A stretch of 64,000 bases of DNA, taken from Anaerolineaceae bacterium (GTDB taxonomy: Bacteria; Chloroflexota; Anaerolineae; Aggregatilineales; Phototrophicaceae). The stretch spans positions 248,001 to 312,000 of the forward strand of contig PABP01000021.1 of assembly GCA_002699585.1 (NCBI GenBank), written 5' to 3'. Numbering within the stretch: the first letter of the stretch is position 1; every line of letters begins with the position of its first letter. The translations under genes were made by a program, and so were the position numbers. Below, one piece after another: positions 1 to 64,000 of the stretch. The notes beneath the pieces were generated by a model, which was not told the origin of the DNA, did no database searches, and saw only the letters and a program-made list of their open reading frames with translations.

Positions 1-1
1 G

Positions 2-1291
2 TGGGTGACAGGACGAGGTTGGGCGCAGGACTTCTGGCCGGATCGTGCCTTCCCAACAGCGGCTGACCTCGATGCCATCGTGCCGGATCGTCCAGTATAT
101 TTGCAGGCAAAAAGCGGCCATGCAATCTGGGTAAATTCCGTCGCCTTAAAATTGGCAGGTGTCACCGCCGATACATCTGCCCCCGATGGCGGCCAGATTA
201 TTCGTGATGCCGATGGCCAACCCACTGGTATCTTATTGGAAAATGCCATTGATCTCGTTGCCAATCATGTGCCGCCGACGCCACCGGAGCGCCTTGCAGA
301 TATGATGGCTGTCGCCCAGGAACGTGCCCATCGCGCCGGATTGACGGGCTTGCATGATTTCGATGACCCTTCATGCTTGCAAGCGTTGCAAATCTTGCGC
401 GAACGTGGCCAACTAGGGCTGCGTGTGGTCAAACAAATCAACAAAGATTTTCTCCCGGCCGCTTTGACCAGTGGCCTGCGTAGTGGTTTCGGTGATGATT
501 GGCTGCGCATTGGCAACCTCAAGCTGTTCTCTGATGGCGCATTGGGGCCGCGTACCGCGTACATGATCGACCCTTACGAGAATGAACCAGAGAACTACGG
601 TATTTCCGTGTTGGATAAAGAAACGATGGTTGAATTGGCCTCCCAGGCAAGTGCCGCCGGGTTGGCGACCACCATTCACGCCATCGGTGACAAGGCCGTT
701 CACGATGTGCTCGATGTCTTTGAAATTGTTCGTTCGCAAGAAGCGGCCAATGACATTGCGCCATCACAGCGCCGCCATCGTATCGAGCACGTTCAGATCA
801 TCCATCCCGATGACAAACATCGGCTGGCTGAACTCGATATTATTGCCTCTATGCAGCCGATCCATGCCACCTCTGACTGGCAAGTCGCGGATCGCTGGTG
901 GGGGAGCCGCTCAGAGTGGGCCTACAATCCGCGTTTGCAAATCGACCAGGGCGTACATGTGGCGTTTGGCAGCGATTCCCCGATTGAGCCAATCGAACCT
1001 ATGCTCGGCATTCATGCCGCCGTAACGCGCCAGGATAGCCAAAATCAACCTACTGGCGGCTGGTATCCTGATGCTCGCCTGACTGTTGACGAGACTCTGC
1101 GTGGCTTCACCCAGGGGCCAGCATACGCCGCTGGCATGGAAGATAGACTGGGGCAGTTGTCCGAAGGCTTTTATGCTGATCTGGTTGTGCTTGATGCTGA
1201 CCCCTATACCATTGAGCCTGAGGCCCTACGGGAGTTAGGCGTACTGGGTACAATGGTGGGTGGCGATTGGCGCTTTAGCCAACTCGACTAA
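2..1291 (+). CDS. Amidohydrolase family 3 (YtcJ-like), 5' truncated by window edge
   Basis: This is the C-terminal 429 codons or so of a metal-dependent amidohydrolase of the YtcJ/amidohydrolase-3 group. The reading frame is open to the left edge, and the first visible residues (W-V-T-G-R-G-W) match the family's conserved GRGW segment, so the true start and roughly 100 residues, including the N-terminal HxH metal motif, lie outside the window. Visible family marks are K-L-F-S-D-G-A-L-G, the metal-binding IHAIGD and RIEHVQ segments, and FGSDSPIEP near the end, where the last metal Asp sits. The family hydrolyses amides or cyclic amides in the cytosol; the substrate cannot be read from sequence. 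The downstream aminopeptidase starts 34 bases after the stop and may be co-transcribed. Confidence 0.85.
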   Translation, partial: WVTGRGWAQDFWPDRAFPTAADLDAIVPDRPVYLQAKSGHAIWVNSVALKLAGVTADTSAPDGGQIIRDADGQPTGILLENAIDLVANHVPPTPPERLADMMAVAQERAHRAGLTGLHDFDDPSCLQALQILRERGQLGLRVVKQINKDFLPAALTSGLRSGFGDDWLRIGNLKLFSDGALGPRTAYMIDPYENEPENYGISVLDKETMVELASQASAAGLATTIHAIGDKAVHDVLDVFEIVRSQEAANDIAPSQRRHRIEHVQIIHPDDKHRLAELDIIASMQPIHATSDWQVADRWWGSRSEWAYNPRLQIDQGVHVAFGSDSPIEPIEPMLGIHAAVTRQDSQNQPTGGWYPDARLTVDETLRGFTQGPAYAAGMEDRLGQLSEGFYADLVVLDADPYTIEPEALRELGVLGTMVGGDWRFSQLD

Positions 1292-1325
1292 TAGAGAGCA
1301 ATTCCGAAAGGATAAAGGCATCAAA

Positions 1326-2429
1326 ATGGCCGATATAAGACAAGAAAAACTGGCTGATTTGCTGGTCAACTACTCTACTAGCGTGCAGCCTGGGGAATGG
1401 GTTGGGCTATTGGGCACCGCCGAGTCGCTGCCTGTTTTGCGCAAGGTTTATGAAGCGGTCCTCACGGCGGGTGGCTATCCCAGCTTAATGTTATCCGACG
1501 AATACATGGATCGCGCTTTTTATCGCTTGGCCAATGACCAGCAAGTCGCTTGGTTGGACCCGGCCCTGACCCGTTACTACGAAGAAGCTGATGTTTACAT
1601 TCGGGTGATGGGCACATCCAATACCCGTGCTATGACCAATATCGCTGCGAAACGGGTCCAGAAAACTCGCGCCGCGCGCCGCTACTGGCTGGATACGCGC
1701 CTGTCGCGCTCAGCAGAGGGGACCTTCAAATGGGTAGGGACATATTTCCCGACTGAGGCCAGCGCCCAGGAAGCGAACATGAGCCTGGAAGAGTACGAAG
1801 AATTTTTGTATGGCGCGTGCTTCTGTGATCATGATGACCCGGCAGCCGAGTGGGGCAAGCTCAGTGCTATGCAGCAAGAAAAAGTCGATTATTTAGTCGG
1901 CAAAAAGCATGTCAAATTGCAGGGTCCCAACATCGACTTGGAACTCAGCATTGATGGTCGTACATTTATTAATAGCGATGGCAAACGCAACATGCCGAGT
2001 GGCGAAATTTTCACGGGGCCAGTCGAAGACAGCGTCAATGGCTGGGTGCGCTTCTCGTTCCCTAGCATCGTCAGCGGACGCGCTGTCAGCGGCATCGAAC
2101 TGCGTTTTGAAGAGGGCAAAGTTGTAGAAGCCTCAGCAGAGCAAAACGAAGATTTGCTATACGCGCAGCTCGATACGGATTCACGCTCGCGCTATCTCGG
2201 TGAATTTGCAATCGGTACCAACTTTGGCATTGATCGTTTCACGGGCAATATCCTGTTTGATGAAAAGATCGGTGGCACGGTGCATATGGCCATTGGTAAA
2301 GGTTACCCGGAAACAGGCAGCAAGAACGATAGCGCTGTTCACTGGGATATGATCTGTGACATGCGTGAAGACAGTACGATTCATGTCGATGGTGACCTGT
2401 TTTACAAGAATGGCGCGTTTGAATCCTAA
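1326..2429 (+). CDS. M29 family aminopeptidase (thermophilic aminopeptidase/AmpS-like)
   Basis: A 367-residue protein matching the usual length of M29 metallo-aminopeptidases, which remove N-terminal residues from peptides in the cytosol using a two-metal site. The N-terminal half has the family pattern around L-L-G-T-A-E-S-L-P. The C-terminal half carries the metal and catalytic residues: Glu in GEIFTGPVEDS, Glu in L-G-E-F-A-I-G-T-N, His in GTVHMAIG, a Tyr shortly after, and the H-W-D motif near residue 345. An upstream in-frame start exists inside the previous gene, but the ATG at 1326 is preferred because the protein then begins MADIRQEKL as in relatives and GGATAAAGG lies just upstream. 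An intrinsic terminator follows. Confidence 0.85.
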   Translation: MADIRQEKLADLLVNYSTSVQPGEWVGLLGTAESLPVLRKVYEAVLTAGGYPSLMLSDEYMDRAFYRLANDQQVAWLDPALTRYYEEADVYIRVMGTSNTRAMTNIAAKRVQKTRAARRYWLDTRLSRSAEGTFKWVGTYFPTEASAQEANMSLEEYEEFLYGACFCDHDDPAAEWGKLSAMQQEKVDYLVGKKHVKLQGPNIDLELSIDGRTFINSDGKRNMPSGEIFTGPVEDSVNGWVRFSFPSIVSGRAVSGIELRFEEGKVVEASAEQNEDLLYAQLDTDSRSRYLGEFAIGTNFGIDRFTGNILFDEKIGGTVHMAIGKGYPETGSKNDSAVHWDMICDMREDSTIHVDGDLFYKNGAFES

Positions 2430-2477
2430 GCCCATAAGCCGGATTGTTTGGTCCGTTTTGGCTCTCGCAAATATAAG

Positions 2478-2507
2478 CTCCTGTTCCCAATCGGGCGGGA
2501 GTTTTTT
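2478..2507 (+). terminator. Intrinsic terminator after the M29 aminopeptidase
   Basis: The arm CTCCTG pairs with CGGGAG (one T-G wobble), then CCC pairs with GGG after a TT bulge, with the loop AATC. The stem is followed by six T residues. It ends the amidohydrolase-aminopeptidase unit. Confidence 0.75.
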
Positions 2508-2586
2508 CGTTTTATAGGGTGATGGCTTGTCTTTGTGATTAACGCTAACGTTAGCCAGTAGACTATACAAGAGTATTCATTTTGTA

Positions 2587-3783
2587 ATGGGAACGATTGT
2601 GCGCAAATTAGGCCTGGCTGCCACTCTTGTTGTCGCTATCCTGCTCCTTGCTATGGCGATGAACGCTATCATCATCCCGAATGTGGCCTTCACGGATTAC
2701 TACCCAATTCATGATGGCTGCAATTTTATGTACCAGGGAACATCACCCTATGAGGAGTTTGTCACTGCTGATTTCCAGGCGAAGGTGCTGGCAATTACGC
2801 CAAACTATGATCCTTCTATAGATGCGTATCGCTTTCCCTATCCGGCCCATATTTGTCTGATTTTAAGTCCCATTCTCATTCTGCCTTATAATGTTGCGGC
2901 GCCGTTATGGATGGCTGCCAACTTGTTGCTGTTGTTGATTTTGCCCCTGGTGTTTGTCAAAGGGGTAGTTGGGCGATCTCTTAGTATAGGCATGTTGCTA
3001 ACTTTGATCGCTCTCACGCTATTTGGCTGGCGCTATAGCCTCATCCTCGTGGTATTGGCGCAGTTCACCGGTCTGATCCTGGCTGGTGCCGTGCTGGCAA
3101 TATGGGCGCTGCTGAGGCAGAGAACGTGGATATTAACTTTTGCAATCCTAATCCTTGTCCTTCGGCCAGAATCAGCTATCTTGGCGATAATCCTGCTTCT
3201 TTTGGCTTTGCGAGATCGACAATTTCCCCTCCTGGTTCAGGTCTCGTTCTTATTGGTTGTGGCCTATGTTTTGGCCAGTCTGTTTGCGGGTTTCAAATGG
3301 CCGCTAGAATTTATCGACAGAGTATTTGAATACACAACCTATCGAACGAATGCCGCCACCTGGCTGCCGACGCTCTATGGCCTGCCGAGTTTGTTAGTGA
3401 CATTTGCCCTGTCCGGGACAGCTATAGCCTTATACGTAAAAGCACTCGCCCGACTATCCCGTGAAGAGGGCATCATCTGGGGGAGTGCCTTGTCAATGCT
3501 TCTGATTTTGCTATTTATGCCACAAACCAACATTTATACATTGGTCTATGCGCTGCCCGTAATTTATTTGCTAATGACATCAGGGAACGCGGTACTCAAG
3601 ATGTACATATTGACCGTGAGCCTTGTTGTACCCTGGGTCTATGCTTCTTTGGGCGCGTTTCCACAGGGAACCGACCAACTGCTACTCCCTTTGCTGTTGC
3701 TAGCTGGTTTCATGCTCCATGGATTCCAGACAGGATTTACTAGCACAGACCAACCGACGATAGATCGTTCATTAGGAACCTAA
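2587..3783 (+). CDS. Polytopic membrane protein, GT87-like (GT-C fold) glycosyltransferase candidate
   Basis: A 398-residue protein that is hydrophobic along nearly its whole length, with about ten membrane segments and one long extracytoplasmic loop after the first. The loop (residues about 30-85) holds D-Y-Y-P-I-H-D and the Y-R-F-P-Y-P-A motif just before the second helix, an arrangement typical of polyprenyl-phosphate-dependent GT87/DUF2029 mannosyltransferases. That would place it in lipid-linked sugar transfer on the outer face of the membrane; donor and acceptor are unknown. No clear ribosome binding site is seen before the ATG at 2587. Its last 12 bases overlap the 3' end of the convergent uvrB gene. 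Confidence 0.55.
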
Positions 3784-5808
3784 CAGCAGGTCGCCATCAG
3801 CCCCAGCTTTTTCTGCCAAGGTGCCGCGCAGCTCAAATACCTGATCGCGCAGTGCCGCTGCTTTCTCGAACTCAAGCGACTGGGCCGCTTTCTTCATTTC
3901 GCTTTCCAACTCTTTGATCATCTTATGCAGACGATCTTTGGGTAGGGCGTGCATGTCGATGGCCACCGCGCCTTCGGGCACATCATCCTGAACGATGTCA
4001 TCTGTCATCATTGTACGGACCCGGTCTGTCAGGTCACGCACCTCTTTGATAATCGATTTGGGTTCGATGCCGTGTTCTTTGTTATACGCTTCTTGAATCG
4101 CGCGACGACGATTTGTCTCATCAATGGCGCGTTCCATACTGCCCGTGATCTTGTCCGCATACATAATAACGCGGCCTTCCAGGTGACGAGCGGCACGGCC
4201 AATTGTCTGGATGAGGGCGCTATCACTGCGCAAGAAGCCTTCCTTGTCAGCATCCATGATTGCTACCAGGCTGACTTCTGGCAGGTCGAGGCCTTCACGC
4301 AGCAGGTTGATGCCCACAACCACGTCATAGACGCCCATACGTAGGTCGCGTAAAATTTCGACACGTTCAATTGTGTCGATTTCCGCATGCAGATACTGGC
4401 CGCGAATCCCCATTTCGTTGAGGTAGCCTGCCATTTCTTCCGCCATACGCTGCGTCAATGTGGTGACCAATACGCGCTGCTTGTTTTTTACGCGCAAGGC
4501 GATTTCTTGCAGTAGGTCATCCACCTGACGCTCAATCGGACGGACTTCCACTTGCGGATCGAGAATGCCTGTCGGACGAATGATCTGTTGGACGACGTGT
4601 GTGCTGACTTCTTTCTCATACGGTCCAGGTGTCGCAGTAGTATAGATAACCTGGTTCATCCGTTCTTCGATCTCGTCGAACTTCAGTGGACGGTTATCCA
4701 TAGCGCTTGGCAGCCGGAACCCATATTCGACCAACGTCGTCTTACGCTGACGGTCGCCATTGTACATGCCGCGCAACTGAGGCACGGTCATATGGCTTTC
4801 ATCGATGACCATCAAATAGTCGGGAGGTAAGTAATCCAGAAGGGTAAATGGTGCGCTTCCTGCTGGGCGACGGTCGAAATGGCGACTATAGTTTTCCACA
4901 CCGCTGGTGTAACCGACTTCACGTAGCATATCCAGATCGTATCGAATACGCTGTTCGAGCCGTTGTGCTTCGACCAGCTTGTCTTCTTTGCGGAAGTAAG
5001 CGAGCTGTTCTTCTAGTTCCGTTTCAATATCGTGGATTGCCTGCTGGACGGTTTCATCGTTGGTGATGTACTCACGCGATGGGAAGATCGTCAGCTTGGG
5101 ATGCTGCGCCAGCAATTCACCTGTAAAGGGGTCAAACTCGGTGATGCGCTCGATGTCATCGCCGAACATTTGCAGCCGATAGGCTGTCTGACTGTAACCG
5201 GGGACGATTTCCAGTGTATCGCCGCGCACCCGGAACGAACCGCGCTTCAAGACCTGATCATTACGTGAATACTGAATTCGCACCAGATCGCGCAAAATAC
5301 GATCACGAGAAATGGACATGCCTACTTCGAGTCCGACCGATGCATTCTTCCAGTTTTGAGGATCGCCTAGTCCATATATACACGACACCGACGCCACAAT
5401 AATGACATCCTGCCGCGAAAACAGCGATGCTGAGGTTGATAAGCGCAGCCGCTCAATCTGCTCATTGATCTGGGTCTGCTTCTCGATAAACAGGTCATAA
5501 CGCGGCACATACGCTTCTGGCTGATAATAATCATAGTAGCTAACGAAGTACTCAACCGCGTTGTTGGGGAAGATCTCTTTGAATTCCGCGAACAACTGTG
5601 CAGCTAGCGTTTTGTTATGGGCCAACACGATAGTCGGCTTTTGGGTCTTCTCAATGACGTTAGCGATGGTAAATGTTTTACCCGTGCCGGTCGCGCCCAA
5701 CAACGTCTGATGTTTGACGCCTGCATCAATATTTTGGATAAGCTCTGGGATGGCTGTGACCTGGTCGCCAGTCGGCTGATACGGCGTTTGAATCTTGAGT
5801 TCAGGCAT
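3772..5808 (-). CDS. uvrB: Excinuclease ABC subunit B
   Basis: A 678-residue UvrB of normal length. UvrB takes damaged DNA from UvrA2, verifies the lesion with its beta-hairpin and recruits UvrC for incision in nucleotide excision repair. Seen in order: Walker A GATGTGKT at residues 38-45, the Tyr-rich beta-hairpin segment [11 protein letters not shown] near residue 92, the DEAD-like box D-E-S-H, helicase motifs V and VI ([23 protein letters not shown]), and a C-terminal UVR domain ([12 protein letters not shown]) that binds UvrC. It stands alone, reading toward the left, with an SOS-type operator just before its start codon. The 3' end overlaps the convergent GT87-like gene by 12 bases. Confidence 0.98.
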
Positions 5809-5829
5809 GGGGCAAACCTCACGAAATGA

Positions 5830-5855
5830 GAACGTTCGTTCGATACCTGATTATA
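5830..5855 (-). promoter_or_regulatory. uvrB -10 element and SOS (LexA) box
   Basis: Positions 5830-5841 read GAAC-GTTC-GTTC, an exact match to the GAAC-N4-GTTC core of the LexA (DinR) box of Bacillus-type bacteria. On the minus strand a perfect TATAAT lies at 5850-5855, so the box falls at about the transcription start, 22 bases before the uvrB ATG. No convincing -35 was found. uvrB is a classic SOS gene, which makes a LexA operator here credible. By chance the 8-base core is expected about once per 65 kb. Confidence 0.65.
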
Positions 5856-6016
5856 CCGCAAACCCGTCAGATGAGTAGCTTAAAATCCAAATAAACAGGT
5901 ACATATACATGTGGTTTTGCCCTTCGGAATGAGACGACTTCAAAGAGGTCTTGCTATGCTAAAATACGCGCTCTATTGGAAACATCATAGATTCCCAAAA
6001 CCCGTGACTCTGACCG

Positions 6017-6045
6017 TTGACACTGCTCCCTCCGACTGATACTAT
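6017..6045 (+). promoter_or_regulatory. Promoter of the tRNA pair
   Basis: A perfect -35 TTGACA (6017-6022), 17-base spacer and -10 TACTAT (6040-6045) place the start about 5 bases before the first tRNA. TATACT at 6043-6048 is an alternative -10 with a longer spacer. Confidence 0.6.
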
Positions 6046-6056
6046 ACTCGCCGTAA

Positions 6057-6128
6057 TGCGGGGTAGAGCAGTGGCAGCTCGTCGGGCTCATAACCCGGAG
6101 GTCGGAGGTTCGAATCCTCCCCCCGCGA
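6057..6128 (+). tRNA. Initiator tRNA-fMet (anticodon CAT)
   Basis: A full cloverleaf: acceptor GCGGGG/CCCCGC, D arm GAGC/GCTC, anticodon stem ending in the three consecutive G-C pairs (GGG/CCC) diagnostic of bacterial initiators, loop CTCATAA with anticodon CAT, and T arm GGAGG-TTCGAAT-CCTCC. The first position is T facing G rather than a Watson-Crick pair, as expected for an initiator that must avoid EF-Tu, although most bacteria have C facing A. The D loop is slightly short. CCA is not encoded (ACA follows). Confidence 0.92.
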
Positions 6129-6135
6129 CAATCAA

Positions 6136-6212
6136 GGTGATATAGCTCAGCTGGTTAGAGCGCTTCACTCATAATGAAGAGGTCCCTGGTTCAAGTCCAG
6201 GTATCACCACCA
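6136..6212 (+). tRNA. tRNA with anticodon CAT: elongator Met or Ile2
   Basis: A complete 77-nt tRNA including an encoded CCA: acceptor GGTGATA/TATCACC, D arm with GCTC/GAGC, anticodon stem CTTCA/TGAAG with loop CTCATAA, and T arm CCTGG-TTCAAGT-CCAGG. The anticodon CAT with no initiator signature means either elongator tRNA-Met or tRNA-Ile2, whose C34 is changed to lysidine by TilS. The sequence alone does not settle this. It lies 7 bases after the initiator tRNA and is probably on the same transcript. Confidence 0.92.
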
Positions 6213-6215
6213 AAC

Positions 6216-6238
6216 AAAGGCCCGTCAGCGGCCTTTTT
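6216..6238 (+). terminator. Intrinsic terminator after the tRNA pair
   Basis: AAAGGCC and GGCCTTTTT form a stem with the loop CGTCAGC directly behind the second tRNA. The A and T flanks let it act in both directions, so it may also serve lysA, which ends 30 bases further on the other strand. Confidence 0.8.
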
Positions 6239-6267
6239 GCTTTTATGCCCCCGGCGCTCTCCTGGCG

Positions 6268-7512
6268 CTATTCCTCTTGCTTAACCAGATCATCCCAGGT
6301 TTCCCGTCGCCGAGCAATCGACCATTGGCTGTCATCAACATCGACAACGACTTCTGCTGGCCGAGGACGTGCATTATAGGTACTGGCCATCACCATGCCA
6401 TAAGCACCCGCAGTCAAAATCGCCAACAGATCACCATGTTTGAGGTCGATGGGTAATGCAACTTCTTGTGACAGAATATCCGTTGACTCGCATACCGGGC
6501 CGACAACCTGCGTTGGCACAGTCGCGGCGGATGTTTGCTTAATGGGCACAATATGGTGATAAGCTTGATATAGGGCGGGTCGAATCAGTTCGGTCATGCT
6601 GGCATCGACAATAGCGATGCGTTGCCCAGCTTGCTCTTTGACATACAGTACCCGTGTTATCAATACACCTGCATCAGCGATGATCGACCGTCCCGGTTCC
6701 ATAAAGACTGTATAGGGTTGCAGAGTGGGCGCGATCAGCGCTGCGAACTGCTCGATATCGGGTAGCTGCTCATCAGGTCGATAGGCAACCGGGATGCCGC
6801 CGCCGATATTCACTGTCTGAATATCTGGATAGGGGCGGATGAGGTCGATAGCACTTTGCAGCGCTTGTAAGGTCGCCTGAGTATCCTGTAACTGGCTGCC
6901 GATATGTAAATGAATGCCAGCGAACCGCAAATTTGCATATTTTGTCTGATTCTGGAGAATGTCACGGATGATAGCTACACTCAGCCCGAATTTGGCCGTG
7001 CCATGCCCAGTAGCGATATGGTGATGCGTGTTGGCTTTCACATCTGGATTCAGTCGCATCGCAATTTTCACTGACGACACGCCTGCCGCCTGCGCTTGCT
7101 GGTTGATGATGTCTAGCTCATCGACATTTTCCACATTGAACCAGCCGACGCCATTTTCCAGGGCATACCGAATATCCTCTGGTGTTTTGCCGACCCCCGC
7201 AAAGACGATGTCCTCGCCCTTTGCTCCCGCCTTCAACGCTCGGAAAAATTCACCGCCGCTGACAACATCCACGCCCGCACCAGCTTTGATAAGCGCCCTG
7301 AGCACGGCCAGGTTGCCGTTGGCTTTGACGCTGTAATGGATATGCGGTTGTATCGCCTCGAACTGCGCTTTGATCTGCGCATAATTGCTTAGCGCTCTCG
7401 GCAAGCTATAGATATAGGTTGGTGTGCCAACCTCGTCTATGATTGTGCTGATGGCATGCTGATCGACCGTTAGCTGGCCATCGTGATAGGTAATGGATGT
7501 ATTGAGAACCAT
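6268..7512 (-). CDS. lysA: Diaminopimelate decarboxylase
   Basis: A 414-residue fold-type III PLP enzyme that decarboxylates meso-diaminopimelate to L-lysine, the last step of lysine synthesis. The PLP lysine is in H-Y-S-V-K-A-N near residue 63. The H-I-G-S-Q-L barrel motif, the glycine-rich phosphate site N-I-G-G-G-I-P, E-P-G-R-S-I and the inter-subunit G-P-V-C-E-S-T-D motif all fit. The normal Y-E-M-x-N near the C-terminus appears as M-A-S-T-Y-N-A-R-P-R-P. It is monocistronic between the tRNA pair and the divergent dynamin genes. Its 5' leader carries a 7-bp hairpin with a GAAA loop but no lysine riboswitch. Aspartokinase, the pathway entry, is 42 kb away. Confidence 0.93.
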   Translation of the reverse strand: MVLNTSITYHDGQLTVDQHAISTIIDEVGTPTYIYSLPRALSNYAQIKAQFEAIQPHIHYSVKANGNLAVLRALIKAGAGVDVVSGGEFFRALKAGAKGEDIVFAGVGKTPEDIRYALENGVGWFNVENVDELDIINQQAQAAGVSSVKIAMRLNPDVKANTHHHIATGHGTAKFGLSVAIIRDILQNQTKYANLRFAGIHLHIGSQLQDTQATLQALQSAIDLIRPYPDIQTVNIGGGIPVAYRPDEQLPDIEQFAALIAPTLQPYTVFMEPGRSIIADAGVLITRVLYVKEQAGQRIAIVDASMTELIRPALYQAYHHIVPIKQTSAATVPTQVVGPVCESTDILSQEVALPIDLKHGDLLAILTAGAYGMVMASTYNARPRPAEVVVDVDDSQWSIARRRETWDDLVKQEE

Positions 7513-7531
7513 CGGGCTAAACCTGTTCTAT

Positions 7532-7549
7532 GACGTTGTTTCCAACGTC
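7532..7549 (-). other. Small stem-loop in the lysA leader
   Basis: On the minus strand GACGTTG-GAAA-CAACGTC forms a perfect 7-bp stem with a GNRA-type tetraloop, ending 20 bases before the lysA start codon. It could stabilise the mRNA or be a protein site; no U-tract follows in the lysA direction. Role unknown. Confidence 0.35.
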
Positions 7550-7703
7550 GTTTTGATACTTCTCGGCTAAGATGAAGCTATAGTGTAGGATGCTCGTTAG
7601 CGTATGACGAGTGTTTGTTTTAGGTTACATGCGTGGGGATTGTGCACACGTACAAACCACGCTATGCTTTTTCAAATCACGAATTTTATGATTCACTCAG
7701 TAG

Positions 7704-9578
7704 ATGGGTAGGCTTAACTTGGCAACGAGTGCAGAAAATCGACTTTTGCAGGATTACGAAGCACTGCGTCGGCGCGAGTACATGCTCATTGATGACCTCC
7801 TTGACGTACTGCCCAAAATCGAAAAGCTGGGCGAAGAACGGGTGGGGCAGGTGCGTGATGCCATGTTCCATGCCGATCATCCCTTTTTGATGGTCTTTGT
7901 CGGTCCCTTCAGTTCCGGTAAATCGAGCTTGATTAACGCGCTGCTTGGCGCGGATTCCTTGCTCAAGATTGGTCCGACGCCGACGACAGATCGCATCAGT
8001 ATTTTACGCTGGGGCGACGAACCCCAGGATATGAGTTCAGGTAGCCGCGTGGATACGGTCTTTTATCCATCACCGTTGCTGCGTAAAGTGAGCTTTGTGG
8101 ATACCCCCGGCCTGGAATCGGTCTTCAAGCATCATGAAGAGACGACGCGTAACTTCTTGCATCGTAGTGATGTGGTCATGTTGGTCATGCTGGCAACCCA
8201 GGCCATGACCCAGGCCAATATCAACTACATGAAGACCCTGCGCGAATACGGCAAGAAGATTCTTATCGTCATCAACCAGGCCGATTTGCTCAGCGAGGAA
8301 GAGCGCGATACCGTTCGCCAGTATGTCAAAGATCAGACACGCGACAATCTAGGCATTGAAACACCCATCTGGATGGTGAGCGCCAAGCAAGGGATGGCGG
8401 CTCGTAGTGGTGGCAGCTTTGATGAAGCACTCTGGCATCAGAGTGGTATGCAGCAGTTCGAGGATTACATTGAGAAGCAGCTTAGTGACGCTGATCGCCT
8501 GCGCCAGAAGTTACAGACGCCCTTGCAGATCGTCCAGAATGCACATGGTGCGGCCCTTGAAGCCGTCCGTGATAACCAAACGACTTTCGATCAGTATCGC
8601 AGCATTGGCGATAACATCGACCATCAACTATCTTCACAAAAACGTGCCCAGGACAAAGCCGTCCGCGAGGCCATGGCTGAAGTCGAAGGTAAATTCAAAG
8701 ACAGTGCCGACCGCAGTGGCGAAGCTTTCAATGACGTGTTCCGCATGGGGCGTGCATTGCCATCTTTTGGTGGCGGCATTATGGAGCTATTCGGCATCGC
8801 TCGGCTGTTCCGCCGTAATGACCAACCCACCTATATGGAACAGGCATTTCGCCAGCATAAAGTCTTTGAACCCATTGACCAGCTCCCAGAAGTGGTCGAT
8901 AAGCTTGCACCCCGCCTGGAAGGGCAGGATATGCAAGACATTGACAATATGGTTAGCTATGGCCAGCGAGAAATGCAGCAACTACCCAATGAACTCAGCG
9001 ATAAGATCATCGGCAAGATTCAGGCGCCCACGACTTACGACCGCGATGCTTTGCTGGATCTGCGTGATTCCCTGGATTTGATCGAAGACGAAGCCCGCAT
9101 TATCGAAACGGAAAAGGTCGAGCTTGCGCGCCGTAACACGCTCCTTTACCTGGCTATCTGGGAACTCGTGACCATTATTTTACTTATCGCGCTTTTTAGT
9201 GCCTGGGGTGCGTTAGATGCCGCCAGTGATTTGCCAATCAATATCATTGCACTGTTGATCTTGCTGGCAGCCCTTGTGGGTGGCTTTGCGGCATTGCCCC
9301 TGCGTGGACGTATGCTCCATGTGCAGCACGCCAACCGCCTGAATAAACTCCAGGCTCGCTATATCGAAATTTTGCGCCAAGCAGCCGCCAAGCAAGTCGA
9401 ATACGGCATGCAGTTGCGCCGCGATGCCATCGCGCCCTTAACCCGGCTGGTGGAAGCACAAGCTGCTATCCAGGATGAGCAAATGTCTCATCTAAAGGAA
9501 GCGGAGCAGGAAATCCAAAAGCTGGAGTCTGAACTCAATGCATTTGGTAAGCGTAAACTGCTCGGAATCTCTCTGTAG
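7704..9578 (+). CDS. Bacterial dynamin-like GTPase, first of a tandem pair
   Basis: A 624-residue large GTPase of the dynamin superfamily. Seen: P-loop GPFSSGKS (residues 67-74), switch threonines in P-T-P-T-T-D (91-96), G3 DTPG (133-136), G4 NQAD (191-194), a long alpha-helical middle region, two adjacent membrane helices at about 480-530, and a coiled-coil C-terminus. This matches bacterial dynamin-like proteins, which bind GTP and remodel or fuse membranes, often as hetero-oligomers of two neighbouring paralogues. The next gene is such a partner, 41 bases downstream. Start choice is uncertain: ATG 7704 has no good ribosome site, whereas TTG at 7719 has GGTAGG six bases before it. The lysA gene is divergent. 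Confidence 0.85.
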   Translation: MGRLNLATSAENRLLQDYEALRRREYMLIDDLLDVLPKIEKLGEERVGQVRDAMFHADHPFLMVFVGPFSSGKSSLINALLGADSLLKIGPTPTTDRISILRWGDEPQDMSSGSRVDTVFYPSPLLRKVSFVDTPGLESVFKHHEETTRNFLHRSDVVMLVMLATQAMTQANINYMKTLREYGKKILIVINQADLLSEEERDTVRQYVKDQTRDNLGIETPIWMVSAKQGMAARSGGSFDEALWHQSGMQQFEDYIEKQLSDADRLRQKLQTPLQIVQNAHGAALEAVRDNQTTFDQYRSIGDNIDHQLSSQKRAQDKAVREAMAEVEGKFKDSADRSGEAFNDVFRMGRALPSFGGGIMELFGIARLFRRNDQPTYMEQAFRQHKVFEPIDQLPEVVDKLAPRLEGQDMQDIDNMVSYGQREMQQLPNELSDKIIGKIQAPTTYDRDALLDLRDSLDLIEDEARIIETEKVELARRNTLLYLAIWELVTIILLIALFSAWGALDAASDLPINIIALLILLAALVGGFAALPLRGRMLHVQHANRLNKLQARYIEILRQAAAKQVEYGMQLRRDAIAPLTRLVEAQAAIQDEQMSHLKEAEQEIQKLESELNAFGKRKLLGISL

Positions 9579-9619
9579 CCCGTTTGGGTTCTTATGTCAT
9601 GCGAGGAAGGTAGAAAACT

Positions 9620-11395
9620 GTGACGACAACCTTAATTGAAGAAGGCCCAATGGCAGCATATCGTGAGCGAGCGATCACGCTTGTCAATGATATTGCCACC
9701 GCCCTGGCTGATACGGGTGATGAGGCTGCACCGGATCGTAAGCGCCTGCGTGATGTCGCCCAGGACTTGACAGAGATGTTCTTTATGGTCGCTGTCATTG
9801 GCGAATTTAACGCGGGTAAATCCACGTTTGTTAATGCCATGCTGGGCGATAGGTTGCTGCCAACGGGCATCACGCCAACGACTGAATACATTGAACTGAT
9901 CCGTTATAACGAACAGCCTCAGCGCGTACCTGTTGTCCGCGAAGATGGCCTGCGCGAATGGGCACATCCCAACACCGGCGCGGAGGGTGTCGCGATTGTC
10001 GATACCCCCGGTACGGGGTCTGTTTTTGCCCGCCACGAAAAGATCGCCAAAGACTTCCTACATCGCAGCGATCTGGTCATTTTCGTAATTTCTGCGAAGC
10101 GAGCTTTTGCAGAAACAGAGCGTATGTATCTGGAACTGGCCAAGAATTACGGCAAAAAGATCATTCTGGTTGTTAATCAGGTTGACCTGCTCGAAGAAGA
10201 CCAGCGCCAGGAAGTCCGCCGCTTTATCGACAACCAGGTCAAGCAGACGCTCAATCTGGAACCCCTGATTTTTATGGTGTCGGCCAAAAATGCGCTAGAT
10301 GCCGCCGAATCGGAACTGGGTGGTAATGTCACGGATAGCGGTCTAGAGGCTGTCCGAGCGCATTTGCGGGGTGTTTATCATGAATCTTCGCCTGCACGTC
10401 AGAAATTGCTATCTCAGCTCGATACAGCCCTGCAACTCGTCAGGAAGTACAGCACCGAGTCCCAAGAGCGTACTGACCTTGTTAACCTGGATGTCATCAA
10501 GGTGCGCGATGTCGAACGCGAGTTACAGCAGCAGTCGCTGGGCCTGGAAACCCGTATGAAGGAAGCTGGCGAGAACATCCGTGATGTGCTTGAAGGCGTT
10601 CGTCAACGTGGTCTGACCTTTATAGACGCCAATCTGAATATTCGTCGGATTGGGCGCGGCATCAAACGCGAAGAATTACAGGCTGAGTTTGATGAAGCCG
10701 TTATTGGCCGCTCGCTTCAGGACATTAATGACAATGCCCGCGATTACGTCAATGCGGTTGTGGATCAGAGCCGACTGTATTGGCGCAGCGTGATTGATCG
10801 CCTTAACAAGCTCCAGGATTTGATGGATCAGGAAGTAGGGGGGCTGGATACAGCCATCTATGGCGAACAACGCGAGAGCTTGCAAAATGCCATCCGCATT
10901 GCTGAGGGAGAGTTAAAGTCCTATTCCAGTGGCCGCGTGGTCAATGATCTGGAGAGCGTTTTTACCAGCAATCTCAATGGCTTCCAGAATAGTGCCTTGT
11001 TCACGCTCGGCGGTGTCGTAACCATGATTGTGGCTGTGGCGACTCCGGGCGGCTTAGCGGCTTTCCCATTGGTGATGCCAGCCCTGGTAATCGGTGCCGC
11101 AGTAACGGCTGTCTTCAGTGTGCCGATGGTGCGCTACCTGCGTAAAGTTGTCCGCGATACCAAAGCGGCGTTCAATACTAAGGTCGATGGCCTCATCGAG
11201 AATTACGAGAAATCGCTTGATGAACTAACGGCAAAAGAGCGTATCCGCTTGAACCAATACGGCACCCAAATCCTCACACCGATTTTCAGCAGGCTTGATG
11301 TTTTGTCACGACGTTATGCGGAGCAAAAAACGACGTTCACGGAGTTTGAAGAGCAGATCAAAGCCCTTAAAGCCGACATCACCTCCGATGCTTAA
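9620..11395 (+). CDS. Bacterial dynamin-like GTPase, second of a tandem pair
   Basis: A 591-residue dynamin-like protein: P-loop GEFNAGKS (61-68), switch motif P-T-G-I-T-P-T-T-E (81-89), G3 DTPG (128-131), G4 NQVD (186-189), a helical stalk with long charged helices, a hydrophobic paddle or double membrane helix near residues 455-505, and a final coiled coil. It differs clearly from its upstream neighbour in sequence but keeps the same domain order, so the pair is an old duplication. Bacterial dynamin pairs are thought to co-assemble on membranes. Starts with GTG at 9620 behind G-A-G-G-A-A-G-G. The target membrane process is not shown by the context. Confidence 0.85.
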   Translation: MTTTLIEEGPMAAYRERAITLVNDIATALADTGDEAAPDRKRLRDVAQDLTEMFFMVAVIGEFNAGKSTFVNAMLGDRLLPTGITPTTEYIELIRYNEQPQRVPVVREDGLREWAHPNTGAEGVAIVDTPGTGSVFARHEKIAKDFLHRSDLVIFVISAKRAFAETERMYLELAKNYGKKIILVVNQVDLLEEDQRQEVRRFIDNQVKQTLNLEPLIFMVSAKNALDAAESELGGNVTDSGLEAVRAHLRGVYHESSPARQKLLSQLDTALQLVRKYSTESQERTDLVNLDVIKVRDVERELQQQSLGLETRMKEAGENIRDVLEGVRQRGLTFIDANLNIRRIGRGIKREELQAEFDEAVIGRSLQDINDNARDYVNAVVDQSRLYWRSVIDRLNKLQDLMDQEVGGLDTAIYGEQRESLQNAIRIAEGELKSYSSGRVVNDLESVFTSNLNGFQNSALFTLGGVVTMIVAVATPGGLAAFPLVMPALVIGAAVTAVFSVPMVRYLRKVVRDTKAAFNTKVDGLIENYEKSLDELTAKERIRLNQYGTQILTPIFSRLDVLSRRYAEQKTTFTEFEEQIKALKADITSDA

Positions 11396-11486
11396 CATTC
11401 TCTTAAACTTCTGCTATAATTAATGCTGGCGGGGGCGTACACTTAGTATGTCCCTTTTAGCATGTTACGGCAAACGGAGTGTTCTC

Positions 11487-11933
11487 GTGACGCTTTATCT
11501 AGAAGCTGTAGCCCTCGTACAATTGGCCTTGGCCGCGTTATTCAGCATGCTTATCGGTCTAAATCGTGAGCGGATGGGCAAAAGAGCGGGTGTCCGTACC
11601 CATATGTTGGCTGGGATGGGTGCATGTTTGTTCACCTCACTTTCATTGCATGGCTTCCTGGATGCAGATCCGTCGCGTGTGGCTAGTGCGGTCGTAACAG
11701 GCATTGGCTTCTTGGGCGCTGGGGTGATCGTCAAGCGGCATGGTGATATTCATGATTTGACGACGGCGGCCAGCATTTGGATGGCAGCCGCCATCGGGAT
11801 GGCTGTCGGTGTTGGCTCGATCTTGCTCGCGTCAGGTGCGACTGTTCTGGCATGGATCACTTTGGAAGTGCTTCGGCGTGTTACCAAGGATAATGATGGT
11901 GAGTCGATTCTGGCCGATGATGAATCAGGCTAG
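11487..11933 (+). CDS. MgtC/SapB family membrane protein
   Basis: A 148-residue protein with four predicted membrane helices and the MgtC signatures G-L-N-R-E-R near the N-terminus, R-T-H-M-L-A-G-M-G-A, and the G-I-G-F-L-G-A-G-V-I-V-K segment followed by L-T-T-A-A-S-I-W. MgtC-type proteins are linked to magnesium limitation and control of membrane ATPase activity; the short form without the C-terminal ACT-like domain is often called SapB. GTG 11487 is chosen over an upstream in-frame ATG (11448) because CGGAG lies seven bases before it and the protein then starts at the first helix. Its last 9 bases overlap the convergent hydrolase gene. A TATAAT at about 11418 may be its own promoter. Confidence 0.8.
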   Translation: MTLYLEAVALVQLALAALFSMLIGLNRERMGKRAGVRTHMLAGMGACLFTSLSLHGFLDADPSRVASAVVTGIGFLGAGVIVKRHGDIHDLTTAASIWMAAAIGMAVGVGSILLASGATVLAWITLEVLRRVTKDNDGESILADDESG

Positions 11934-12962
11934 ATTGTGTATTTGCCTGATTTGTTCAATCAAAGGGCTGATGTCGGGTTCAGACCCTTTCGCTGGCCCA
12001 TAAGGATCACTCACAGTATCTCGTCCCAGTAAGGCATAACCAATATTCGTGATGCCATGCGCCAGAGCTTGTAAATCATAGCCACCCTCCATGACAAACA
12101 CGATTTTTCCCTCGCAAAGCTTCTCAGCCATCTGGATGAGTTTTTGGGTTAGCTGCGCATAGCCTGTCAACGACAGCTTCATATTAGCCAATGGATCGAC
12201 CCAATGGGCATCAAACCCGGCTGACACTAGAATAAGCTGCGGTTGGTAGCGCTCCGCAGCAGGATAGATGATCTCATCGAATACCTGCAAGTAGTTTTGA
12301 TCACCCTGGCCACCGGGCATCGGAATGTTGAGCGTGTAGCCTTCGCCACTGCTGCTTCCAGTCTGGTTGATGTGCCCCGTACCCGGATAAAAAGGCGATT
12401 GATGCGTCGAAATGAAGGTAACGCCAGGGTCATCATAGAAAATATCCTGTGTGCCGTTCCCATGATGGACATCGTAATCCACGATCAGGATGCGCTCAAC
12501 TTGGTGAAGGCGTTGGGCGGCTCGTGCAGCAATGGCAATGTTATTCAATAAACAGAAGCCCATCGCCCGGTCACTGGTTGCATGATGTCCAGGCGGACGC
12601 ACCACAACAAGGCCATTATCAGCCTGATTGTTCAGCACAGCCTCTGTAACCTGTACAGCCGCCCCTGCGGCACGCCGCGCGATGTCATATGACTGGGGCA
12701 GGGCATACGTATCATGATCGATCAAAACCAGGCGGTCTTGTCCTGCGATCCACGCCAGTTGGTCAATATGGGCTTCTGAATGGGCCAGTTGGAGTACCTC
12801 ACGTTTGGCAGGTACCGGCTGAATGTGCTGAAATTCGCCAAGCAGTTCGCTGGCTTGCAGCGTATCCCATACAGCCCGAATGCGACCTGGGTGCTCTGGA
12901 TGCGAGTATCCCCGATATTCATGTTCTGCAAATGTTTGATCTGTAGAATAGGCGATCGCCAT
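11925..12962 (-). CDS. Histone deacetylase family hydrolase (class II-like, acetoin-utilization type)
   Basis: A 345-residue arginase/deacetylase-fold enzyme. Catalytic and zinc residues are present: the His pair in R-P-P-G-H-H-A, the D-x-H zinc motif in D-Y-D-V-H-H-G-N-G-T, and the later zinc Asp in S-A-G-F-D-A-H. Bacterial members deacetylate acetyl-lysine on proteins such as acetyl-CoA synthetase, or acetylpolyamines. N-terminal H-P-E-H-P-G-R-I is the usual opening of the family. Transcribed alone to the left from an AT-rich intergenic region and converging on the MgtC-type gene with a 9-base overlap. Substrate unknown. Confidence 0.9.
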   Translation of the reverse strand: MAIAYSTDQTFAEHEYRGYSHPEHPGRIRAVWDTLQASELLGEFQHIQPVPAKREVLQLAHSEAHIDQLAWIAGQDRLVLIDHDTYALPQSYDIARRAAGAAVQVTEAVLNNQADNGLVVVRPPGHHATSDRAMGFCLLNNIAIAARAAQRLHQVERILIVDYDVHHGNGTQDIFYDDPGVTFISTHQSPFYPGTGHINQTGSSSGEGYTLNIPMPGGQGDQNYLQVFDEIIYPAAERYQPQLILVSAGFDAHWVDPLANMKLSLTGYAQLTQKLIQMAEKLCEGKIVFVMEGGYDLQALAHGITNIGYALLGRDTVSDPYGPAKGSEPDISPLIEQIRQIHNLA

Positions 12963-13296
12963 GTGTCATCTTTCTTGAATATACATGTCGTTTATAAACG
13001 TAGGTGATACAAAGTGCGAATTTACGAATAATATGATAGGTATAGTACTCAATTATTCTCAACGGGAGTTTAATCCGTCCTTTACGCAATTCTGATGTGA
13101 TTTGTGGCAATGTATGGTTAATTTAGAGCAAAATTTTATTTAAAAGACGCTTAACTAACGATTTGTAACAAGTTTTAGGCGTTTGTAAGGTCACCTTTCG
13201 TAATCTGGCAGCACATTGTTAAAGCAGTAGTTGTAAGAAAATCACAATCCATAATTTTGCCAGAGCACGAGGGTTTTTTGAATGAGGAGGATTGCT
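12963..13296. other. AT-rich intergenic region between divergent genes
   Basis: About 330 bases clearly richer in A and T than the surroundings, between the deacetylase (minus) and the small gene at 13297 (plus). It must hold both promoters, but no pair of consensus boxes stands out. GACGCTTAAC near 13146 and GTTTTAGGCGT near 13170 look like loosely inverted copies. No coding signal. Confidence 0.5.
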
Positions 13297-13509
13297 GTGC
13301 AACCTTTACAAAAACACATGACAGAAAAGTGGCCCAATTTCGCATCCATGACCGATCACGAATTTGTGAGCTGGGTATCTTCGCTGACGACTGAGTTCGT
13401 CTATGCGAATCTGTCTTACTTGACGCGCCTTGTCACCGAGCGGTTTGGCGGCAACGCGCTGATTTCCACAGCTACCTACGAGTCCCCCAAGATAATCTTC
13501 GTGCAGTAG
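13297..13509 (+). CDS. Small hypothetical protein, 70 residues
   Basis: A short gene supported by translation signals rather than homology: a perfect AGGAGG (13285-13290) six bases before GTG 13297, in an otherwise non-coding region. The product is soluble, with an aromatic-rich middle (S-W-V-S-S-L-T-T-E-F-V-Y-A-N-L) and a C-terminus ending in I-I-F-V-Q. I do not recognise a family. A strong intrinsic terminator lies about 95 bases after the stop, so it appears to be a monocistronic unit. Confidence 0.6.
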   Translation: MQPLQKHMTEKWPNFASMTDHEFVSWVSSLTTEFVYANLSYLTRLVTERFGGNALISTATYESPKIIFVQ

Positions 13510-13604
13510 CTTGGAAGTCTCTGAAGATCTTCACGGGTCTTTCAAGCTAAACAGCGCACATCCATAAGCGCTCACAATTGAACACTGTTGACAAGTAGCT
13601 CACC

Positions 13605-13629
13605 AAAAAGGCAGATTTCCTGCCTTTTT
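13605..13629 (+). terminator. Intrinsic terminator after the small gene
   Basis: AAAAAGGCAG and CTGCCTTTTT form a perfect 10-bp stem with loop ATTTC. The A-rich and T-rich flanks allow function on both strands. Confidence 0.85.
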
Positions 13630-13724
13630 GTGTTTTTACGAACGACTGCAACTTTTTGACCAACCAGCCCGTATATTCATTTGAATCGTGCTCTCGCATC
13701 GCGGCTATTTGACAGGCTTGCCAT

Positions 13725-13753
13725 TTGACGATCTCGCGAGAGTCGTGTATTAT
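13725..13753 (+). promoter_or_regulatory. Strong sigma-70-type promoter of a candidate small RNA
   Basis: TTGACG (13725-13730), a 17-base spacer and TATTAT (13748-13753). No gene on the plus strand starts downstream within reach before the terminator at 13850, which suggests a non-coding transcript. Confidence 0.55.
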
Positions 13754-13759
13754 TTAATT

Positions 13760-13880
13760 ACCCAACTAAACGGGTAGTATAAATTTGCTATCTTCTCCCA
13801 AGTGGGAATGTGGATGACGACACCACCCCTGCTTGCGAACAACATGCACGAGGACACAGACATGTGTCCTCATTTGTTTT
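13760..13880 (+). ncRNA. Candidate small RNA of about 120 nt
   Basis: Bounded by the promoter at 13725 and a perfect hairpin plus T-rich tail at 13850-13880. Inside are short inverted segments (C-C-C-A-A-C/G-G-G-T near 13765; C-C-C-A-A-G-T-G-G-G near 13798). An ATG at 13813 opens an ORF, but it runs through the terminator and antisense to the next gene, with no ribosome site. I do not recognise an RNA family. It lies tail-to-tail with the membrane gene ending at 13891. Confidence 0.4.
13850..13880 (+). terminator. Intrinsic terminator of the candidate small RNA
   Basis: GAGGACACA-GACA-TGTGTCCTC is a perfect 9-bp stem with a 4-base loop, followed by ATTTGTTTT. Only the plus strand has the T-rich tail, so it does not terminate the minus-strand gene ending at 13891. 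Confidence 0.65.
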
Positions 13881-13890
13881 CCAAAAGAGG

Positions 13891-15501
13891 CTAATCAGGA
13901 ATAGGCCGCCAGAACTGATAAGTAAAGCCATTCATGACGATGGCTTCCTGGGGTTTGTAGCGCTCAAGCACTGCTTCCAAAAACGGCGTTGGGAAGAAGC
14001 TTGCACGCAAGATGATGAGTGCGACTTCCTGGCTTTCAACCATATCGACCAGCGCCGTGCCATCCCAAATAGGGCGGTCATCGCTATTGTTGAGCGATAG
14101 GTTGCGCAGTTGAGTCGGGTTCGTGATGACAGGGCGACCTGCTGCCAGGACAAAACCAGCATCTTCGCTGATAACTAGCCCATCCGCTGCTTCAATCAAT
14201 GCGACGATTTGCTGCCCAGTAGTGATGTCTTCCTGTGTCGTAAAATGGCCAATATTAGCGTAACCAACCACATCATAGGTGGCACTGTCAAAATGCCGTC
14301 CGCGCACATTGGGTTCGATGTTCAATGCTGAAGCTATCGTTTCAAAACCAGGGCCGATTGTTGGCATCTTCAATGTACTGATGCCGTAAATGACAAAAAT
14401 GACTGGCACAACGACGATGGCGCTGCCTTGTGCGGCTTTCCATAGAGGTCGGATAACGCCGCCGAACTGCCGCGCATAAAAGCTTTGGGGTAGCACAGCT
14501 GTAGAGTTAAAAAGTGCACTCATGCCGATGCCTGCTGTGATGCACATGGCCACGATGCTGGTCGCGTAGTAGCTGTCACCTGCTCCCCAAGTTCCTGCGC
14601 CCAAAGCGCCCAATACTGTCGCGCCAACCAACCACACGCTGTATAACGACAATCGCCCGACAAACAGCTCGTATACGGCGAATAGCATCGCAGGCACAAT
14701 CAGCGCAAAATGTAGCCTTAGCCACAGTTTGACCAGGCCAAATGCTTGCAGCGGATCAAACTGATTGATATTGGCCAGGATGGCTTGTCGCCACCACTCA
14801 CCATTCGTGGCAATATTCAGCCCGACGAAAATTGACGCGCCAGCCGTTGCAAAGGCAAGCCCCCATAGGATGGCACGTATCGGATTCCTCAGGAATAGCC
14901 ATGCCAGTACTGCCAGTGCCGTGACTGCAGCGAGTTGCTTGGTATAGCCTGCGAGAATCAGCAGGAAGAATCCCAAAGCAATCTGGCCTATTTGTCGTCG
15001 TGGAACGGCTCGTACCAGGATGAGCACGGCAGCCGTTTCAAACAAGACCATCGTCAGGTGCTGCCGGAACAGTGGCCCATTGTGGTAAATCATATTCGAG
15101 GCCAAATAGGCTAGTCCGCTTAATAGTGCGATCCAGGGCCGTTTGCCATCACGATACACAGCATAAGCAATCAGCACGGCCGTAACAATCGTGCTGATGA
15201 AACTCAGCAATCGGCCTGTCCAGTATTGGGGCCCAAAGATAGCTACTAGCGGGGCAGGTAAAATATGAAACAGGGGCGGATAGTTGCTACTATAAAACGG
15301 ATAGACATCCGTGTTCTGGTACGGCCATTTAAGCTGGCTGAACAGAATCGTATCGACCAGTTCGAAGCCCTCGCCCTGGTCATAGTCAAATGGGAATTGG
15401 AACAGATTGAGCGCATAGGCAATATAAACGACCAGCGCGAAAAGCAGTATGACCGTTGCAACGCCCATCAATGCGGTATAGATCGTGCGTTTCGCTACCA
15501 T
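13891..15501 (-). CDS. Polytopic membrane protein, GT39/ArnT-like glycosyltransferase candidate
   Basis: A 536-residue protein with about eleven membrane helices in its first 390 residues and a soluble C-terminal part of about 145 residues. The first extracytoplasmic loop holds D-Y-D-Q-G-E-G-F-E, the acidic motif where GT-C enzymes of the PMT/ArnT type keep their catalytic Asp or Glu, followed by Y-P-F-Y-S-S-N-Y-P-P. This suggests transfer of a sugar from a polyprenyl-phosphate donor outside the membrane; the substrate is unknown. Its ATG shares one base with the stop codon of the small membrane gene before it (TGATG), so the two are translationally coupled. It differs in sequence from the GT87-like protein at 2587. 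Confidence 0.6.
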   Translation of the reverse strand: MVAKRTIYTALMGVATVILLFALVVYIAYALNLFQFPFDYDQGEGFELVDTILFSQLKWPYQNTDVYPFYSSNYPPLFHILPAPLVAIFGPQYWTGRLLSFISTIVTAVLIAYAVYRDGKRPWIALLSGLAYLASNMIYHNGPLFRQHLTMVLFETAAVLILVRAVPRRQIGQIALGFFLLILAGYTKQLAAVTALAVLAWLFLRNPIRAILWGLAFATAGASIFVGLNIATNGEWWRQAILANINQFDPLQAFGLVKLWLRLHFALIVPAMLFAVYELFVGRLSLYSVWLVGATVLGALGAGTWGAGDSYYATSIVAMCITAGIGMSALFNSTAVLPQSFYARQFGGVIRPLWKAAQGSAIVVVPVIFVIYGISTLKMPTIGPGFETIASALNIEPNVRGRHFDSATYDVVGYANIGHFTTQEDITTGQQIVALIEAADGLVISEDAGFVLAAGRPVITNPTQLRNLSLNNSDDRPIWDGTALVDMVESQEVALIILRASFFPTPFLEAVLERYKPQEAIVMNGFTYQFWRPIPD

Positions 15502-15764
15502 CAGGCAGGCTTATCTCCCAGCGGAATGAGTAAAGCTCCGACAACAGCGACCATCGCTAGAATACCCAGGGCGGCTTGTTGGGCAGGGCCAATGCCGCCT
15601 TCACGGCCAAAATCAACCAGATCAATGGCCAGGATGCCGACAAACCCCACCACGCCGATGAGCAACAGGACGATGCCCAATTGTCGCTTGCTGACCGTAA
15701 AATTCCCACTGAAGAATTGGCTGATGTCCGTTGTTTCTTGTGGATCGCGTTCTTCTGACATGGC
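15501..15764 (-). CDS. Small two-helix membrane protein, unknown function
   Basis: An 87-residue protein: about 35 polar residues (MSEERDPQETT...), then two membrane helices separated by a short loop (D-F-G-R-E-G-G-I-G-P). The start at 15764 is preferred over an upstream in-frame ATG at 15854 because GATGGGG precedes it and the extra N-terminal residues look non-coding. It is coupled to the following glycosyltransferase-like gene by a TGATG overlap, so a role as its membrane partner is plausible but not shown. No family recognised. Confidence 0.6.
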   Translation of the reverse strand, partial: AMSEERDPQETTDISQFFSGNFTVSKRQLGIVLLLIGVVGFVGILAIDLVDFGREGGIGPAQQAALGILAMVAVVGALLIPLGDKPA

Positions 15765-15936
15765 CCCATCTTTCCTTATCTGGTCTACTGTCGATTCTAC
15801 CTGTAGTTGGTCCTGCTTTTGAATGTCGAAATTGGGCCATATACATTTGTGCATGTCGCAAGTGTATCTCTTGGCATAATTACCATTTATGATACCGTTC
15901 GCCCATGTTATGCTTGCACGATGATTTCCAAGTATC

Positions 15937-15964
15937 TTGACATTTTCTCATTCAATGTTATATA
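15937..15964 (+). promoter_or_regulatory. Promoter of aspS
   Basis: TTGACA (15937-15942), 16-base spacer, TATATA (15959-15964), about 50 bases before the aspS ATG. Confidence 0.55.
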
Positions 15965-16016
15965 CCTCTTTGGATTCTTCTGAACCATTGATGCCTCTCA
16001 GGAGTAATAGAGCCTC

Positions 16017-17834
16017 ATGCTAAAAACTCATACCTGCGGCGAATTGCGCCCAGAACAAGCTGGTCAAGAAGTTGTACTCGCGGGCTGGGTCAACCGGCGG
16101 CGCGATCAAGGTGGCCTGATATTCATAGATTTACGAGATCGCTGGGGCGTGACGCAGGTGGTTGTGGATCGAGACAGTGCGCCAGAAGCGCATAGTGTTG
16201 CCGATCAAGCGCGTGGTGAGTTCGTCTTGCAAGTCAAGGGTATCGTCAGGATCCGACCTGAAGGTTCAGCGAATCCTGATTTACCAACGGGGGCCATTGA
16301 TGTCTCCGCTAGCGAAATCAAGATATTGAACAACGCCAAGACGCCGCCATTCTATATCAATGATGACGAACGGCTCGAACGCGAAGGCCTCGACGAATCT
16401 ATTCGTATGAAGCATCGCTACCTCGACCTGCGCCGTCAGAAGATGCAGAAGAATATCGTGCTGCGCCATAAGACCATTAAGTTCATCCGTGACTATCTGG
16501 ATCAACAAAATTTCGTCGAAGTCGAGACGCCCATATTATTCAAGACCACCCCAGAAGGTGCGCGCGATTTCCTGGTGCCCAGCCGTTTGCAGCCCGGTAA
16601 ATTCTACGCCTTGCCACAGTCACCACAGCAGCTAAAGCAAATGCTGATGGTCGCTGGCTTCGAAAAATATTTCCAGGTGGCGCGCTGCTTCCGCGATGAA
16701 GACCTGCGCGGCCAGCGCCAGCCGGAGTTTACACAGCTCGATATGGAAATCAGCTTTGTTGAGCGTGAAGACGTCATGGAACTCAATGAAAAGCTGATGA
16801 CGCAACTGGTCGAGACAGTTGCCCCTGAAAAAACCATCATGCACAAGCCGTTCCCGCGCATTTTGTATAAGGACGCGATGGAGCAGTACGGCACCGATCG
16901 CCCGGACATCCGCTATGATCTGCGCGCTATTGACGTCAGTGAAATTGCAGGAGAGAGCGGTTTCAGCGTGTTCGTCAAAAATGTACAGGCTGGCCAACCC
17001 GTCAAGTGTATCCGTGCGCCAAAAATGGCAGGGGAACTCAGCGGGACGCAGCTTCGTAAAGTTGCCTCAGAACTCGAAGATATTGCCAAAAAAGCGGGGG
17101 CCAAGGGGCTCGCCTATATGGCGCTGCCGCTTGAAGAAGATGCCGAGGTCAAAGGCCCGATTGGTAAATTCTTCACAGTCGATCAAAAGCTGGCCCTGTT
17201 TGAAGCAGTCGGCGCGGAACCCGGTGACTTACTGCTGTTCATGTCTGACAAGCGCGAAGTTGTTTATAGCGTCACAGAGGCGCTGCGCCCGATGCTGGCC
17301 AGTCAGCTCGGTCTACTTGACCCCAACACACTTGGTTTCTGCTGGGTGATTGATTTCCCCGAGTTCATGTGGAACGAAGACGAAAAGCGCTGGGATCCCT
17401 CGCAGCATATGTTTACGATGCCCATTGAGGAAGATCTGCATCTGCTGGATACAGATCCTGGTGCGGCGCGTGGTTCGCAATACGATATGGTTTGTAATGG
17501 TCACGAAGTTGCCGGTGGTAGCATCCGTATCCACGACCGTGAAATCCAGAAGAAAATATTCCCGCTCATTGGCCTAGAAATGGACCACGCGATGGAACAA
17601 TTCGGTCATATTCTAGAAGCATTTGAATATGGCGTGCCGCCGCATGGGGGCATCGCATGGGGGCTGGATCGCGTAGTGGCCTTGCTGGCCGCGGAACCCA
17701 ACATTCGTGAAGTGATTGCCTTCCCAAAAACACAGACTGGTGCCGATGCGATGGCCGGTGCGCCCTCACCAGCGGAACCAGGCCAATTGGCTGAACTTGG
17801 CATCAAGCTGGATTTGCCGGAAGACGACGAGTAA
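16017..17834 (+). CDS. aspS: Aspartyl-tRNA synthetase
   Basis: A 605-residue class II synthetase of the bacterial type that charges tRNA-Asp with aspartate. The N-terminal OB-fold anticodon domain (residues 1-105, H-T-C-G-E-L ... G-W-V-N-R-R-R-D) is followed by the catalytic core with motif 2 (F-R-D-E-D-L-R-G-Q-R-Q-P-E-F), the bacteria-specific GAD insertion at about 290-420, and motif 3 (G-L-D-R-V-V-A-L). Whether it also charges tRNA-Asn cannot be read here. It is a single-gene unit with its own promoter and a strong terminator shared with the convergent aquaporin gene. Confidence 0.97.
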   Translation: MLKTHTCGELRPEQAGQEVVLAGWVNRRRDQGGLIFIDLRDRWGVTQVVVDRDSAPEAHSVADQARGEFVLQVKGIVRIRPEGSANPDLPTGAIDVSASEIKILNNAKTPPFYINDDERLEREGLDESIRMKHRYLDLRRQKMQKNIVLRHKTIKFIRDYLDQQNFVEVETPILFKTTPEGARDFLVPSRLQPGKFYALPQSPQQLKQMLMVAGFEKYFQVARCFRDEDLRGQRQPEFTQLDMEISFVEREDVMELNEKLMTQLVETVAPEKTIMHKPFPRILYKDAMEQYGTDRPDIRYDLRAIDVSEIAGESGFSVFVKNVQAGQPVKCIRAPKMAGELSGTQLRKVASELEDIAKKAGAKGLAYMALPLEEDAEVKGPIGKFFTVDQKLALFEAVGAEPGDLLLFMSDKREVVYSVTEALRPMLASQLGLLDPNTLGFCWVIDFPEFMWNEDEKRWDPSQHMFTMPIEEDLHLLDTDPGAARGSQYDMVCNGHEVAGGSIRIHDREIQKKIFPLIGLEMDHAMEQFGHILEAFEYGVPPHGGIAWGLDRVVALLAAEPNIREVIAFPKTQTGADAMAGAPSPAEPGQLAELGIKLDLPEDDE

Positions 17835-17860
17835 TAGCTTTCTGACATCGCTCATTACAT

Positions 17861-17896
17861 AAAGAGGGGACTGCCAAACATGGTGTCCCCTCTTTT
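17861..17896. terminator. Bidirectional terminator between aspS and the aquaporin gene
   Basis: AAAGAGGGGAC and GTCCCCTCTTT pair perfectly over 11 bp with a 13-base loop. The symmetric A and T ends serve both convergent genes. Confidence 0.8.
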
Positions 17897-17918
17897 GAAT
17901 TTAGTAAAGCGGTTTTGG

Positions 17919-18620
17919 TCAGGATGCATCCTCAGGCACAAGAACATACCCATGCAGCAGGCCAGCAAGGGCACCACCTGCGAACAATCCAACAAAATAA
18001 GGCACGACATAGCTCAGATTCCCTGCCGCTAGCGCAGGTCCAAACGTACGAGCTGGATTGATGGAAGCGCCTGTCAGCGGTCCAGCAGCGAAGATCAAGG
18101 CGGCCAGCGTAAGGCCAATAGCGACACCTGCAAAGTTCCCGGCTTTTCCATAGACTGCAGCCTGGAAAATAGTGCTTACAAGCAAGAATGCCAATATGGC
18201 TTCAATAGTGGCGGCCTGCCAGATAGCATCAGCCGTCAAGTAGCCTGTTGTCTGGCCGAAGTTAAAACCAACCCCAGCAATGGCTTCCGGCAGATACATG
18301 CTTTCTCCACCACCGATTAGCACCATGAGGGCAAATGTCGCCACAACGCCACCGACTAACTGAGCCACCATATACACTAGCGACGTTAGGATGGTTTGTT
18401 TGCCGCCAACCAGTAGACCACACGTCACAGCCGGGTTAAACTGCGCCCCGGAAAAATGACCATAGGTATAGATAAGCCCGGTTACGATCAGACCGTGTGC
18501 AAAGGCCGGCGCGGCAAGGCCAAATATCGGTGCAATGATGACAGAAGCAGCGCCAATGAATACCAGCGTGAAAGTTCCCAGGAATTCGGCAAGCGTCCCT
18601 CTGATGAGCGTGATGTCCAC
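17919..18620 (-). CDS. Aquaporin (MIP family channel)
   Basis: A 233-residue membrane channel with six helices and both NPA boxes: F-N-P-A-V at residues 61-65 and I-N-P-A-R-T-F-G-P-A near 187-196. The second box continues R-T rather than R-D, which is typical of water channels and not of glycerol facilitators. A His or Tyr rich filter cannot be judged without alignment. It would pass water, perhaps small neutral solutes, across the cytoplasmic membrane. Monocistronic. Confidence 0.9.
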   Translation of the reverse strand: MDITLIRGTLAEFLGTFTLVFIGAASVIIAPIFGLAAPAFAHGLIVTGLIYTYGHFSGAQFNPAVTCGLLVGGKQTILTSLVYMVAQLVGGVVATFALMVLIGGGESMYLPEAIAGVGFNFGQTTGYLTADAIWQAATIEAILAFLLVSTIFQAAVYGKAGNFAGVAIGLTLAALIFAAGPLTGASINPARTFGPALAAGNLSYVVPYFVGLFAGGALAGLLHGYVLVPEDAS

Positions 18621-19014
18621 AATATCTCCCTCTCTCGATGTAAGCCAACAACCATAGACGTGGATATGCCGATTATGGCTGCTCGGAGATGGAGTAATCT
18701 ACCGTCAAATCTGATAAAAGTCAGGCAATACTTGTGCTTTACGCGGCACGCAAGCTCTGATATAAAAGAGGGGCCTGCGATGTTCGTGATGGCGCGCTAC
18801 ATTTTGGGCCAACACTCACAAAATAGGGATTCGGGTCTGGTATCTTTGGTGATAGGCCAGTGCCAAGACCAAGCAACACAGCAGGATCCCACCCTGCACA
18901 GCAGGTCTCAAAATTGACCGTCACACGGCAAAGCAGGTCGTCATTATGGCGGCGGACACTAGTCCGCCGCTTTGACGTTTAGGGGTAGGAGGTGATGAAT
19001 TACGAGATGATAGG
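18621..19014. other. Intergenic region without a recognised gene
   Basis: Nearly 400 bases between two leftward genes. Open frames across it (for example 18456-18917 plus) have no ribosome site and unusual composition. It contains a perfect GC-rich hairpin at 18949-18970 (GCGGCGGAC-ACTA-GTCCGCCGC) followed on the plus strand by TTTGACG. The aquaporin promoter should lie at its left end, but no clear boxes were found. Confidence 0.5.
18949..18973. repeat. GC-rich perfect inverted repeat
   Basis: Nine paired bases with a 4-base loop, 42 bases downstream of the stop of the LCP gene (which reads leftward). On that strand no T-run follows, so it would be a Rho-independent terminator only if weakly tailed; it may instead protect the mRNA 3' end. 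Confidence 0.4.
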
Positions 19015-20298
19015 TTACTGATTGTAGCTTGGGCCGAAGACCTCAACCATCAATTCGGCCATACGGTTGCGATTCGGGATCAAAACCGCTTGACCATCGG
19101 GCGTCGTATAGGGTTGCAAATACTGGTAATCCATGACACCCGTGACGATATTCTCCATGTCAATATCTTTGGCATATAGGCCCAGTTGGATGACCTGTTC
19201 CAGGTTCAAGCCCGTATAGACATGTTCTTCCCAGGCTTGCCAGAAGGCTGGTGCTTGTAGAATCAGGGTCGGCACCATGTCGGCACGCAGGATTTTGTCG
19301 CGTATGGCAAAGATGACCTGCTGCTGGCGTTCAGCCCGGTTGATGTCGCTATCCCCGTGACGTGTACGAGCAAAGCGCAAGGCATCATAACCCGCAAGCT
19401 GATGGGTCCCCGCAGCTAGATAAAACGGATCATAGCCATAATTCATATCAGGATATGACGGGTCATTGATCGTGTAGTCAATTGTGATCTCAACACCACC
19501 AATGGCGTCGATTACATCAATAAAGGCCTGGAAATCAACCGCCAGGTATTCATTCACTCGGATACCAAAGTTACGCTGTACCGTCTGCATCATCAGGACA
19601 GGGCCGTAACCAGGGCGCTGATTTTCGCCATAGAACATCGGCGTATTGATGCGCAGCAGACGACTGTATCCCGGTACATCAACGTAAAGGTCACGCGGGA
19701 TGCTCAAGATACCCAGGCTGTGTGTTGTCGGGTCCAGGCTGACGAGCATCATGGTATCGGTACGATAGGTTAAACCGGTATCGCCAGGGCGACGGTCCAG
19801 ACCAACGACGATCATTGTAAACCGCGATTGTCCATCCCACGGTTCCAGGGCAATGCTGCTGCCATCGGCCAGGATGAGGGTTTTGCCCACATCTAAACCG
19901 ACTTCTTCCTGATAATCCGATAGCGCCATTACAGGTGTCGGCAGAGCTGCACTAATATCAGCCGTTGGCACAATTTCTGGTGCATCTTGGGATGCCTTGA
20001 CCAGCAAAAAGGCGCTCAGACTCATGATAAGTACGATAGAAAATAGCGCCCCCGCAATGACAACCCACGCCCACTCACTCAGGCCGCTGCGATAACGCGA
20101 CCGCCGCCGGACACGGCGCATTTGCTCGGAGTCATAATCCCCGCTGGGGTTAGTATCCCGCTTTTCCAGATACTGACTGGTGCTATATATGGGTTGTGGC
20201 GCAGGAATCAGATAATCATGATCTTCAGCCGCTACACGCGGATTCACGATCGTGTTATCATCAGCCACATTGGGTTCATATTGGGTGAAATCTGTCAT
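19015..20298 (-). CDS. LytR-CpsA-Psr (LCP) family protein
   Basis: A membrane-anchored enzyme of about 427 residues. A long polar cytoplasmic N-terminus is followed by one membrane helix (A-W-V-V-I-A-G-A-L-F-S-I-V-L-I), a short linker, and the LCP domain: T-M-I-V-V-G-L-D-R-R-P, R-T-D-T-M-M-L-V-S, I-P-R-D-L-Y-V-D-V-P, G-V-E-I-T-I-D-Y, and R-F-A-R-T-R-H-G-D-S-D-I-N-R-A-E-R-Q-Q. The arginines and aspartates that bind the polyprenyl pyrophosphate are present. LCP proteins move lipid-linked glycopolymers to the cell wall. The upstream ATG (20337) has no ribosome site; 20298 with AGAGG upstream is preferred. It is divergent from lipM. Confidence 0.88.
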   Translation of the reverse strand: MTDFTQYEPNVADDNTIVNPRVAAEDHDYLIPAPQPIYSTSQYLEKRDTNPSGDYDSEQMRRVRRRSRYRSGLSEWAWVVIAGALFSIVLIMSLSAFLLVKASQDAPEIVPTADISAALPTPVMALSDYQEEVGLDVGKTLILADGSSIALEPWDGQSRFTMIVVGLDRRPGDTGLTYRTDTMMLVSLDPTTHSLGILSIPRDLYVDVPGYSRLLRINTPMFYGENQRPGYGPVLMMQTVQRNFGIRVNEYLAVDFQAFIDVIDAIGGVEITIDYTINDPSYPDMNYGYDPFYLAAGTHQLAGYDALRFARTRHGDSDINRAERQQQVIFAIRDKILRADMVPTLILQAPAFWQAWEEHVYTGLNLEQVIQLGLYAKDIDMENIVTGVMDYQYLQPYTTPDGQAVLIPNRNRMAELMVEVFGPSYNQ

Positions 20299-20392
20299 GT
20301 GCTGCGTGCCTCTTGCCGTAGGCGACTCGTCTAGCATAACGATATAACAATATGCGAAAAACGCTAATAAAAAGTATAGGTTCGGTAAAAAT

Positions 20393-21205
20393 ATGCGTCA
20401 ATGGCGGCTAATTTACGATTACCCTGCGGTCGGTGCCTGGAACATGGCCGTCGATGAGGCCATTCTGGCAGCGGTTAGCCAGGGCACACAACCGCCGACC
20501 TTGCGCCTATATGCCTGGGAGCCGTTTTGTCTATCGCTAGGCTATGGACAACGCGCGGCTGATGCAGACATCGACTTGCTGAATGAACATGGATGGCATC
20601 TGGTACGTCGCCCGACAGGTGGGCGGGCGATCTTACATGGCGATGAACTGACGTACAGCGTCGCCTTGTCGATGGACCATGAGCTTGCTCAAGGGGATGT
20701 CGTCACCAGCTATCGCCAGCTCAGTCAGGCATTGATGTATGCTTTAGGTGAGTTAGGTATCGTGCCCCAAGCTGAGAAGCAAAATATCTACAGTCAGCGT
20801 GAGAATGGCCCGATCTGCTTTGAAGTGCCTTCTCATTACGAAATTACGATTCTGGGGCGCAAATTAATCGGCAGTGCCCAGGTTCGGCGCAAGCAGGGCC
20901 TATTGCAGCATGGTACGCTGCCGCTTAAAGGTGATGTCGGACGTATTGCGCAAGCTTTAGCCTTTCCCCATGAGCAGGCTCGTTTGGATGCGATGGCCAG
21001 CGTCCGCGGTCGTGCAATCACCCTTCAGGAAGCGCTCGGCAAAAGGACGCGTTGGGAAGATGCTGCCGGAGCAATCGCAGAAGGTTTTCGCCAAGTGTTC
21101 AATCTCGATTTGATGCCCGACGCACTTTCGGATGCTGAAAAGACCCATGCAGAGCAACTGGTCGATGACATCTATGCCAACGATCATTGGACCTTTAAAC
21201 GCTAG
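20393..21205 (+). CDS. Lipoate/octanoate transferase, LipM-like octanoyltransferase
   Basis: A 270-residue member of the biotin/lipoate A/B ligase fold. The pattern N-M-A-V-D-E-A-I-L at the N-terminus, R-R-P-T-G-G-R-A-I-L-H-G-D-E-L-T-Y-S, P-I-C-F-E-V-P-S-H-Y-E and G-R-K-L-I-G-S-A-Q-V-R-R follow LipM/LipL closely, and the Cys in I-C-F-E sits where LipM has its acyl-accepting cysteine. LipM moves octanoate from acyl carrier protein to GcvH or other lipoyl domains before LipA adds sulfur. A lipoate ligase role is less likely because the separate C-terminal domain is missing. No lipA in the window. Confidence 0.8.
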   Translation: MRQWRLIYDYPAVGAWNMAVDEAILAAVSQGTQPPTLRLYAWEPFCLSLGYGQRAADADIDLLNEHGWHLVRRPTGGRAILHGDELTYSVALSMDHELAQGDVVTSYRQLSQALMYALGELGIVPQAEKQNIYSQRENGPICFEVPSHYEITILGRKLIGSAQVRRKQGLLQHGTLPLKGDVGRIAQALAFPHEQARLDAMASVRGRAITLQEALGKRTRWEDAAGAIAEGFRQVFNLDLMPDALSDAEKTHAEQLVDDIYANDHWTFKR

Positions 21206-21291
21206 GGCGGTGGCATTCCATCGTTTGTATTCTGCTTGCACGTTTCGTATAATCATAAAAATGCACAAGTGTTCTGTATGGAGATACGGCG

Positions 21292-22230
21292 ATGGTTAAG
21301 CGCCAATTGCCCTTATTTGCGAATGAACCTGACAATCCAAAAGACATCACGCGCAAAACTCCATTTGGCGCGACTTTTGAATTGTTCAGGCAGCATCTGG
21401 CGCAAGAGGGCAAGTCAGAGCATACGATCAAGGCATTCCTGGCCGACCTCAATCTGTTAGGTGAGTTCAGCGATCTCCAGACACCAATCACTAACTATAC
21501 AACGACCAACCTCAATGAATTCTTGCACTGGATGGAATATGGTCGTGGTGTTGCTTGCAGCCGCAAGACCTATGCGCGTCGGGTGACATCACTCAAAGTG
21601 TTTTTCAAATGGTTGAAGACTGTAGGGGCTTTAACGCATGATCCGGCCCAGGCGGTACTCCAACGCAGCGGTCCCGCGCCCTTGTCGCAAGTCCTTACGC
21701 CCGATGATGAAAAATCCGCTATTCTCGCTGCCCAGGGTATGAAAAAAGGCGATGAACACGATCATCGCCCGGAGTTTTTATTCCTGTTGCTATTGGAAAC
21801 AGGAATCAAGAAGAGTGAAGCAGGCCGCTTGACGCTCAAGGATTTTGATCGCAGCAACCCTGAGCAGCCTCTCGTCTTCATTCGCCATAAGACCAAGAAC
21901 GTTTACAAAGAACGTCGCATCGCCATCACACCGCACTTATACAGTGCCTATGAGGAATACAAAGCGCAGTACTTGCCCAAAGACACGATATTTACCTGCA
22001 CGACGCGCAACCTAGAGTACATTCTGACGGACATCGGTGAGCGTGCCGATATTCCCTTCAAACTCTCGTTTGAGGTCATGCGTTGGACCAGTGCCACCCG
22101 CGATTATCGGGCTGGTCTGGAAGAAGATACCATCCGCGAGAAGATGGGCCTCAGCCGCACAAGCTGGTATGAAACCAGCGCCAAAATCAAGCAGCTCAGT
22201 GCGCAAATAAACGAGCAGCAAGCCCGTTAA
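21292..22230 (+). CDS. Tyrosine recombinase-like protein with degenerate active site
   Basis: A 312-residue protein with the two-domain layout of XerC/XerD recombinases: an N-terminal SAM-like DNA-binding part (residues 25-115) and a C-terminal catalytic-fold part. The normal catalytic set is only partly present. The first Arg (T-G-L-R-x-S-E) is Lys173 in T-G-I-K-K-S-E; the HxxR motif reads E-V-M-R, keeping Arg264 but not His; the third position (L-G-H) is Leu287 in M-G-L-S; a Tyr remains at 293. It may bind DNA without cutting it. It starts 8 bases after GGAG and ends 3 bases from the convergent methyltransferase. No attachment repeats or other mobile genes lie nearby. Confidence 0.75.
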   Translation: MVKRQLPLFANEPDNPKDITRKTPFGATFELFRQHLAQEGKSEHTIKAFLADLNLLGEFSDLQTPITNYTTTNLNEFLHWMEYGRGVACSRKTYARRVTSLKVFFKWLKTVGALTHDPAQAVLQRSGPAPLSQVLTPDDEKSAILAAQGMKKGDEHDHRPEFLFLLLLETGIKKSEAGRLTLKDFDRSNPEQPLVFIRHKTKNVYKERRIAITPHLYSAYEEYKAQYLPKDTIFTCTTRNLEYILTDIGERADIPFKLSFEVMRWTSATRDYRAGLEEDTIREKMGLSRTSWYETSAKIKQLSAQINEQQAR

Positions 22231-22233
22231 GCT

Positions 22234-23445
22234 CTACAGAACCCGTAACAACAAGCCCTTTAGATAATCGCCTTCGGGGAAGGTGAGCGCCACCGGGTGG
22301 TCGCTGCTTGCCCCAAGCTGGCGGACGATTTGGGCTTGCCTGCCGGAATCTGCCAGTGCCCCAAACACGATTTTCTGGAACAAGTCACGGCTGATCGCAC
22401 CGGAGCACGAGAACGTCATCAGATAACCACCCGGCTTAACCAGCCGGAATGCGTGCAGGTTTAGATCTTTGTAGCCGCGTGATGCTTTTTCGATTTGCTG
22501 TTTATTGTGGGCGAATTTTGGTGGGTCCAGGATGACAAAATCGAATTGATCGTTATTTTGCTCGGCATCGCGTAGATAGTCAAAGCAGTTCGCCTGGATG
22601 AGATCATATTGAGACTCGCTCAGGTCGTTGAGTGCAATGTTCTCTTCGGCGATTTCAAGGGCTTCGCGTGATGAATCCACACTGACGACTTCGGCATTGC
22701 CCGTTGCCAGCGCTGCCACTGTAAATGCGCCTGTATAAGCAAAGCAGTTGAGCACTTTTGCTGTTTCTTTGTTAGCAGCAACCAACTGTTTGAACAGCAC
22801 ATGGTTTTCCTGCTGGTCGAGGTAAAAGCCTGTTTTGTGCCCGGTCTGGATGTCTACTTTCAGCTTGAATCCGGCGGCATGCTCAAAGATGATGTCTGCT
22901 GGTGGTGGTAATCCGATGAGGCTGCCTGTCTCTGAATTCAGGTCTTCATGCTTACGCACATCGACATCACTGCGTTCATAGACGCCACGTGCGTTGAGCA
23001 TTTCCATCAGCTTACGGCCAATGTGCTGCTTATTCTGGTCGATGAACAGCGTCAGCGCCTGTAAGACGAGCCAGCCGTCATAATAATCGACTACCAGCCC
23101 CGGAATATAGTCGTTTTCCGCGTTGATGAGCCGGAACGCAATTGGTTTGCCTTCTGCGACCTGTTGCAGTTGTAATTGTCGGCCATCAAGTGCTTGTTGC
23201 AAGCTTTTTTGCCACCATGCATCATCGATGGGTTCATCCTGCCATGTCAAAATCCGTACGCGGATTTGCGAGCTGGGGTTGTAATAGCCCTTGCCCAGGA
23301 AATTATTCCCAGAATCGACAACCGTTACGATGTCACCCGGATTGGCATCTTGAGCTTTGTCAATTGCGCCGGAGAAAATCCAGGGGTGCTGGTTACGGAT
23401 GGGTTTATCGCGTTTGGCCTTGATGATGACTTTTGGATTGGGCAT
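22234..23445 (-). CDS. Class I SAM-dependent rRNA methyltransferase, RlmI-like
   Basis: A 403-residue protein with an N-terminal PUA domain (residues 1-75, H-P-W-I-F-S-G-A), a central EEHEE-like linker domain, and a Rossmann methyltransferase domain with the SAM loop N-C-F-A-Y-T-G-A-F, acidic V-D-S-S, the motif IV D-P-P-K-F-A, and F-S-C-S-G-A-I in the last strand. This is the arrangement of RlmI (YccW), which makes m5C1962 in 23S rRNA. The two cysteines expected of m5C enzymes are only partly evident, so base and position are inferred. It reads leftward with ligA upstream, separated by a hairpin. Confidence 0.85.
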   Translation of the reverse strand: MPNPKVIIKAKRDKPIRNQHPWIFSGAIDKAQDANPGDIVTVVDSGNNFLGKGYYNPSSQIRVRILTWQDEPIDDAWWQKSLQQALDGRQLQLQQVAEGKPIAFRLINAENDYIPGLVVDYYDGWLVLQALTLFIDQNKQHIGRKLMEMLNARGVYERSDVDVRKHEDLNSETGSLIGLPPPADIIFEHAAGFKLKVDIQTGHKTGFYLDQQENHVLFKQLVAANKETAKVLNCFAYTGAFTVAALATGNAEVVSVDSSREALEIAEENIALNDLSESQYDLIQANCFDYLRDAEQNNDQFDFVILDPPKFAHNKQQIEKASRGYKDLNLHAFRLVKPGGYLMTFSCSGAISRDLFQKIVFGALADSGRQAQIVRQLGASSDHPVALTFPEGDYLKGLLLRVL

Positions 23446-23471
23446 AGGGTTCCGTTCTAGTGATAAGATAA

Positions 23472-23491
23472 GAGCACGCGGGTGCGTGCTC
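23472..23491 (-). terminator. Probable terminator of ligA
   Basis: GAGCACGC pairs with GCGTGCTC over 8 bp with a 4-base loop, followed on the minus strand by TTATCTTATC. It lies between ligA and the rlmI-like gene. Confidence 0.55.
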
Positions 23492-23519
23492 GATGAAAGC
23501 TATTCTAGTCACGATGTGG

Positions 23520-25775
23520 CTATTTGACCATAGCGCGTAGATCGTCTTCGCTCAGGATTGTGACCCCCAGTTGACTGGCCTTATCGGCCTTGGAACCTGG
23601 CGAATCCCCCACGACGACATAATCCGTGTTTTTACTCACGCTGCCGCTGACTTTGCCACCATGCGCTTCTATCAGGGCTTTGATATCCCCGCGTGGCACG
23701 CTCATCGTGCCTGTGATGACGAACTTCTTGCCTTCTAGTGATGTGCTCTCTTTTTCGACCTGTTCCGCAATCATGTTGACGCCAGCGCGTTCCATCTTGT
23801 GCAGCAAGTCCTGATGGTAATCATCAGCGAACCAGTTGACCACATTGCGCACCAGGATAGGCCCCAGCCCTTCAATCGTGAGTAGTGGCTTGGCTGTTTC
23901 TGTTAATTTCTGTAGCTTCTCAGCTATCGCATCAATAGGGGTGTTGGCATCCAAAATCGGTTTTAGCAGGCGACTGAGTTTTGTACTCAGGTCGCTGGCA
24001 TCGACATAACGCGGTGCGAGTTCGATCAGTGGGTTATGTAGCCGTGATTGCGCTCTGATAACATCCGCTGCAGTGGCCTTGGCGTGCGTCAGCGGATCAA
24101 CCAGTTGGAGAAAATCCGTTTCTAGCTGCTTGATGGACTTGGCCGTGTCAATCAGGTCTTGCATGCTGTGGAATCGTTCCGTCAGCAGGTTGGATACCAC
24201 ACCGCCGACACCATCAATGCCTAACGAAGCTAGCAATTGTGACAGGGGCCGACCCTTAGCTGTTTCAATGGATTTGAGCAGATTTTCGACCTTTTTATCT
24301 GCAAAGCCTTCTAACTCGAGGATTGAATCGGCTTGCAGATAAAAAATATCGGCTTCGTCAGTGATGAGGTCAGCATCAATCAGTGCCTTGACCGTTTCCG
24401 GTCCCATGCCGTCGATGTCCATTGCCCCGCGTGAGACAAAAAATTCCAAGCTGCGGAAAACCCGTTCTTCACAGCGCGGATTCGGGCAAAATAGGTCGAC
24501 TGCGCCTTCAGGCCGCACGAGAACATCACCGGAAAATGGGCAGCTTTCGGGTGGGATAATGGGCGTTTCAGTGCCATTTCGTGCCCCCGTGACGGGGCCA
24601 ATCACATACGGGATGACCTCGCCGGATCGCTTGATGATGACCTGATCGCCCATGCGAATGTCCAATTGCTGGATCAGGTCGTAATTGTGCAGGCTGGCAT
24701 TACTAACGGTAACGCCGCTCAGGAAGACCGGGTCCAGCGAAGCTGTTGGCGTGACTTTACCCGTGCGCCCGACATTGACGACGACATCTAGCAGCTTGGT
24801 TGTGGCTTCCTCCGCCGGGAACTTAAAGGCGGTTGCGCCGCGCGGGTCTTTGCCGGATATACCCAATTCCCTACGGGCTGCAATGTCGTTGATCTTGATA
24901 ACCAACCCGTCGATTTCAAATGGAAGTTGGTTTTTGCGGGATTCCCATGTGGGTAATTGTTGGATAATGTCGGATAAAGTGGGATAGTGTTGCGAATGTG
25001 GGATAATGTTGAAGCCCATATCCCGCAAATAATCCAGAGTATCCCACTCGTTATCCAACATCACGCCATCGCTATCGACGATGTCATAGATGTACGTTGT
25101 CAGTGGGCGTTGGGCCGTGATGCGGGAATCTTTCTGTTTTAACGATCCCGAAGCTGTGTTACGTGCGTTGACATATCGCGGCAAATCAGCCGCTTCTTGC
25201 TCGGCATTGACCCGCTCAAAGTCCTCTTTCAAAAATAGCACTTCCCCGCGCACGACCAGTCGTGGTGGCGCTTCCGGTCCATCAGCGTGCGATGGAATGC
25301 TCAGCGGAACGGTCTTAACCGTGCGGATATTGGCGGTTACATCATCGCCGACCTCGCCATTGCCGCGTGTCGCTGCCGTCACCAATACACCATCTATATA
25401 GGTCAGTACCACGCTGAGTCCATCTAGCTTGGGTTCCAATACATAATCAAAAGTCGTACCCTGCGCCATCAACTTGAGGTTGCGCTCTTCCCACCGCTGT
25501 AAATCCTCCGGGCTGAAGGCGTTCGACAGGCTCAGGATAGGGGCGGGATGCGTGACTTTTGGCAGATCATCAGATAAGTCGCTGCCGACGCGCTGCGTGG
25601 GTGAATCTGGCATGCGCAGTTCGGGGTGATCTTGCTCAAGTTCTCGTAATTCATGGAACAGACGATCATATTCGGCATCGGTAATGATGGGATCATTCAG
25701 CACGTTGTAACGATAAATATGGTGATTGAGTTCTTCGCGCAGTTGCGCAGCGCGTGCAGTCAACGCCTCATCCAT
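23520..25775 (-). CDS. ligA: NAD-dependent DNA ligase with an insertion in the HhH region
   Basis: A 751-residue LigA, about 80 residues longer than usual. Order: Ia domain (Y-R-Y-N-V-L-N-D-P-x-x-T-D-A-E-Y-D), adenylation domain with the catalytic Lys116 in E-P-K-L-D-G, OB fold, the four-cysteine zinc finger (C-P-F ... C-P-N-P-R-C), helix-hairpin-helix domain, and a C-terminal BRCT domain (last 75 residues). Residues about 546-630 form an extra, mostly helical stretch between two HhH motifs, which restart at T-I-E-G-L-G-P. LigA seals nicks using NAD+ in replication and repair. Reads leftward; the SH3 membrane gene and polX lie upstream in the same direction. Confidence 0.95.
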   Translation of the reverse strand: MDEALTARAAQLREELNHHIYRYNVLNDPIITDAEYDRLFHELRELEQDHPELRMPDSPTQRVGSDLSDDLPKVTHPAPILSLSNAFSPEDLQRWEERNLKLMAQGTTFDYVLEPKLDGLSVVLTYIDGVLVTAATRGNGEVGDDVTANIRTVKTVPLSIPSHADGPEAPPRLVVRGEVLFLKEDFERVNAEQEAADLPRYVNARNTASGSLKQKDSRITAQRPLTTYIYDIVDSDGVMLDNEWDTLDYLRDMGFNIIPHSQHYPTLSDIIQQLPTWESRKNQLPFEIDGLVIKINDIAARRELGISGKDPRGATAFKFPAEEATTKLLDVVVNVGRTGKVTPTASLDPVFLSGVTVSNASLHNYDLIQQLDIRMGDQVIIKRSGEVIPYVIGPVTGARNGTETPIIPPESCPFSGDVLVRPEGAVDLFCPNPRCEERVFRSLEFFVSRGAMDIDGMGPETVKALIDADLITDEADIFYLQADSILELEGFADKKVENLLKSIETAKGRPLSQLLASLGIDGVGGVVSNLLTERFHSMQDLIDTAKSIKQLETDFLQLVDPLTHAKATAADVIRAQSRLHNPLIELAPRYVDASDLSTKLSRLLKPILDANTPIDAIAEKLQKLTETAKPLLTIEGLGPILVRNVVNWFADDYHQDLLHKMERAGVNMIAEQVEKESTSLEGKKFVITGTMSVPRGDIKALIEAHGGKVSGSVSKNTDYVVVGDSPGSKADKASQLGVTILSEDDLRAMVK

Positions 25776-25829
25776 TCTTGAACTCCTCTAAATTGATTCC
25801 TGAGATAGCAAACTGATTAAACCAGGTGA

Positions 25830-26633
25830 TTACTGTGGGACAGCTACCACGCCTAGATAATTACTGACCGCCCAGCCGGATCGGCTGGTGTCGACGGGGT
25901 GCTGGATGCGCCACCAGGTGAAGCCATCAGCTTGTACTGGGCCTTCTACCACCAGAAATTGCTCGTCTTCGTCCGCCCGGAACATAATAGTCGTTTGCCC
26001 AATACCCGGCACATCGCGTACATTCAATTGCTGGTCGTCCACGCCCTGTACCGCAATGGTCGCGCCCACTGTGATGCCAACCGGCGTCGGCGTGATGACT
26101 ACAGCGGGTAGGGTCGGCCCTGCCAGCGGGAGCGAAGAGGGTGTTTCTTCTTCAGTCAGGATCGTTCTTGACCCGGGTGCGGCGGTTGCCGGGGTCAATT
26201 GCAGTGCGCTAGCTTCCCTGGCATCGGCTTCGGATGTAATGATGCGGATGATAGGTGTGCTGGCTGGTGTTGTACTGCTGCCACCCATCGCAATAATGCC
26301 CGCTACAGCCAGCACTGCGATGATAACGACACCCAGCAGCATCACACCAATCGACCATAATGGCAGGTAAAAGCCGCCGCGTTTGGCGCGTTGGGCATGT
26401 CGCATCCGTGCGCCCGTTTGCCTTGGGGCTGCCGCATTTCTGACAGGTGCTTGCCGCCCTGTGGGTGTTCGCGCAGGTTGGGTACGGCTTGGTGGGACGA
26501 CATGTGGTCCACTTGCCTGTGAAGCAGGGTTCGCCCGTGTCCGATACTCGGTAGCGATGGGTTTCGTCCGCTCGACATCGTTGCGCGATGTATCGTCCGG
26601 GTTGGGTTGTTTGGGGGGTCTGTTCTGCGACAT
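25830..26633 (-). CDS. Membrane-anchored bacterial SH3-domain protein
   Basis: A 267-residue protein: a long basic, Pro/Arg-rich cytoplasmic tail (residues 1-87), one membrane helix (about 88-116), a low-complexity Thr/Pro/Ala linker, and a C-terminal bacterial SH3 domain (about 190-265) with Q-L-N-V-R-D-V-P and W-W-R-I-Q-H. Such SH3 modules bind cell wall peptides outside the membrane, and single-pass proteins of this shape are common in Chloroflexota, but the role is unknown. Start 26633 is chosen because it lies just after the polX stop; the longer frame would overlap polX. Confidence 0.7.
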   Translation of the reverse strand: MSQNRPPKQPNPDDTSRNDVERTKPIATEYRTRANPASQASGPHVVPPSRTQPARTPTGRQAPVRNAAAPRQTGARMRHAQRAKRGGFYLPLWSIGVMLLGVVIIAVLAVAGIIAMGGSSTTPASTPIIRIITSEADAREASALQLTPATAAPGSRTILTEEETPSSLPLAGPTLPAVVITPTPVGITVGATIAVQGVDDQQLNVRDVPGIGQTTIMFRADEDEQFLVVEGPVQADGFTWWRIQHPVDTSRSGWAVSNYLGVVAVPQ

Positions 26634-26650
26634 GCTGACAATCCGTGTGT

Positions 26651-28402
26651 TTAAGCTCGTGATTGTATCCACGCATAGAAGCGATCAAACGCCCAAGTGT
26701 TGATGACGTTTTCCGGCTCGGCCCATGCGCGACGTGCAGTCAGGATACCATAGGGCAGCATATCCATCATTTTTATGCTGTGTGCATCGGTATTAATGGC
26801 CAGTTTGATGCCTAATTGATGGGCACGCCGGGCATATTGCGCATCCAGATCGAGCCGGGCTGGGTTAGCATTGATCTCTAGCACGGTGTCCGTTTCTAGT
26901 GCGGCTTCAAACACGGCATCGAAATCGACATCAGCGGAGGGCCGTGTGCCAATCAATCGCCCGGTCATATGCCCGATGCAATCCACATGTGGGTTGTTGA
27001 GGGCATTTAGCAATCTCTTGGTGATAAGCGCCCGGTCTTGAGTCAGCCCAAAGTGCAGCGATGCCACCACAAAATCCAGTTGTGCCAGGATGTCATCTGA
27101 CAAATCCATGTCGCCATCTTCCAAGATGTCCATCTCGACACCATGTAGCACATGGAAATCATCGCCCATTTCTTCGTTTACTGCCCGTACTTCAGCTTGC
27201 TGTTGTAGCAAACGCTCACCGTCAAGGCCATTGGCGACAATATTGCGCTTGGAGTGATCGGTGATGACGATATGCGTTTTGCCACGCTCACGGGCGGCTT
27301 CTGCCATCTCACGGATTGAAAGGGTGCCATCGCTCCAGGTGGTATGCATATGCAAATCGGAGAGAATGTCTTCGGCGGTGATGAGATTCGGTAATTTGCC
27401 AGCTATCGCCGCTTCGATCTCACCCTGATCTTCGCGCAGTTCCGGCGCAATCCAGGGCAGACCGATCTTTTCATAGACGTCTTCTTCTGTGCCGCAGTAG
27501 ACATAATGCGACTCATCCAGCATGTTGCCCGCATCGTCAATCGGACGCAGGGCATGTTCATTTAGACTGTAGCCCTTATTCAGCGCGATTTCCCGAATGC
27601 GCACGTTATGATCTTTGCTGCCTGTGAAGTATTGCAACGCTGTACCGAAGCGTTCCCTTGGCAGTACGCGCAGATCTACCTGTAGGCCCGTTCGTAGCTC
27701 AATTGAACTCTTCGTTGGCCCTTGCCCTAGAATGCGCTCGACACGTCCCATGCCGACAAAATGTGCCATAATCGGTTCGGCATCGTCACTCACTGCCAGA
27801 ATATCGACATCGCCAATGGTCGTTTTACCGCGCCGAATGCTCCCAGCAATCATGGCTTCTTCGACCTGGGGCAGGGCGACCAACTCAGCCAGGATCGTAT
27901 CAGCCGCTTGTTTGGCATTACCTATGGGTGTCCGGCCTCGGTTGCGAGAGAGCGCCTGAATGGATTCGATGATTTTTTGTTCGCTTTTAGCGCCCATACC
28001 AGGCAACTCACGTAATTTACCCTCAGACGCTGCTGTTTGCAGGCTTTCAACTGTCGTGATATTTAGCTCATTCCAGAATAACTTGGCCTTTTTAGGGCCA
28101 ACGCCATTGATGCCCTTGATTTGCAGGATGGATTCCGGCACCTGGGCGCGTAATTTTTCATAAAATTCGAGTTTGTCAGTTTCCAGCAGTTCTTTGATCT
28201 TATCGCTGATGGCTTTGCCAATACCAGGAATATCGGTCAATGTTCCGTCATCGACATAGGCCTGCAAATCACGGGGTAGTTCGCCGAGTGTTTCCCCGGC
28301 CCGCCGATACGACAAAAACTTAAAACGGTTCTCGCCCTGGATTTCCAGCATATCGGCGATGTTATTAAAAATGTCTGCAATTTCTTGATTCGTCAGTGCC
28401 AA
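26651..28402 (-). CDS. polX: DNA polymerase/3'-5' exonuclease of family X with PHP domain
   Basis: A 583-residue bacterial PolX. N-terminal HhH region (residues 1-130: R-F-K-F-L-S-Y-R-R-A-G and D-I-P-G-I-G-K-A-I), polymerase palm with the metal acids in T-I-G-D-V-D-I-L and L-Q-V-D-L-R, and a C-terminal PHP domain (about 345-575) with D-L-H-M-H-T-T-W-S-D-G, I-T-D-H-S and the late D-A-H-S. The enzyme fills short gaps and trims 3' ends in base excision repair, with manganese. Gene order with ligA downstream in the same direction fits a repair grouping. It is divergent from the trp operon. Confidence 0.95.
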   Translation of the reverse strand: MALTNQEIADIFNNIADMLEIQGENRFKFLSYRRAGETLGELPRDLQAYVDDGTLTDIPGIGKAISDKIKELLETDKLEFYEKLRAQVPESILQIKGINGVGPKKAKLFWNELNITTVESLQTAASEGKLRELPGMGAKSEQKIIESIQALSRNRGRTPIGNAKQAADTILAELVALPQVEEAMIAGSIRRGKTTIGDVDILAVSDDAEPIMAHFVGMGRVERILGQGPTKSSIELRTGLQVDLRVLPRERFGTALQYFTGSKDHNVRIREIALNKGYSLNEHALRPIDDAGNMLDESHYVYCGTEEDVYEKIGLPWIAPELREDQGEIEAAIAGKLPNLITAEDILSDLHMHTTWSDGTLSIREMAEAARERGKTHIVITDHSKRNIVANGLDGERLLQQQAEVRAVNEEMGDDFHVLHGVEMDILEDGDMDLSDDILAQLDFVVASLHFGLTQDRALITKRLLNALNNPHVDCIGHMTGRLIGTRPSADVDFDAVFEAALETDTVLEINANPARLDLDAQYARRAHQLGIKLAINTDAHSIKMMDMLPYGILTARRAWAEPENVINTWAFDRFYAWIQSRA

Positions 28403-28552
28403 AATGCTGCTCCTGAAGATTGTATAACGTCATGTAACCAACGATTAAATCATAGAACACTTGTGCCAACTATTATACCTCAACGCCTCCGATGAAAGCA
28501 ATCTGGATGCGGCTGAGTTGCTTGCAATCTGGATGCAAAACGGAGCAAATGC
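28403..28552. other. Divergent intergenic spacer upstream of the trp leader
   Basis: Contains the unlocated polX promoter. CTTGCAATCTGGATGC and a near copy ATCTGGATGCGGCTG occur around 28500-28535. Nothing coding seen. Confidence 0.4.
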
Positions 28553-28581
28553 TTGACATCCGCCCAAGAAGCCGTTACCTT
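28553..28581 (+). promoter_or_regulatory. Promoter of the trp operon
   Basis: A perfect TTGACA (28553-28558) and a 17-base spacer to TACCTT (28576-28581). The -10 is weak. The predicted start, about 28588, lies immediately before the T-box stem I. Confidence 0.5.
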
Positions 28582-28587
28582 ATGCCC

Positions 28588-28904
28588 AGTTAACAATTTC
28601 ATCTTCCAAAAGTGTTGATCTGGAAGAGTACAGATTGTGGCGATGTTCAGAGAGCTGCCCATTTTGCTGTGAGGGTAGTACAGACGCGCATCTGGAATGG
28701 GCCAGGGAGCTGCAAAGGCGAACGTCATGTGCGACCCGCATATGCAAAATAGCCTGCGCCGGTAAGCGTTCCGTTATCAAAACGCAGGGTATCGGCCTCA
28801 GTGCCCGTACCTGATGAGTGGCGACTGCATGCGAATGTAGCGCAATCAAGGTGGTACCGCGGGAGTTCTTCTCGTCCTTGGATGGATGCGATGGACTCTT
28901 TTTT
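28588..28904 (+). promoter_or_regulatory. T-box riboswitch, specifier UGG (tRNA-Trp)
   Basis: The leader has the full T-box architecture. Stem I: lower helix CTGG (28620-28623)/CCAG (28702-28705); specifier internal loop AAGAGTA (28624-28630) facing GAATGGG (28695-28701); upper helix CAGAT (28631-28635)/ATCTG (28690-28694); distal AGAGAGCTG region near 28649. The specifier triplet after GAA is TGG (28698-28700), the Trp codon. The conserved T-box AAGGTGGTACCGCGG spans 28848-28862, with TGGT (28852-28855) able to pair with the uncharged tRNA acceptor end, and a competing terminator follows. Uncharged tRNA-Trp should stabilise the antiterminator and switch on trpE through trpA, including trpS. 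Confidence 0.92.
28863..28904 (+). terminator. T-box terminator hairpin of the trp operon
   Basis: GAGTTC (28863-28868) pairs with GGACTC (28893-28898) with one wobble, and CGTCC pairs with GGATG inside, followed by TTTTTT (28899-28904). Its left side shares sequence with the T-box antiterminator, giving mutually exclusive folds. Confidence 0.8.
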
Positions 28905-28926
28905 GCTTAATGGGAGATACCACACT

Positions 28927-30438
28927 ATGGCGCTGAATTATCGTACACGGTCGGACATTCTTCCTTCTCGTGAAGACCTGCATGAACTTTTCAAACAAGG
29001 GGATTTAGTCCCTGTCTATCGGACGCTGCTGGCGGATTTAGAGACGCCAGTGAGCATCTACATGAAGCTCACCCAGGAAGGCCATCCTTCGTTTTTGTTG
29101 GAAAGTGTTGAAGGTGGTGAGCGGATTGGTCGTTATTCGTTCATTGGCATCAACCCCAAGCGCATCATCGCTGTACAAAAAGACGAAGTGTCTGAAACAG
29201 TAGACGGCGAAACGCAAACCCGCGCTTTAGCCGTTGGCGAAGATCCGCTGCATGTGATTAAGTCTGCCCTGGATGAATACCGCGCAGTAGTGGTCGATGG
29301 CCTACCGCGTCTGGTCGGTGGGGCGGTCGGCTACCTGTCTTATGATGTTGTCCGCTACTTCGAAAAGTTGCCAGATACAGCCACAGATGAACTGGATGTG
29401 CCTGAAGCGGCTTTTATGCTGCCGGATACGCTGGTCATCTTCGATCATGCCAAGCACCAGCTCATTGTCCTGGCTAACGCCCATAATACAACCAGTCCTG
29501 ATGCCGCTTATGACGATGCTGTCCGTCGCATTGACAAGATTGTCGTATCTCTCGGCAAACCGCTGCCGACGATCCCTGTGCCGGACCAGCCACTGGACGA
29601 TGAACTTGTTTCCAATGTGGAGCAGGCCGTTTACGAAGAGCACGTCCGCCGCGCAAAAGAGTATATTAAAGAGGGCGATGCCTTTCAGATTGTGCTCTCA
29701 CAGCGCTTCAGCCGCAAGACCAACGCCTCGCCCCTGATGATCTACCGCGCGCTGCGGGCACTTAACCCCTCGCCTTATATGTTCTTGCTGGAATTCAGCC
29801 CAGATTTGATGCTCATTGGTGCTTCACCGGAAATGATGGTTCGTTTTGAGGATGGCATCGCCACCAATCGTCCGTTGGCTGGCACACGCCGACGTGGCAA
29901 AAATGATGCTGAAGATGCCGCCCTGGCGGAAGAATTGCTCGCTGACCCCAAAGAACGTGCTGAACACGTCATGTTGGTAGACCTCGGTCGCAATGACCTG
30001 GGCCGCGTCTGTGAGTATGGCACAGTCAAAGTCAACGAGATGATGGTCATTGAGCGTTATTCACATGTGATGCACATCGTCAGCGATGTCGAAGGCAAGC
30101 TGCGCGCTGATATGGATGCCTTCGATCTGGTGCGCGCGACATTCCCGGCAGGTACGCTCAGCGGTGCGCCCAAAGTCCGCGCTATGGAAATCATCGAAGA
30201 ACTGGAAGGCGTCCGACGCGGACCGTATGGCGGTTCTGTGGGCTACTTCAGCTTTGATGGCTCAATGGATATTTGTATCACCATCCGCGCGATTTTGCTC
30301 AAAGGCGACCAGGCTTACATTCAGGCTGGGGCGGGCATCGTCGCTGATAGTGACCCGGCCAAGGAACATCAGGAATGCCGGAATAAAGCTCAGGCCGCAG
30401 TCGCTGCCATTGATTACGCTGAAAATGGATTGATGTGA
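28927..30438 (+). CDS. trpE: Anthranilate synthase component I
   Basis: A 503-residue chorismate-utilising enzyme that, with TrpG, converts chorismate and glutamine to anthranilate, the first committed step to tryptophan. The L-L-E-S motif (residues 57-60) is the tryptophan feedback site; the catalytic C-terminal half has G-D-A-F-Q-I-V-L-S-Q-R, A-G-T-R-R-R-G, L-V-D-L-G-R-N-D-L-G-R, T-F-P-A-G-T-L-S-G-A-P-K and the final G-A-G-I-V-A-D-S-D-P. An in-frame start at 28801 falls inside the T-box RNA, so ATG 28927 behind GGGAGA is the real start. First gene of the trp operon, so it is controlled both by T-box attenuation and by feedback. Confidence 0.97.
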   Translation: MALNYRTRSDILPSREDLHELFKQGDLVPVYRTLLADLETPVSIYMKLTQEGHPSFLLESVEGGERIGRYSFIGINPKRIIAVQKDEVSETVDGETQTRALAVGEDPLHVIKSALDEYRAVVVDGLPRLVGGAVGYLSYDVVRYFEKLPDTATDELDVPEAAFMLPDTLVIFDHAKHQLIVLANAHNTTSPDAAYDDAVRRIDKIVVSLGKPLPTIPVPDQPLDDELVSNVEQAVYEEHVRRAKEYIKEGDAFQIVLSQRFSRKTNASPLMIYRALRALNPSPYMFLLEFSPDLMLIGASPEMMVRFEDGIATNRPLAGTRRRGKNDAEDAALAEELLADPKERAEHVMLVDLGRNDLGRVCEYGTVKVNEMMVIERYSHVMHIVSDVEGKLRADMDAFDLVRATFPAGTLSGAPKVRAMEIIEELEGVRRGPYGGSVGYFSFDGSMDICITIRAILLKGDQAYIQAGAGIVADSDPAKEHQECRNKAQAAVAAIDYAENGLM

Positions 30439-30477
30439 TGTTGGAATGCAGGATTAGCTAGAGACAGAGAGAAATTG

Positions 30478-31131
30478 ATGGTTGTCAAACGATTTATGTT
30501 TATTCGCCCTGGCGAAACAGACTGGAACCGCCTGAATCGATGGCAAGGGCAGGTCGAGATTCCGTTGAATGCACACGGTATTGAGCAGTCCAAACGGTTG
30601 GCGCAGTTCATGCGCCCGCTCGGTATTCAGACGCTTTACAGCAGCAATCTGCGTCGTGCCAGCGATACTGCCAAGATATTGGCCAGCACCTTGAATACCA
30701 AGCCCATTTATGATCAGCGCTTACGCGAGCGCCATATGGGCGAATGGCAGGGACTGGTACTCAACGAAATCAAGACATGGTACCCCAAGAAGTACAAGCA
30801 ACTGCGGGCACGTCCATTTGAGTATCAGATAGAAGGTGGTGAATCGCGTCGGCAGGTGATGGCGCGCGTCCAGGCCTGTTTTGCTGACATCCTGGCACGG
30901 GGTGGCGGAGAAACGATTGGCATTGTGTCACATACCACCGCCATCATGACCATATTGAGCGTGCTGACCAAAAACGAAGATGCTTTCGATATGGAATTCT
31001 CGAACTTGTCTGTGACAACGGTTGCGCAGCAAGCTTCTGGAGAATGGGAAATTACCCAGCTAAACGATGTCTCGCACCTCGATGGCATGCCGACGCTCAC
31101 CCTGGGTGGGTCCAGTGAGTACGATTTGTAA
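30478..31131 (+). CDS. Histidine phosphatase (phosphoglycerate mutase) family protein lacking the catalytic His
   Basis: A 217-residue protein of the phosphoglycerate-mutase-like superfamily. The N-terminal signature normally reads R-H-G-E-T; here it is R10-P11-G12-E13-T, so the histidine that takes the phosphate is replaced by proline (codon CCT). The rest is well kept: W-N-R-L-N-R-W-Q-G, S-S-N-L-R-R-A-S-D-T-A, the acid Glu in R-E-R-H-M-G-E-W-Q-G, and the second catalytic-site His in I-V-S-H-T-T-A. It is therefore probably not a phosphatase by the normal mechanism. It lies between trpE and trpG, within the operon, behind a GAGAGAAA site. Role in Trp synthesis unknown. Confidence 0.8.
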   Translation: MVVKRFMFIRPGETDWNRLNRWQGQVEIPLNAHGIEQSKRLAQFMRPLGIQTLYSSNLRRASDTAKILASTLNTKPIYDQRLRERHMGEWQGLVLNEIKTWYPKKYKQLRARPFEYQIEGGESRRQVMARVQACFADILARGGGETIGIVSHTTAIMTILSVLTKNEDAFDMEFSNLSVTTVAQQASGEWEITQLNDVSHLDGMPTLTLGGSSEYDL

Positions 31132-31169
31132 GACCGCGCTGTTTCTTTTTGATGGATTGGGAGCACACA

Positions 31170-31751
31170 GTGATTCTTGTAATCGACAACTACGACAGCT
31201 TTACCTATAACATCGTGCAGTTGATGGGCGAGCTTGGGGCGACCATCGAAGTCGTGCGTAACGATCAGGTCACAGTCGATGAAGTGCGTGCTATGGCCCC
31301 GGATCAGATCATCATCTCACCAGGGCCAGGTTATCCGCGTGACGCGGGTATCTCGCGCGATGTTATCTACGAATTGGGGCCATCGATCCCACTGCTTGGG
31401 GTTTGCCTGGGCCATCAGTGCATTGGCGAGGTCTACGGCGGTGTGGTATCGCATGCTCAAAGCCTGATGCACGGTAAGACCAGCATGGTCTATCACAAGC
31501 TTGATGACCTCTATACCGGCGTGCCCAGCCCCTTCGAGGCCACGCGCTATCACAGTCTGGTCATTAAAGAAGAAACCATGCCCGATTGCCTGTACACGAC
31601 ATCCTTTACCGAAGATGGCGAAATTATGGGCGTCCGGCACAAAGAATATCCGGTCATGGGGGTGCAATTTCACCCAGAAAGCATCCTGACCGGGTTTGGT
31701 AAACGTATTTTGCAGAACTTTATGGAATTCAAAGTACCAGTGAGAGGTTAA
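31170..31751 (+). CDS. trpG: Anthranilate synthase component II (glutamine amidotransferase)
   Basis: A 193-residue class I amidotransferase that supplies ammonia from glutamine to TrpE. Catalytic triad seen as Cys in G-V-C-L-G-H-Q-C and the His-Glu of V-Q-F-H-P-E-S. The N-terminus V-I-L-V-I-D-N-Y-D-S-F-T-Y-N is the family opening, which with GGGAG six bases upstream fixes the GTG start at 31170 instead of an upstream TTG. It may also serve as the amidotransferase for 4-amino-4-deoxychorismate synthesis (pabA role), common when only one copy exists. trpS follows after 2 bases. Confidence 0.95.
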   Translation: MILVIDNYDSFTYNIVQLMGELGATIEVVRNDQVTVDEVRAMAPDQIIISPGPGYPRDAGISRDVIYELGPSIPLLGVCLGHQCIGEVYGGVVSHAQSLMHGKTSMVYHKLDDLYTGVPSPFEATRYHSLVIKEETMPDCLYTTSFTEDGEIMGVRHKEYPVMGVQFHPESILTGFGKRILQNFMEFKVPVRG

Positions 31752-31753
31752 AG

Positions 31754-32785
31754 ATGGCAGCACCTGCCAAAGAAGCAAAAGAAACCACAACCCAGAAGAT
31801 TGCCCTGACAGGCATCAAACCCAGTGGAACGCCCCATGTGGGTAACTACCTGGGCATGATTAAACCCGCTTTGAAGCTTGCCGAAACATTCCAGGCATTC
31901 TACTTCATTGCCGACTATCACGCGCTGACGACAGTCAACGACCCGGCCTTGATGAAGCAGTATGTATATGAGATTGTCGCGACCTGGTTAGCGCTTGGCC
32001 TGGACCCTGACGAAGTGATTTTCTATTGTCAGTCAGACATCCCTGAGATTTTTGAATTGACCTGGGTCTTGAGCTGCTATACGCCCAAGGGCTTATTGAA
32101 TCGCGCCCACGCCTACAAAGCTAAAGCTGATGCCAACCGCGAAGAAGGCCGTGATGAAGACGCAGGCGTCAATGCGGGTCTATTTAGCTATCCCGTGCTG
32201 ATGGCTGCGGACATCCTCATGTTTAATACCGAGGTTGTCCCAGTTGGCCAGGATCAGAAACAGCATATCGAAATCACCCGTGACATTGCGGCAGCCTTCA
32301 ATAACAACTACGGCAAAGACGTGCTGACGATTCCAGACGCGCATATTGTCGAAGATGTTGCCACGATTCCTGGTATTGATGGCCGCAAGATGAGCAAAAG
32401 CTATGGTAATGTCGTGCCGCTGTTCGCGCCGCCCAAGAAGTTGCGTAAGCAGATCATGCGCATTGTCACCAACAGCCAGACGCCGGAAGAACCCAAAGAC
32501 CCGGATGTGGATAACATCTACAACATCTATAAGTACTTCGCTTCTCCAGAAGACTTGGCACGGGTGCGCAAGACCTATTTGGAAGGCGGCTTGGCCTACG
32601 GTACGATGAAGCAAGAACTGTTTGAACGGTTGGAATCGACTTTTGGCGAAGCCCGTGAGCAGTATGATGCCTATATGGCGGATACAGCCAAGATGGACAA
32701 AATCCTGGCACAGGGCGCTGAAAAAGCCCGGGACATCGCTACACCGATGATGCACAAGGTCCGCAAAACCGTTGGGATGCAGTGA
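31754..32785 (+). CDS. trpS: Tryptophanyl-tRNA synthetase
   Basis: A 343-residue class I synthetase charging tRNA-Trp. The HIGH-like motif appears in G-T-P-H-V-G-N-Y, and KMSKS is exact in D-G-R-K-M-S-K-S-Y-G-N. The S-C-Y-T-P-K-G-L-L-N-R-A-H segment is typical of one major bacterial branch. Being inside the trp operon under a tryptophan T-box means that the enzyme which charges the regulating tRNA is itself induced when that tRNA is uncharged, a sensible feedback loop. Begins 2 bases after trpG. Confidence 0.96.
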   Translation: MAAPAKEAKETTTQKIALTGIKPSGTPHVGNYLGMIKPALKLAETFQAFYFIADYHALTTVNDPALMKQYVYEIVATWLALGLDPDEVIFYCQSDIPEIFELTWVLSCYTPKGLLNRAHAYKAKADANREEGRDEDAGVNAGLFSYPVLMAADILMFNTEVVPVGQDQKQHIEITRDIAAAFNNNYGKDVLTIPDAHIVEDVATIPGIDGRKMSKSYGNVVPLFAPPKKLRKQIMRIVTNSQTPEEPKDPDVDNIYNIYKYFASPEDLARVRKTYLEGGLAYGTMKQELFERLESTFGEAREQYDAYMADTAKMDKILAQGAEKARDIATPMMHKVRKTVGMQ

Positions 32786-32819
32786 TATTTGTCAGTAGCA
32801 AGCTAGAGCGATGGATTAA

Positions 32820-33704
32820 ATGACTGAAGGTGCAGGGTATTGGGCGGCGGCACACTATACCTACTATTGGAAGTTGACGCCGAACCAACGCGCATCACTC
32901 AAAAGCCGTGAACCGTTGCTGTATGTAGCCAGTAACGTCGTCCAGCGCGTCAAACCAGGCGATGTGCTGTGGATGCTCAATGTGCACCTTGGTAATTTAT
33001 ACCTGATTGGTCGCTTGCTGGTGGAGTTCGTGGTAGATAACACTGACTTGGCAATGGAACTGGTCGACCCTCAGACTGATGTGTGGTACGAGGCCGACTG
33101 GTATGCCATTGCCAATCGCTACCAGGCAGAACCGATGCGCGAAGTGGATATTACGCCGCTAGCGGGTGCGCTCCAGTTTGAAAGTGGCCGCTTCCAGCTT
33201 GATCTCGAAAATGGCATCCAGATCGGTCAGGTACGCGGCCTGCGTGAACTCACAGCGGATTCCGCCAGTTTGTTAGAGCAAGTCTGGTATGACGATGAGT
33301 ATACGCCGGACGATATTCAGGATTATCTCGAACTGGTCGAAGATGATCGGGCATATAACGAAGGCAAGACCGTCATCCGTACCCTGCGCGAGCGCCAGCG
33401 CAACCGCAATCTGGTAGAAGACGCCAAAGCGCAGTTCCGTGCACAGCATGGGCACTTATATTGTGAAGGCTGCGGATTTAGTTTTCAGGATGTATATGGG
33501 GTGGAGTACATCGAAGCGCACCACATCGAGCAAATGGCCAGCCTGGATGGTGAACGTCAAACGGCCATTTCTGACTTGGTGATGCTGTGCTCGAATTGTC
33601 ACCGGATGGTGCATACGCGCACACCACCCCTGACGTTAGAAGAATTGCGCTATCTCATCAAGAAACGTAACGCGGATTATTCTCAAAAAATAGAGGATGA
33701 ATAG
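32820..33704 (+). CDS. HNH endonuclease-like protein with N-terminal PUA/EVE-like region
   Basis: A 294-residue protein. The C-terminal 85 residues form an HNH nuclease with a zinc site: C215-x2-C218, the catalytic E-A-H-H (His234/His235), and C257-x2-C260-H261, ending R-M-V-H. The N-terminal part (residues 8-70) has Y-W-K-L-T-P-N-Q, then V-K-P-G-D-V-L-W-M-L and L-Y-L-I-G-R-L, the pattern of EVE/PUA-like modified-base-binding folds. HNH enzymes with such readers often cut modified DNA (type IV restriction). Its place between trpS and trpD, with 3 bases to trpD, is unusual. Function in the pathway is not apparent; it may be a passenger defence gene. Confidence 0.7.
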   Translation: MTEGAGYWAAAHYTYYWKLTPNQRASLKSREPLLYVASNVVQRVKPGDVLWMLNVHLGNLYLIGRLLVEFVVDNTDLAMELVDPQTDVWYEADWYAIANRYQAEPMREVDITPLAGALQFESGRFQLDLENGIQIGQVRGLRELTADSASLLEQVWYDDEYTPDDIQDYLELVEDDRAYNEGKTVIRTLRERQRNRNLVEDAKAQFRAQHGHLYCEGCGFSFQDVYGVEYIEAHHIEQMASLDGERQTAISDLVMLCSNCHRMVHTRTPPLTLEELRYLIKKRNADYSQKIEDE

Positions 33705-33707
33705 CTT

Positions 33708-34736
33708 ATGGATATTCAAAGAGCAATTGAAGTGACGAGCCGTTTTGGCCATTTACAAGCAGAAGAAGCTGAAGCGGTTATGCACCAAATTATGAATGGT
33801 GATGCCAGCGAAGCCCAGATCGGTGCTTACTTAATGGCTCTGCGTATGAAGGGCGAAACGCCGGAAGAAATCAGCGGTAGTGCCCGTGCCATGCGCGATA
33901 AATCCAGCAAGGTGCCGACCACTGTCGATAGTGATCTGCTGGATACCTGCGGCACCGGTGGTGATAAATCTGGCACATTTAACATCAGCACGACGGTCGC
34001 TTTTGTGGCCGCCGGGGCAGGTGTGCCCGTTGCTAAACATGGCAACCGTGCTGCGACCAGCAAAGCCGGCAGCGCTGATGTGTTGGGCGCTTTAGGCGTT
34101 AACCTGGACCTCACACCGGAGCAAGTTGGCCAGTGTGTAGACGAAGTCGGCATTGGCTTCTTGTTTGCTGTCAAACTGCACCCGGCCATGAAATATGCCA
34201 TTGGCCCTCGCCGTCAGATTGGCATCCGTACTATTTTTAACATCCTCGGCCCCTTGACCAACCCCGCAGGCGCGAATCGTCAACTGATGGGTGTCTTTGC
34301 TGCGGATCTCACGGATTTACTGGCCCATGTCCTCAAATCGCTGGGGACCAAATCGGCCATCATTGTCAATGGCTATGGTGGCCTGGATGAACTGACCGTC
34401 AGTGGCCCCAATCACGTTAGCCAATTGAAGGAAGATGGCACCATCACCACCTACGAATTGGATCCGCAAGCCTTGGGCTTTGAAGGCGCTAGCGTCAGTG
34501 AATTGCAGGGCGGCGATCCTGACGAAAATGCGCGTATCCTTCGCAGCGTTCTAGATGGCAGCGACCAGGGTGCCAAGCGCGATGTGGTTGTTCTCAATGC
34601 GGGTGCGGCCCTGTGGGCGGCTGGCAAAGTCGATAGCATTGACGATGGCATTACGTTGGCCAAAGAAGTCATCGACAGCGGTGCGGCACTGCAAAAGCTT
34701 GATAAGTTGATCGAATATAGCCAGAGTTTCGCCTGA
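33708..34736 (+). CDS. trpD: Anthranilate phosphoribosyltransferase
   Basis: A 342-residue enzyme joining anthranilate and phosphoribosyl pyrophosphate. The PRPP-binding D-T-C-G-T-G-G-D-K-S-G-T-F-N motif (residues about 82-95), K-H-G-N-R-A-A-T-S-K-A-G-S-A-D and G-P-R-R-Q-I-G-I-R-T-I-F-N are all present. ATG 33708 follows the HNH gene by 3 bases, with GAGGATGA upstream. Its stop overlaps the trpC start (TGATG). Confidence 0.97.
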   Translation: MDIQRAIEVTSRFGHLQAEEAEAVMHQIMNGDASEAQIGAYLMALRMKGETPEEISGSARAMRDKSSKVPTTVDSDLLDTCGTGGDKSGTFNISTTVAFVAAGAGVPVAKHGNRAATSKAGSADVLGALGVNLDLTPEQVGQCVDEVGIGFLFAVKLHPAMKYAIGPRRQIGIRTIFNILGPLTNPAGANRQLMGVFAADLTDLLAHVLKSLGTKSAIIVNGYGGLDELTVSGPNHVSQLKEDGTITTYELDPQALGFEGASVSELQGGDPDENARILRSVLDGSDQGAKRDVVVLNAGAALWAAGKVDSIDDGITLAKEVIDSGAALQKLDKLIEYSQSFA

Positions 34737-35566
34737 TGAGCACGCAATACGTCAAGACAGACACTGTTCTAGACAAAATCCTGGCGCACAAGGTCGAGGA
34801 AATCGCAGCGGAAAAAGCCCGATTGACCCCGGCGATTGTCCGTCAAAAAGCGGCCCTGGCCGTAGACCCGGAGCGTGCTCCGCGTGACTTTATGGGGGCC
34901 TTGCGTCGTGATACCGTTGCGCTGATTGCTGAAGTCAAGAAGGCGTCGCCCAGCAAAGGCGTCTTGATCGAAGACTTTGACCCGGTCGCCATTGGCACGA
35001 CTTACGCTCAGAACGGCGCGGCAGCTATCAGCGTGCTGACCGATGAGCATTTTTTCCAGGGACATCTGGGGTATATGGGTGCAGTTCGTAAAGCCGTTGA
35101 TGTGCCTGTACTGCGCAAAGACTTCATCATTGATCCATATCAAGTGTATGTGGCGCGTGGTTTCTGTGCGGATGCCTGCCTGTTGATCGTAGCTGCGCTT
35201 TCGGATAGTCAACTATCTGATTTGTATGCCCTCATTACCGAACTGGGTATGGCGGCTCTGGTCGAGGTCCACAACGAAAGCGAACTAGAACGCGCCCTCA
35301 AGATTGGTGCCAAGCTCATCGGCGTCAATAACCGTGACCTCAAGACTTTTGAAGTCGATTTGGAAACAACGGCGCGGGTCGCCGCCAGCGTGCCCAATGA
35401 TGTACTGCTTGTTGCTGAAAGTGGTATCCGCAATGCTGCCGATGTCTACCATATGGGCCAACTGGGTGCGCATGCTGTTTTGGTAGGGGAGTCGCTTGTA
35501 AAAAGTCAGAATATTGCAGCGGCGGTTCATGACTACAGCCATCAGAAGCGCGAGGCTCGCCAATGA
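34736..35566 (+). CDS. trpC: Indole-3-glycerol phosphate synthase
   Basis: A 276-residue (beta/alpha)8 barrel closing the indole ring from CdRP. Catalytic and phosphate motifs: I-A-E-V-K-K-A-S-P-S-K-G, L-R-K-D-F-I-I-D-P-Y-Q, V-E-V-H-N-E-S-E, G-V-N-N-R-D-L-K-T-F and A-E-S-G-I. Overlaps trpD by one base and trpF by four, so translation is coupled. Not fused to TrpF, unlike enterobacteria. Confidence 0.97.
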   Translation: MSTQYVKTDTVLDKILAHKVEEIAAEKARLTPAIVRQKAALAVDPERAPRDFMGALRRDTVALIAEVKKASPSKGVLIEDFDPVAIGTTYAQNGAAAISVLTDEHFFQGHLGYMGAVRKAVDVPVLRKDFIIDPYQVYVARGFCADACLLIVAALSDSQLSDLYALITELGMAALVEVHNESELERALKIGAKLIGVNNRDLKTFEVDLETTARVAASVPNDVLLVAESGIRNAADVYHMGQLGAHAVLVGESLVKSQNIAAAVHDYSHQKREARQ

Positions 35567-36225
35567 CCTACGTCAAGATTTGCGGTGTTACGACTTACCG
35601 TGATGCGCTTATGTCGGCCAAAGCGGGTGCAGACTTGCTGGGCCTGAATTTCTATGCCAAAAGTCCGCGCTATATCTCTCCCGAAGATGCTGCAACCCTC
35701 TGCCGCAGTCTGCGCAGCGCATTGGACGAGGATTGCCCGGTGCTTGTAGGTGTTTTCGTCAATGCCACTGTGGATGAAGTCGCACGCACCATTCAAACCG
35801 TTGGCCTGGATTTTGCCCAACTTAGTGGGGACGAGTCGTTGGCGATGGTCGCTGGTTTGCTTGGACGCTCTTATAAGGCCATCCGACCTGATAGCGAAGC
35901 GGCTGCCTTGGATGATGCCAACTATTATGCGCCACACTTTCCATCTTCGGAGCAAGTGCCATCACTGTTGGTCGATGCCTACCACCCGAATTTGTATGGC
36001 GGCACAGGCGAACAAGCCAGTGAAAGTGTGGTCGAGGCGCTGAAACAGCATGTTCCGCGCCTGATGTTGGCGGGTGGTCTCAACCCCGGCAACGTGGGTG
36101 AGCGCGTGGCCAGCCTACATCCCTGGGGCGTCGATGTTGCTAGCGGTGTTGAAGACGGTACTCCCGGCGTCAAGTCGGAAGCCAAGGTCAAAGCCTTCAT
36201 TGATGCGGCCAAAGGGGCTTCTTAG
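35563..36225 (+). CDS. trpF: Phosphoribosylanthranilate isomerase
   Basis: A 220-residue barrel enzyme converting PRA to CdRP (Amadori rearrangement). The catalytic Cys is in V-K-I-C-G-V-T at the start, and the catalytic Asp lies in the L-V-D-A-Y segment. The phosphate-binding M-L-A-G-G-L-N-P-G-N-V and D-V-A-S-G-V-E segments are clear. Its ATG overlaps the trpC stop (ATGA). The Nudix gene begins one base after the stop codon. Confidence 0.95.
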   Translation: MTYVKICGVTTYRDALMSAKAGADLLGLNFYAKSPRYISPEDAATLCRSLRSALDEDCPVLVGVFVNATVDEVARTIQTVGLDFAQLSGDESLAMVAGLLGRSYKAIRPDSEAAALDDANYYAPHFPSSEQVPSLLVDAYHPNLYGGTGEQASESVVEALKQHVPRLMLAGGLNPGNVGERVASLHPWGVDVASGVEDGTPGVKSEAKVKAFIDAAKGAS

Positions 36226-36226
36226 C

Positions 36227-36811
36227 ATGGCTAGGCGCACCTATGATCTCGGCTCGCCGTATTGTGCTAAATGTGGCGAACGCACCGTCCGCAAGCATAT
36301 AGGTGGGCGTGACCGGGATACCTGTCCAAGTTGTGGTTACACGCAGTATATGATCGCGACCATCGGCATTGGCGCATTGATCCTACGGGATGATACGGTT
36401 CTGCTGGTCGAACGGGGCATTCCGCCAGTCGGCATCTGGACGGTTCCCAGCGGATTTGTCGAGCAAGACGAAGACATTGCAGCCGCAATGCGCCGGGAAG
36501 TTAAGGAAGAAACGGCACTCGATGTGACGACCGTGCATGGCATCGTGATTGTGCGCAATACCGTGCGCAAAGACAAAAATGACATCTACGTGGTCATGCT
36601 CTGCGATGTGGCTGACGAGCAATTGCCGCAGCCCGATGGTTACGAGTCGACCCAGGCGCGTTTTGTGTCAACTTCGGAGCTGGATAGTGTCAATATATCG
36701 GTTTTTAGTCGCTGGATCGTAACGCATTACCTAACACATCGACCGATACCTATGCAAATGGTGACTGTCCCTGAGTATCCACTTGAGGCAGCGATTTTTG
36801 GGAATTTTTGA
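36227..36811 (+). CDS. Nudix hydrolase with N-terminal zinc ribbon
   Basis: A 194-residue protein: a zinc ribbon (C-A-K-C at about 13-16 and C-P-S-C at about 33-36) joined to a Nudix domain. The Nudix box is G-F-V-E-Q-D-E-D-I and R-E-V-K-E-E-T-A-L; all metal-binding residues are present, with Ala in place of the late Gly. The layout resembles NudC-like NADH/ADP-ribose pyrophosphatases, but the substrate is not defined. An upstream in-frame start inside trpF is rejected because ATG 36227, just after the trpF stop with AAAGGGG upstream, gives the normal zinc-ribbon N-terminus. Embedded in the trp operon between trpF and trpB. Confidence 0.85.
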   Translation: MARRTYDLGSPYCAKCGERTVRKHIGGRDRDTCPSCGYTQYMIATIGIGALILRDDTVLLVERGIPPVGIWTVPSGFVEQDEDIAAAMRREVKEETALDVTTVHGIVIVRNTVRKDKNDIYVVMLCDVADEQLPQPDGYESTQARFVSTSELDSVNISVFSRWIVTHYLTHRPIPMQMVTVPEYPLEAAIFGNF

Positions 36812-36820
36812 GAGGATGGT

Positions 36821-38050
36821 ATGACGATGGCGAATTATCTCAAGCAAGGGGCGGCTGTTCCTGATGAACGCGGCTACTATGGCGAATTCGGGGGCCGCTT
36901 CGTTCCAGAAACGATCATTCCCGCTCTGGATGAACTCAAAGCGGCTTATGAACAAGCCGTTGATGATCCGGCCTTTGTGCAGGAACTCATGCATCTCCAG
37001 CGCACCTACACCGGACGCCCGACGCCTGTGACGTATGCCAAACGCCTGACTGAGCATCTTGGGGGCGCGAAGATCTACCTCAAGCGCGAGGATCTGGCGC
37101 ATACAGGCGCACATAAGATCAACAATGCGCTCGGTCAAGCGCTGCTGGCCAAGCGTATGGGCAAACAGCGTGTGATTGCTGAAACGGGTGCAGGTCAACA
37201 TGGCGTCGCCAGTGCGACCGCCGCCGCGCTACTTGGCCTCGATTGTCACGTTTACATGGGCGAGGTCGATATTGCGCGGCAACAGCCCAACGTGTTCCGC
37301 ATGCGTTTATTGGGCGCGGAAGTCATACCCGTATCCAGTGGCAGTCGCACGCTTAAAGATGCCATCAACGAAGCTATGCGCGATTGGGTGACGAATGTGC
37401 GCTCGACGTTTTATCTACTGGGCAGCGCTCTTGGACCGCACCCATACCCCAAGATGGTCCGCGACTTCCAGAGCGTGATTGGTCATGAGGCCCGCGAACA
37501 GATTCAGGAAGAGGCTGGGCAGTTGCCCGATGTCTGCATCGCCTGTGTGGGTGGTGGCAGCAACGCGATTGGTCTGTTCCATGCTTTCCGTGATGATGAA
37601 AACGTCGATTTCATCGGTGTTGAAGCCGGTGGCCTGGGTGTCGATACCGATAAACATGCAGCGCGTTTTGGCGACCTCAGCATCAGCCGACCGGGCATCT
37701 TGCATGGGACGCGCTCCTACGTCATGCAGAACGAAGATGGCCAGATTATGGAGACGCACAGCATTAGCGCGGGCCTGGACTATCCATCGGTTGGGCCGGA
37801 ACACGCCTACCTACGGTCATTGGAACGCGCGTATTACACTTCAGCAACCGATGAAGAAACGTTGGAAGCGTTCCAGGCCCTCAGCCAACTTGAAGGTATC
37901 ATTCCTGCATTGGAAAGTTCACATGCTGTGGCCGAGGTTATCAAGCGTGCACCGACCATGTCCAAAGATAGCGTCATTTTGGTGAATCTGTCCGGTCGAG
38001 GTGACAAAGATCTGGACACGGTCATCAAAGCACTAGAGGGATCATTGTAG
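36821..38050 (+). CDS. trpB: Tryptophan synthase beta chain
   Basis: A 409-residue PLP enzyme that condenses indole and serine. The PLP lysine is in [13 protein letters not shown], preceded by K-R-E-D-L, with G-A-G-Q-H-G and the phosphate loop G-G-G-S-N-A. This is the TrpB1 type that pairs with TrpA (N-terminal [12 protein letters not shown]). AGAGG precedes ATG 36821; a second ATG at 36827 is possible. The stop overlaps the GTG of the hydrolase-like gene, which separates trpB from trpA. Confidence 0.97.
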
Positions 38051-39021
38051 TGAACATACTTATTTCTCTCCTCATTGGCTTCGTCGGCTTGCTGTTGATT
38101 GGCTTAACATATGAGTCGATCATGCGCTTCCGCGATCGGCAGCGTTTTGGCAAGCCCCCGTATAAAACACTGGCAGTCGATGGCCATGCCCTGCATGTTG
38201 AGCAACTCGGTGATGGCCTGCCAGCACCTACAATCGTGTTTTTGTCAACAATTGGTGGCAGTCTGCTCGATTGGCAACTTGTTATCCCTGAGTTAGAGGG
38301 CGTCGCGCCTTTGCTGGCTTATGATCGCGCTGGCTATGGTTGGAGCGCGCGTCTTCGTGGCGAGCGTGTCCCGCAGGTCGTAGTTGATGAGATGCACGCA
38401 CTCCTCGAAAAAGTCGATTGTCCGCAGCCCGTTGTTCTGGTTGGGCACGGTTTCGGCGGCTTATATGCCCGTCTTTATCAGGCTGAGCATCCTGAGAATG
38501 TCGCTGGCATTGTCTTGGTTGATAGTTCACATCCTGATTTGGTTATTCAGAATGACCATCAGAAAGAAATCAGGCGCCAGCGGAACATCTTGCGTTTCCG
38601 ACGTTTGGGCATTCTGCGTTTGATGCTGCCGCGTGTGCTGACATGGCTTGATGATCTGCCTCTCTTGGAGCGTCAGCGTTATCGCGTTGTGCGCAATTGG
38701 GATATTCCTATGACACTGCCAGAGGCTGTGCCTGTCTTCCGTGATGGCATTGACTTACCCGACACATTAGGCGATTTGCCTTTGACTGTGGTATCGCGCA
38801 GTGTGGCTGAAGAACTCGAATTTAGCCAGGAATGGGCCGATCATCAGGCTGATTTGGCGCAGCTTTCCAGCCAATCGAGGCATATCACCTTAGAAAAAGG
38901 CAATCACTACGTTCAGTTTGCCAGCCCGGAAACCGTCGCAAATGCCATCCGTGACATGGTGAATCAAATCAGAGAGCCAGTTGAAGAGCAGTTCAGAGAG
39001 CAGGATCAGAGTGAAGGATAG
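38050..39021 (+). CDS. Alpha/beta-hydrolase fold protein with N-terminal membrane helix and no nucleophile
   Basis: A 323-residue protein: one N-terminal membrane helix (residues 1-21), then an alpha/beta-hydrolase domain with A-Y-D-R-A-G-Y-G-W-S, the nucleophile elbow and a late His (E-K-G-N-H, His286). In the elbow, which should read G-H-S-x-G-G, the sequence is G132-H-G-F-G-G, so the catalytic serine is glycine (codon GGT, one base from AGT). The protein should not form an acyl-enzyme. The start GTG 38050 overlaps the trpB stop (TAGTG), showing coupling. trpA follows after 7 bases. Why a membrane-bound pseudo-hydrolase separates the two tryptophan synthase subunits is unknown. Confidence 0.8.
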   Translation: MNILISLLIGFVGLLLIGLTYESIMRFRDRQRFGKPPYKTLAVDGHALHVEQLGDGLPAPTIVFLSTIGGSLLDWQLVIPELEGVAPLLAYDRAGYGWSARLRGERVPQVVVDEMHALLEKVDCPQPVVLVGHGFGGLYARLYQAEHPENVAGIVLVDSSHPDLVIQNDHQKEIRRQRNILRFRRLGILRLMLPRVLTWLDDLPLLERQRYRVVRNWDIPMTLPEAVPVFRDGIDLPDTLGDLPLTVVSRSVAEELEFSQEWADHQADLAQLSSQSRHITLEKGNHYVQFASPETVANAIRDMVNQIREPVEEQFREQDQSEG

Positions 39022-39028
39022 CGAAACC

Positions 39029-39835
39029 ATGACGGCACCAACGCGCACTTTTGGCTTAGAAGCCATCTCACAAATGTTCCAGCAGGCGGAAACTGAAAAC
39101 CGTGCTGCCTTCTTGCCTTATTTCCCCATTGGCTACCCGGACTACGATGCGTCCATTGAAGCCATCGCTGCGATGGCTGACGCTGGGGTAGATGGGTTTG
39201 AAATTGGTATTTCCTTTAGTGACCCGCTGGCTGATGGTCCTGCAATCCAGGTTGCGACGCAGAAGGCGCTCGAAAATGGCACCACGGTCAGGACTTGCCT
39301 TCAGGCTGTCCGAGCGCTGCGCGAGCGGGGTATCACCCAGCCGATGCTGATGATGAGTTATGCCAACCCGCTGGTGGCCTATGGCACCGAGCAGTTTGTC
39401 CTGGACGCAAAGGCTGCTGGCGCTGATGGCCTGATTGTGCCGGATTTGCCCCCTGAAGAAGCTGGATACTTCGCCGATGTCTGTGCCCGTGAGCACATGG
39501 CGTTGGTGTTCTTCCTGGCGCCGACCAGCAATGATGCCCGCATTAAGCTGGCTGCGGAAAAAGCCACCGGGTTTATCTATGTTGTTTCACTCACAGGTAT
39601 CACGGGCGAACGCCGCGACTTGTCTACCGATCTCTCACAGATCATGGCCAATATTCGCCGCCTGACGGACACGCCGCTTGTTCTCGGGTTTGGCATCAGC
39701 ACACCGGAACATGCACGTATGATGAATGGCCTCGTCAATGGCTTCATTGTGGGTAGTGCGTTGGTCCGCGCAGCCAATCAGGGAACGGACGCCGTCAGTA
39801 AACTGGCCCAGGATCTGCGAAACAGCCTGGATTAA
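39029..39835 (+). CDS. trpA: Tryptophan synthase alpha chain
   Basis: A 268-residue barrel enzyme splitting indole-3-glycerol phosphate into indole and glyceraldehyde 3-phosphate. The catalytic Glu is in G-F-E-I-G-I-S-F-S-D-P-L-A-D-G-P, which also contains the catalytic Asp; Y-V-V-S-L-T-G-I-T-G and L-G-F-G-I-S-T bind the phosphate. ATG 39029 with GAAGGA upstream is preferred over earlier TTG/GTG codons. Last gene of the trp operon; no terminator precedes the next promoter at 39920. Confidence 0.97.
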   Translation: MTAPTRTFGLEAISQMFQQAETENRAAFLPYFPIGYPDYDASIEAIAAMADAGVDGFEIGISFSDPLADGPAIQVATQKALENGTTVRTCLQAVRALRERGITQPMLMMSYANPLVAYGTEQFVLDAKAAGADGLIVPDLPPEEAGYFADVCAREHMALVFFLAPTSNDARIKLAAEKATGFIYVVSLTGITGERRDLSTDLSQIMANIRRLTDTPLVLGFGISTPEHARMMNGLVNGFIVGSALVRAANQGTDAVSKLAQDLRNSLD

Positions 39836-39919
39836 GGCTGATGACTGGTTTTTCTTGTGCTATTTATCCAATATAACGTGGTCAATATTATTAAGATTGG
39901 ATTTTATGGACACAATTTG

Positions 39920-39948
39920 TTGACATCATCCGGCAGACCCGCTATGCT
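39920..39948 (+). promoter_or_regulatory. Promoter of the aro operon
   Basis: A perfect TTGACA (39920-39925), exactly 17 bases, then TATGCT (39943-39948). Predicted start near 39955, which puts a leader peptide and terminator in the 5' leader of aroH. Confidence 0.8.
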
Positions 39949-39981
39949 CTGCGCTATAAATCAAGACATTTGGTCAATTCA

Positions 39982-40047
39982 ATGAACAACGTCAGCGCCA
40001 ACACCTATTATTACTTTGGTAACCACATAGTGGAGGGTGGGGCGTAA
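39982..40047 (+). CDS. Leader peptide with Tyr-Tyr-Tyr-Phe (attenuation of the aro operon)
   Basis: A 21-codon ORF just after the promoter. Codons 9-12 are TAT TAT TAC TTT, giving N-T-Y-Y-Y-F-G-N; the stop TAA is at 40045-40047. Four consecutive aromatic codons in so short a peptide, followed 35 bases later by a perfect intrinsic terminator ahead of aromatic pathway genes, is the pattern of classical ribosome-mediated attenuation (as in pheA and trp leaders). When charged tRNA-Tyr or tRNA-Phe is scarce, a ribosome stalled at 40006-40017 should favour antitermination. The ribosome binding site is weak; an in-frame TTG at 39970 is an alternative start. Confidence 0.7.
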   Translation: MNNVSANTYYYFGNHIVEGGA

Positions 40048-40082
40048 GCGCGCGTTTAGTCAGTGTTGACTTGGTGATTTGA

Positions 40083-40110
40083 GGCGTAGGGCGACCCCTA
40101 CGCCTTTTTT
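40083..40110 (+). terminator. Attenuator terminator of the aro operon
   Basis: GGCGTAGGG (40083-40091) pairs perfectly with CCCTACGCC (40096-40104) around CGAC, followed by six T. The segment GGCGTA at 40041-40046, overlapping the leader peptide stop, copies the left arm and can pair with TACGCC (40099-40104), giving an alternative antiterminator. Confidence 0.85.
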
Positions 40111-40165
40111 ATTTTCCATCATTTGCGATGGATGTGAAGATGGATATGAAGAAGGAGCATAGCGA

Positions 40166-40531
40166 ATGCTAGTACGAGGGGCACGAGGTGCCATTACCGT
40201 ATCAGAGGATACTGAAGACGCGATCTTAGTTGCCACCGAGGAAGTTTTACGGGCAATGATCGAAGCCAATGATATTCGTGAAGAGATGGTCGCCAGTGCG
40301 CTGTTCACGACAACCCCTGACCTGACGTCGTGCTACCCGGCCAAGGCCGCCCGTCTCATTGGATGGACCAATACGGCTCTGCTCGGCTTTCAGGAGATTC
40401 AGGTGCCAACGGGCCTCAAAATGTGCATTCGGGTCCTCATTCATTGGAACACTGACCTGGCCATGTCTGAAGTCGAACACATCTATTTGCGCGGCGCCCA
40501 GGTTCTCAGGCCAGATTGGAAGAAAGTTTAG
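40166..40531 (+). CDS. aroH: Chorismate mutase, AroH class
   Basis: A 121-residue enzyme matching the Bacillus AroH fold and length. It rearranges chorismate to prephenate, the entry to Phe and Tyr. Key residues are visible: R-G-A-R-G-A at the start, S-A-L-F-T-T-T-P-D-L, P-A-K-A-A-R, G-L-K-M-C-I-R-V-L-I and H-I-Y-L-R-G-A. GAAGGAG precedes ATG 40166. As the first gene behind a Tyr/Phe-rich leader peptide, its regulation matches its product. No prephenate dehydratase or dehydrogenase follows in the window. Confidence 0.95.
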   Translation: MLVRGARGAITVSEDTEDAILVATEEVLRAMIEANDIREEMVASALFTTTPDLTSCYPAKAARLIGWTNTALLGFQEIQVPTGLKMCIRVLIHWNTDLAMSEVEHIYLRGAQVLRPDWKKV

Positions 40532-40631
40532 TTCGACCCTTTTCGTAATCAAGTTCAGGCGTCACTGAGTAGTAAGTCATTTGTTGGCATGCAATCGGAA
40601 GACCACAACATAGGATTGGGAGATTGACCAG

Positions 40632-41648
40632 ATGATCGTCGTAATGGAGTACAACGCAACAGCGAAGCAAATATCGGATGTCATCGCACGCATAGAGCAA
40701 GATGGCTACAAAGCGCACCTGTCACAGGGTAAAGAACGCACTATTATCGGCCTGGTAGGCGATAGCCCCACACCCAAGCGCGAAGAAAACTACAGTGTGA
40801 TGCCCGGTGTAGATAGGGCAGTCCGTATTTCGGAACCGTACAAGCTGGCAAACCGATCGTTCCACCCTGAAGGGACGCTCGTGCCACTCAATGGCTCGCA
40901 GATGGGAGGCAACAAAGTCCTTGTGATTGCAGGTCCTTGTTCGGTTGAAAGTCGCGAACAAATCATTGAGACAGCGTGTGCCGTCAAAGAAGCTGGGGCG
41001 ACGGCTCTGCGCGGTGGCGCGTACAAGCCACGCACGTCACCCTACAGCTTCCAGGGACATGGTGAACAGGGCTTGAAGTGGATGGCCGAAGCGCGCGAGA
41101 TCACAGGTCTACCCATCGTGACTGAGGTTATGGATCACAATCTGGTTCCGATTGTTTGCGAATACGCTGATGTGCTCCAGATTGGTGCGCGTAATATGCA
41201 AAACTTCACTCTGCTGAACGCTGTCGGCGAAAGCCAGCACACAGTTTTGCTCAAGCGGGGTATGTCCAGCACTGTCAAAGATCTACTCATGGCTGCTGAG
41301 TACGTTCTCTCACATGGCAATACGCGCGTGATGCTCTGCGAACGCGGCATCCGCACCTTTGAAACAGAGACGCGCAACACAGCCGACATCAACGCCATCC
41401 CGGCCCTTAAGCGTCTGACGCATCTCCCCGTTGTCTTTGATCCGAGCCATGCGACCGGTAAATGGGAATACGTCGAGTCCGTCGCATTAGCGGGTATTGC
41501 TGCGGGTGCTGATGGCCTGATTGTGGAAGTCCATCCAGAGCCGGACAAAGCGATGAGTGACGGTCGCCAGAGCCTGAAACCGGATGTCTTCAAGACAATG
41601 ATGGAGCGTGTTGCTCGCGTTGCTGAAGCCGTTGGGCGGGAGGCTTAA
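40632..41648 (+). CDS. aroF: 3-deoxy-7-phosphoheptulonate (DAHP) synthase, type I-beta
   Basis: A 338-residue enzyme joining PEP and erythrose 4-phosphate, first step of the shikimate pathway. Residues 1-70 form the ferredoxin-like regulatory domain ([13 protein letters not shown]) of the Thermotoga-type I-beta enzymes, which gives feedback inhibition by Tyr or Phe. The barrel follows with [38 protein letters not shown] and D-P-S-H-A-T-G. Located 100 bases after aroH and 3 bases before aroA. Gene symbol follows common usage for this type. Confidence 0.95.
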
Positions 41649-41651
41649 CCG

Positions 41652-42959
41652 ATGGATCCACACGAAACGCTCACCCTTAAACCAGGCATGCCCCTGCGTG
41701 GCATCACTCGCGTACCCGGCGACAAGTCCATCTCGCATCGCTCGATCTTGCTCGGTGCATTGGGTGATGGCGCCACACAAGTGCGTGGTTGGCTGGCCGC
41801 AGGTGATACCGAAGCGACTTTGGCGGCGGTTCAGCAACTTGGCATCCAGATTGACCGCCACGACACGCATACCCTGACCGTGCATGGTGGGCAACTCCGC
41901 CCCGCTGATGCTCCTCTAGATTTCGTCAATGCAGGTACAGGCATTCGCTTGGCAGCAGGCATCATGGCGGGGCAAAAATTCGATTCGGTGCTGGATGGTA
42001 GCTACCAACTGCGCCGCCGTCCGATGAAGCGCATCACTGAACCACTGCAAGACATGGGCGCGGACATCTCATCAGAAGAGGGTAAATGCCCCTTGTCTGT
42101 TCGGCCTGCCCAGCTTAAAGGTATAGAACACAATCTGAAAATTGCGAGCGCCCAGGTCAAGAGCGCCATTTTGTTGGCAGGGCTATTCGCGGATGGCGAT
42201 ACCGTCGTGGTGCAGCCCGGCCCTGCCCGTGACCATACCGAGCGCATGTTGGCCTCTATGGGCGCACAAGTCACGGTCGATGGCAACACCGTTACACTTA
42301 CTCCCGGTGCCACCCTCCAACCAATGGATTTGACTGTGCCTGGGGATTTCTCCTCAGCGGCATTCTTGATGGTCGCTGGCTTGCTGGTCCCTGATAGTGA
42401 TCTGACGATCCAGGGCGTCAACCTGAATGACACGCGCACCGGGCTGGTCGATGCCTTGCTGGCAATGGGCGCTGATATTGACGTTGTTGAAACAGGCCTG
42501 GAAGCGGGCGAACCCGTTGGCGACATCCGCGTGCGCTACTGTGAACTGCACGGCACGACCATTGGCGGCGATCTGGTCGTCCGTATGATTGATGAGTTCC
42601 CAATTCTCATGGTCGCAGCCCTGAGTGCTTCCGGTGAAACGATTGTCCGTGATGCGAAGGAACTGCGCGTCAAAGAAACCGACCGTATCGCGGTTATGGC
42701 GACGGAACTACGCAAACTCGGTGCCAACATAGAAGAGCGTGAGGATGGCTTCCGCATTGTCGGGCCGCAGACGCTTATGGGGTCGGTTGTGGATGGTCAT
42801 GATGACCATCGTATCGCCATGAGCATGGCCGTTGCCGGGTTGGTCGCTGATGAAATGACCGTCGTAACCGATGCCAAATGTGCTAATGATTCCTTCCCTG
42901 GCTTCGCTGAAACGCTCATGGAACTGGGCGGTGGACTGCTGCCTGAAGGTCAAGGATAA
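41652..42959 (+). CDS. aroA: 3-phosphoshikimate 1-carboxyvinyltransferase (EPSP synthase)
   Basis: A 435-residue enzyme transferring enolpyruvyl from PEP to shikimate 3-phosphate. Shows P-G-D-K-S-I-S-H-R, F-V-N-A-G-T-G-I-R-L, S-Y-Q-L-R-R-R-P-M, A-S-A-Q-V-K-S-A-I-L-L-A-G-L, K-E-T-D-R-I and D-D-H-R-I-A-M-S. The N-A-G-T-G loop differs from the N-A-G-T-A of many class I enzymes, which may affect inhibitor binding; the class was not determined. Second-last Glu-rich tail (L-L-P-E-G-Q-G). 3 bases after aroF. Confidence 0.96.
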   Translation: MDPHETLTLKPGMPLRGITRVPGDKSISHRSILLGALGDGATQVRGWLAAGDTEATLAAVQQLGIQIDRHDTHTLTVHGGQLRPADAPLDFVNAGTGIRLAAGIMAGQKFDSVLDGSYQLRRRPMKRITEPLQDMGADISSEEGKCPLSVRPAQLKGIEHNLKIASAQVKSAILLAGLFADGDTVVVQPGPARDHTERMLASMGAQVTVDGNTVTLTPGATLQPMDLTVPGDFSSAAFLMVAGLLVPDSDLTIQGVNLNDTRTGLVDALLAMGADIDVVETGLEAGEPVGDIRVRYCELHGTTIGGDLVVRMIDEFPILMVAALSASGETIVRDAKELRVKETDRIAVMATELRKLGANIEEREDGFRIVGPQTLMGSVVDGHDDHRIAMSMAVAGLVADEMTVVTDAKCANDSFPGFAETLMELGGGLLPEGQG

Positions 42960-42995
42960 TGGGCCGCATGTGTTGATAGCGATCAGGTTGATGTA

Positions 42996-43316
42996 ATGGA
43001 ACTGCTGATATTTGCCATATGCTTGCTGGGCTGGTTGGGAATGGCCTATCTCGTCTACCAGAAACGAAGCCTCTTTCGTTGGGGATTCTTCATTCTCGTG
43101 AGTGTCTGGCTTTATATTAGCATCGTTCTGGTGATCTTCACCCTGAGTCCTCCTTTACCTGTTTTGCTGATTGTTGGCCTGATTCCGGTCTTTGGCGTGG
43201 CGTATGGCTATCGCCTCTACGATCATTACAGCACCCGTGAGAAGGAAAAGAACACAAAAGCCAAGCGTTCAGATTTACAGAGTCCAGATGCACAACAGGA
43301 AGCGATAGAATCATGA
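42996..43316 (+). CDS. Small membrane protein of the aro operon, unknown function
   Basis: A 106-residue protein with three closely spaced membrane helices in its first 75 residues (L-L-I-F-A-I-C-L-L-G-W-L-G; F-R-W-G-F-F-I-L-V-S-V-W-L; L-P-V-L-L-I-V-G-L-I-P-V-F-G) and a charged C-terminal tail (R-E-K-E-K-N-T-K-A-K-R). No family recognised. It overlaps aroE by four bases (ATGA), so it is translated with the operon. A transporter subunit or an operon-linked anchor are both possible; nothing in the sequence decides. Confidence 0.65.
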   Translation: MELLIFAICLLGWLGMAYLVYQKRSLFRWGFFILVSVWLYISIVLVIFTLSPPLPVLLIVGLIPVFGVAYGYRLYDHYSTREKEKNTKAKRSDLQSPDAQQEAIES

Positions 43317-44149
43317 ATCGTGTAGGTGTCGTGGGTTGGCCGATTGAGCACAGCCTTAGCCCGGTGATGCATAATGCGGCGTTCCAGGCGTTGGGTATGG
43401 ATGATTGGGTTTATGATGCGATGGCTGTCCCATCGGATATTCCACGCCACGCTGTGATTGAACCTAAGCGGCATGGGTATATCGGCCTTAATGTCACCGT
43501 ACCGTTCAAACAAGCAGTCATGACCTACGTGCGCCCGGATGATAAAGCACGCGCTATCGGAGCGGTGAATACTATCATCTATGGTGATGACATCGGCACC
43601 AATACCGATGTCGATGGCATCATTGATGACCTGCTGGCCCATGATGTTGCCTTAGAAGGTGAGCGCGTCATTGTTTTAGGGGCGGGAGGCGCTGCCAGGG
43701 CAGCCGTTTATGGCCTGTGGCAGCAAGATGCGGAAGTCGTGGTTGTTAATCGGACGTTGTCTCGTGCCCAGGATATGCTCATGCAGTTGACTATGACTGC
43801 TGGCATCCAGAACGTGCAAGCGGTTACGCTCGATGAAGCTGTCGAACAGGGTCCATCCCTCATCGTGAATTGTACCTCGGCGGGCCTCTGGCCTGATGTT
43901 GATACATCACCCTGGGTCGATGGCATTGCGCTGCCACAGGGCATCACAGTCTATGACATGGTATATCGTCCCGCACAGACCAAACTGATGCAGCAGGTTG
44001 AGCAAGCGGGTGGGCGCGCGATTGGTGGCCTCGGTATGTTGGTCCGCCAGGGCGCGGCATCGTTCAAGCTGTGGACAGGCGTGGAACCGCCTGTGGATGT
44101 GATGTACCAAGCTGCCGAAGAAGCCCTAGCCGCGCGTCAGAACAAATAA
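43313..44149 (+). CDS. aroE: Shikimate dehydrogenase (NADP)
   Basis: A 278-residue enzyme reducing 3-dehydroshikimate. Substrate motifs S-L-S-P-V-M-H-N-A and L-N-V-T-V-P-F-K (catalytic Lys), then N-T-D-V-D-G-I, the nucleotide loop L-G-A-G-G-A-A-R-A, the N-R-T motif typical of NADP preference, and G-L-G-M-L-V-R-Q-G at the C-terminus. Overlaps the preceding membrane gene by four bases. Confidence 0.96.
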   Translation: MNRVGVVGWPIEHSLSPVMHNAAFQALGMDDWVYDAMAVPSDIPRHAVIEPKRHGYIGLNVTVPFKQAVMTYVRPDDKARAIGAVNTIIYGDDIGTNTDVDGIIDDLLAHDVALEGERVIVLGAGGAARAAVYGLWQQDAEVVVVNRTLSRAQDMLMQLTMTAGIQNVQAVTLDEAVEQGPSLIVNCTSAGLWPDVDTSPWVDGIALPQGITVYDMVYRPAQTKLMQQVEQAGGRAIGGLGMLVRQGAASFKLWTGVEPPVDVMYQAAEEALAARQNK

Positions 44150-44204
44150 CTATTTCAAAGTAGACCCATCTAAAAAACGACCCAAACGGGAAAGCGAACG
44201 AAGA

Positions 44205-45383
44205 ATGCCCATACGATTTTTGACAGCGGGTGAGAGTCATGGCCCGATGCTGACGACGATTTTAGAAGGGCTACCGGCTGGCTTGCCTTTCGACATGGAA
44301 GACATCAATCGCGATCTGGCGCGTCGCCAAAAAGGCTACGGCAGTGGTGGGCGCATGCAGATCGAAAAAGACAAGGTACGCGTCACAGGTGGCGTCATGA
44401 ATGGTCTGACGACCGGCGGCCCCATTTCGTTGATTGTCGAGAATCGTGATTTCAAGAACTGGAAAGAGCGCGATATCACCCCAATCACCACGCCTCGCCC
44501 TGGCCATGCCGACCTAACAGGCGCACAAAAATATGGCTATCGCGAACTGCGCCTTTCTTTGGAACGGGCCAGCGCGAGAGAAACGACCATGCGCGTGGCG
44601 GTGGGTGCCATCTGCAAGCGCTTTTTAGCCGAATTTGGCATCCAGATCGTGGGGTATGTTAGCCAAATTGGGGACGTCATCGCTGATTTAGAGGGTTCGG
44701 TGGATTATCTCCAACTTTACGAACAAGCTGAAACCAACGACGTCCGCTGCCCGGACCCACAAGCAGCTGAGGCTATGCATGCGGCTATTCGCCAGGTAAA
44801 AATTGATAAAGACACCCTTGGTGGTGTATTTGAAGTCATTGCGCTCAATGTACCGCCCGGGTTAGGCACCCACGTCCATTTTGATCGCAAACTGGATGCG
44901 CGCCTGATTGGTGCGATGGTCAGCATCCAGGCCATGAAAGGCGCTGAAATCGGCCATGCCTTTGCCAATGCAGGCAAACCCGGTAGCCAGGTGCATGATG
45001 ACATTGAAGTCGATGCCAACGGCAACCTCACGCGCCGTAGCAATCGCGCTGGGGGCCTGGAAGGGGGTATCACGACGGGCGAGCCGATTGTGGTTCGTGT
45101 GGCGATGAAACCGATTGCGACTATGCTGCGTGGTGCGGATTCGGTTAATTTGGCGACAGGTGAGCCGGATCGTACTGTGTATGAGCGCAGCGACTTTTGC
45201 GCCTTGCCACGGGCTGTCCCGGTGGGTGAATCCATGATGGCGTATGTATTGGCCGATGCTTTGCTAGAAAAACTTGGTGGGGATAGCATCGAAGAGATGA
45301 AGCCTCGCTTCAAGTCTTTGCGTGGCAATAACGTCGCTGATGTGCCGATGGATAATGTGGAGTGGCGTTTTGGCTACGAATAA
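44205..45383 (+). CDS. aroC: Chorismate synthase
   Basis: A 392-residue FMN-dependent enzyme making chorismate from EPSP. Shows T-A-G-E-S-H-G-P at the N-terminus, R-R-Q-K-G-Y-G-S-G-G-R-M, the R-P-G-H-A-D segment, R-A-S-A-R-E-T, S-N-R-A-G-G-L-E-G-G-I-T-T-G and R-S-D-F-C-A-L-P-R-A. Monofunctional; no flavin reductase domain. Its 3' end overlaps aroK. Confidence 0.97.
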   Translation: MPIRFLTAGESHGPMLTTILEGLPAGLPFDMEDINRDLARRQKGYGSGGRMQIEKDKVRVTGGVMNGLTTGGPISLIVENRDFKNWKERDITPITTPRPGHADLTGAQKYGYRELRLSLERASARETTMRVAVGAICKRFLAEFGIQIVGYVSQIGDVIADLEGSVDYLQLYEQAETNDVRCPDPQAAEAMHAAIRQVKIDKDTLGGVFEVIALNVPPGLGTHVHFDRKLDARLIGAMVSIQAMKGAEIGHAFANAGKPGSQVHDDIEVDANGNLTRRSNRAGGLEGGITTGEPIVVRVAMKPIATMLRGADSVNLATGEPDRTVYERSDFCALPRAVPVGESMMAYVLADALLEKLGGDSIEEMKPRFKSLRGNNVADVPMDNVEWRFGYE

Positions 45384-45879
45384 AGCAGATCGCCATATCG
45401 TGATTACTGGCTTTATGGGCACGGGCAAAACCACGATTGGGCGCCTCGTTGCCAGACAGGTGAAGCGTAATTTTGTTGATATGGACGACCTGATTGTTGA
45501 ACGCGCAGGTAAACCCATTCCAGCCATTTTTGCAGAGGATGGCGAAATCGCTTTTCGGATGATGGAGCGCAATATTCTTGAAGAGATTGCACGAACTGGT
45601 GGGCAGGTGATCGCGACCGGCGGTGGCGCACTTGTCGCCGATATTAATCGCCAGTTGATGAAGCAAAGTACGTTCTTGGTCTGCCTGACAGCAACACCGG
45701 ATATTATTGAGGCACGTATTGGGCAGGATACAGGCCGTCCTTTGGCACGCAACTGGCAAGATTTGCTCATCAAACGTGCGCCCGCCTATGCCGATATTCC
45801 CATACAAGTTGATACATCGCATCGTCAGCCTAATCAGGTGGCGGAGGAGATTGTGCGTTTATGGCAGTCCTCAATGTAA
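45370..45879 (+). CDS. aroK: Shikimate kinase
   Basis: About 169 residues. P-loop kinase phosphorylating shikimate with ATP: Walker A G-F-M-G-T-G-K-T-T, shikimate-binding D-M-D-D-L-I and R-M-M-E-R, Walker-B-like A-T-G-G-G-A, lid arginines in D-T-G-R-P-L-A. The start is uncertain. No good ATG exists near the P-loop; TTG 45370 with GGAG seven bases upstream gives the normal N-terminus (L-A-T-N-K-A-D-R-H-I-V-I-T-G). ATG 45355 is the alternative. Overlaps aroC by 14 bases and aroB by 19. Confidence 0.92.
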   Translation: MATNKADRHIVITGFMGTGKTTIGRLVARQVKRNFVDMDDLIVERAGKPIPAIFAEDGEIAFRMMERNILEEIARTGGQVIATGGGALVADINRQLMKQSTFLVCLTATPDIIEARIGQDTGRPLARNWQDLLIKRAPAYADIPIQVDTSHRQPNQVAEEIVRLWQSSM

Positions 45880-46907
45880 ATGCGCCAGGTGGCGCTTATG
45901 ACATCCTCTTAGAAAAGGGCCTCTTAAAAAAACTGGCCAATAACCCGGCGAGCTATGGCCTCGATGGACATGTCCTGGTCGTGACCAATACGACCGTTGC
46001 GCCACTGTACGGCCAATCAGTCGTGGATGCCTTACCTAATGCCGATCTCATCGTCATGAAGGACGGTGAAGCCTACAAAAACCTGGATACTATTTCTGAC
46101 TTCTATGATGCCTTCATCGCCGCTGGTGCAGACCGCCACTCGACGGTACTGGCATTGGGGGGTGGTGTCGTGGGGGATGCGGCTGGTTTTGCTGCTGCGA
46201 CCTATATGCGCGGTATTCCCCTCGTGCAGATGCCCACCACGCTGCTCTCAATGGTGGATTCCAGTGTGGGTGGCAAAGTCGGCGTCGACTTACCCCAGGG
46301 GAAAAACCTCGTTGGGGCATTCAAGCAACCCGACCGCGTGCTGATCGACCCCGATGTGCTGGGTTCTTTGCCGCCGGAGCAGTGGCGTTGTGGCATGGCC
46401 GAGGCGCTTAAACACGGTTTGCTTGCCGATCCTGAACTGCTCAACCCCGACTTGCATACGCCCGACCGTGCTGCGGCTTTTGTCGAACGGGCGGTGCAGG
46501 TCAAAATCAACGTTGTTGAGGAAGACCCTTATGAAAAGGGCATTCGGGCTTTTCTCAATCTGGGCCATACGTTTGCTCATGCATTCGAGCAGGTATCACA
46601 CTATGCTTGGCTGCACGGCGAGGCCGTTGGTGCTGGCTTACTGGCGGCAGCTAAATTGTCAAATCGACTGAGTATGTGTGACAGTGCCCTGGTTGACGAA
46701 ATCGACACAATCCTGGCTGAAACGGGCTTGCCTCGTAGCATCGGCCAACTAGACCCACACGCAATATATGAAGCGATGAAAACGGACAAAAAGTGGCGTG
46801 GTGGGCGCTCTCGCTTTGTGCTGCTCAAGGGCATGCAGCAGCCTGAGCTTGTCTATGAAGTTGCTGAAGAGGACGTCATTGCAGTGCTCGAAGCATTAGG
46901 TAGTTAA
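45861..46907 (+). CDS. aroB: 3-dehydroquinate synthase
   Basis: A 348-residue NAD- and metal-dependent enzyme converting DAHP to 3-dehydroquinate. Contains G-G-G-V-V-G-D-A-A-G-F-A-A-A-T-Y-M-R-G, P-T-T-L-L-S-M-V-D-S-S-V-G-G-K, the metal Glu in G-M-A-E-A-L-K-H-G, and the metal His in L-N-L-G-H-T-F-A-H-A and L-H-G-E-A-V. GGAGGAG lies 11 bases before ATG 45861, inside aroK. Last gene of the aro operon as seen. Confidence 0.97.
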   Translation: MAVLNVNAPGGAYDILLEKGLLKKLANNPASYGLDGHVLVVTNTTVAPLYGQSVVDALPNADLIVMKDGEAYKNLDTISDFYDAFIAAGADRHSTVLALGGGVVGDAAGFAAATYMRGIPLVQMPTTLLSMVDSSVGGKVGVDLPQGKNLVGAFKQPDRVLIDPDVLGSLPPEQWRCGMAEALKHGLLADPELLNPDLHTPDRAAAFVERAVQVKINVVEEDPYEKGIRAFLNLGHTFAHAFEQVSHYAWLHGEAVGAGLLAAAKLSNRLSMCDSALVDEIDTILAETGLPRSIGQLDPHAIYEAMKTDKKWRGGRSRFVLLKGMQQPELVYEVAEEDVIAVLEALGS

Positions 46908-47123
46908 GGCGTATCATTCATTTTACGTACATCGTCTTACATATATCGTCAACCTTCAGATGTCCCTATCGTTGGTTAAAAATAGTTCAGGCCGTGGTGG
47001 TAACGATATGGATGTACTTGGTAATGTAGCGATTTCGGCGTCTATATAACGGCCCGATGGGCGTCCAAATCAACATGTTTCGCCAAAACAGCCCAATTAT
47101 ATTCAATAATCTGATCAGAGCAA
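46908..47123. other. Intergenic region between aroB and the aroQ leader
   Basis: About 215 bases without coding signal. GCCC-GAT-GGGC near 47054 could be a weak hairpin, but no T-run marks an aroB terminator. Confidence 0.4.
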
Positions 47124-47153
47124 TTGACCAAATGGGGGGTATAACGGTACAAT
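47124..47153 (+). promoter_or_regulatory. Promoter of the aroQ unit
   Basis: TTGACC (47124-47129), 18-base spacer, TACAAT (47148-47153), immediately before a short ORF with a good ribosome site. Confidence 0.6.
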
Positions 47154-47165
47154 AGAGAGGTACTG

Positions 47166-47246
47166 ATGTCCATTAAACATGGTCACCAGAACACACTCCA
47201 GTGGGGAACCAGTTACATGTGGCTTGGCAAACGATCACTCCGATAA
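47166..47246 (+). CDS. Putative leader peptide with two Trp and one Tyr (aroQ attenuation)
   Basis: A 26-codon ORF with AGAGG five bases before ATG 47166. Codons 13, 17 and 19 are Trp, Tyr and Trp (Q-W-G-T-S-Y-M-W-L). The first Trp codon lies inside the left arm of the terminator at 47201, so a ribosome held at either Trp or at the Tyr would cover that arm and block the hairpin. The stop TAA is just before the right arm. A longer ORF in another frame (from 47179) has no ribosome site and runs into aroQ. This leader is less clear-cut than the one at 39982. Confidence 0.5.
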   Translation: MSIKHGHQNTLQWGTSYMWLGKRSLR

Positions 47247-47266
47247 CTTGGTACCCCACCTTTTTT
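47201..47266 (+). terminator. Candidate attenuator terminator upstream of aroQ
   Basis: GTGGGGAACCA (47201-47211) pairs with TGGTACCCCAC (47249-47259), 10 of 11 positions with one A-A mismatch, around a 37-base loop; C and six T follow (47261-47266). The long loop is unusual and may hold a second helix. Confidence 0.55.
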
Positions 47267-47377
47267 ATCCCTCAATATGTAACAATAATAGCGTGAACAC
47301 CACACATGCATTTGATGCAGTGTTGAGCTATGCACGCTATAATGAGTTTTATGAATTCAGTGTATCGCGTATAGGCA

Positions 47378-47833
47378 GTGACAGTGGCAAAGCACTTATT
47401 GCTTTTGAATGGTCCCAATCTTAATCTCCTGGGTACCCGAGAACCGGATGTCTATGGTTCTTTGACCCTGGAAGACATTACAAGCGAGGTTGAGCAGTTC
47501 TTGCAGCCTTACGCCGTTGTGCTACGTCATCAGCAGTCGAACCATGAGGGTGAATTGGTCGATATGCTGCATATTGCCCGCAATTGGGCGGATGGCGTTG
47601 TATTTAATCCAGGCGCTTATACGCACACGTCGATAGCCCTGCGTGATGCCATCGCTGCGATAGAAATCCCCGTTGTGGAAGTTCATCTGTCCAATGTCCA
47701 TGCGCGCGAATCATTTCGGCATCACTCGTATCTTGCACCCGTATGCCTCGGACAGATTATGGGCTTTGGTTGGCGTGGCTATATCCTTGGCGCGCACGCG
47801 CTCCTAGGGGCGTGGGGCCTGGTTGAACATTGA
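47378..47833 (+). CDS. aroQ: 3-dehydroquinate dehydratase, type II
   Basis: A 151-residue type II dehydroquinase, the usual length, dehydrating 3-dehydroquinate to 3-dehydroshikimate as a dodecamer. Catalytic Tyr is in E-P-D-V-Y-G-S-L-T, with N-G-P-N-L-N-L-L-G at the start, N-P-G-A-Y-T-H-T-S, and H-L-S-N-V-H-A-R-E carrying the catalytic His. GTG start with only a weak AGG upstream. Standing apart from the aro operon, it has its own promoter and 220-base leader; a second TATAAT at 47338-47343 may give a leaderless-regulated transcript. It supplies the one shikimate step missing from the aroH-aroB operon. Confidence 0.95.
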
Positions 47834-48000
47834 TGCCCTGAAAGCGAAGATATTGTTACGATACACAAAGAAGCATCGTATCCAATCGCAAGAATCCAAT
47901 CGTGGCATATTTGACCAACTCTATCTCAGCAAATATCGACAATTACACCAGTGAATGTAGATATGAACTTAGTTAGACTTTCGCTATGGAGGGAAGTGAC

Positions 48001-49359
48001 ATGGCGTTAGATCAATTTCGCAAGTATATACCCGCTTCGCGGGACGAAGTACTCAGTCAAATAGATGATATGGATGTGCGCTACATCCTGTTATGGTTCA
48101 CAGATATTCTGGGAGCCGTTAAGAGCGTGATGATCCCGTCTGCCAGGATGGCGACTGTGATCGACAATGGCCTGGCGTTTGATGGCTCGGCTATTGAGGG
48201 GTTTGCGCGTGTTGCAGAAAGCGACATGCTGCTGGTTCCAGATTTGTCCACGTTTGTTGTTCTGCCCTGGAGCCAGGACAACGAACGAACGGCACGGGTG
48301 ATTTGTACCATTCATACCCCTGATGGTGAACCCTTCCGCGGTGATCCGCGCTATGCGCTTCAGCGTGCCCTGTCAATGGCCCAGGAAATGGGCTTCAACT
48401 ATAATACGGGCCTGGAACTGGAATTCTTTGTTTTCTTCACGGATGAATATGGCAAACCGAGATTCCAGGCTGCCCAGGATACAGCCGCTTATTTTGACCT
48501 CTCCAATGAGCCAGCCCAGGCTGTGCGTGGTGATATGCTCTCGACGCTGAGTGAATTGGGCATTTCTGTGGATAAAGCCCATTCGGAGACGGGCCGCGGC
48601 CAACACGAGATTGATCTCGCTTATTGTGATGCGATGGTTACGGCAGACCAGTTGGTGACGACTCGTGTTGCCTTGAAGACTGTAGCGCAGCATCGGGATC
48701 TCTATTGTACGTTTATGCCGCGCCCCATTGCTGAAATGCCCGGTTCCGGCTTGCATACGCATCAGAGCCTTCACAATGCTGCAACAGGCGAAAACGCCTT
48801 CTACGACCCGAACCAACCCTATAATCTCTCAGAAACAGCGCAGCACTTCCTGGCAGGGCAGTTGGCCCATGCTGGGGCCATATGTGCGGTATTGGCCCCC
48901 CTGGTCAACAGCTATAAGCGCCTGGGGACCAGCTTTGAAGCGCCTGTTTATGTGACCTGGGCGCATATCAATCGAGGGGCCTTGGTGCGCGTGCCCGGTA
49001 TCGGTCGGGGGCAGGGGGAGCATACGCGCTTGGAAATGCGCTGCGCGGACCCCAGCACGAATCCTTATCTGGCTCAGGCGGTGTTGTTGATGGCTGGCCT
49101 GGAAGGCATCCGCCAAAAGACGCCTTTGCCAGAAGCTCGCGAAGAATCCCTGTTGACACGGCCTGCTCGTCGTCAGATCGACACGCTGCCAAGTTCCTTA
49201 GGCGTAGCTTTGGATGTGCTTAGCACAGATGATGTGATTCTAAATGCGCTTGGTCCCTATATTGGTGATCGTTATATTACGGCCAAGCGCCAAGAATATG
49301 ATGATTACAACAATCAGATTACGGACTGGGAACTGGATCAGTATCTCAGCCGCTTTTAG
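48001..49359 (+). CDS. glnA: Glutamine synthetase, type I
   Basis: A 452-residue type I enzyme making glutamine from glutamate and ammonia. Seen: F-D-G-S-A-I-E-G-F, L-E-L-E-F-F-V-F (metal Glu), G-Q-H-E-I-D-L, G-S-G-L-H-T-H-Q-S-L, N-S-Y-K-R-L-G-T-S-F-E-A-P and R-L-E-M-R-C-A-D-P-S-T-N-P-Y. The ATG at 48001 is preceded by GGAGGG, itself part of an upstream in-frame ATG (47986). It could be a glutamine-synthetase-like paralogue acting on another amine; H-T-H in place of H-C-H or H-x-H variants does not decide. A weak promoter (TTGACC 47911, TATCGA 47934) lies upstream. Convergent with aspartokinase. Confidence 0.85.
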   Translation: MALDQFRKYIPASRDEVLSQIDDMDVRYILLWFTDILGAVKSVMIPSARMATVIDNGLAFDGSAIEGFARVAESDMLLVPDLSTFVVLPWSQDNERTARVICTIHTPDGEPFRGDPRYALQRALSMAQEMGFNYNTGLELEFFVFFTDEYGKPRFQAAQDTAAYFDLSNEPAQAVRGDMLSTLSELGISVDKAHSETGRGQHEIDLAYCDAMVTADQLVTTRVALKTVAQHRDLYCTFMPRPIAEMPGSGLHTHQSLHNAATGENAFYDPNQPYNLSETAQHFLAGQLAHAGAICAVLAPLVNSYKRLGTSFEAPVYVTWAHINRGALVRVPGIGRGQGEHTRLEMRCADPSTNPYLAQAVLLMAGLEGIRQKTPLPEAREESLLTRPARRQIDTLPSSLGVALDVLSTDDVILNALGPYIGDRYITAKRQEYDDYNNQITDWELDQYLSRF

Positions 49360-49371
49360 AGCCTTTTAAGC

Positions 49372-50775
49372 CTAACTGGCTAGAACGAGATCATGGATGT
49401 AGGCTAGCGCGTCGACCCCATCTGCCGGGTTGAGGACAATGGATAGACTACATCCTGATGGCCCCTGAGCGACACCCAAGATATTCATGCCTTGTAGCGA
49501 TTCAAAGATACGCGCGATGATCTCATTGTGCTTATCCAGATTGCGGCCAATTGCTGTGATGATATGCACTGGCGAAACCGTCCAGTCCTGATCTTGGACT
49601 GTCTCTAGGGCTTCGTATACCATCTGGCTGAGGGCATTACTGGTTTCGATGCCACTCGTGGTTGGAATGACGAAACAAATCTGCGTGTGTGATGAAGACT
49701 GAGATACCAGCATGGTGTCCATCTGGCTGCCGCTCGCCTGGTAAAGCGCCTCATGGACGCGCTCAATCAGATCATGTACAGGGCCGCTCCGATACGCTGT
49801 AATCACAAAACCTTGAATGTTCGTGACGGCTTTAAGCGTGTGCTGCTCGTCATCAATGTTGCTGTGGATAATCGTCCCTGGATGCTGGGGCTTGTAAACG
49901 TTCTTGATGCGTAGGGCGATGTTGTTCTCTTGCAAGGGCTTAATCATCCGTGCATGCAGGATGCGCGCACCGAAGTAGGCTAACTCGGCAACTTCAGAAT
50001 ACGATAGCTCCTCAATGATCTTCGCGCTGTTGACCTGTCGCGGATCAGTGGACATCATGCCATCCACATCGGACCATATCCAAACTTCATCAGCATGAAT
50101 GCACTGGCTGATGATTGACGCCGTATAGTCACTACCGCCACGCCCGATGGTTGTGGGGTTGCCTGTCTGTGTAGCGCCAATATAGCCTGTCACAACCGGA
50201 ACAATCTGCCGGGAGAGCATGGGTGCGAGATTCTGCTCGATCCGGTTCTTGGTTTCATCGAGTATCGGGTTAGCGTTGCCGAAGGCGTCATCGGTTACGA
50301 TAATATCCGAGCCATCAATAGCAACACTGCGGACCTCATTATGGCGCAGCATGGCGGCGATAATCCGTGCCGAGAGCCTTTCCCCAACACCGGCGACCGC
50401 ATCGCTAATTTGGGGTAGTAACTTCTCACTGGGAGTGTTGGCGACCTGCTGACAAATATCGAGCATCTCAAATAGCAGACGATCAATATCTGCTTGCAAG
50501 GCCGTACTCTCTAAATTCCCCAGTGGGAGTAGCTCTACCAGCGCCAAATGGCGTGTACGGATAGTCGCTGCAATCCGTCGATAGCCGCGTGCGCTGCCAA
50601 TCTGTGCCAGTTGTGCGGCTTCTAGCATCATGTCGGTGATGCCATCTAATGCAGAAGCGACGACGATCAAGTTGTCCCAGCGCTTTTCCTCATGCAGGAT
50701 AATACTCAACACCTGCGCAAGTGCCGCCGCTGTGCCGACAGTCGAACCGCCGAATTTCATTACCAGAGTGCCCAT
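49372..50775 (-). CDS. lysC: Aspartokinase
   Basis: A 467-residue monofunctional aspartate kinase, first step to lysine, threonine and methionine. Catalytic N-terminal part: V-M-K-F-G-G-S-T-V, I-G-R-G-G-S-D-Y-T-A-S, W-S-D-V-D-G-M-M-S-T-D-P-R. Two C-terminal ACT domains (about 320-467: V-T-N-I-Q-G-F-V-I-T and I-T-A-I-G-R-N-L-D) for feedback by lysine or threonine. The upstream in-frame ATG (50805) is less likely; 50775 has GAGG five bases before it. A promoter with an SOS-like box lies upstream. Confidence 0.95.
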   Translation of the reverse strand: MGTLVMKFGGSTVGTAAALAQVLSIILHEEKRWDNLIVVASALDGITDMMLEAAQLAQIGSARGYRRIAATIRTRHLALVELLPLGNLESTALQADIDRLLFEMLDICQQVANTPSEKLLPQISDAVAGVGERLSARIIAAMLRHNEVRSVAIDGSDIIVTDDAFGNANPILDETKNRIEQNLAPMLSRQIVPVVTGYIGATQTGNPTTIGRGGSDYTASIISQCIHADEVWIWSDVDGMMSTDPRQVNSAKIIEELSYSEVAELAYFGARILHARMIKPLQENNIALRIKNVYKPQHPGTIIHSNIDDEQHTLKAVTNIQGFVITAYRSGPVHDLIERVHEALYQASGSQMDTMLVSQSSSHTQICFVIPTTSGIETSNALSQMVYEALETVQDQDWTVSPVHIITAIGRNLDKHNEIIARIFESLQGMNILGVAQGPSGCSLSIVLNPADGVDALAYIHDLVLAS

Positions 50776-50828
50776 GTGTGCCTCATTGCTGGTGGGTAAT
50801 GCCATCTAATTAGAGCATATGCTTGTGC

Positions 50829-50857
50829 ATTATAGCCAATAGCGAACGAGCGTTCAA
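50829..50857 (-). promoter_or_regulatory. lysC promoter overlapping a GAAC-N4-GTTC palindrome
   Basis: On the minus strand TTGAAC (50852-50857), 17 bases, and a perfect TATAAT (50829-50834). The palindrome GAAC-GAGC-GTTC at 50844-50855 covers the end of the -35 and the spacer, a position where a repressor would block polymerase. It matches the same LexA-type core as at uvrB. Chance expectation is about one such core in this window, so the operator role is tentative. Confidence 0.45.
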
Positions 50858-51007
50858 TGCGGACGCTGAGAATTTTGCCAGTGTTTCCACTGCTATTGCT
50901 TTTGCATACCATTTCAGATACAGTAGTTTTTAGTCATATGCAAATGAACAATCCTTGCCGATATGTGAAAAAGCGTCGGCTTGTTTGTGTATAGAGGAAT
51001 TGTTGTT

Positions 51008-51931
51008 ATGGTAGATATGCCTGCGGAAAACGTAGAGCAGGTTATTGGGGTACGCTTCAATAAAGTTGGCAAGCTTTATCATTTTGATTATACGGATTGC
51101 CCCGAAGTTCAGCCGGGCGATTATGTCATTGTAGAGACAGTTCGTGGCCGGCAGATGGGGCAGGTTATGGGATTTGCCGCCCTTGAGTCTGATCGCGACT
51201 ATCGACCCATTATGCGTAAAGCGACACCGCGTGACCTAGCTTTACTCCGAGAGTGGGAAGCCAAACAGGACGACGCACTCAAAGAGTGTGTAGATACCGC
51301 AAAAAGCATGGGGGGCTTTGCAGAAGCCAAGTTCGTAGCGGCGCAGTACAACTACGATGGCTCCATGCTGACCTTTTTATTCACTGCGGAAGAAAAAATC
51401 GATACAGGAAAATTGCGTCGCCAGTTGAGCCGCACCTTTGATGCTCAAATTGACATGCGTCAGATTGGGCCGCGTGATGTCGCCAAGATTATTGGTGGCT
51501 TTGGTGCATGTGGTATCGAACGCTGTTGTAGCACCTTCCTGACAGACTTTAGCCCCATCTCCATCAAAATGGCTAAAGCCCAGGGCATCTCGCTCAACCC
51601 GACTGAGATTACGGGCATGTGTGGCCGCTTACGTTGCTGCCTTGTCTATGAATATGAGCAGTACGTTGAGGCGCGCAAAAAACTGCCGCGCAAAGGTAAG
51701 AAAGTTGGCACCCCGTATGGTGAATGCAAAGTGATTGATGTGCATCCTCTACGTGATGCGATCACGGTCTGGGTGCAAGATATGGGCCGTGTTCTGGTCG
51801 AACGCGAAGACATCGTCCCGCTAGAGGAACTGCGCGCGCTGGAAAAAGCCGCAAAGTCCCCATGCAGTAAGCATGGTGATGGCCCTTGTGACTGTGGCAA
51901 ACCTGCTGGTGAACGTCGCGCAGATCAATGA
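51008..51931 (+). CDS. PSP1-domain protein (RicT/YaaT-like)
   Basis: A 307-residue PSP1-domain protein. Central region has the PSP1 pattern G-D-Y-V-I-V-E-T-V-R-G-R-Q-M-G-Q-V and R-D-V-A-K-I-I-G-G, followed by the Cys-rich G-A-C-G-I-E-R-C-C-S-T-F and M-C-G-R-L-R-C-C-L, residues that in RicT help bind an iron-sulfur cluster shared with RicA and RicF. The C-terminus adds three further cysteines. In Bacillus this complex supports RNase Y-dependent RNA processing. Start chosen at 51008, eight bases after GAGGAA; the upstream frame has no site. RicA/RicF genes are not in the window. Confidence 0.88.
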   Translation: MVDMPAENVEQVIGVRFNKVGKLYHFDYTDCPEVQPGDYVIVETVRGRQMGQVMGFAALESDRDYRPIMRKATPRDLALLREWEAKQDDALKECVDTAKSMGGFAEAKFVAAQYNYDGSMLTFLFTAEEKIDTGKLRRQLSRTFDAQIDMRQIGPRDVAKIIGGFGACGIERCCSTFLTDFSPISIKMAKAQGISLNPTEITGMCGRLRCCLVYEYEQYVEARKKLPRKGKKVGTPYGECKVIDVHPLRDAITVWVQDMGRVLVEREDIVPLEELRALEKAAKSPCSKHGDGPCDCGKPAGERRADQ

Positions 51932-51967
51932 GATCACACAACGGGATCGCCTAACGGTATATAGATG

Positions 51968-51992
51968 GACGTGGCTTGCCACGTCTTTTTTT
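51968..51992 (+). terminator. Intrinsic terminator after the PSP1 gene
   Basis: GACGTGG-CTTG-CCACGTC, a perfect 7-bp stem (extendable by a closing C-G in the loop), followed by seven T. Confidence 0.85.
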
Positions 51993-52067
51993 GTTACCTT
52001 AATGGCTAGAAGTATTTTCATTATTTTAGTTCTATAGGTGGCCTTCACCTAGTTTGAGGGGAATCAA

Positions 52068-52790
52068 GTGACGACGGAAACTGAAAATCGTCCACTGCGA
52101 GTGTTGGGCGTCTTTGCGCATCCCGATGATGCGATGTTCTTCTGTGGGGCAACTTTGGCCTTGTTTGCAATGGATGGTGCTGAATTGACGCTCGTTGTAG
52201 CGACAAGCGGCGATAAAGGCAGCGACGACCTTGAAATGACATCCGAACGCCTGGTTGAAATCCGGGAAGCTGAAGAGCGTGCTGCCGGGGCGGCTCTCGG
52301 TGCAAAGGATGTCGTCTTCTTACGCTACAAAGATGGTGAGCTTGCTCCCACGCTTGACTTGCGTCGTGACATCGTTCGTATGATCCGCATGAAGAAACCC
52401 GATATTGTCTTCACGCTCGATCCGACTGTTTTCTGGTACGGAACCGGTGGCATCAATCACCCGGACCACCGTGCCATTGGCGAAGCGACGCTGGCGGCAG
52501 TCTTCCCAACTGCGCGCGATCGCTTGAACTTCCCGGAGCAGGAGCGCGATGAGGGATTGGAGGCCCATAAAGCCTTAACGGTCTATATTGCTGGTGCTGC
52601 CGACCCAACTATGACTCTGGATGTAACACGCTCCATCGATACTAAAATTCGTTCGCTCCATGAGCACAAAAGCCAAATCAAAGACATGGAAGCGATGGAA
52701 AAACGCATAAAAGAACGGGCGCTGGACCCCACTGCGCCGTCACAATATCCACGCTATGTGGAGCATTTTCGGGTGATTCAGCTTCGGTAA
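52068..52790 (+). CDS. PIG-L/LmbE family N-deacetylase
   Basis: A 240-residue zinc-dependent deacetylase. The zinc motif A-H-P-D-D is at residues 17-21, and the later zinc His lies in I-N-H-P-D-H-R-A. S-G-D-K-G-S-D-D and R-E-A-E-E-R-A-A are typical of the family. Members deacetylate N-acetylglucosamine-containing molecules such as mycothiol or bacillithiol precursors, or lipid-linked sugars; which one is not shown by context. GTG start behind GAGGGGA. A 7-8 bp hairpin without T-run (52812-52833) lies after the stop. Confidence 0.9.
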   Translation: MTTETENRPLRVLGVFAHPDDAMFFCGATLALFAMDGAELTLVVATSGDKGSDDLEMTSERLVEIREAEERAAGAALGAKDVVFLRYKDGELAPTLDLRRDIVRMIRMKKPDIVFTLDPTVFWYGTGGINHPDHRAIGEATLAAVFPTARDRLNFPEQERDEGLEAHKALTVYIAGAADPTMTLDVTRSIDTKIRSLHEHKSQIKDMEAMEKRIKERALDPTAPSQYPRYVEHFRVIQLR

Positions 52791-52811
52791 CGAGTTGGTT
52801 TCTCAATGGAT

Positions 52812-52833
52812 TGCCCCTGTTTGGGCAGGGGCA
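52812..52833. repeat. GC-rich perfect hairpin between the PIG-L and M20 genes
   Basis: TGCCCCTG-TTTGGG-CAGGGGCA, 8 bp with a 6-base loop, just 15 bases before the M20 start codon. No T-run on either strand, so it is probably an mRNA-processing or translation element rather than a terminator. Confidence 0.45.
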
Positions 52834-52848
52834 TAGATAGGTATCTGA

Positions 52849-54042
52849 ATGACATTAATCAATTTTGCCAGTGCGGCCCAGACAATGGAAGAACGTCTGG
52901 TGGCGCGGCGACGAGAATTTCATAGACATCCTGAACTGGCTTTTGAAGAACATTGGACGTCAGGGCGTGTTGCGGATTATCTGCGCGACCTGGGCCTGGA
53001 AATCCAGACGGGCGTTGGTGGGACAGGCGTGGTTGCCATCCTCGATGGTGCCAATGATGGCCCCACCGTTTTGGTGCGTTCAGACATGGACGCACTGCCT
53101 GTAGAAGAACAAACAGGCGCCGAGTATCGCTCCCAGATTACGGGCAAGATGCATGCTTGTGGTCACGATGGCCATATGAGCGTGGTCCTGGCCACGGCTG
53201 AACTGCTGCTGCAAAATCAGCAGGCACTATCAGGTCGTGTCAAATTTGTGTTCCAGCCCGCGGAAGAAGTGGGGCAAGGTGCGGCGGCGATGGTCCGCGA
53301 TGGCGTCCTTGCTGATCCGAAACCAGACTATTCTGTTGGCTTACACTTGTGGAACGAACTGCCAATTGGTCAGGTGGCCCTGGATAGTGGTCCCGTTATG
53401 GCTGCCGTTTCTGATTTCGAGATTGTCATCGAAGGCAAAGGCGGTCACGCGGGTATTCCTCAGCAAGCTATTGACCCTGTCGTCTGTGCCGCCCATATCG
53501 TGACGGCTTTGCAGTCGATTGTCAGTCGCAATGTGCCGCCCCAAGAAGCTGTCGTGCTCTCCGTGACCATGATCGAAGGCGGATCTGCTAAAAATGTGAT
53601 TCCTACGCAGGCCAAAATGGCAGGGACGCTGCGTACCTTCGACGTAGGGCGCCGTGACGATGTTGTGAATCGTATGCAGGCCATCGCTGAGGGCATCGCC
53701 CAGGGCCTGGATTGCCAAGCAATGCTGGATATCGCGCATCATACAGTCCCTGTAATCAATGATCCCGATATGGTTGAACGGGTTCGGCAGGGTTGGCAGC
53801 AGCAAGATATTGCTTTTGACGATACCACCGTCATGACCACTGCCGGTGAAGATTTCAGCGAGTTCACACAGGGGATTCCCGGCATTTTCTTTTTTGTCGG
53901 CTCGGCCAATCCAGATCGGGGCCTGACGTATCCTCATCATCATGCTAAGTTTGATATTGATGAATCTTCCCTGGTGACAGCGACAACGCTTTTGGCATCT
54001 GCCGTAGGGTCGTTGCTCGCTTCAGAGGGAATGCAAGAATAG
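52849..54042 (+). CDS. M20 family amidohydrolase (hippurate hydrolase/IAA-amino acid hydrolase type)
   Basis: A 397-residue M20D enzyme with catalytic and dimerisation domains. Metal ligands appear in R-E-F-H-R-H-P-E-L at the start, A-C-G-H-D-G-H-M, and Q-P-A-E-E, with the final His in T-Y-P-H-H-H-A-K-F. The satellite domain starts at F-E-I-V-I-E-G-K-G-G-H-A-G-I-P. These enzymes cleave N-acyl amino acids, sometimes N-acetyl-diaminopimelate, in the cytosol; substrate unknown here. The next gene starts 12 bases after the stop. Confidence 0.9.
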   Translation: MTLINFASAAQTMEERLVARRREFHRHPELAFEEHWTSGRVADYLRDLGLEIQTGVGGTGVVAILDGANDGPTVLVRSDMDALPVEEQTGAEYRSQITGKMHACGHDGHMSVVLATAELLLQNQQALSGRVKFVFQPAEEVGQGAAAMVRDGVLADPKPDYSVGLHLWNELPIGQVALDSGPVMAAVSDFEIVIEGKGGHAGIPQQAIDPVVCAAHIVTALQSIVSRNVPPQEAVVLSVTMIEGGSAKNVIPTQAKMAGTLRTFDVGRRDDVVNRMQAIAEGIAQGLDCQAMLDIAHHTVPVINDPDMVERVRQGWQQQDIAFDDTTVMTTAGEDFSEFTQGIPGIFFFVGSANPDRGLTYPHHHAKFDIDESSLVTATTLLASAVGSLLASEGMQE

Positions 54043-54054
54043 AAAGTGTTGTAA

Positions 54055-54702
54055 ATGAACTCTCCTGCATTGCGCTGGAAAACGGGTTTAGGTTGGCTTG
54101 TCTTTTCCGGTGGACACACAGCATCAAGCCCTATCCGTGCTGAAGCCCTGGCCAGAGCCAAAGCGGCTGGGCACGTTGCCTATATTTCATTCGCAGGTGA
54201 TGAAGGCGATGCTCTTATTGATGACATGGAAGACTTGGGTGCACCCAGCGGTTTTCTGATTGATCTGATGGATCCCGATGGTGCCCAGATAACGGAAGAC
54301 CTCAGCCGGGCCAGTGTGATTGTCATTGAAAGTGGTATAGATCTTGATCCGATGCTCAATGGCTTCCCTCAACCTGCGATTGATGGCCTGGAACAAGCGC
54401 TTAATAATGGTTGCGTCATTTTGGTAGAAGGTGTGGGCATCAACTTGTTTGGTCGCTGGATCATGACGGATGGTGGCGATCTGGTTGATGGCTTGGATTG
54501 GGTTGAAAATGGCTTTTTGGAGCCAGGTAATCCTGGTGAGCAGGCTTCTTATGCCATTCAGTCGATTCTGAGTCAGTTACCGCAGGCCATTGCTATTGCT
54601 ATTAATCCTGGTTCCGCTTTGGCGCTTGGTTATGGCAGTAACGTGCAGGTTTGGGGCCAACAAGAGGTGACAATTACCCTGGGCAGCAACTACCAAACAT
54701 AG
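54055..54702 (+). CDS. Cyanophycinase-superfamily-like (S51-like) protein, active site not recognised
   Basis: A 215-residue soluble protein. Its order of motifs (V-F-S-G-G-H at the N-terminus, V-A-Y-I-S-F-A-G-D, A-S-V-I-V-I-E-S-G, a helix, then G-C-V-I-L-V-E-G-V-G) resembles the class I amidotransferase-like fold of cyanophycinase/peptidase S51. The expected G-T-S-A-G-A nucleophile turn is E-G-V-G-I-N, with no serine, so a standard S51 protease mechanism is not supported. The similarity is weak and may be fold only. It follows the M20 gene by 12 bases and is ended by a terminator. Confidence 0.5.
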   Translation: MNSPALRWKTGLGWLVFSGGHTASSPIRAEALARAKAAGHVAYISFAGDEGDALIDDMEDLGAPSGFLIDLMDPDGAQITEDLSRASVIVIESGIDLDPMLNGFPQPAIDGLEQALNNGCVILVEGVGINLFGRWIMTDGGDLVDGLDWVENGFLEPGNPGEQASYAIQSILSQLPQAIAIAINPGSALALGYGSNVQVWGQQEVTITLGSNYQT

Positions 54703-54789
54703 GTAAAAAGTTTCTGCTGTATCCCCATAAAAACTGTTTTCCACTTCATGATGTGTTACACTATAAACCGTCAACCTTTAGCATTATTG

Positions 54790-54813
54790 GGCTGCGTTTT
54801 ACGCGGCCTTTCA
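54790..54813 (+). terminator. Terminator between the S51-like gene and purA
   Basis: GGCTGCGT-TTT-ACGCGGCC pairs over 8 bp with one T-G wobble, then TTTCATTGT. The T-tract is short. Confidence 0.55.
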
Positions 54814-54882
54814 TTGTGTCCATAGCTATTTTATAGCTCAGTTTTTTCACGTTAATTCGAAATCGTGGGGAGTGTTGCCATT

Positions 54883-56169
54883 ATGCCGATGTCCATTGTG
54901 GTCGGCGCACAGTGGGGCGACGAAGGTAAAGGTCGCTTTGTCGATTGGTTAGCCCAGGACTGCGAAATTGTCGCTCGTTTTAGTGGTGGCGATAACGCGG
55001 GCCATACCATTGCCCTGGGTGATGAAGTTTATAAAATGCACTTAATTCCTTCCGGTATCCTCAACCCGGGCACAGTCGCTGTCATGGGTAACGGTATGGT
55101 CATCAATCCGGTGAGCATGTTAAGCGAGATGGAACGCCTTCGCTCTCAAGGTGTAGAAATATCGCCGGAAAATCTGATCGTCAGTGACCGGGCGCACATC
55201 ATCACTCCCGCCCATATCGCGCTGGATAAGCTAAAAGAATACCAGCGTGGCGATGAGTCGATTGGCACAACGCTCAAGGGCATTGGCCCAGCCTATTTGG
55301 ATAAGGTGGGACGCAGTGGCTTGCGTGTCAGCATGATGACCGATGTCGAAGAATTTGCTGAAGACCTCACCGAAAAACTTGCCCAGGCCAACGCCATTCT
55401 TGAAGCAGCAAGCCAACCGCTAATTGATGTTGAAGTCGCTGTGGCCGAATATGTCGATGCGGCCCAGCAATTACGTCCATATATTCAGGATACGGTTGCT
55501 TACTTTGCAGGTCGTCTGCATGAGGGTGCCCGCGTGGTATGTGAAGGTGCGCAAGGTTCACTCCTCGATGTCGATTTTGGTAGCTATCCTTTTGTCACCA
55601 GCTCTAACCCGACTGCTGGTGGTGCCATTACTGGCCTGGGAGTGGGTCCGACACACGTTAGCCAGGTGTTGGGTGTGGCCAAAGCGTTCAACACGCGCGT
55701 AGGTGGGGGCCCCATGCCGACTGAACTCGACGGTGAACTCGGTGATCGGCTGCGCGGCACAGGCGAACAGTTCTGGGATGAATTTGGTACCACAACCGGG
55801 CGTAAGCGGCGTTGTGGCTGGCTCGATGCGGTGATCTTGCGTTATTCAGCCGCAATCAATGGCTTTACCCATTTAGCCCTGACCAAGCTGGACATCCTCA
55901 GCGGCTTTGAGGAACTCAAAATCGCTGTCGCGTATGAAATTGATGGCCAGCGTGTAGAGTATCCACCCAGCACCAATACCGATCTGGCAAAGGCCGTGCC
56001 GATCTACGAAACCATGCCCGGTTGGCAAGAAGATGTCAGCGGTGCGCGCACACCAGATGATCTACCTCAGGCCGCCAAAGATTATATCCAGCGCATAAGT
56101 GAACTGTGCGATGTTCCCGTGCTTGCCGTTGGCGTAGGCCCGGAGCGAAGCCAGGTGGTGGCTTTCTAA
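54883..56169 (+). CDS. purA: Adenylosuccinate synthetase
   Basis: A 428-residue GTP-dependent enzyme joining IMP and aspartate, first step from IMP to AMP. Hallmarks: G-A-Q-W-G-D-E-G-K-G, the catalytic Asp/His of G-G-D-N-A-G-H-T-I, G-T-T-L-K-G-I-G-P-A-Y, Q-G-S-L-L-D-V-D-F-G-S-Y-P-F-V-T and T-G-R-K-R-R-C-G-W-L-D. The start at 54883 (ATGCCGATG) has GGGGAG ten bases upstream; an earlier GTG (54865) is less likely. Its stop overlaps the start of the metal receptor gene (TAATG), an unusual partner. Confidence 0.96.
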   Translation: MPMSIVVGAQWGDEGKGRFVDWLAQDCEIVARFSGGDNAGHTIALGDEVYKMHLIPSGILNPGTVAVMGNGMVINPVSMLSEMERLRSQGVEISPENLIVSDRAHIITPAHIALDKLKEYQRGDESIGTTLKGIGPAYLDKVGRSGLRVSMMTDVEEFAEDLTEKLAQANAILEAASQPLIDVEVAVAEYVDAAQQLRPYIQDTVAYFAGRLHEGARVVCEGAQGSLLDVDFGSYPFVTSSNPTAGGAITGLGVGPTHVSQVLGVAKAFNTRVGGGPMPTELDGELGDRLRGTGEQFWDEFGTTTGRKRRCGWLDAVILRYSAAINGFTHLALTKLDILSGFEELKIAVAYEIDGQRVEYPPSTNTDLAKAVPIYETMPGWQEDVSGARTPDDLPQAAKDYIQRISELCDVPVLAVGVGPERSQVVAF

Positions 56170-56987
56170 TGTCCACACTGCCGGACAATAATCACCCTTA
56201 TGCCCCGCCAGAATTCAGCGTTGCCCCGCGCCGGATTGTGTCCCTCATCCCTAGTATGACAGAGACCCTTTTCGACCTGAACTTGGGCGAGCGTGTGGTA
56301 GGGCGTACCGATTATTGTACGCGCCCGGAAGAACGTGTATCAGCGATCCCATCCATAGGTGGACCTAAGAATCCCAATATTTCGGCGATTCTTAGCTTGC
56401 AACCCGATTTGGTCATTGCCAATCATGAGGAAAATCGTAAGCAAGATGTTGAAGCGCTAGAGGCTGCTGGGATCACAGTCTGGGTGACATATCCCCGTAC
56501 AGTAGATGATGTTTTTGTGCTATTATGGGATGTTATGAATGCCCTCGAAGAAACCAGTATGGTTCCCAGGGTGCGGCTGATTGAATATCAATATGACTGG
56601 GTGAAGGGCCTCTTTCTCGATGAGAAAGATTTGCCGCGTGTCTTTGTACCAATCTGGAAAAACCCGCTCATGACGATTTCATCAGATACCTATATGCACG
56701 ACTTATTGGCTGTCTGCGGTGGTGAGAACGTTTTTGCCGATCAAGAAGCCCGCTACCCTCAGATAACGCTCGCGGATGTCGAAGCGTCACAGCCAGATAT
56801 CGTGCTATTGCCAGAAGAGCCATACGCATTTACAGAAACAGATGCTGCTGAGTTTGGCCGCCTAGATATACCAGCGGCGAAGACGCAGCAGATTCATCTG
56901 GTAGATGGCTCATTGTTGAGCTGGCACGGGACGCGCATCGCTTATGCCCTGGAGAAGCTGCCTGTTCTGTTAAAGAAAGTCAGGTGA
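56169..56987 (+). CDS. Helical-backbone metal/cobalamin receptor (BtuF-like) without signal peptide
   Basis: A 272-residue protein with the TroA/BtuF substrate-binding fold: P-R-R-I-V-S-L-I-P-S-M-T-E-T-L-F-D-L, R-V-V-G-R-T-D-Y-C and P-N-I-S-A-I-L-S-L-Q-P-D-L-V-I. These match periplasmic or lipoprotein receptors for cobalamin or iron-siderophores. Unlike those, it begins directly at the domain with no signal sequence or lipobox, and no permease or ATPase gene is near. It is coupled to purA through TAATG. It could be a cytosolic cobalamin- or heme-binding protein. The longer frame (from 56106) overlaps purA and is rejected. Confidence 0.75.
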   Translation: MSTLPDNNHPYAPPEFSVAPRRIVSLIPSMTETLFDLNLGERVVGRTDYCTRPEERVSAIPSIGGPKNPNISAILSLQPDLVIANHEENRKQDVEALEAAGITVWVTYPRTVDDVFVLLWDVMNALEETSMVPRVRLIEYQYDWVKGLFLDEKDLPRVFVPIWKNPLMTISSDTYMHDLLAVCGGENVFADQEARYPQITLADVEASQPDIVLLPEEPYAFTETDAAEFGRLDIPAAKTQQIHLVDGSLLSWHGTRIAYALEKLPVLLKKVR

Positions 56988-56993
56988 AATGAT

Positions 56994-57824
56994 ATGGTGG
57001 AACAAAATCATGGCGTTGAGGCCGAGGAATATGATGACGTTCTGGAGATATTGAATATCTTCGCCCACGATCTCAAAAATCCACTCGGCGCGATACGTAG
57101 TTTTATTGACCTGATGGGTAATGCAGGTGAACTAAACGAGCGCCAGACGCACTTCGCCAACCGCGCCATGATGAATGTCGACCGCATCCAGCAGATGGTT
57201 AATGAATTGCTGGATTATGCGCGCCTCGATTACTCTGATGAAACCGGTTTTGACATCTGTGATCTGATGCCGATCATCGACTATGGCATTTCGATGGTTC
57301 AAGATTTAGCCAGCCGGCGCCAAATCCAGATTGCTTTACATAATGCGGCTGCCAGTACGTCGATTTGGGCACATCAGCGCCTGCTACAGCACGTCATGGT
57401 CAATCTACTGAGCAATGCCGTAAAGTACAATCGCCGCAATGGCACAGTCACGATTTCTATTGACGATGATGGTCCTTATCTGCGGGTGGATGTGGCTGAC
57501 AGTGGTATTGGCATCCCCGCGGAAAAACTCCCAAAAGTTTTTGACCGCTTCTTCCGGGTCCATAGTGATGCTAGCCAGAATATTGAAGGCACCGGGCTTG
57601 GCTTGGCGGTTGTGAAAGCGCTTGTCGAGAAGCATAATGGGCGCATATCTGTGCAAAGCACATTAGGTGTTGGCAGTACCTTTACTGTTTTATTGCCCAG
57701 CTTGGGGCAAACCGCTCCTGCGAGCTATGATAGTGAAGGGCGCGAATCGTTGGATGCCATTGATGACAATGCGCAGGAATCCCAGGAACAACGCGAGAGC
57801 GAATCAGACGCAGACGATGTCTAA
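56994..57824 (+). CDS. Soluble sensor histidine kinase (HisKA + HATPase)
   Basis: A 276-residue kinase core with no sensor or membrane domain. The H-box F-A-H-D-L-K-N-P-L has the phosphorylated His25; N-box V-N-L-L-S-N-A-V-K-Y-N, G1 D-S-G-I-G-I-P and G2 G-T-G-L-G-L-A-V-V follow. The last 40 residues are acidic and Gln/Ser/Glu-rich. It is 7 bases after the receptor gene, so input might come from that protein, but this is inference. No response regulator lies nearby, so it is an orphan. Confidence 0.88.
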   Translation: MVEQNHGVEAEEYDDVLEILNIFAHDLKNPLGAIRSFIDLMGNAGELNERQTHFANRAMMNVDRIQQMVNELLDYARLDYSDETGFDICDLMPIIDYGISMVQDLASRRQIQIALHNAAASTSIWAHQRLLQHVMVNLLSNAVKYNRRNGTVTISIDDDGPYLRVDVADSGIGIPAEKLPKVFDRFFRVHSDASQNIEGTGLGLAVVKALVEKHNGRISVQSTLGVGSTFTVLLPSLGQTAPASYDSEGRESLDAIDDNAQESQEQRESESDADDV

Positions 57825-57888
57825 CCGGTCCTGATGGCTCCTGAGAATAAAAGTTCCTGAGAAAATGACGTTAGTATCGATCTTTAGC

Positions 57889-57916
57889 TTGAAGGTCTTG
57901 TGAATTCTCGTACAAT
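57889..57916 (+). promoter_or_regulatory. Promoter upstream of the small membrane protein and cta genes
   Basis: TTGAAG (57889-57894), 16 bases, TACAAT (57911-57916), 34 bases before the ATG at 57950, which has a strong GGAGGGG site. Confidence 0.55.
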
Positions 57917-57949
57917 CATAAGGCTTAGCACTCTGTTGGAGGGGTATCA

Positions 57950-58255
57950 ATGAAGCGATCACTCAGCATTTTGGTTTTTCTTGTAATCATCATGCTCATT
58001 GGCGGCGTATTGACATCTGGATTGATCAACGGCGTCCCAACGATCATCCAGTCAGAAAACCCGGATGCGTCCGTCTTCCAGGCAACGCCAGAGCAAGCCA
58101 ATCAGTTCATCATCTGGGTCGTTTTTGTGCTGGTGAATGTCATCGGCGCTGGACTGACTTTGGCCTTGCTGTTCTGGTTTGGTAATCGTGAAGTGAAAGT
58201 CGTTTCTCAGATGCCCGATCGACCCAGTGATGCGGAGCAACTCCCTGCGGAGTAA
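57950..58255 (+). CDS. Small two-helix membrane protein, unknown function
   Basis: A 101-residue protein: N-terminal membrane helix (I-L-V-F-L-V-I-I-M-L-I-G-G-V-L), about 30 residues outside the membrane with P-E-Q-A-N-Q, a second helix (F-I-I-W-V-V-F-V-L-V-N-V-I-G-A), and a polar tail ending E-Q-L-P-A-E. Strong ribosome site (GGAGGGG, six bases). No family recognised. It is in line with ctaA, 81 bases downstream, and could be a small subunit of the respiratory chain; this is only context. Confidence 0.65.
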   Translation: MKRSLSILVFLVIIMLIGGVLTSGLINGVPTIIQSENPDASVFQATPEQANQFIIWVVFVLVNVIGAGLTLALLFWFGNREVKVVSQMPDRPSDAEQLPAE

Positions 58256-58336
58256 CCTTATTTGAGTAACCTTGTTGTTGTGTAGCTAGACTGTCGTTGG
58301 CTGGCTTATTTGTCTGCTTGAAATTGGATTACTATC

Positions 58337-59293
58337 ATGGCCGCGATAAAGAATAGGCATGATCTGTCGAGTCGTACGTTTGTTTCCCTGGCTCTGATAA
58401 CTACATTTTTGACCCTGGGCCTGATTGTATTTGGTGCTGTGGTCCGTGTAACCGATAGTGGCCTGGGTTGTGGTAGCTCCTGGCCGCTGTGCGATGGCAC
58501 GATTATTCCGCCCCTGGATAACCTCACCGCCTGGATCGAGTGGATGCACCGCCTTTTCGCCGCGTTGATTGGCGTTTTTGGCATCATCACACTCGTTGTG
58601 GCATGGCGGGCCTATCGTCAGAACAACCCGACGGTGTTATGGCTCACGGTTGCGGGTGCGGTGCTATTTGCTGTGCAAAGCATTTTGGGCGCAATTGTCG
58701 TTATTTTCGAGCTACCGCCAACATTTGTTACCCTTCATCTCGGTACAGCGATGTTATTGCTTGCGTCGTTGCTGGCTGCGGCTGTTGTAGCCTGGTATCG
58801 GCCACGTCGTCAGCCGACAGGTGACTATGTTCGCCAACTGGCGTATCTCAACGCTGTGTTTGCCCTTGTTATCATTCTGACGGGTGCGTTGGTACGTGGG
58901 GCAGGCGCGACCCTGGCCTGTACGGAATGGCCACTTTGTTTTGAAAATGTCTTGTGGCCAGCCTCATCCGGCCAACTAGCCATGATCCACATGCTGCATC
59001 GTTTTGCAGTCGCGGCGCTTGGCATCAGCTTACTGATTTTGATCTGGCAGGTCTTGGCCAATCGTCAAGATAGCTTGGTACGGTCACTGGCAATGGGTGC
59101 ATTTGTCGCTTATCTCTTACAAGCTGGCATCGGAGCGCTCTATGTTTTGTCTGCTGCTGGGCCGGAATGGGGTGCCGCTCATGTCGGGATGGCGGCTCTC
59201 ACGTGGGCATTGCTTATTATTCTCAGCGTGACCGAAAGTCTCGATTCTGCATCAACTGCTCATAATCAACTGGAAGCTCAATGGCAAGCTTAG
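58337..59293 (+). CDS. ctaA: Heme A synthase (COX15/CtaA family)
   Basis: A 318-residue protein with eight membrane helices in two four-helix repeats. Heme-ligand histidines appear in W-M-H-R-L-F-A, T-L-H-L-G-T-A, H-M-L-H-R-F-A-V and A-A-H-V-G-M-A. The extracytoplasmic Cys pair C-G-S-S-W-P-L-C in repeat one and C-T-E-W-P-L-C in repeat two match CtaA types with two loops. It oxidises the methyl group of heme O to make heme A for aa3-type oxidases. Its end overlaps ctaB by 13 bases. Confidence 0.93.
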   Translation: MAAIKNRHDLSSRTFVSLALITTFLTLGLIVFGAVVRVTDSGLGCGSSWPLCDGTIIPPLDNLTAWIEWMHRLFAALIGVFGIITLVVAWRAYRQNNPTVLWLTVAGAVLFAVQSILGAIVVIFELPPTFVTLHLGTAMLLLASLLAAAVVAWYRPRRQPTGDYVRQLAYLNAVFALVIILTGALVRGAGATLACTEWPLCFENVLWPASSGQLAMIHMLHRFAVAALGISLLILIWQVLANRQDSLVRSLAMGAFVAYLLQAGIGALYVLSAAGPEWGAAHVGMAALTWALLIILSVTESLDSASTAHNQLEAQWQA

Positions 59294-60195
59294 TACGATC
59301 CGATCAGCGCCTAGGCCAACTTTTTAAGGCCTATCGTGAACTAATGAAGATGCGCATTGTTGCGCTGTTGGTCTTCACCTGTGTGACGGCCATGTTTGTG
59401 GCTGCCCAGGGTGTGCCTGATCTCGGCCAACTCCTTGCGACCATTGTTGGTGGCATGTTGTCGGCTGGTGGGGCGAGTGCGCTGAATCAGTTCATCGACC
59501 GTGACATGGACGCCAAGATGAAGCGTACGGCCCATCGTCCGCTGCCCAGTGGGCGTATCAAGCCGATTAACGCGCTGCTGTTTGGCATTGGTCTGGTAGG
59601 GTGGTCTGTGCTGGTGCTTGGCCTGTTTGTAAACTGGCTGGCTGCTCTTTTGGCGTTTATCGGCGCGATCTATTATGTTGTTTTGTATACCATCATCCTC
59701 AAGCGAAACACGGTCGTCAATATTGTGATTGGTGGTGGTGCGGGTGCCATGCCTGTTTTGGTAGGTTGGGCTGCTGTAACGGGTAGCCTGTCGCTAGAGG
59801 CTTTCCTGCTCTTTGCGATAGTTTTCTACTGGACACCGCCACATAGCTGGGCACTCGCCTTGCTTGTCAACGCGGATTACGCTGCTGCTGAAGTGCCGAT
59901 GATGCCTGTTGCCCGTGGTGAACGGACGACACAATGGCAAATCTTGTTTTATTCCATTCAGCTTGTCCTGGTGACGTTGCTGCCAGCGGCTTCTTTACTC
60001 CTGCCCAACGTGGAGTTCCTCGGATTTTTCTATTTCGTGTCGGCGTTGCTTTTGGGCATCGGTATGATCCAAAAGAGCGTGCAACTAATCAGGGAGTCAA
60101 ACAAACCTGCAGCGCGGCGTCTCTATAAATACTCTTCGATGTATCTTGCGTTGCTTTTCCTGGCGATGATCGTGGACTCATTACTGCGTATTTAG
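59281..60195 (+). CDS. ctaB: Protoheme IX farnesyltransferase (heme O synthase)
   Basis: A 304-residue UbiA-type prenyltransferase with about nine membrane helices. The metal/pyrophosphate motif N-Q-F-I-D-R-D-M-D-A-K-M-K-R-T and R-P-L-P-S-G, and the second aspartate loop N-A-D-Y-A-A-A-E-V-P-M-M-P-V are typical. It makes heme O, the substrate of CtaA. Together they imply an aa3-type terminal oxidase, whose genes are not in this window. Confidence 0.95.
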   Translation: MASLVRSDQRLGQLFKAYRELMKMRIVALLVFTCVTAMFVAAQGVPDLGQLLATIVGGMLSAGGASALNQFIDRDMDAKMKRTAHRPLPSGRIKPINALLFGIGLVGWSVLVLGLFVNWLAALLAFIGAIYYVVLYTIILKRNTVVNIVIGGGAGAMPVLVGWAAVTGSLSLEAFLLFAIVFYWTPPHSWALALLVNADYAAAEVPMMPVARGERTTQWQILFYSIQLVLVTLLPAASLLLPNVEFLGFFYFVSALLLGIGMIQKSVQLIRESNKPAARRLYKYSSMYLALLFLAMIVDSLLRI

Positions 60196-60238
60196 CTGTC
60201 TTATATCATTCGCTGCGATTCCAAAGGGTATTCCATTA

Positions 60239-60727
60239 ATGCAGACTCCTCCCAAAACAAAAAGTTCAAAAGCGCCTGTTCTGATAACCATTGGCTTGGT
60301 GAGTGTGGTAGCGGTCATATTTGCATTCGCATTTATCATCGCTAGTCAGGCGAATGTACCAGAGACACTCGACACAGAACTCGATGAAACCACCTATATG
60401 GAAGAAGCGACCGCCCTCGTCGAAATGGGCGATCCTCGCGAAGGTGCCAACCTCATCATCAATCAATTACCGTGCGGTGCCTGCCATATTACTGGCGCAG
60501 GCAATGTCGCCCCGCCATTTGACCTGATCCCGCAGCATGCGCCACTACGCGAGCCGCTCCAACTCGAGGCCTATATCTATGAGTCGATCATTCATCCGCA
60601 TGTCTTCTTGGTTCCGGGTTATCCCAACGCCATGCCGACCGACTACGGTACGTCGCTGACGGAAGAACAACTCGCAGATATTATGGCCTATCTCACGCAA
60701 GTCGCCCGGAGTGCTGCAAGCTCCTAA
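60239..60727 (+). CDS. Membrane-anchored monoheme c-type cytochrome
   Basis: A 162-residue protein: short basic start, uncleaved membrane anchor (residues 13-36), linker, and a cytochrome c domain with heme motif C79-G-A-C82-H83 and a probable Met132 axial ligand in N-A-M-P-T-D-Y-G. The C-terminal helix (L-T-E-E-Q-L-A-D-I-M-A-Y-L) is the usual class I ending. It would carry electrons outside the cytoplasmic membrane, possibly to the oxidase served by ctaA/ctaB. It starts 43 bases after ctaB. Confidence 0.9.
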   Translation: MQTPPKTKSSKAPVLITIGLVSVVAVIFAFAFIIASQANVPETLDTELDETTYMEEATALVEMGDPREGANLIINQLPCGACHITGAGNVAPPFDLIPQHAPLREPLQLEAYIYESIIHPHVFLVPGYPNAMPTDYGTSLTEEQLADIMAYLTQVARSAASS

Positions 60728-60764
60728 AGCCCTTTCCACACATATCAATCAGATTACATCCTCG

Positions 60765-60788
60765 GCAGCGTATGGTATCATACGCTGC
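60765..60788. repeat. Perfect 10-bp inverted repeat upstream of rqcH
   Basis: GCAGCGTATG-GTAT-CATACGCTGC, lying 15 bases before the downstream start codon and followed by TAACGTTT. It could end the cytochrome transcript or be an operator. Confidence 0.5.
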
Positions 60789-60803
60789 TAACGTTTAGAT
60801 TGA

Positions 60804-62537
60804 ATGGTAAGCATGCACCTCGATACTTATACAATATCCGCCTTAGTTGATGAGTTCATGGACACCTTGGTTGGTGGTCGTATTCAGGACGTCATTGACG
60901 TGGACGCCACCGGCATCGGGCTTGAAATCTACAACCATCAACAAAGACGCTATCTTTATATCAGTGCGGATCGCCAAACGCCACGCATTCACATGGTAGC
61001 GGACAAACTGCGCCGGGGTATTCAGCGCCCGACCCAGATTGGCTTATTGCTCCGTCGTTATGCTGAGGGTGGCCGTCTCGTCCACATCAGCCAACCCAAA
61101 TGGGAGCGCATTATCCAGCTTGACATTGAAAAAGAAGATGCCGAAATTAGCATCATCGTTGAGCCAATGCCGCGCCGTAGTAACCTGATTGTCGTGCGCG
61201 ATGGTAAAATCATGGATTGCATGTATCGTGTGGGCGCTGACGAAAATCGCTATCGTGTTATCTTGCCGAATCATCCTTATGAACCGCCACCGCCATTTCA
61301 GGATCGCATCGATCCAACGCAGGCGACCCTTGCAGACATCGACAACATGCTAGAAACAGCCAAAAAAGGCTCAGATAAGCTTGTTAAGCTCCTGCCCCGT
61401 GCGCTGTATGGTTTTAGCCCTGTCCTGGCCAAAGAGGTCGTTTTTCGGGCATTTGGCGATTTAGATGTCACAGTTGAATCTGCGGAAAGCAGTGCTCTAC
61501 TGGACGCATTGCAGACGGTTGTGCAGCCTCTGAATGATCGTGAGTGGCAGCCTGGGATTGCCGAACAAGATGGCGTGACCGTTGCTTATAGCGTCTATCC
61601 GATGACATACCTAGACGGTTGGCATCCAGTCCACAGCATCAGCGAAGCCATGAATAGCTACTATGGTATCAATGAGGGGCCAGATGCTTACAACGAAGCC
61701 AAGAAGCCCGTCCAGGCAGCAATAGACGAAGGCAAGATTAAATATCGTGCCAAGTTGGAGTCGCTAGAGAGTGGCCTCAAAGACGATAGCGAGCGTGAAC
61801 AACTCCAGCAAAGTGGTGAGCTGATCCTGGCATATCAATATGGTATAGAACCGGGACAGACGGAACTTGTCGCCCAGTACGAAGTCGATGGGCCTGAATT
61901 GGTCATCAAGCTGGACCCCGAACTAACCCCATTGGAAAACGCCCAGCGTTACTTTGATCGCTATAATCGGGCTAAACGTGCACTTGATGCCGTGCCGGAA
62001 CTCATCGAGGAAGCCACACAGGATTTGCGCTATGTGGAGCAGCTTGAGAGTGACATCGATATGGCCGCCAGTTGGCCGGAAATTGATGATGTCATCCGCG
62101 AATTACGCAAGATGGGGTTAATCGACCGCGATAAGAAAATGCGGCAGATTGGCGGTGGCAATCGCACAGCGCCCATGCGCTTTACGCCCGATGGCTACGT
62201 AATTTGGTTGGGGCGTAACAGCCGCCAGAACGAAGAAGTGACCTTTAAGAAGGCGAATCCGCAGGACTTATGGCTGCATGCGCGTGATGTGGCCGGTGCC
62301 CACGTCGTCATCCGTGATGATGGACGGCGAATACCCGAAGAGCTGGTCGAGAAAGCAGCCTCAGTCGCGGCCTACTATAGTAAAGCGCGAGACGAAGCCA
62401 GTGTCATAGTCGATGTGACGCACATCAAATATGTAAAGGGCATCAAGGGTGCTGGGCCGGGTATGGTCACGTATCGCAATGAACGCACCGTCACAGTCAC
62501 CCCACAAAATGAGGAGGTTTTTGAAGATGGCTCGTAA
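60804..62537 (+). CDS. rqcH: NFACT-family ribosome quality control protein RqcH
   Basis: A 577-residue NFACT protein (formerly fibronectin-binding protein A). N-terminal NFACT-N domain (L-D-T-Y-T-I-S-A-L-V-D-E-F; R-R-S-N-L-I-V), helix-hairpin-helix middle, long coiled coil (about 345-440), and C-terminal NFACT-R domain with G-R-N-S-R-Q-N-E-E-V-T and D-L-W-L-H-A-R-D-V-A-G-A-H-V. RqcH binds stalled 50S subunits and adds alanine tails. ATG 60804 or ATG 60813 (M-H-L-D-T-Y) may be the start. Overlaps the PPK2 start by 11 bases. Confidence 0.92.
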   Translation: MVSMHLDTYTISALVDEFMDTLVGGRIQDVIDVDATGIGLEIYNHQQRRYLYISADRQTPRIHMVADKLRRGIQRPTQIGLLLRRYAEGGRLVHISQPKWERIIQLDIEKEDAEISIIVEPMPRRSNLIVVRDGKIMDCMYRVGADENRYRVILPNHPYEPPPPFQDRIDPTQATLADIDNMLETAKKGSDKLVKLLPRALYGFSPVLAKEVVFRAFGDLDVTVESAESSALLDALQTVVQPLNDREWQPGIAEQDGVTVAYSVYPMTYLDGWHPVHSISEAMNSYYGINEGPDAYNEAKKPVQAAIDEGKIKYRAKLESLESGLKDDSEREQLQQSGELILAYQYGIEPGQTELVAQYEVDGPELVIKLDPELTPLENAQRYFDRYNRAKRALDAVPELIEEATQDLRYVEQLESDIDMAASWPEIDDVIRELRKMGLIDRDKKMRQIGGGNRTAPMRFTPDGYVIWLGRNSRQNEEVTFKKANPQDLWLHARDVAGAHVVIRDDGRRIPEELVEKAASVAAYYSKARDEASVIVDVTHIKYVKGIKGAGPGMVTYRNERTVTVTPQNEEVFEDGS

Positions 62538-63348
62538 AAATCAAGATATTGATGTATTGACTCCCAAACCGCTCAGTACCGTAAACCTGTCGGATTATGC
62601 CACGCGCTATGAAGGCGACATGGATAAGAAGACAGCTAAGGCGCTGGAACAGCAGTATGAGGAACGCCTGTTTACGCTCCAGGAAATGCTCTATGCGCAG
62701 GGCAAAAAGGCCTTACTCATTGTTTTGCAAGCGATGGATGCGGGCGGCAAAGACAGCACGATTAAGCATGTCTTTGACTACGTTAATCCACAGGGTATTC
62801 ATGTGCATAGCTTCAAAGTACCCACTGCCGAGGAACTCGCCCACGATTTCTTGTGGCGTATCCACAAGCGCACCCCGGCGAAGGGTTATATCGGCATTTT
62901 CAATCGCAGCCATTACGAAGATGTCCTCGTTGTGCGCGTGAACAACCTTGTTCCCAAAGAGGTCTGGAAAGAGCGTTACGAACTCATCAACAATTTTGAG
63001 CGTATCCTGACTGAAAACGGCACACACATCCTCAAGTTCTATTTGCACCTGAGCAAAGAAGAACAGCGTGAGCGCTTTCAGGACCGGTTGGATCGACCAG
63101 AGAAGAATTGGAAGTTCTCTAAGGGAGATCTTGCTGTACGCGAACAGTGGGACGATTATATGCGCGCGTATGAGGATGTCCTGACTAAGTGCAATACGGA
63201 ATACGCGCCCTGGCATATTGTCCCAGCGGACCGTAAATGGTATCGCAACTACGTGATTACCAAGCGTATTGTCGAGGAATTGGAAAACATGGGACTGGCG
63301 TACCCTGAGCCAGAAGACAACCTGGATGATGTCGTCATCCCGGACTAG
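62527..63348 (+). CDS. Polyphosphate kinase 2 family nucleotide phosphotransferase
   Basis: A 273-residue PPK2 protein. Walker A D-A-G-G-K-D-S (residues 71-77), the lid and Walker B F-N-R-S-H-Y-E-D-V, and E-R-F-Q-D-R-L-D-R-P-E-K-N-W-K-F. It transfers phosphate between polyphosphate and nucleotides; the single-domain form with D-A-G-G-K fits the AMP/ADP-phosphorylating group, but the class is not certain. ATG 62527 has GAGGAGG nine bases upstream, and the frame upstream of it overlaps rqcH in another frame and is rejected. Confidence 0.92.
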   Translation: MARKNQDIDVLTPKPLSTVNLSDYATRYEGDMDKKTAKALEQQYEERLFTLQEMLYAQGKKALLIVLQAMDAGGKDSTIKHVFDYVNPQGIHVHSFKVPTAEELAHDFLWRIHKRTPAKGYIGIFNRSHYEDVLVVRVNNLVPKEVWKERYELINNFERILTENGTHILKFYLHLSKEEQRERFQDRLDRPEKNWKFSKGDLAVREQWDDYMRAYEDVLTKCNTEYAPWHIVPADRKWYRNYVITKRIVEELENMGLAYPEPEDNLDDVVIPD

Positions 63349-63374
63349 GAAAGTCTGGTCTCTGTTAGATAGCG

Positions 63375-64000
63375 TCAGCGCATGACGCGGCGTGCCGCAT
63401 CCAAAACATCGCTAACTGGGATGTTACGCACACACGGATGATACTCCGGCGGGTCGTCGCCCCAGTCAAGGATGCGGCAGGGGCGACAGCCAATATGACT
63501 GGTCAGCACCATCTGGCGATCACTGTCTCCCCAGGGCTTGAACTCAACAGGGTCGGCTGGACCGAATAGGCTTACAGTTGGGGCGTCAACTGCGGCTGCC
63601 AGATGCATGGGGCCGCTGTCTGCACCGAGTACGGCGCTGGCATGCTGGTAGAGAGCGGCCAATTGCCCCAGGCTGAGGTCCCCTGCGGCGGAAAACGCCG
63701 GGTAGCGCATATGGCTCTTGATGCTTGTGACAGTGGATTGTTCCGCCATTGTTCCCGTGAAGATCACAGCAAAATCGAATTGTTCGGTCAACGTGTCTGC
63801 GACTGCGGCCCACTTCTCGTCTTCCCACAATTTAGTCCAACTGCCGGAGCCGGGATGAACACACAGCAAACGTTTCTTACTAATCCCCACATGTTGTAGG
63901 TAACTAGCTGCGTAATCACGATCCTCGTCGGATGGCTCAAATGTATAGTGTATGTCCATTGGCGCTGCTGAATCTGCCCATGTGTCGACGAGCCGCATAT
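63375..64000 (-). CDS. Glycosyltransferase family 9 (heptosyltransferase-like), cut by right edge
   Basis: The C-terminal 208 residues or so of a GT9 enzyme, usually about 350 long, so the N-terminal domain is outside the window. Visible: C-V-H-P-G-S-G-S-W-T-K-L-W at the start of the donor domain and L-G-A-D-S-G-P-M-H-L-A-A-A with S-L-F-G-P-A-D-P, the sugar-nucleotide site. GT9 proteins transfer ADP-heptose or related sugars to cell-surface glycans. If this is a Chloroflexota cell without LPS, the acceptor would be another glycan. Two cysteines in C-R-P-C-R near the end are noteworthy. Confidence 0.88.
   Translation of the reverse strand, partial: MRLVDTWADSAAPMDIHYTFEPSDEDRDYAASYLQHVGISKKRLLCVHPGSGSWTKLWEDEKWAAVADTLTEQFDFAVIFTGTMAEQSTVTSIKSHMRYPAFSAAGDLSLGQLAALYQHASAVLGADSGPMHLAAAVDAPTVSLFGPADPVEFKPWGDSDRQMVLTSHIGCRPCRILDWGDDPPEYHPCVRNIPVSDVLDAARRVMR

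Follow-up and report, generated by a model that had tools for sequence, protein, structure and literature searches.

A probable leader-peptide attenuator with aromatic codons ahead of the shikimate operon in Chloroflexota

A short leader open reading frame (ORF) with a run of Tyr and Phe codons, set between a promoter and a hairpin followed by a U-tract, precedes aroH in the window (the whole 64,000-nucleotide stretch analyzed here, from contig PABP01000021.1 of an Anaerolineaceae bacterium). We conclude that this element is very probably a ribosome-mediated transcription attenuator of the classical trp/phe type, placed ahead of genes that, by their Pfam matches to chorismate mutase, DAHP synthase, and shikimate enzymes, make the amino acids that would be sensed. 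Inspection of 93 Chloroflexota aroH loci showed an aromatic leader, as part of the same unit of promoter, ORF, U-tract hairpin, and aroH, in 71. An earlier reading of the sequence alone (the sequence-only reading) had proposed attenuation by aromatic amino acids at this site, and the proposal is now supported by recurrence of the leader in relatives, selection on its codons, covariation of two helices, and an average dependence of the predicted fold on ribosome position.

The individual features which that reading had described in the window were all recovered (Table 1): the consensus promoter, the 21-codon ORF and its four aromatic codons (exact to the base), the perfect 9-bp hairpin with its six T residues, and a GGCGTA that overlaps the leader stop codon. 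In the hairpin, GGCGTAGGG (40083-40091) pairs with CCCTACGCC (40096-40104) around the loop CGAC, and the T residues follow at 40105-40110. The gene upstream of the leader, trpA (Trp_syntA), ends at 39835. The operon had likewise been read correctly as a shikimate operon headed by chorismate mutase (PF07736) and DAHP synthase (PF00793/PF18152). The weak ribosome site of the leader, which had been named as the main doubt, is real, with an anti-Shine-Dalgarno (anti-SD) energy of -2.2 kcal/mol compared to -8.5 kcal/mol for aroH. The window leader reaches only 4 aromatic codons in 8, a density attained by 12.4% of the shuffles of its group, so that the window alone is no proof; the proof comes from conservation.

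Table 1. Features of the aro leader region and of the operon downstream in the window
Feature	Coordinates	Strand	Details
Promoter TTGACA-N17-TATGCT	39920..39948	+	TTGACA 39920-39925, 17-base spacer, TATGCT 39943-39948
Leader ORF, 21 codons, MNNVSANTYYYFGNHIVEGGA	39982..40047	+	ATG 39982, TAA 40045-40047
Control codons TAT TAT TAC TTT (Tyr-Tyr-Tyr-Phe), codons 9-12	40006..40017	+	
Protector stem (1:2)	40023..40040	+	CCAC 40023-40026 with GTGG 40037-40040, shortly 3' of the control codons; covariation in 26 family sequences
GGCGTA, copy of terminator left arm	40041..40046	+	can pair with right arm TACGCC 40099-40104
Predicted antiterminator (2:3)	40050..40087	+	arms 40050-40062 and 40075-40087; would sequester part of the terminator left arm
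Intrinsic terminator (3:4)	40083..40110	+	9 bp without mismatch, 4-base loop, six T; family-wide covariation
aroH, chorismate mutase type I	40166..40531	+	PF07736, E 7.9e-42
DAHP synthase with ferredoxin-like domain	40632..41648	+	PF00793, PF18152
aroA, EPSP synthase	41652..42959	+	PF00275
Small ORF, 106 aa	42996..43316	+	no Pfam match
aroE, shikimate dehydrogenase	43313..44149	+	PF08501
aroC, chorismate synthase	44205..45383	+	PF01264
aroK, shikimate kinase	45322..45879	+	PF01202; true start may lie downstream
aroB, 3-dehydroquinate synthase	45861..46907	+	PF01761, PF24621

In the model that we propose, transcription would start just 3' of the -10 box, and a ribosome translating the leader ORF would follow RNA polymerase. 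With Tyr-tRNA or Phe-tRNA uncharged, this ribosome would stall on the run TAT TAT TAC TTT and cover the protector stem, leaving segment 2 free to trap the terminator arms, so that no terminator would form and aroH to aroB would be transcribed. With Tyr and Phe plentiful, the ribosome would instead reach the stop codon and cover segment 2, the terminator would form, and transcription would end before aroH. Escherichia coli trpL follows this four-segment logic, its stop codon lying where a ribosome that terminates there masks segment 2. Genes of aromatic biosynthesis would thus switch on only under a shortage of aromatic amino acids, here and in many relatives. Translation of the leader, stalling, termination, and the choice of the amino acid that would matter most are predictions made from the sequence.

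To place the window among its relatives, we identified aroH in 52 of 61 genomes (its own included) and in 234 of 400 Chloroflexota genomes, and we read 93 aroH loci: the 52 from the 61-genome set, 1 extra, and 40 of the 234 among the matches listed, with one to four per family. Leaders were present in 28 of 31 loci of the window's family, 21 of 21 from other families of the order, and 12 of 12 from other orders of the class. They also occurred in nine of nine loci of four further families (f30, f40, f65, and f68) and in 1 of 20 elsewhere (L076, kept though doubtful). Three leaders (L016, L017, and L029) were set by hand and 22 leaderless loci were excluded by hand; L074, where 4 codons in 8 are aromatic and the hairpin is poor, was left out as unconvincing. 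Examples are NAYPYFYFGNHIVESGALPRV from the nearest relative (G001, a genome matching Phototrophicus methaneseepsis), FYTYFFYFTSRKPDW from a genome matching Chloroflexus aurantiacus (G170), and SSYFYYFSCHIELSL from one matching Herpetosiphon aurantiacus (G162). The nearest relative falls in the same genus as the window's genome, in keeping with the Chloroflexota origin that the sequence-only reading had suspected. All three species are cultured, and the leader is therefore open to experiment.

Under a fixed rule that asked for a short ORF no more than 300 bases before aroH with 5 or more aromatic codons in 8, 54 of the 93 loci scored (21/31, 15/21, 9/12, 9/9, and 0/20 in the five groups above), compared to none of the 93 reverse strands and to 2.1%, 0.2%, 1.2%, 1.1%, and 0% of dinucleotide shuffles in the same groups. 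Six leaders begin beyond the 300-base limit and so escape the rule (L041, L043 to L045, L062, and L065). Comparison of the aroH upstream regions of relatives, which had been suggested as a check on the window, found the aromatic ORF and the hairpin conserved. Retention of the hairpin after loss of the aromatic codons or the ORF, which would have spoken against the proposal, was looked for and not seen among the 31 loci of the window's family; the 3 leaderless ones are also without such a hairpin before aroH.

In 65 of the 71 loci the leader was preceded, at a distance of up to 130 bases, by the motif TTGAC-N17..19-TANNNT, which occurred so placed in 0.4% of shuffles. A U-tract hairpin was found in 66 of the 71, its left arm 42 to 95 bases (median, 73.5) from the codon run, and 62 of these hairpins, the window's among them, scored at least 25. 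The scan placed the terminator badly in four loci (L016, L062, L079, and L080), which are included in the fold and duplex tests below. In family f30 (L066 to L069, of which L066 comes from a genome matching C. aurantiacus), the leader is kept with a strong hairpin and an interrupted U-tract (TTCTGTTGTTG and similar), and the scan found no terminator at the expected place in any of the four loci. Such loci would fit a leader peptide that acts on aroH by way of translation or Rho and not through an intrinsic terminator. We regard that mechanism as very unlikely for the element at large, because a good U-tract hairpin accompanies the leader in 62 of the 71 loci, including the window, where the 55 bases between the U-tract and the aroH start mean that the hairpin does not cover the aroH ribosome site.

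The leader codons are under selection for their meaning. Over whole leaders (1,991 codons), TTT and TTC together number 214 and TTA and TTG 35, while the two remaining frames of these stretches give TTY/TTR counts of 115/108 and 85/155 and aroH coding sequence gives 147/216. What is kept is therefore the meaning of the codon, and U-richness alone does not account for the counts. Counts in the densest 8-codon windows, which are biased by the choice of window, were 176 TTY, 2 TTR, 222 TAT or TAC, and 16 TGG. Tyr and Phe dominate the leaders, and Trp codons, which refine the Tyr/Phe specificity first proposed, occur in the codon run of 13 of the 71 (1/28, 5/21, 5/12, 2/9, and 0/1 by clade). In strength, the ribosome sites of the leaders fall between those of aroH and control positions: anti-SD energies at or below -4 kcal/mol were found for 32 leaders, 48 aroH genes, and 5 control positions, out of 71 each. 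Start codons were ATG in 41 leaders, GTG in 26, and TTG in 4. A chance origin of the leader was considered and is ruled out by the reverse-strand and shuffle controls together with codon choice.

RNA structure was examined in an alignment of 26 of the 28 family sequences with a leader (L016 and L052 were left out). The protector (four pairs) and the terminator covary, with double changes in 9 of 14 pairs compared to 4.1 in shuffles and in 29 cells compared to 10.7, and 88.5% of their cells are paired compared to at most 53.6% when the arms are slid. The number of pair types in these two helices was not above shuffles, 125 of 500 of which were as high. Segment 2 has the consensus GGGCGTTGC in the 26 sequences and can pair with the left terminator arm in 85.3% of cells (30 to 56% when slid) and with the right arm in 90.0% (18 to 79% when slid). 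Against its shuffle control neither pairing stands out, because the letters hardly vary. The sequence-only reading had paired GGCGTA with the right arm; that pairing is indeed conserved in the family, but the left-arm pairing is conserved too, and the data do not separate the two. Column 139 of the left arm is A in 23 of the 26 sequences, leaving the terminator pair unmade in 15 and remaining pairable with segment 2 in 22; its retention despite the broken terminator pair suggests that the alternative pairing constrains it. At loci of other clades (L063, L065, L079, L080, and L084) the segment sequences differ, and the logic appears similar by eye.

The equilibrium probability of the terminator was computed at 66 loci for the RNA left free by the ribosome. 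A ribosome on the last aromatic codon gave a mean of 0.61 and one at the stop codon a mean of 0.85, a gain of 0.242, compared to 0.019 for shuffled spacers (25 sets; range, -0.014 to 0.048). When the ribosome edge was moved in 6-base steps, in a scan that itself carried no shuffle control, the lowest values (0.63 and 0.61) came with the edge 6 and 12 bases past the codon run; values were 0.72 to 0.78 between -18 and 0 and also at +18, and 0.80 to 0.85 at 24 or more bases on either side. In the stalled state of 62 well-scored loci, the left arm was captured at 0.20 and the right arm at 0.19; neither arm was captured above 0.3 in 39 of them, so that the average effect rests on the other 23, about a third. 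The energy of the 2:3 duplex was only slightly better than shuffles over the 66 loci (mean z, -0.48; P < 0.05 in 5).

Alternative folds had also been proposed as a check, and the dependence on ribosome position that they display as an average over the 66 loci is weak in the window itself. There the terminator probability is 0.95 to 0.97 and dips, to 0.72 to 0.76, only when the first free base lies at +9 to +12; with the first free base at 40027, the predicted antiterminator folds at -13.6 kcal/mol. The nearest relative (L002 in G001) showed no dip, at 0.94 to 0.96 throughout. Since the window terminator stays favored at equilibrium, a switch there could only be kinetic. While the right arm is still unmade, the predicted sequestration of the left arm is 0.50 with the ribosome stalled compared to 0.10 with the ribosome at the stop codon; shuffled window spacers reach 0.50 in 9 of 25 cases, and the window 2:3 duplex energy was no better than shuffles (z = 0.04).

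A T-box (28606-28882, found by the T-box covariance model) precedes trpE in the window, and a lineage that uses T-boxes for aromatic genes might be expected to place one, or a metabolite riboswitch, before aroH as well, with the ORF as a chance feature. We give this explanation almost no chance of being right. The model that finds the trp T-box had no match in 39900-40200, where no Rfam leader family matched and no Rfam family of any kind reached its gathering score (five matches with E up to 10 were unrelated and far below cut-off), and the conserved element is a reading frame. A search of six related loci against Rfam gave two matches with E up to 1, both to unrelated sRNA families below cut-off and both at L097, described below. 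A leader-peptide attenuator for aro beside a T-box for trp would give this one window two different sensors of tRNA charging. Rfam also placed a 6S RNA in the window, at 18769-18943 (54.8 bits; cut-off, 46.4).

The three leaderless loci of the family (L010, L013, and L028) have aroH directly behind trpA, a gene recognized by eye. In one of these genomes (L193, G007:C33), a T-box, trpE to trpA, and aroH form one run without an aro leader; the run was seen in G007 only, the available stretch ending before trpE at the other two loci. It looks like the aro operon moved in one lineage from leader control to control by the trp T-box. The disappearance of the hairpin where aroH has merged behind trpA would also be expected if the hairpin served mainly as the end of the trp operon or as a fixed boundary terminator and the leader ORF were incidental; the trp operon lies immediately upstream in the window, and the hairpin would stop its read-through. 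Against this stands the presence, between trpA and the hairpin, of a promoter and an aromatic ORF that are conserved, together with the hairpin and similarly spaced, across other families and orders. A fixed terminator, moreover, would have no use for selection on codon meaning or for a fold that depends, on average, on where the ribosome stands, and we consider this function of the hairpin extremely unlikely compared to attenuation.

A covariance model of the aligned element was run on the 61 genomes, 54 of which had a match with E up to 10, and 19 matches away from known aroH genes were read. L097 (G000:C37:145590-145726, E 1.5e-10) is an aromatic leader (MNPQHTYCSYYFMNHIAHRGMLSHV) with a terminator before a second DAHP synthase of the window's own genome, and at L103 (G050, in which no AroH was found) a DAHP synthase immediately follows an aromatic leader. 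L104 and L105 appear to be aroH sites at the ends of contigs. Another six matches (L098 to L101, L109, and L112) are Thr/Met-rich leaders before aspartokinase-like genes, called by eye with one orthologue tested. A further six (L106, L107, L110, L111, L113, and L115) look like chance matches or plain terminators. Three more leaders, each noted by eye in one genome, carry YYY before tyrS (L102), seven Thr codons before thrS (L108), and, in MNIFACSCCCCDLKVGCPPRFSS, Cys codons before a cysteine synthase-like gene whose family scores fall below curated cut-offs (L114).

The window's own genome has a Thr/Met-rich leader (MNHFSSTTMTMTMMPTYIGYGEFDAA) with a terminator upstream of the aspartokinase at 14447-15865 of G000:C2, on the minus strand (L117/L162). 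We surveyed the best 30 of 49 genomes having the gene at E 1e-80, the window's own included and nearly all from its family. Leaders with at least 4 Thr or Met codons in 8 were present in 26 of the 30, compared to 3 of 30 on the reverse strand, and with at least 6 in 23 compared to none; all 26 have a U-tract hairpin 21 to 37 bases after the ORF. Because ATG codons may double as starts, sensing of Met by this leader is not certain. We met no Thr plus Met specificity for an aspartokinase leader in the accessible portions of the attenuation literature. The aspartokinase inside the window (49372-50805, minus strand; L120) showed no leader or terminator by eye or in the scan. In a scan of G000 and G001, no leader followed by a terminator turned up ahead of pheA, tyrA (in G000 only), PF00587 tRNA synthetases of three kinds, or six genes with PF00682. 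Near 4707703-4707915 of G001:C1, on the minus strand (L135), a hisS-like gene is preceded by a U-tract hairpin and a short ORF (MIIEYGFGHHFSHL) that contains three His codons; this may be a His leader or chance.

We think it likely that several classes of Chloroflexota share leader-peptide attenuation as a general and ancient tier of amino acid control, with Tyr and Phe (and in places Trp) codons for the shikimate operon and the second DAHP synthase, Thr and Met codons for aspartokinase, and, in one genome each, Tyr codons for tyrS, Thr codons for thrS, and Cys codons for the cysteine synthase-like gene. The aro leader would then have been lost in one lineage on annexation of the operon to the T-box-controlled trp operon. 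In the accessible portions of published surveys, amino acid leader attenuators are placed in the Proteobacteria, Actinobacteria, and some Firmicutes (PMC2965389, PMC1262725, and PMC9413887). Naville and Gautheret (2010) described leader peptides as known only from Proteobacteria and Actinobacteria before adding Firmicutes (PMC2965389, accessible portion), and a gamma-proteobacterial origin has been suggested (PMC3766115, likewise in part). A leader set that many Chloroflexota families share, and whose sequences and targets are its own, speaks for an origin that was wider or repeated. A search of open-access literature (most subscription journals lay outside this scope) gave no description of aro genes in Chloroflexota being controlled by leader-peptide attenuation. 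Lopatovskaya (2010) is said to survey attenuation across bacteria and may list Chloroflexota cases.

The sequence-only reading had taken its precedents from the proteobacteria; a case before a DAHP synthase operon is already known outside them. The nearest published match that we found is the short aromatic leader AroR of Corynebacterium glutamicum, which encodes Phe-Tyr-Phe before the aroF (DAHP synthase) operon (Neshat 2014, as given in the accessible part of PMC11802643); according to the same source, stalling of the ribosome raises transcription in response to Phe and not to Tyr. The likeness is one of function only, with AroR taken from that partial description: the phylum is another, the codon run here is dominated by Tyr and Phe with Trp codons in some clades, and the operon here combines chorismate mutase and DAHP synthase with the shikimate enzymes. 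The E. coli leaders of pheA (pheL) and pheST share control codons in a leader and attenuation by charged tRNA, but they respond to Phe only and act on chorismate mutase-prephenate dehydratase and Phe-tRNA synthetase (PMC11802643, in part). The trpL-trpEDCBA system of E. coli shares attenuation by a leader and uses Trp codons, whereas trp in the window's genome has a T-box (PMC11802643 for E. coli, in part); trp T-boxes are known from Dehalococcoides, another member of the Chloroflexota (PMC2494555, accessible portion). Like the aro leader, the trpE T-box of the window would sense tRNA charging, in its case probably that of tRNA-Trp, and control transcription termination; unlike it, the T-box binds the tRNA directly, needs no translation, and serves a separate operon. 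The window's genome thus presents a paired case, a T-box for trp and a probable leader peptide for aro.
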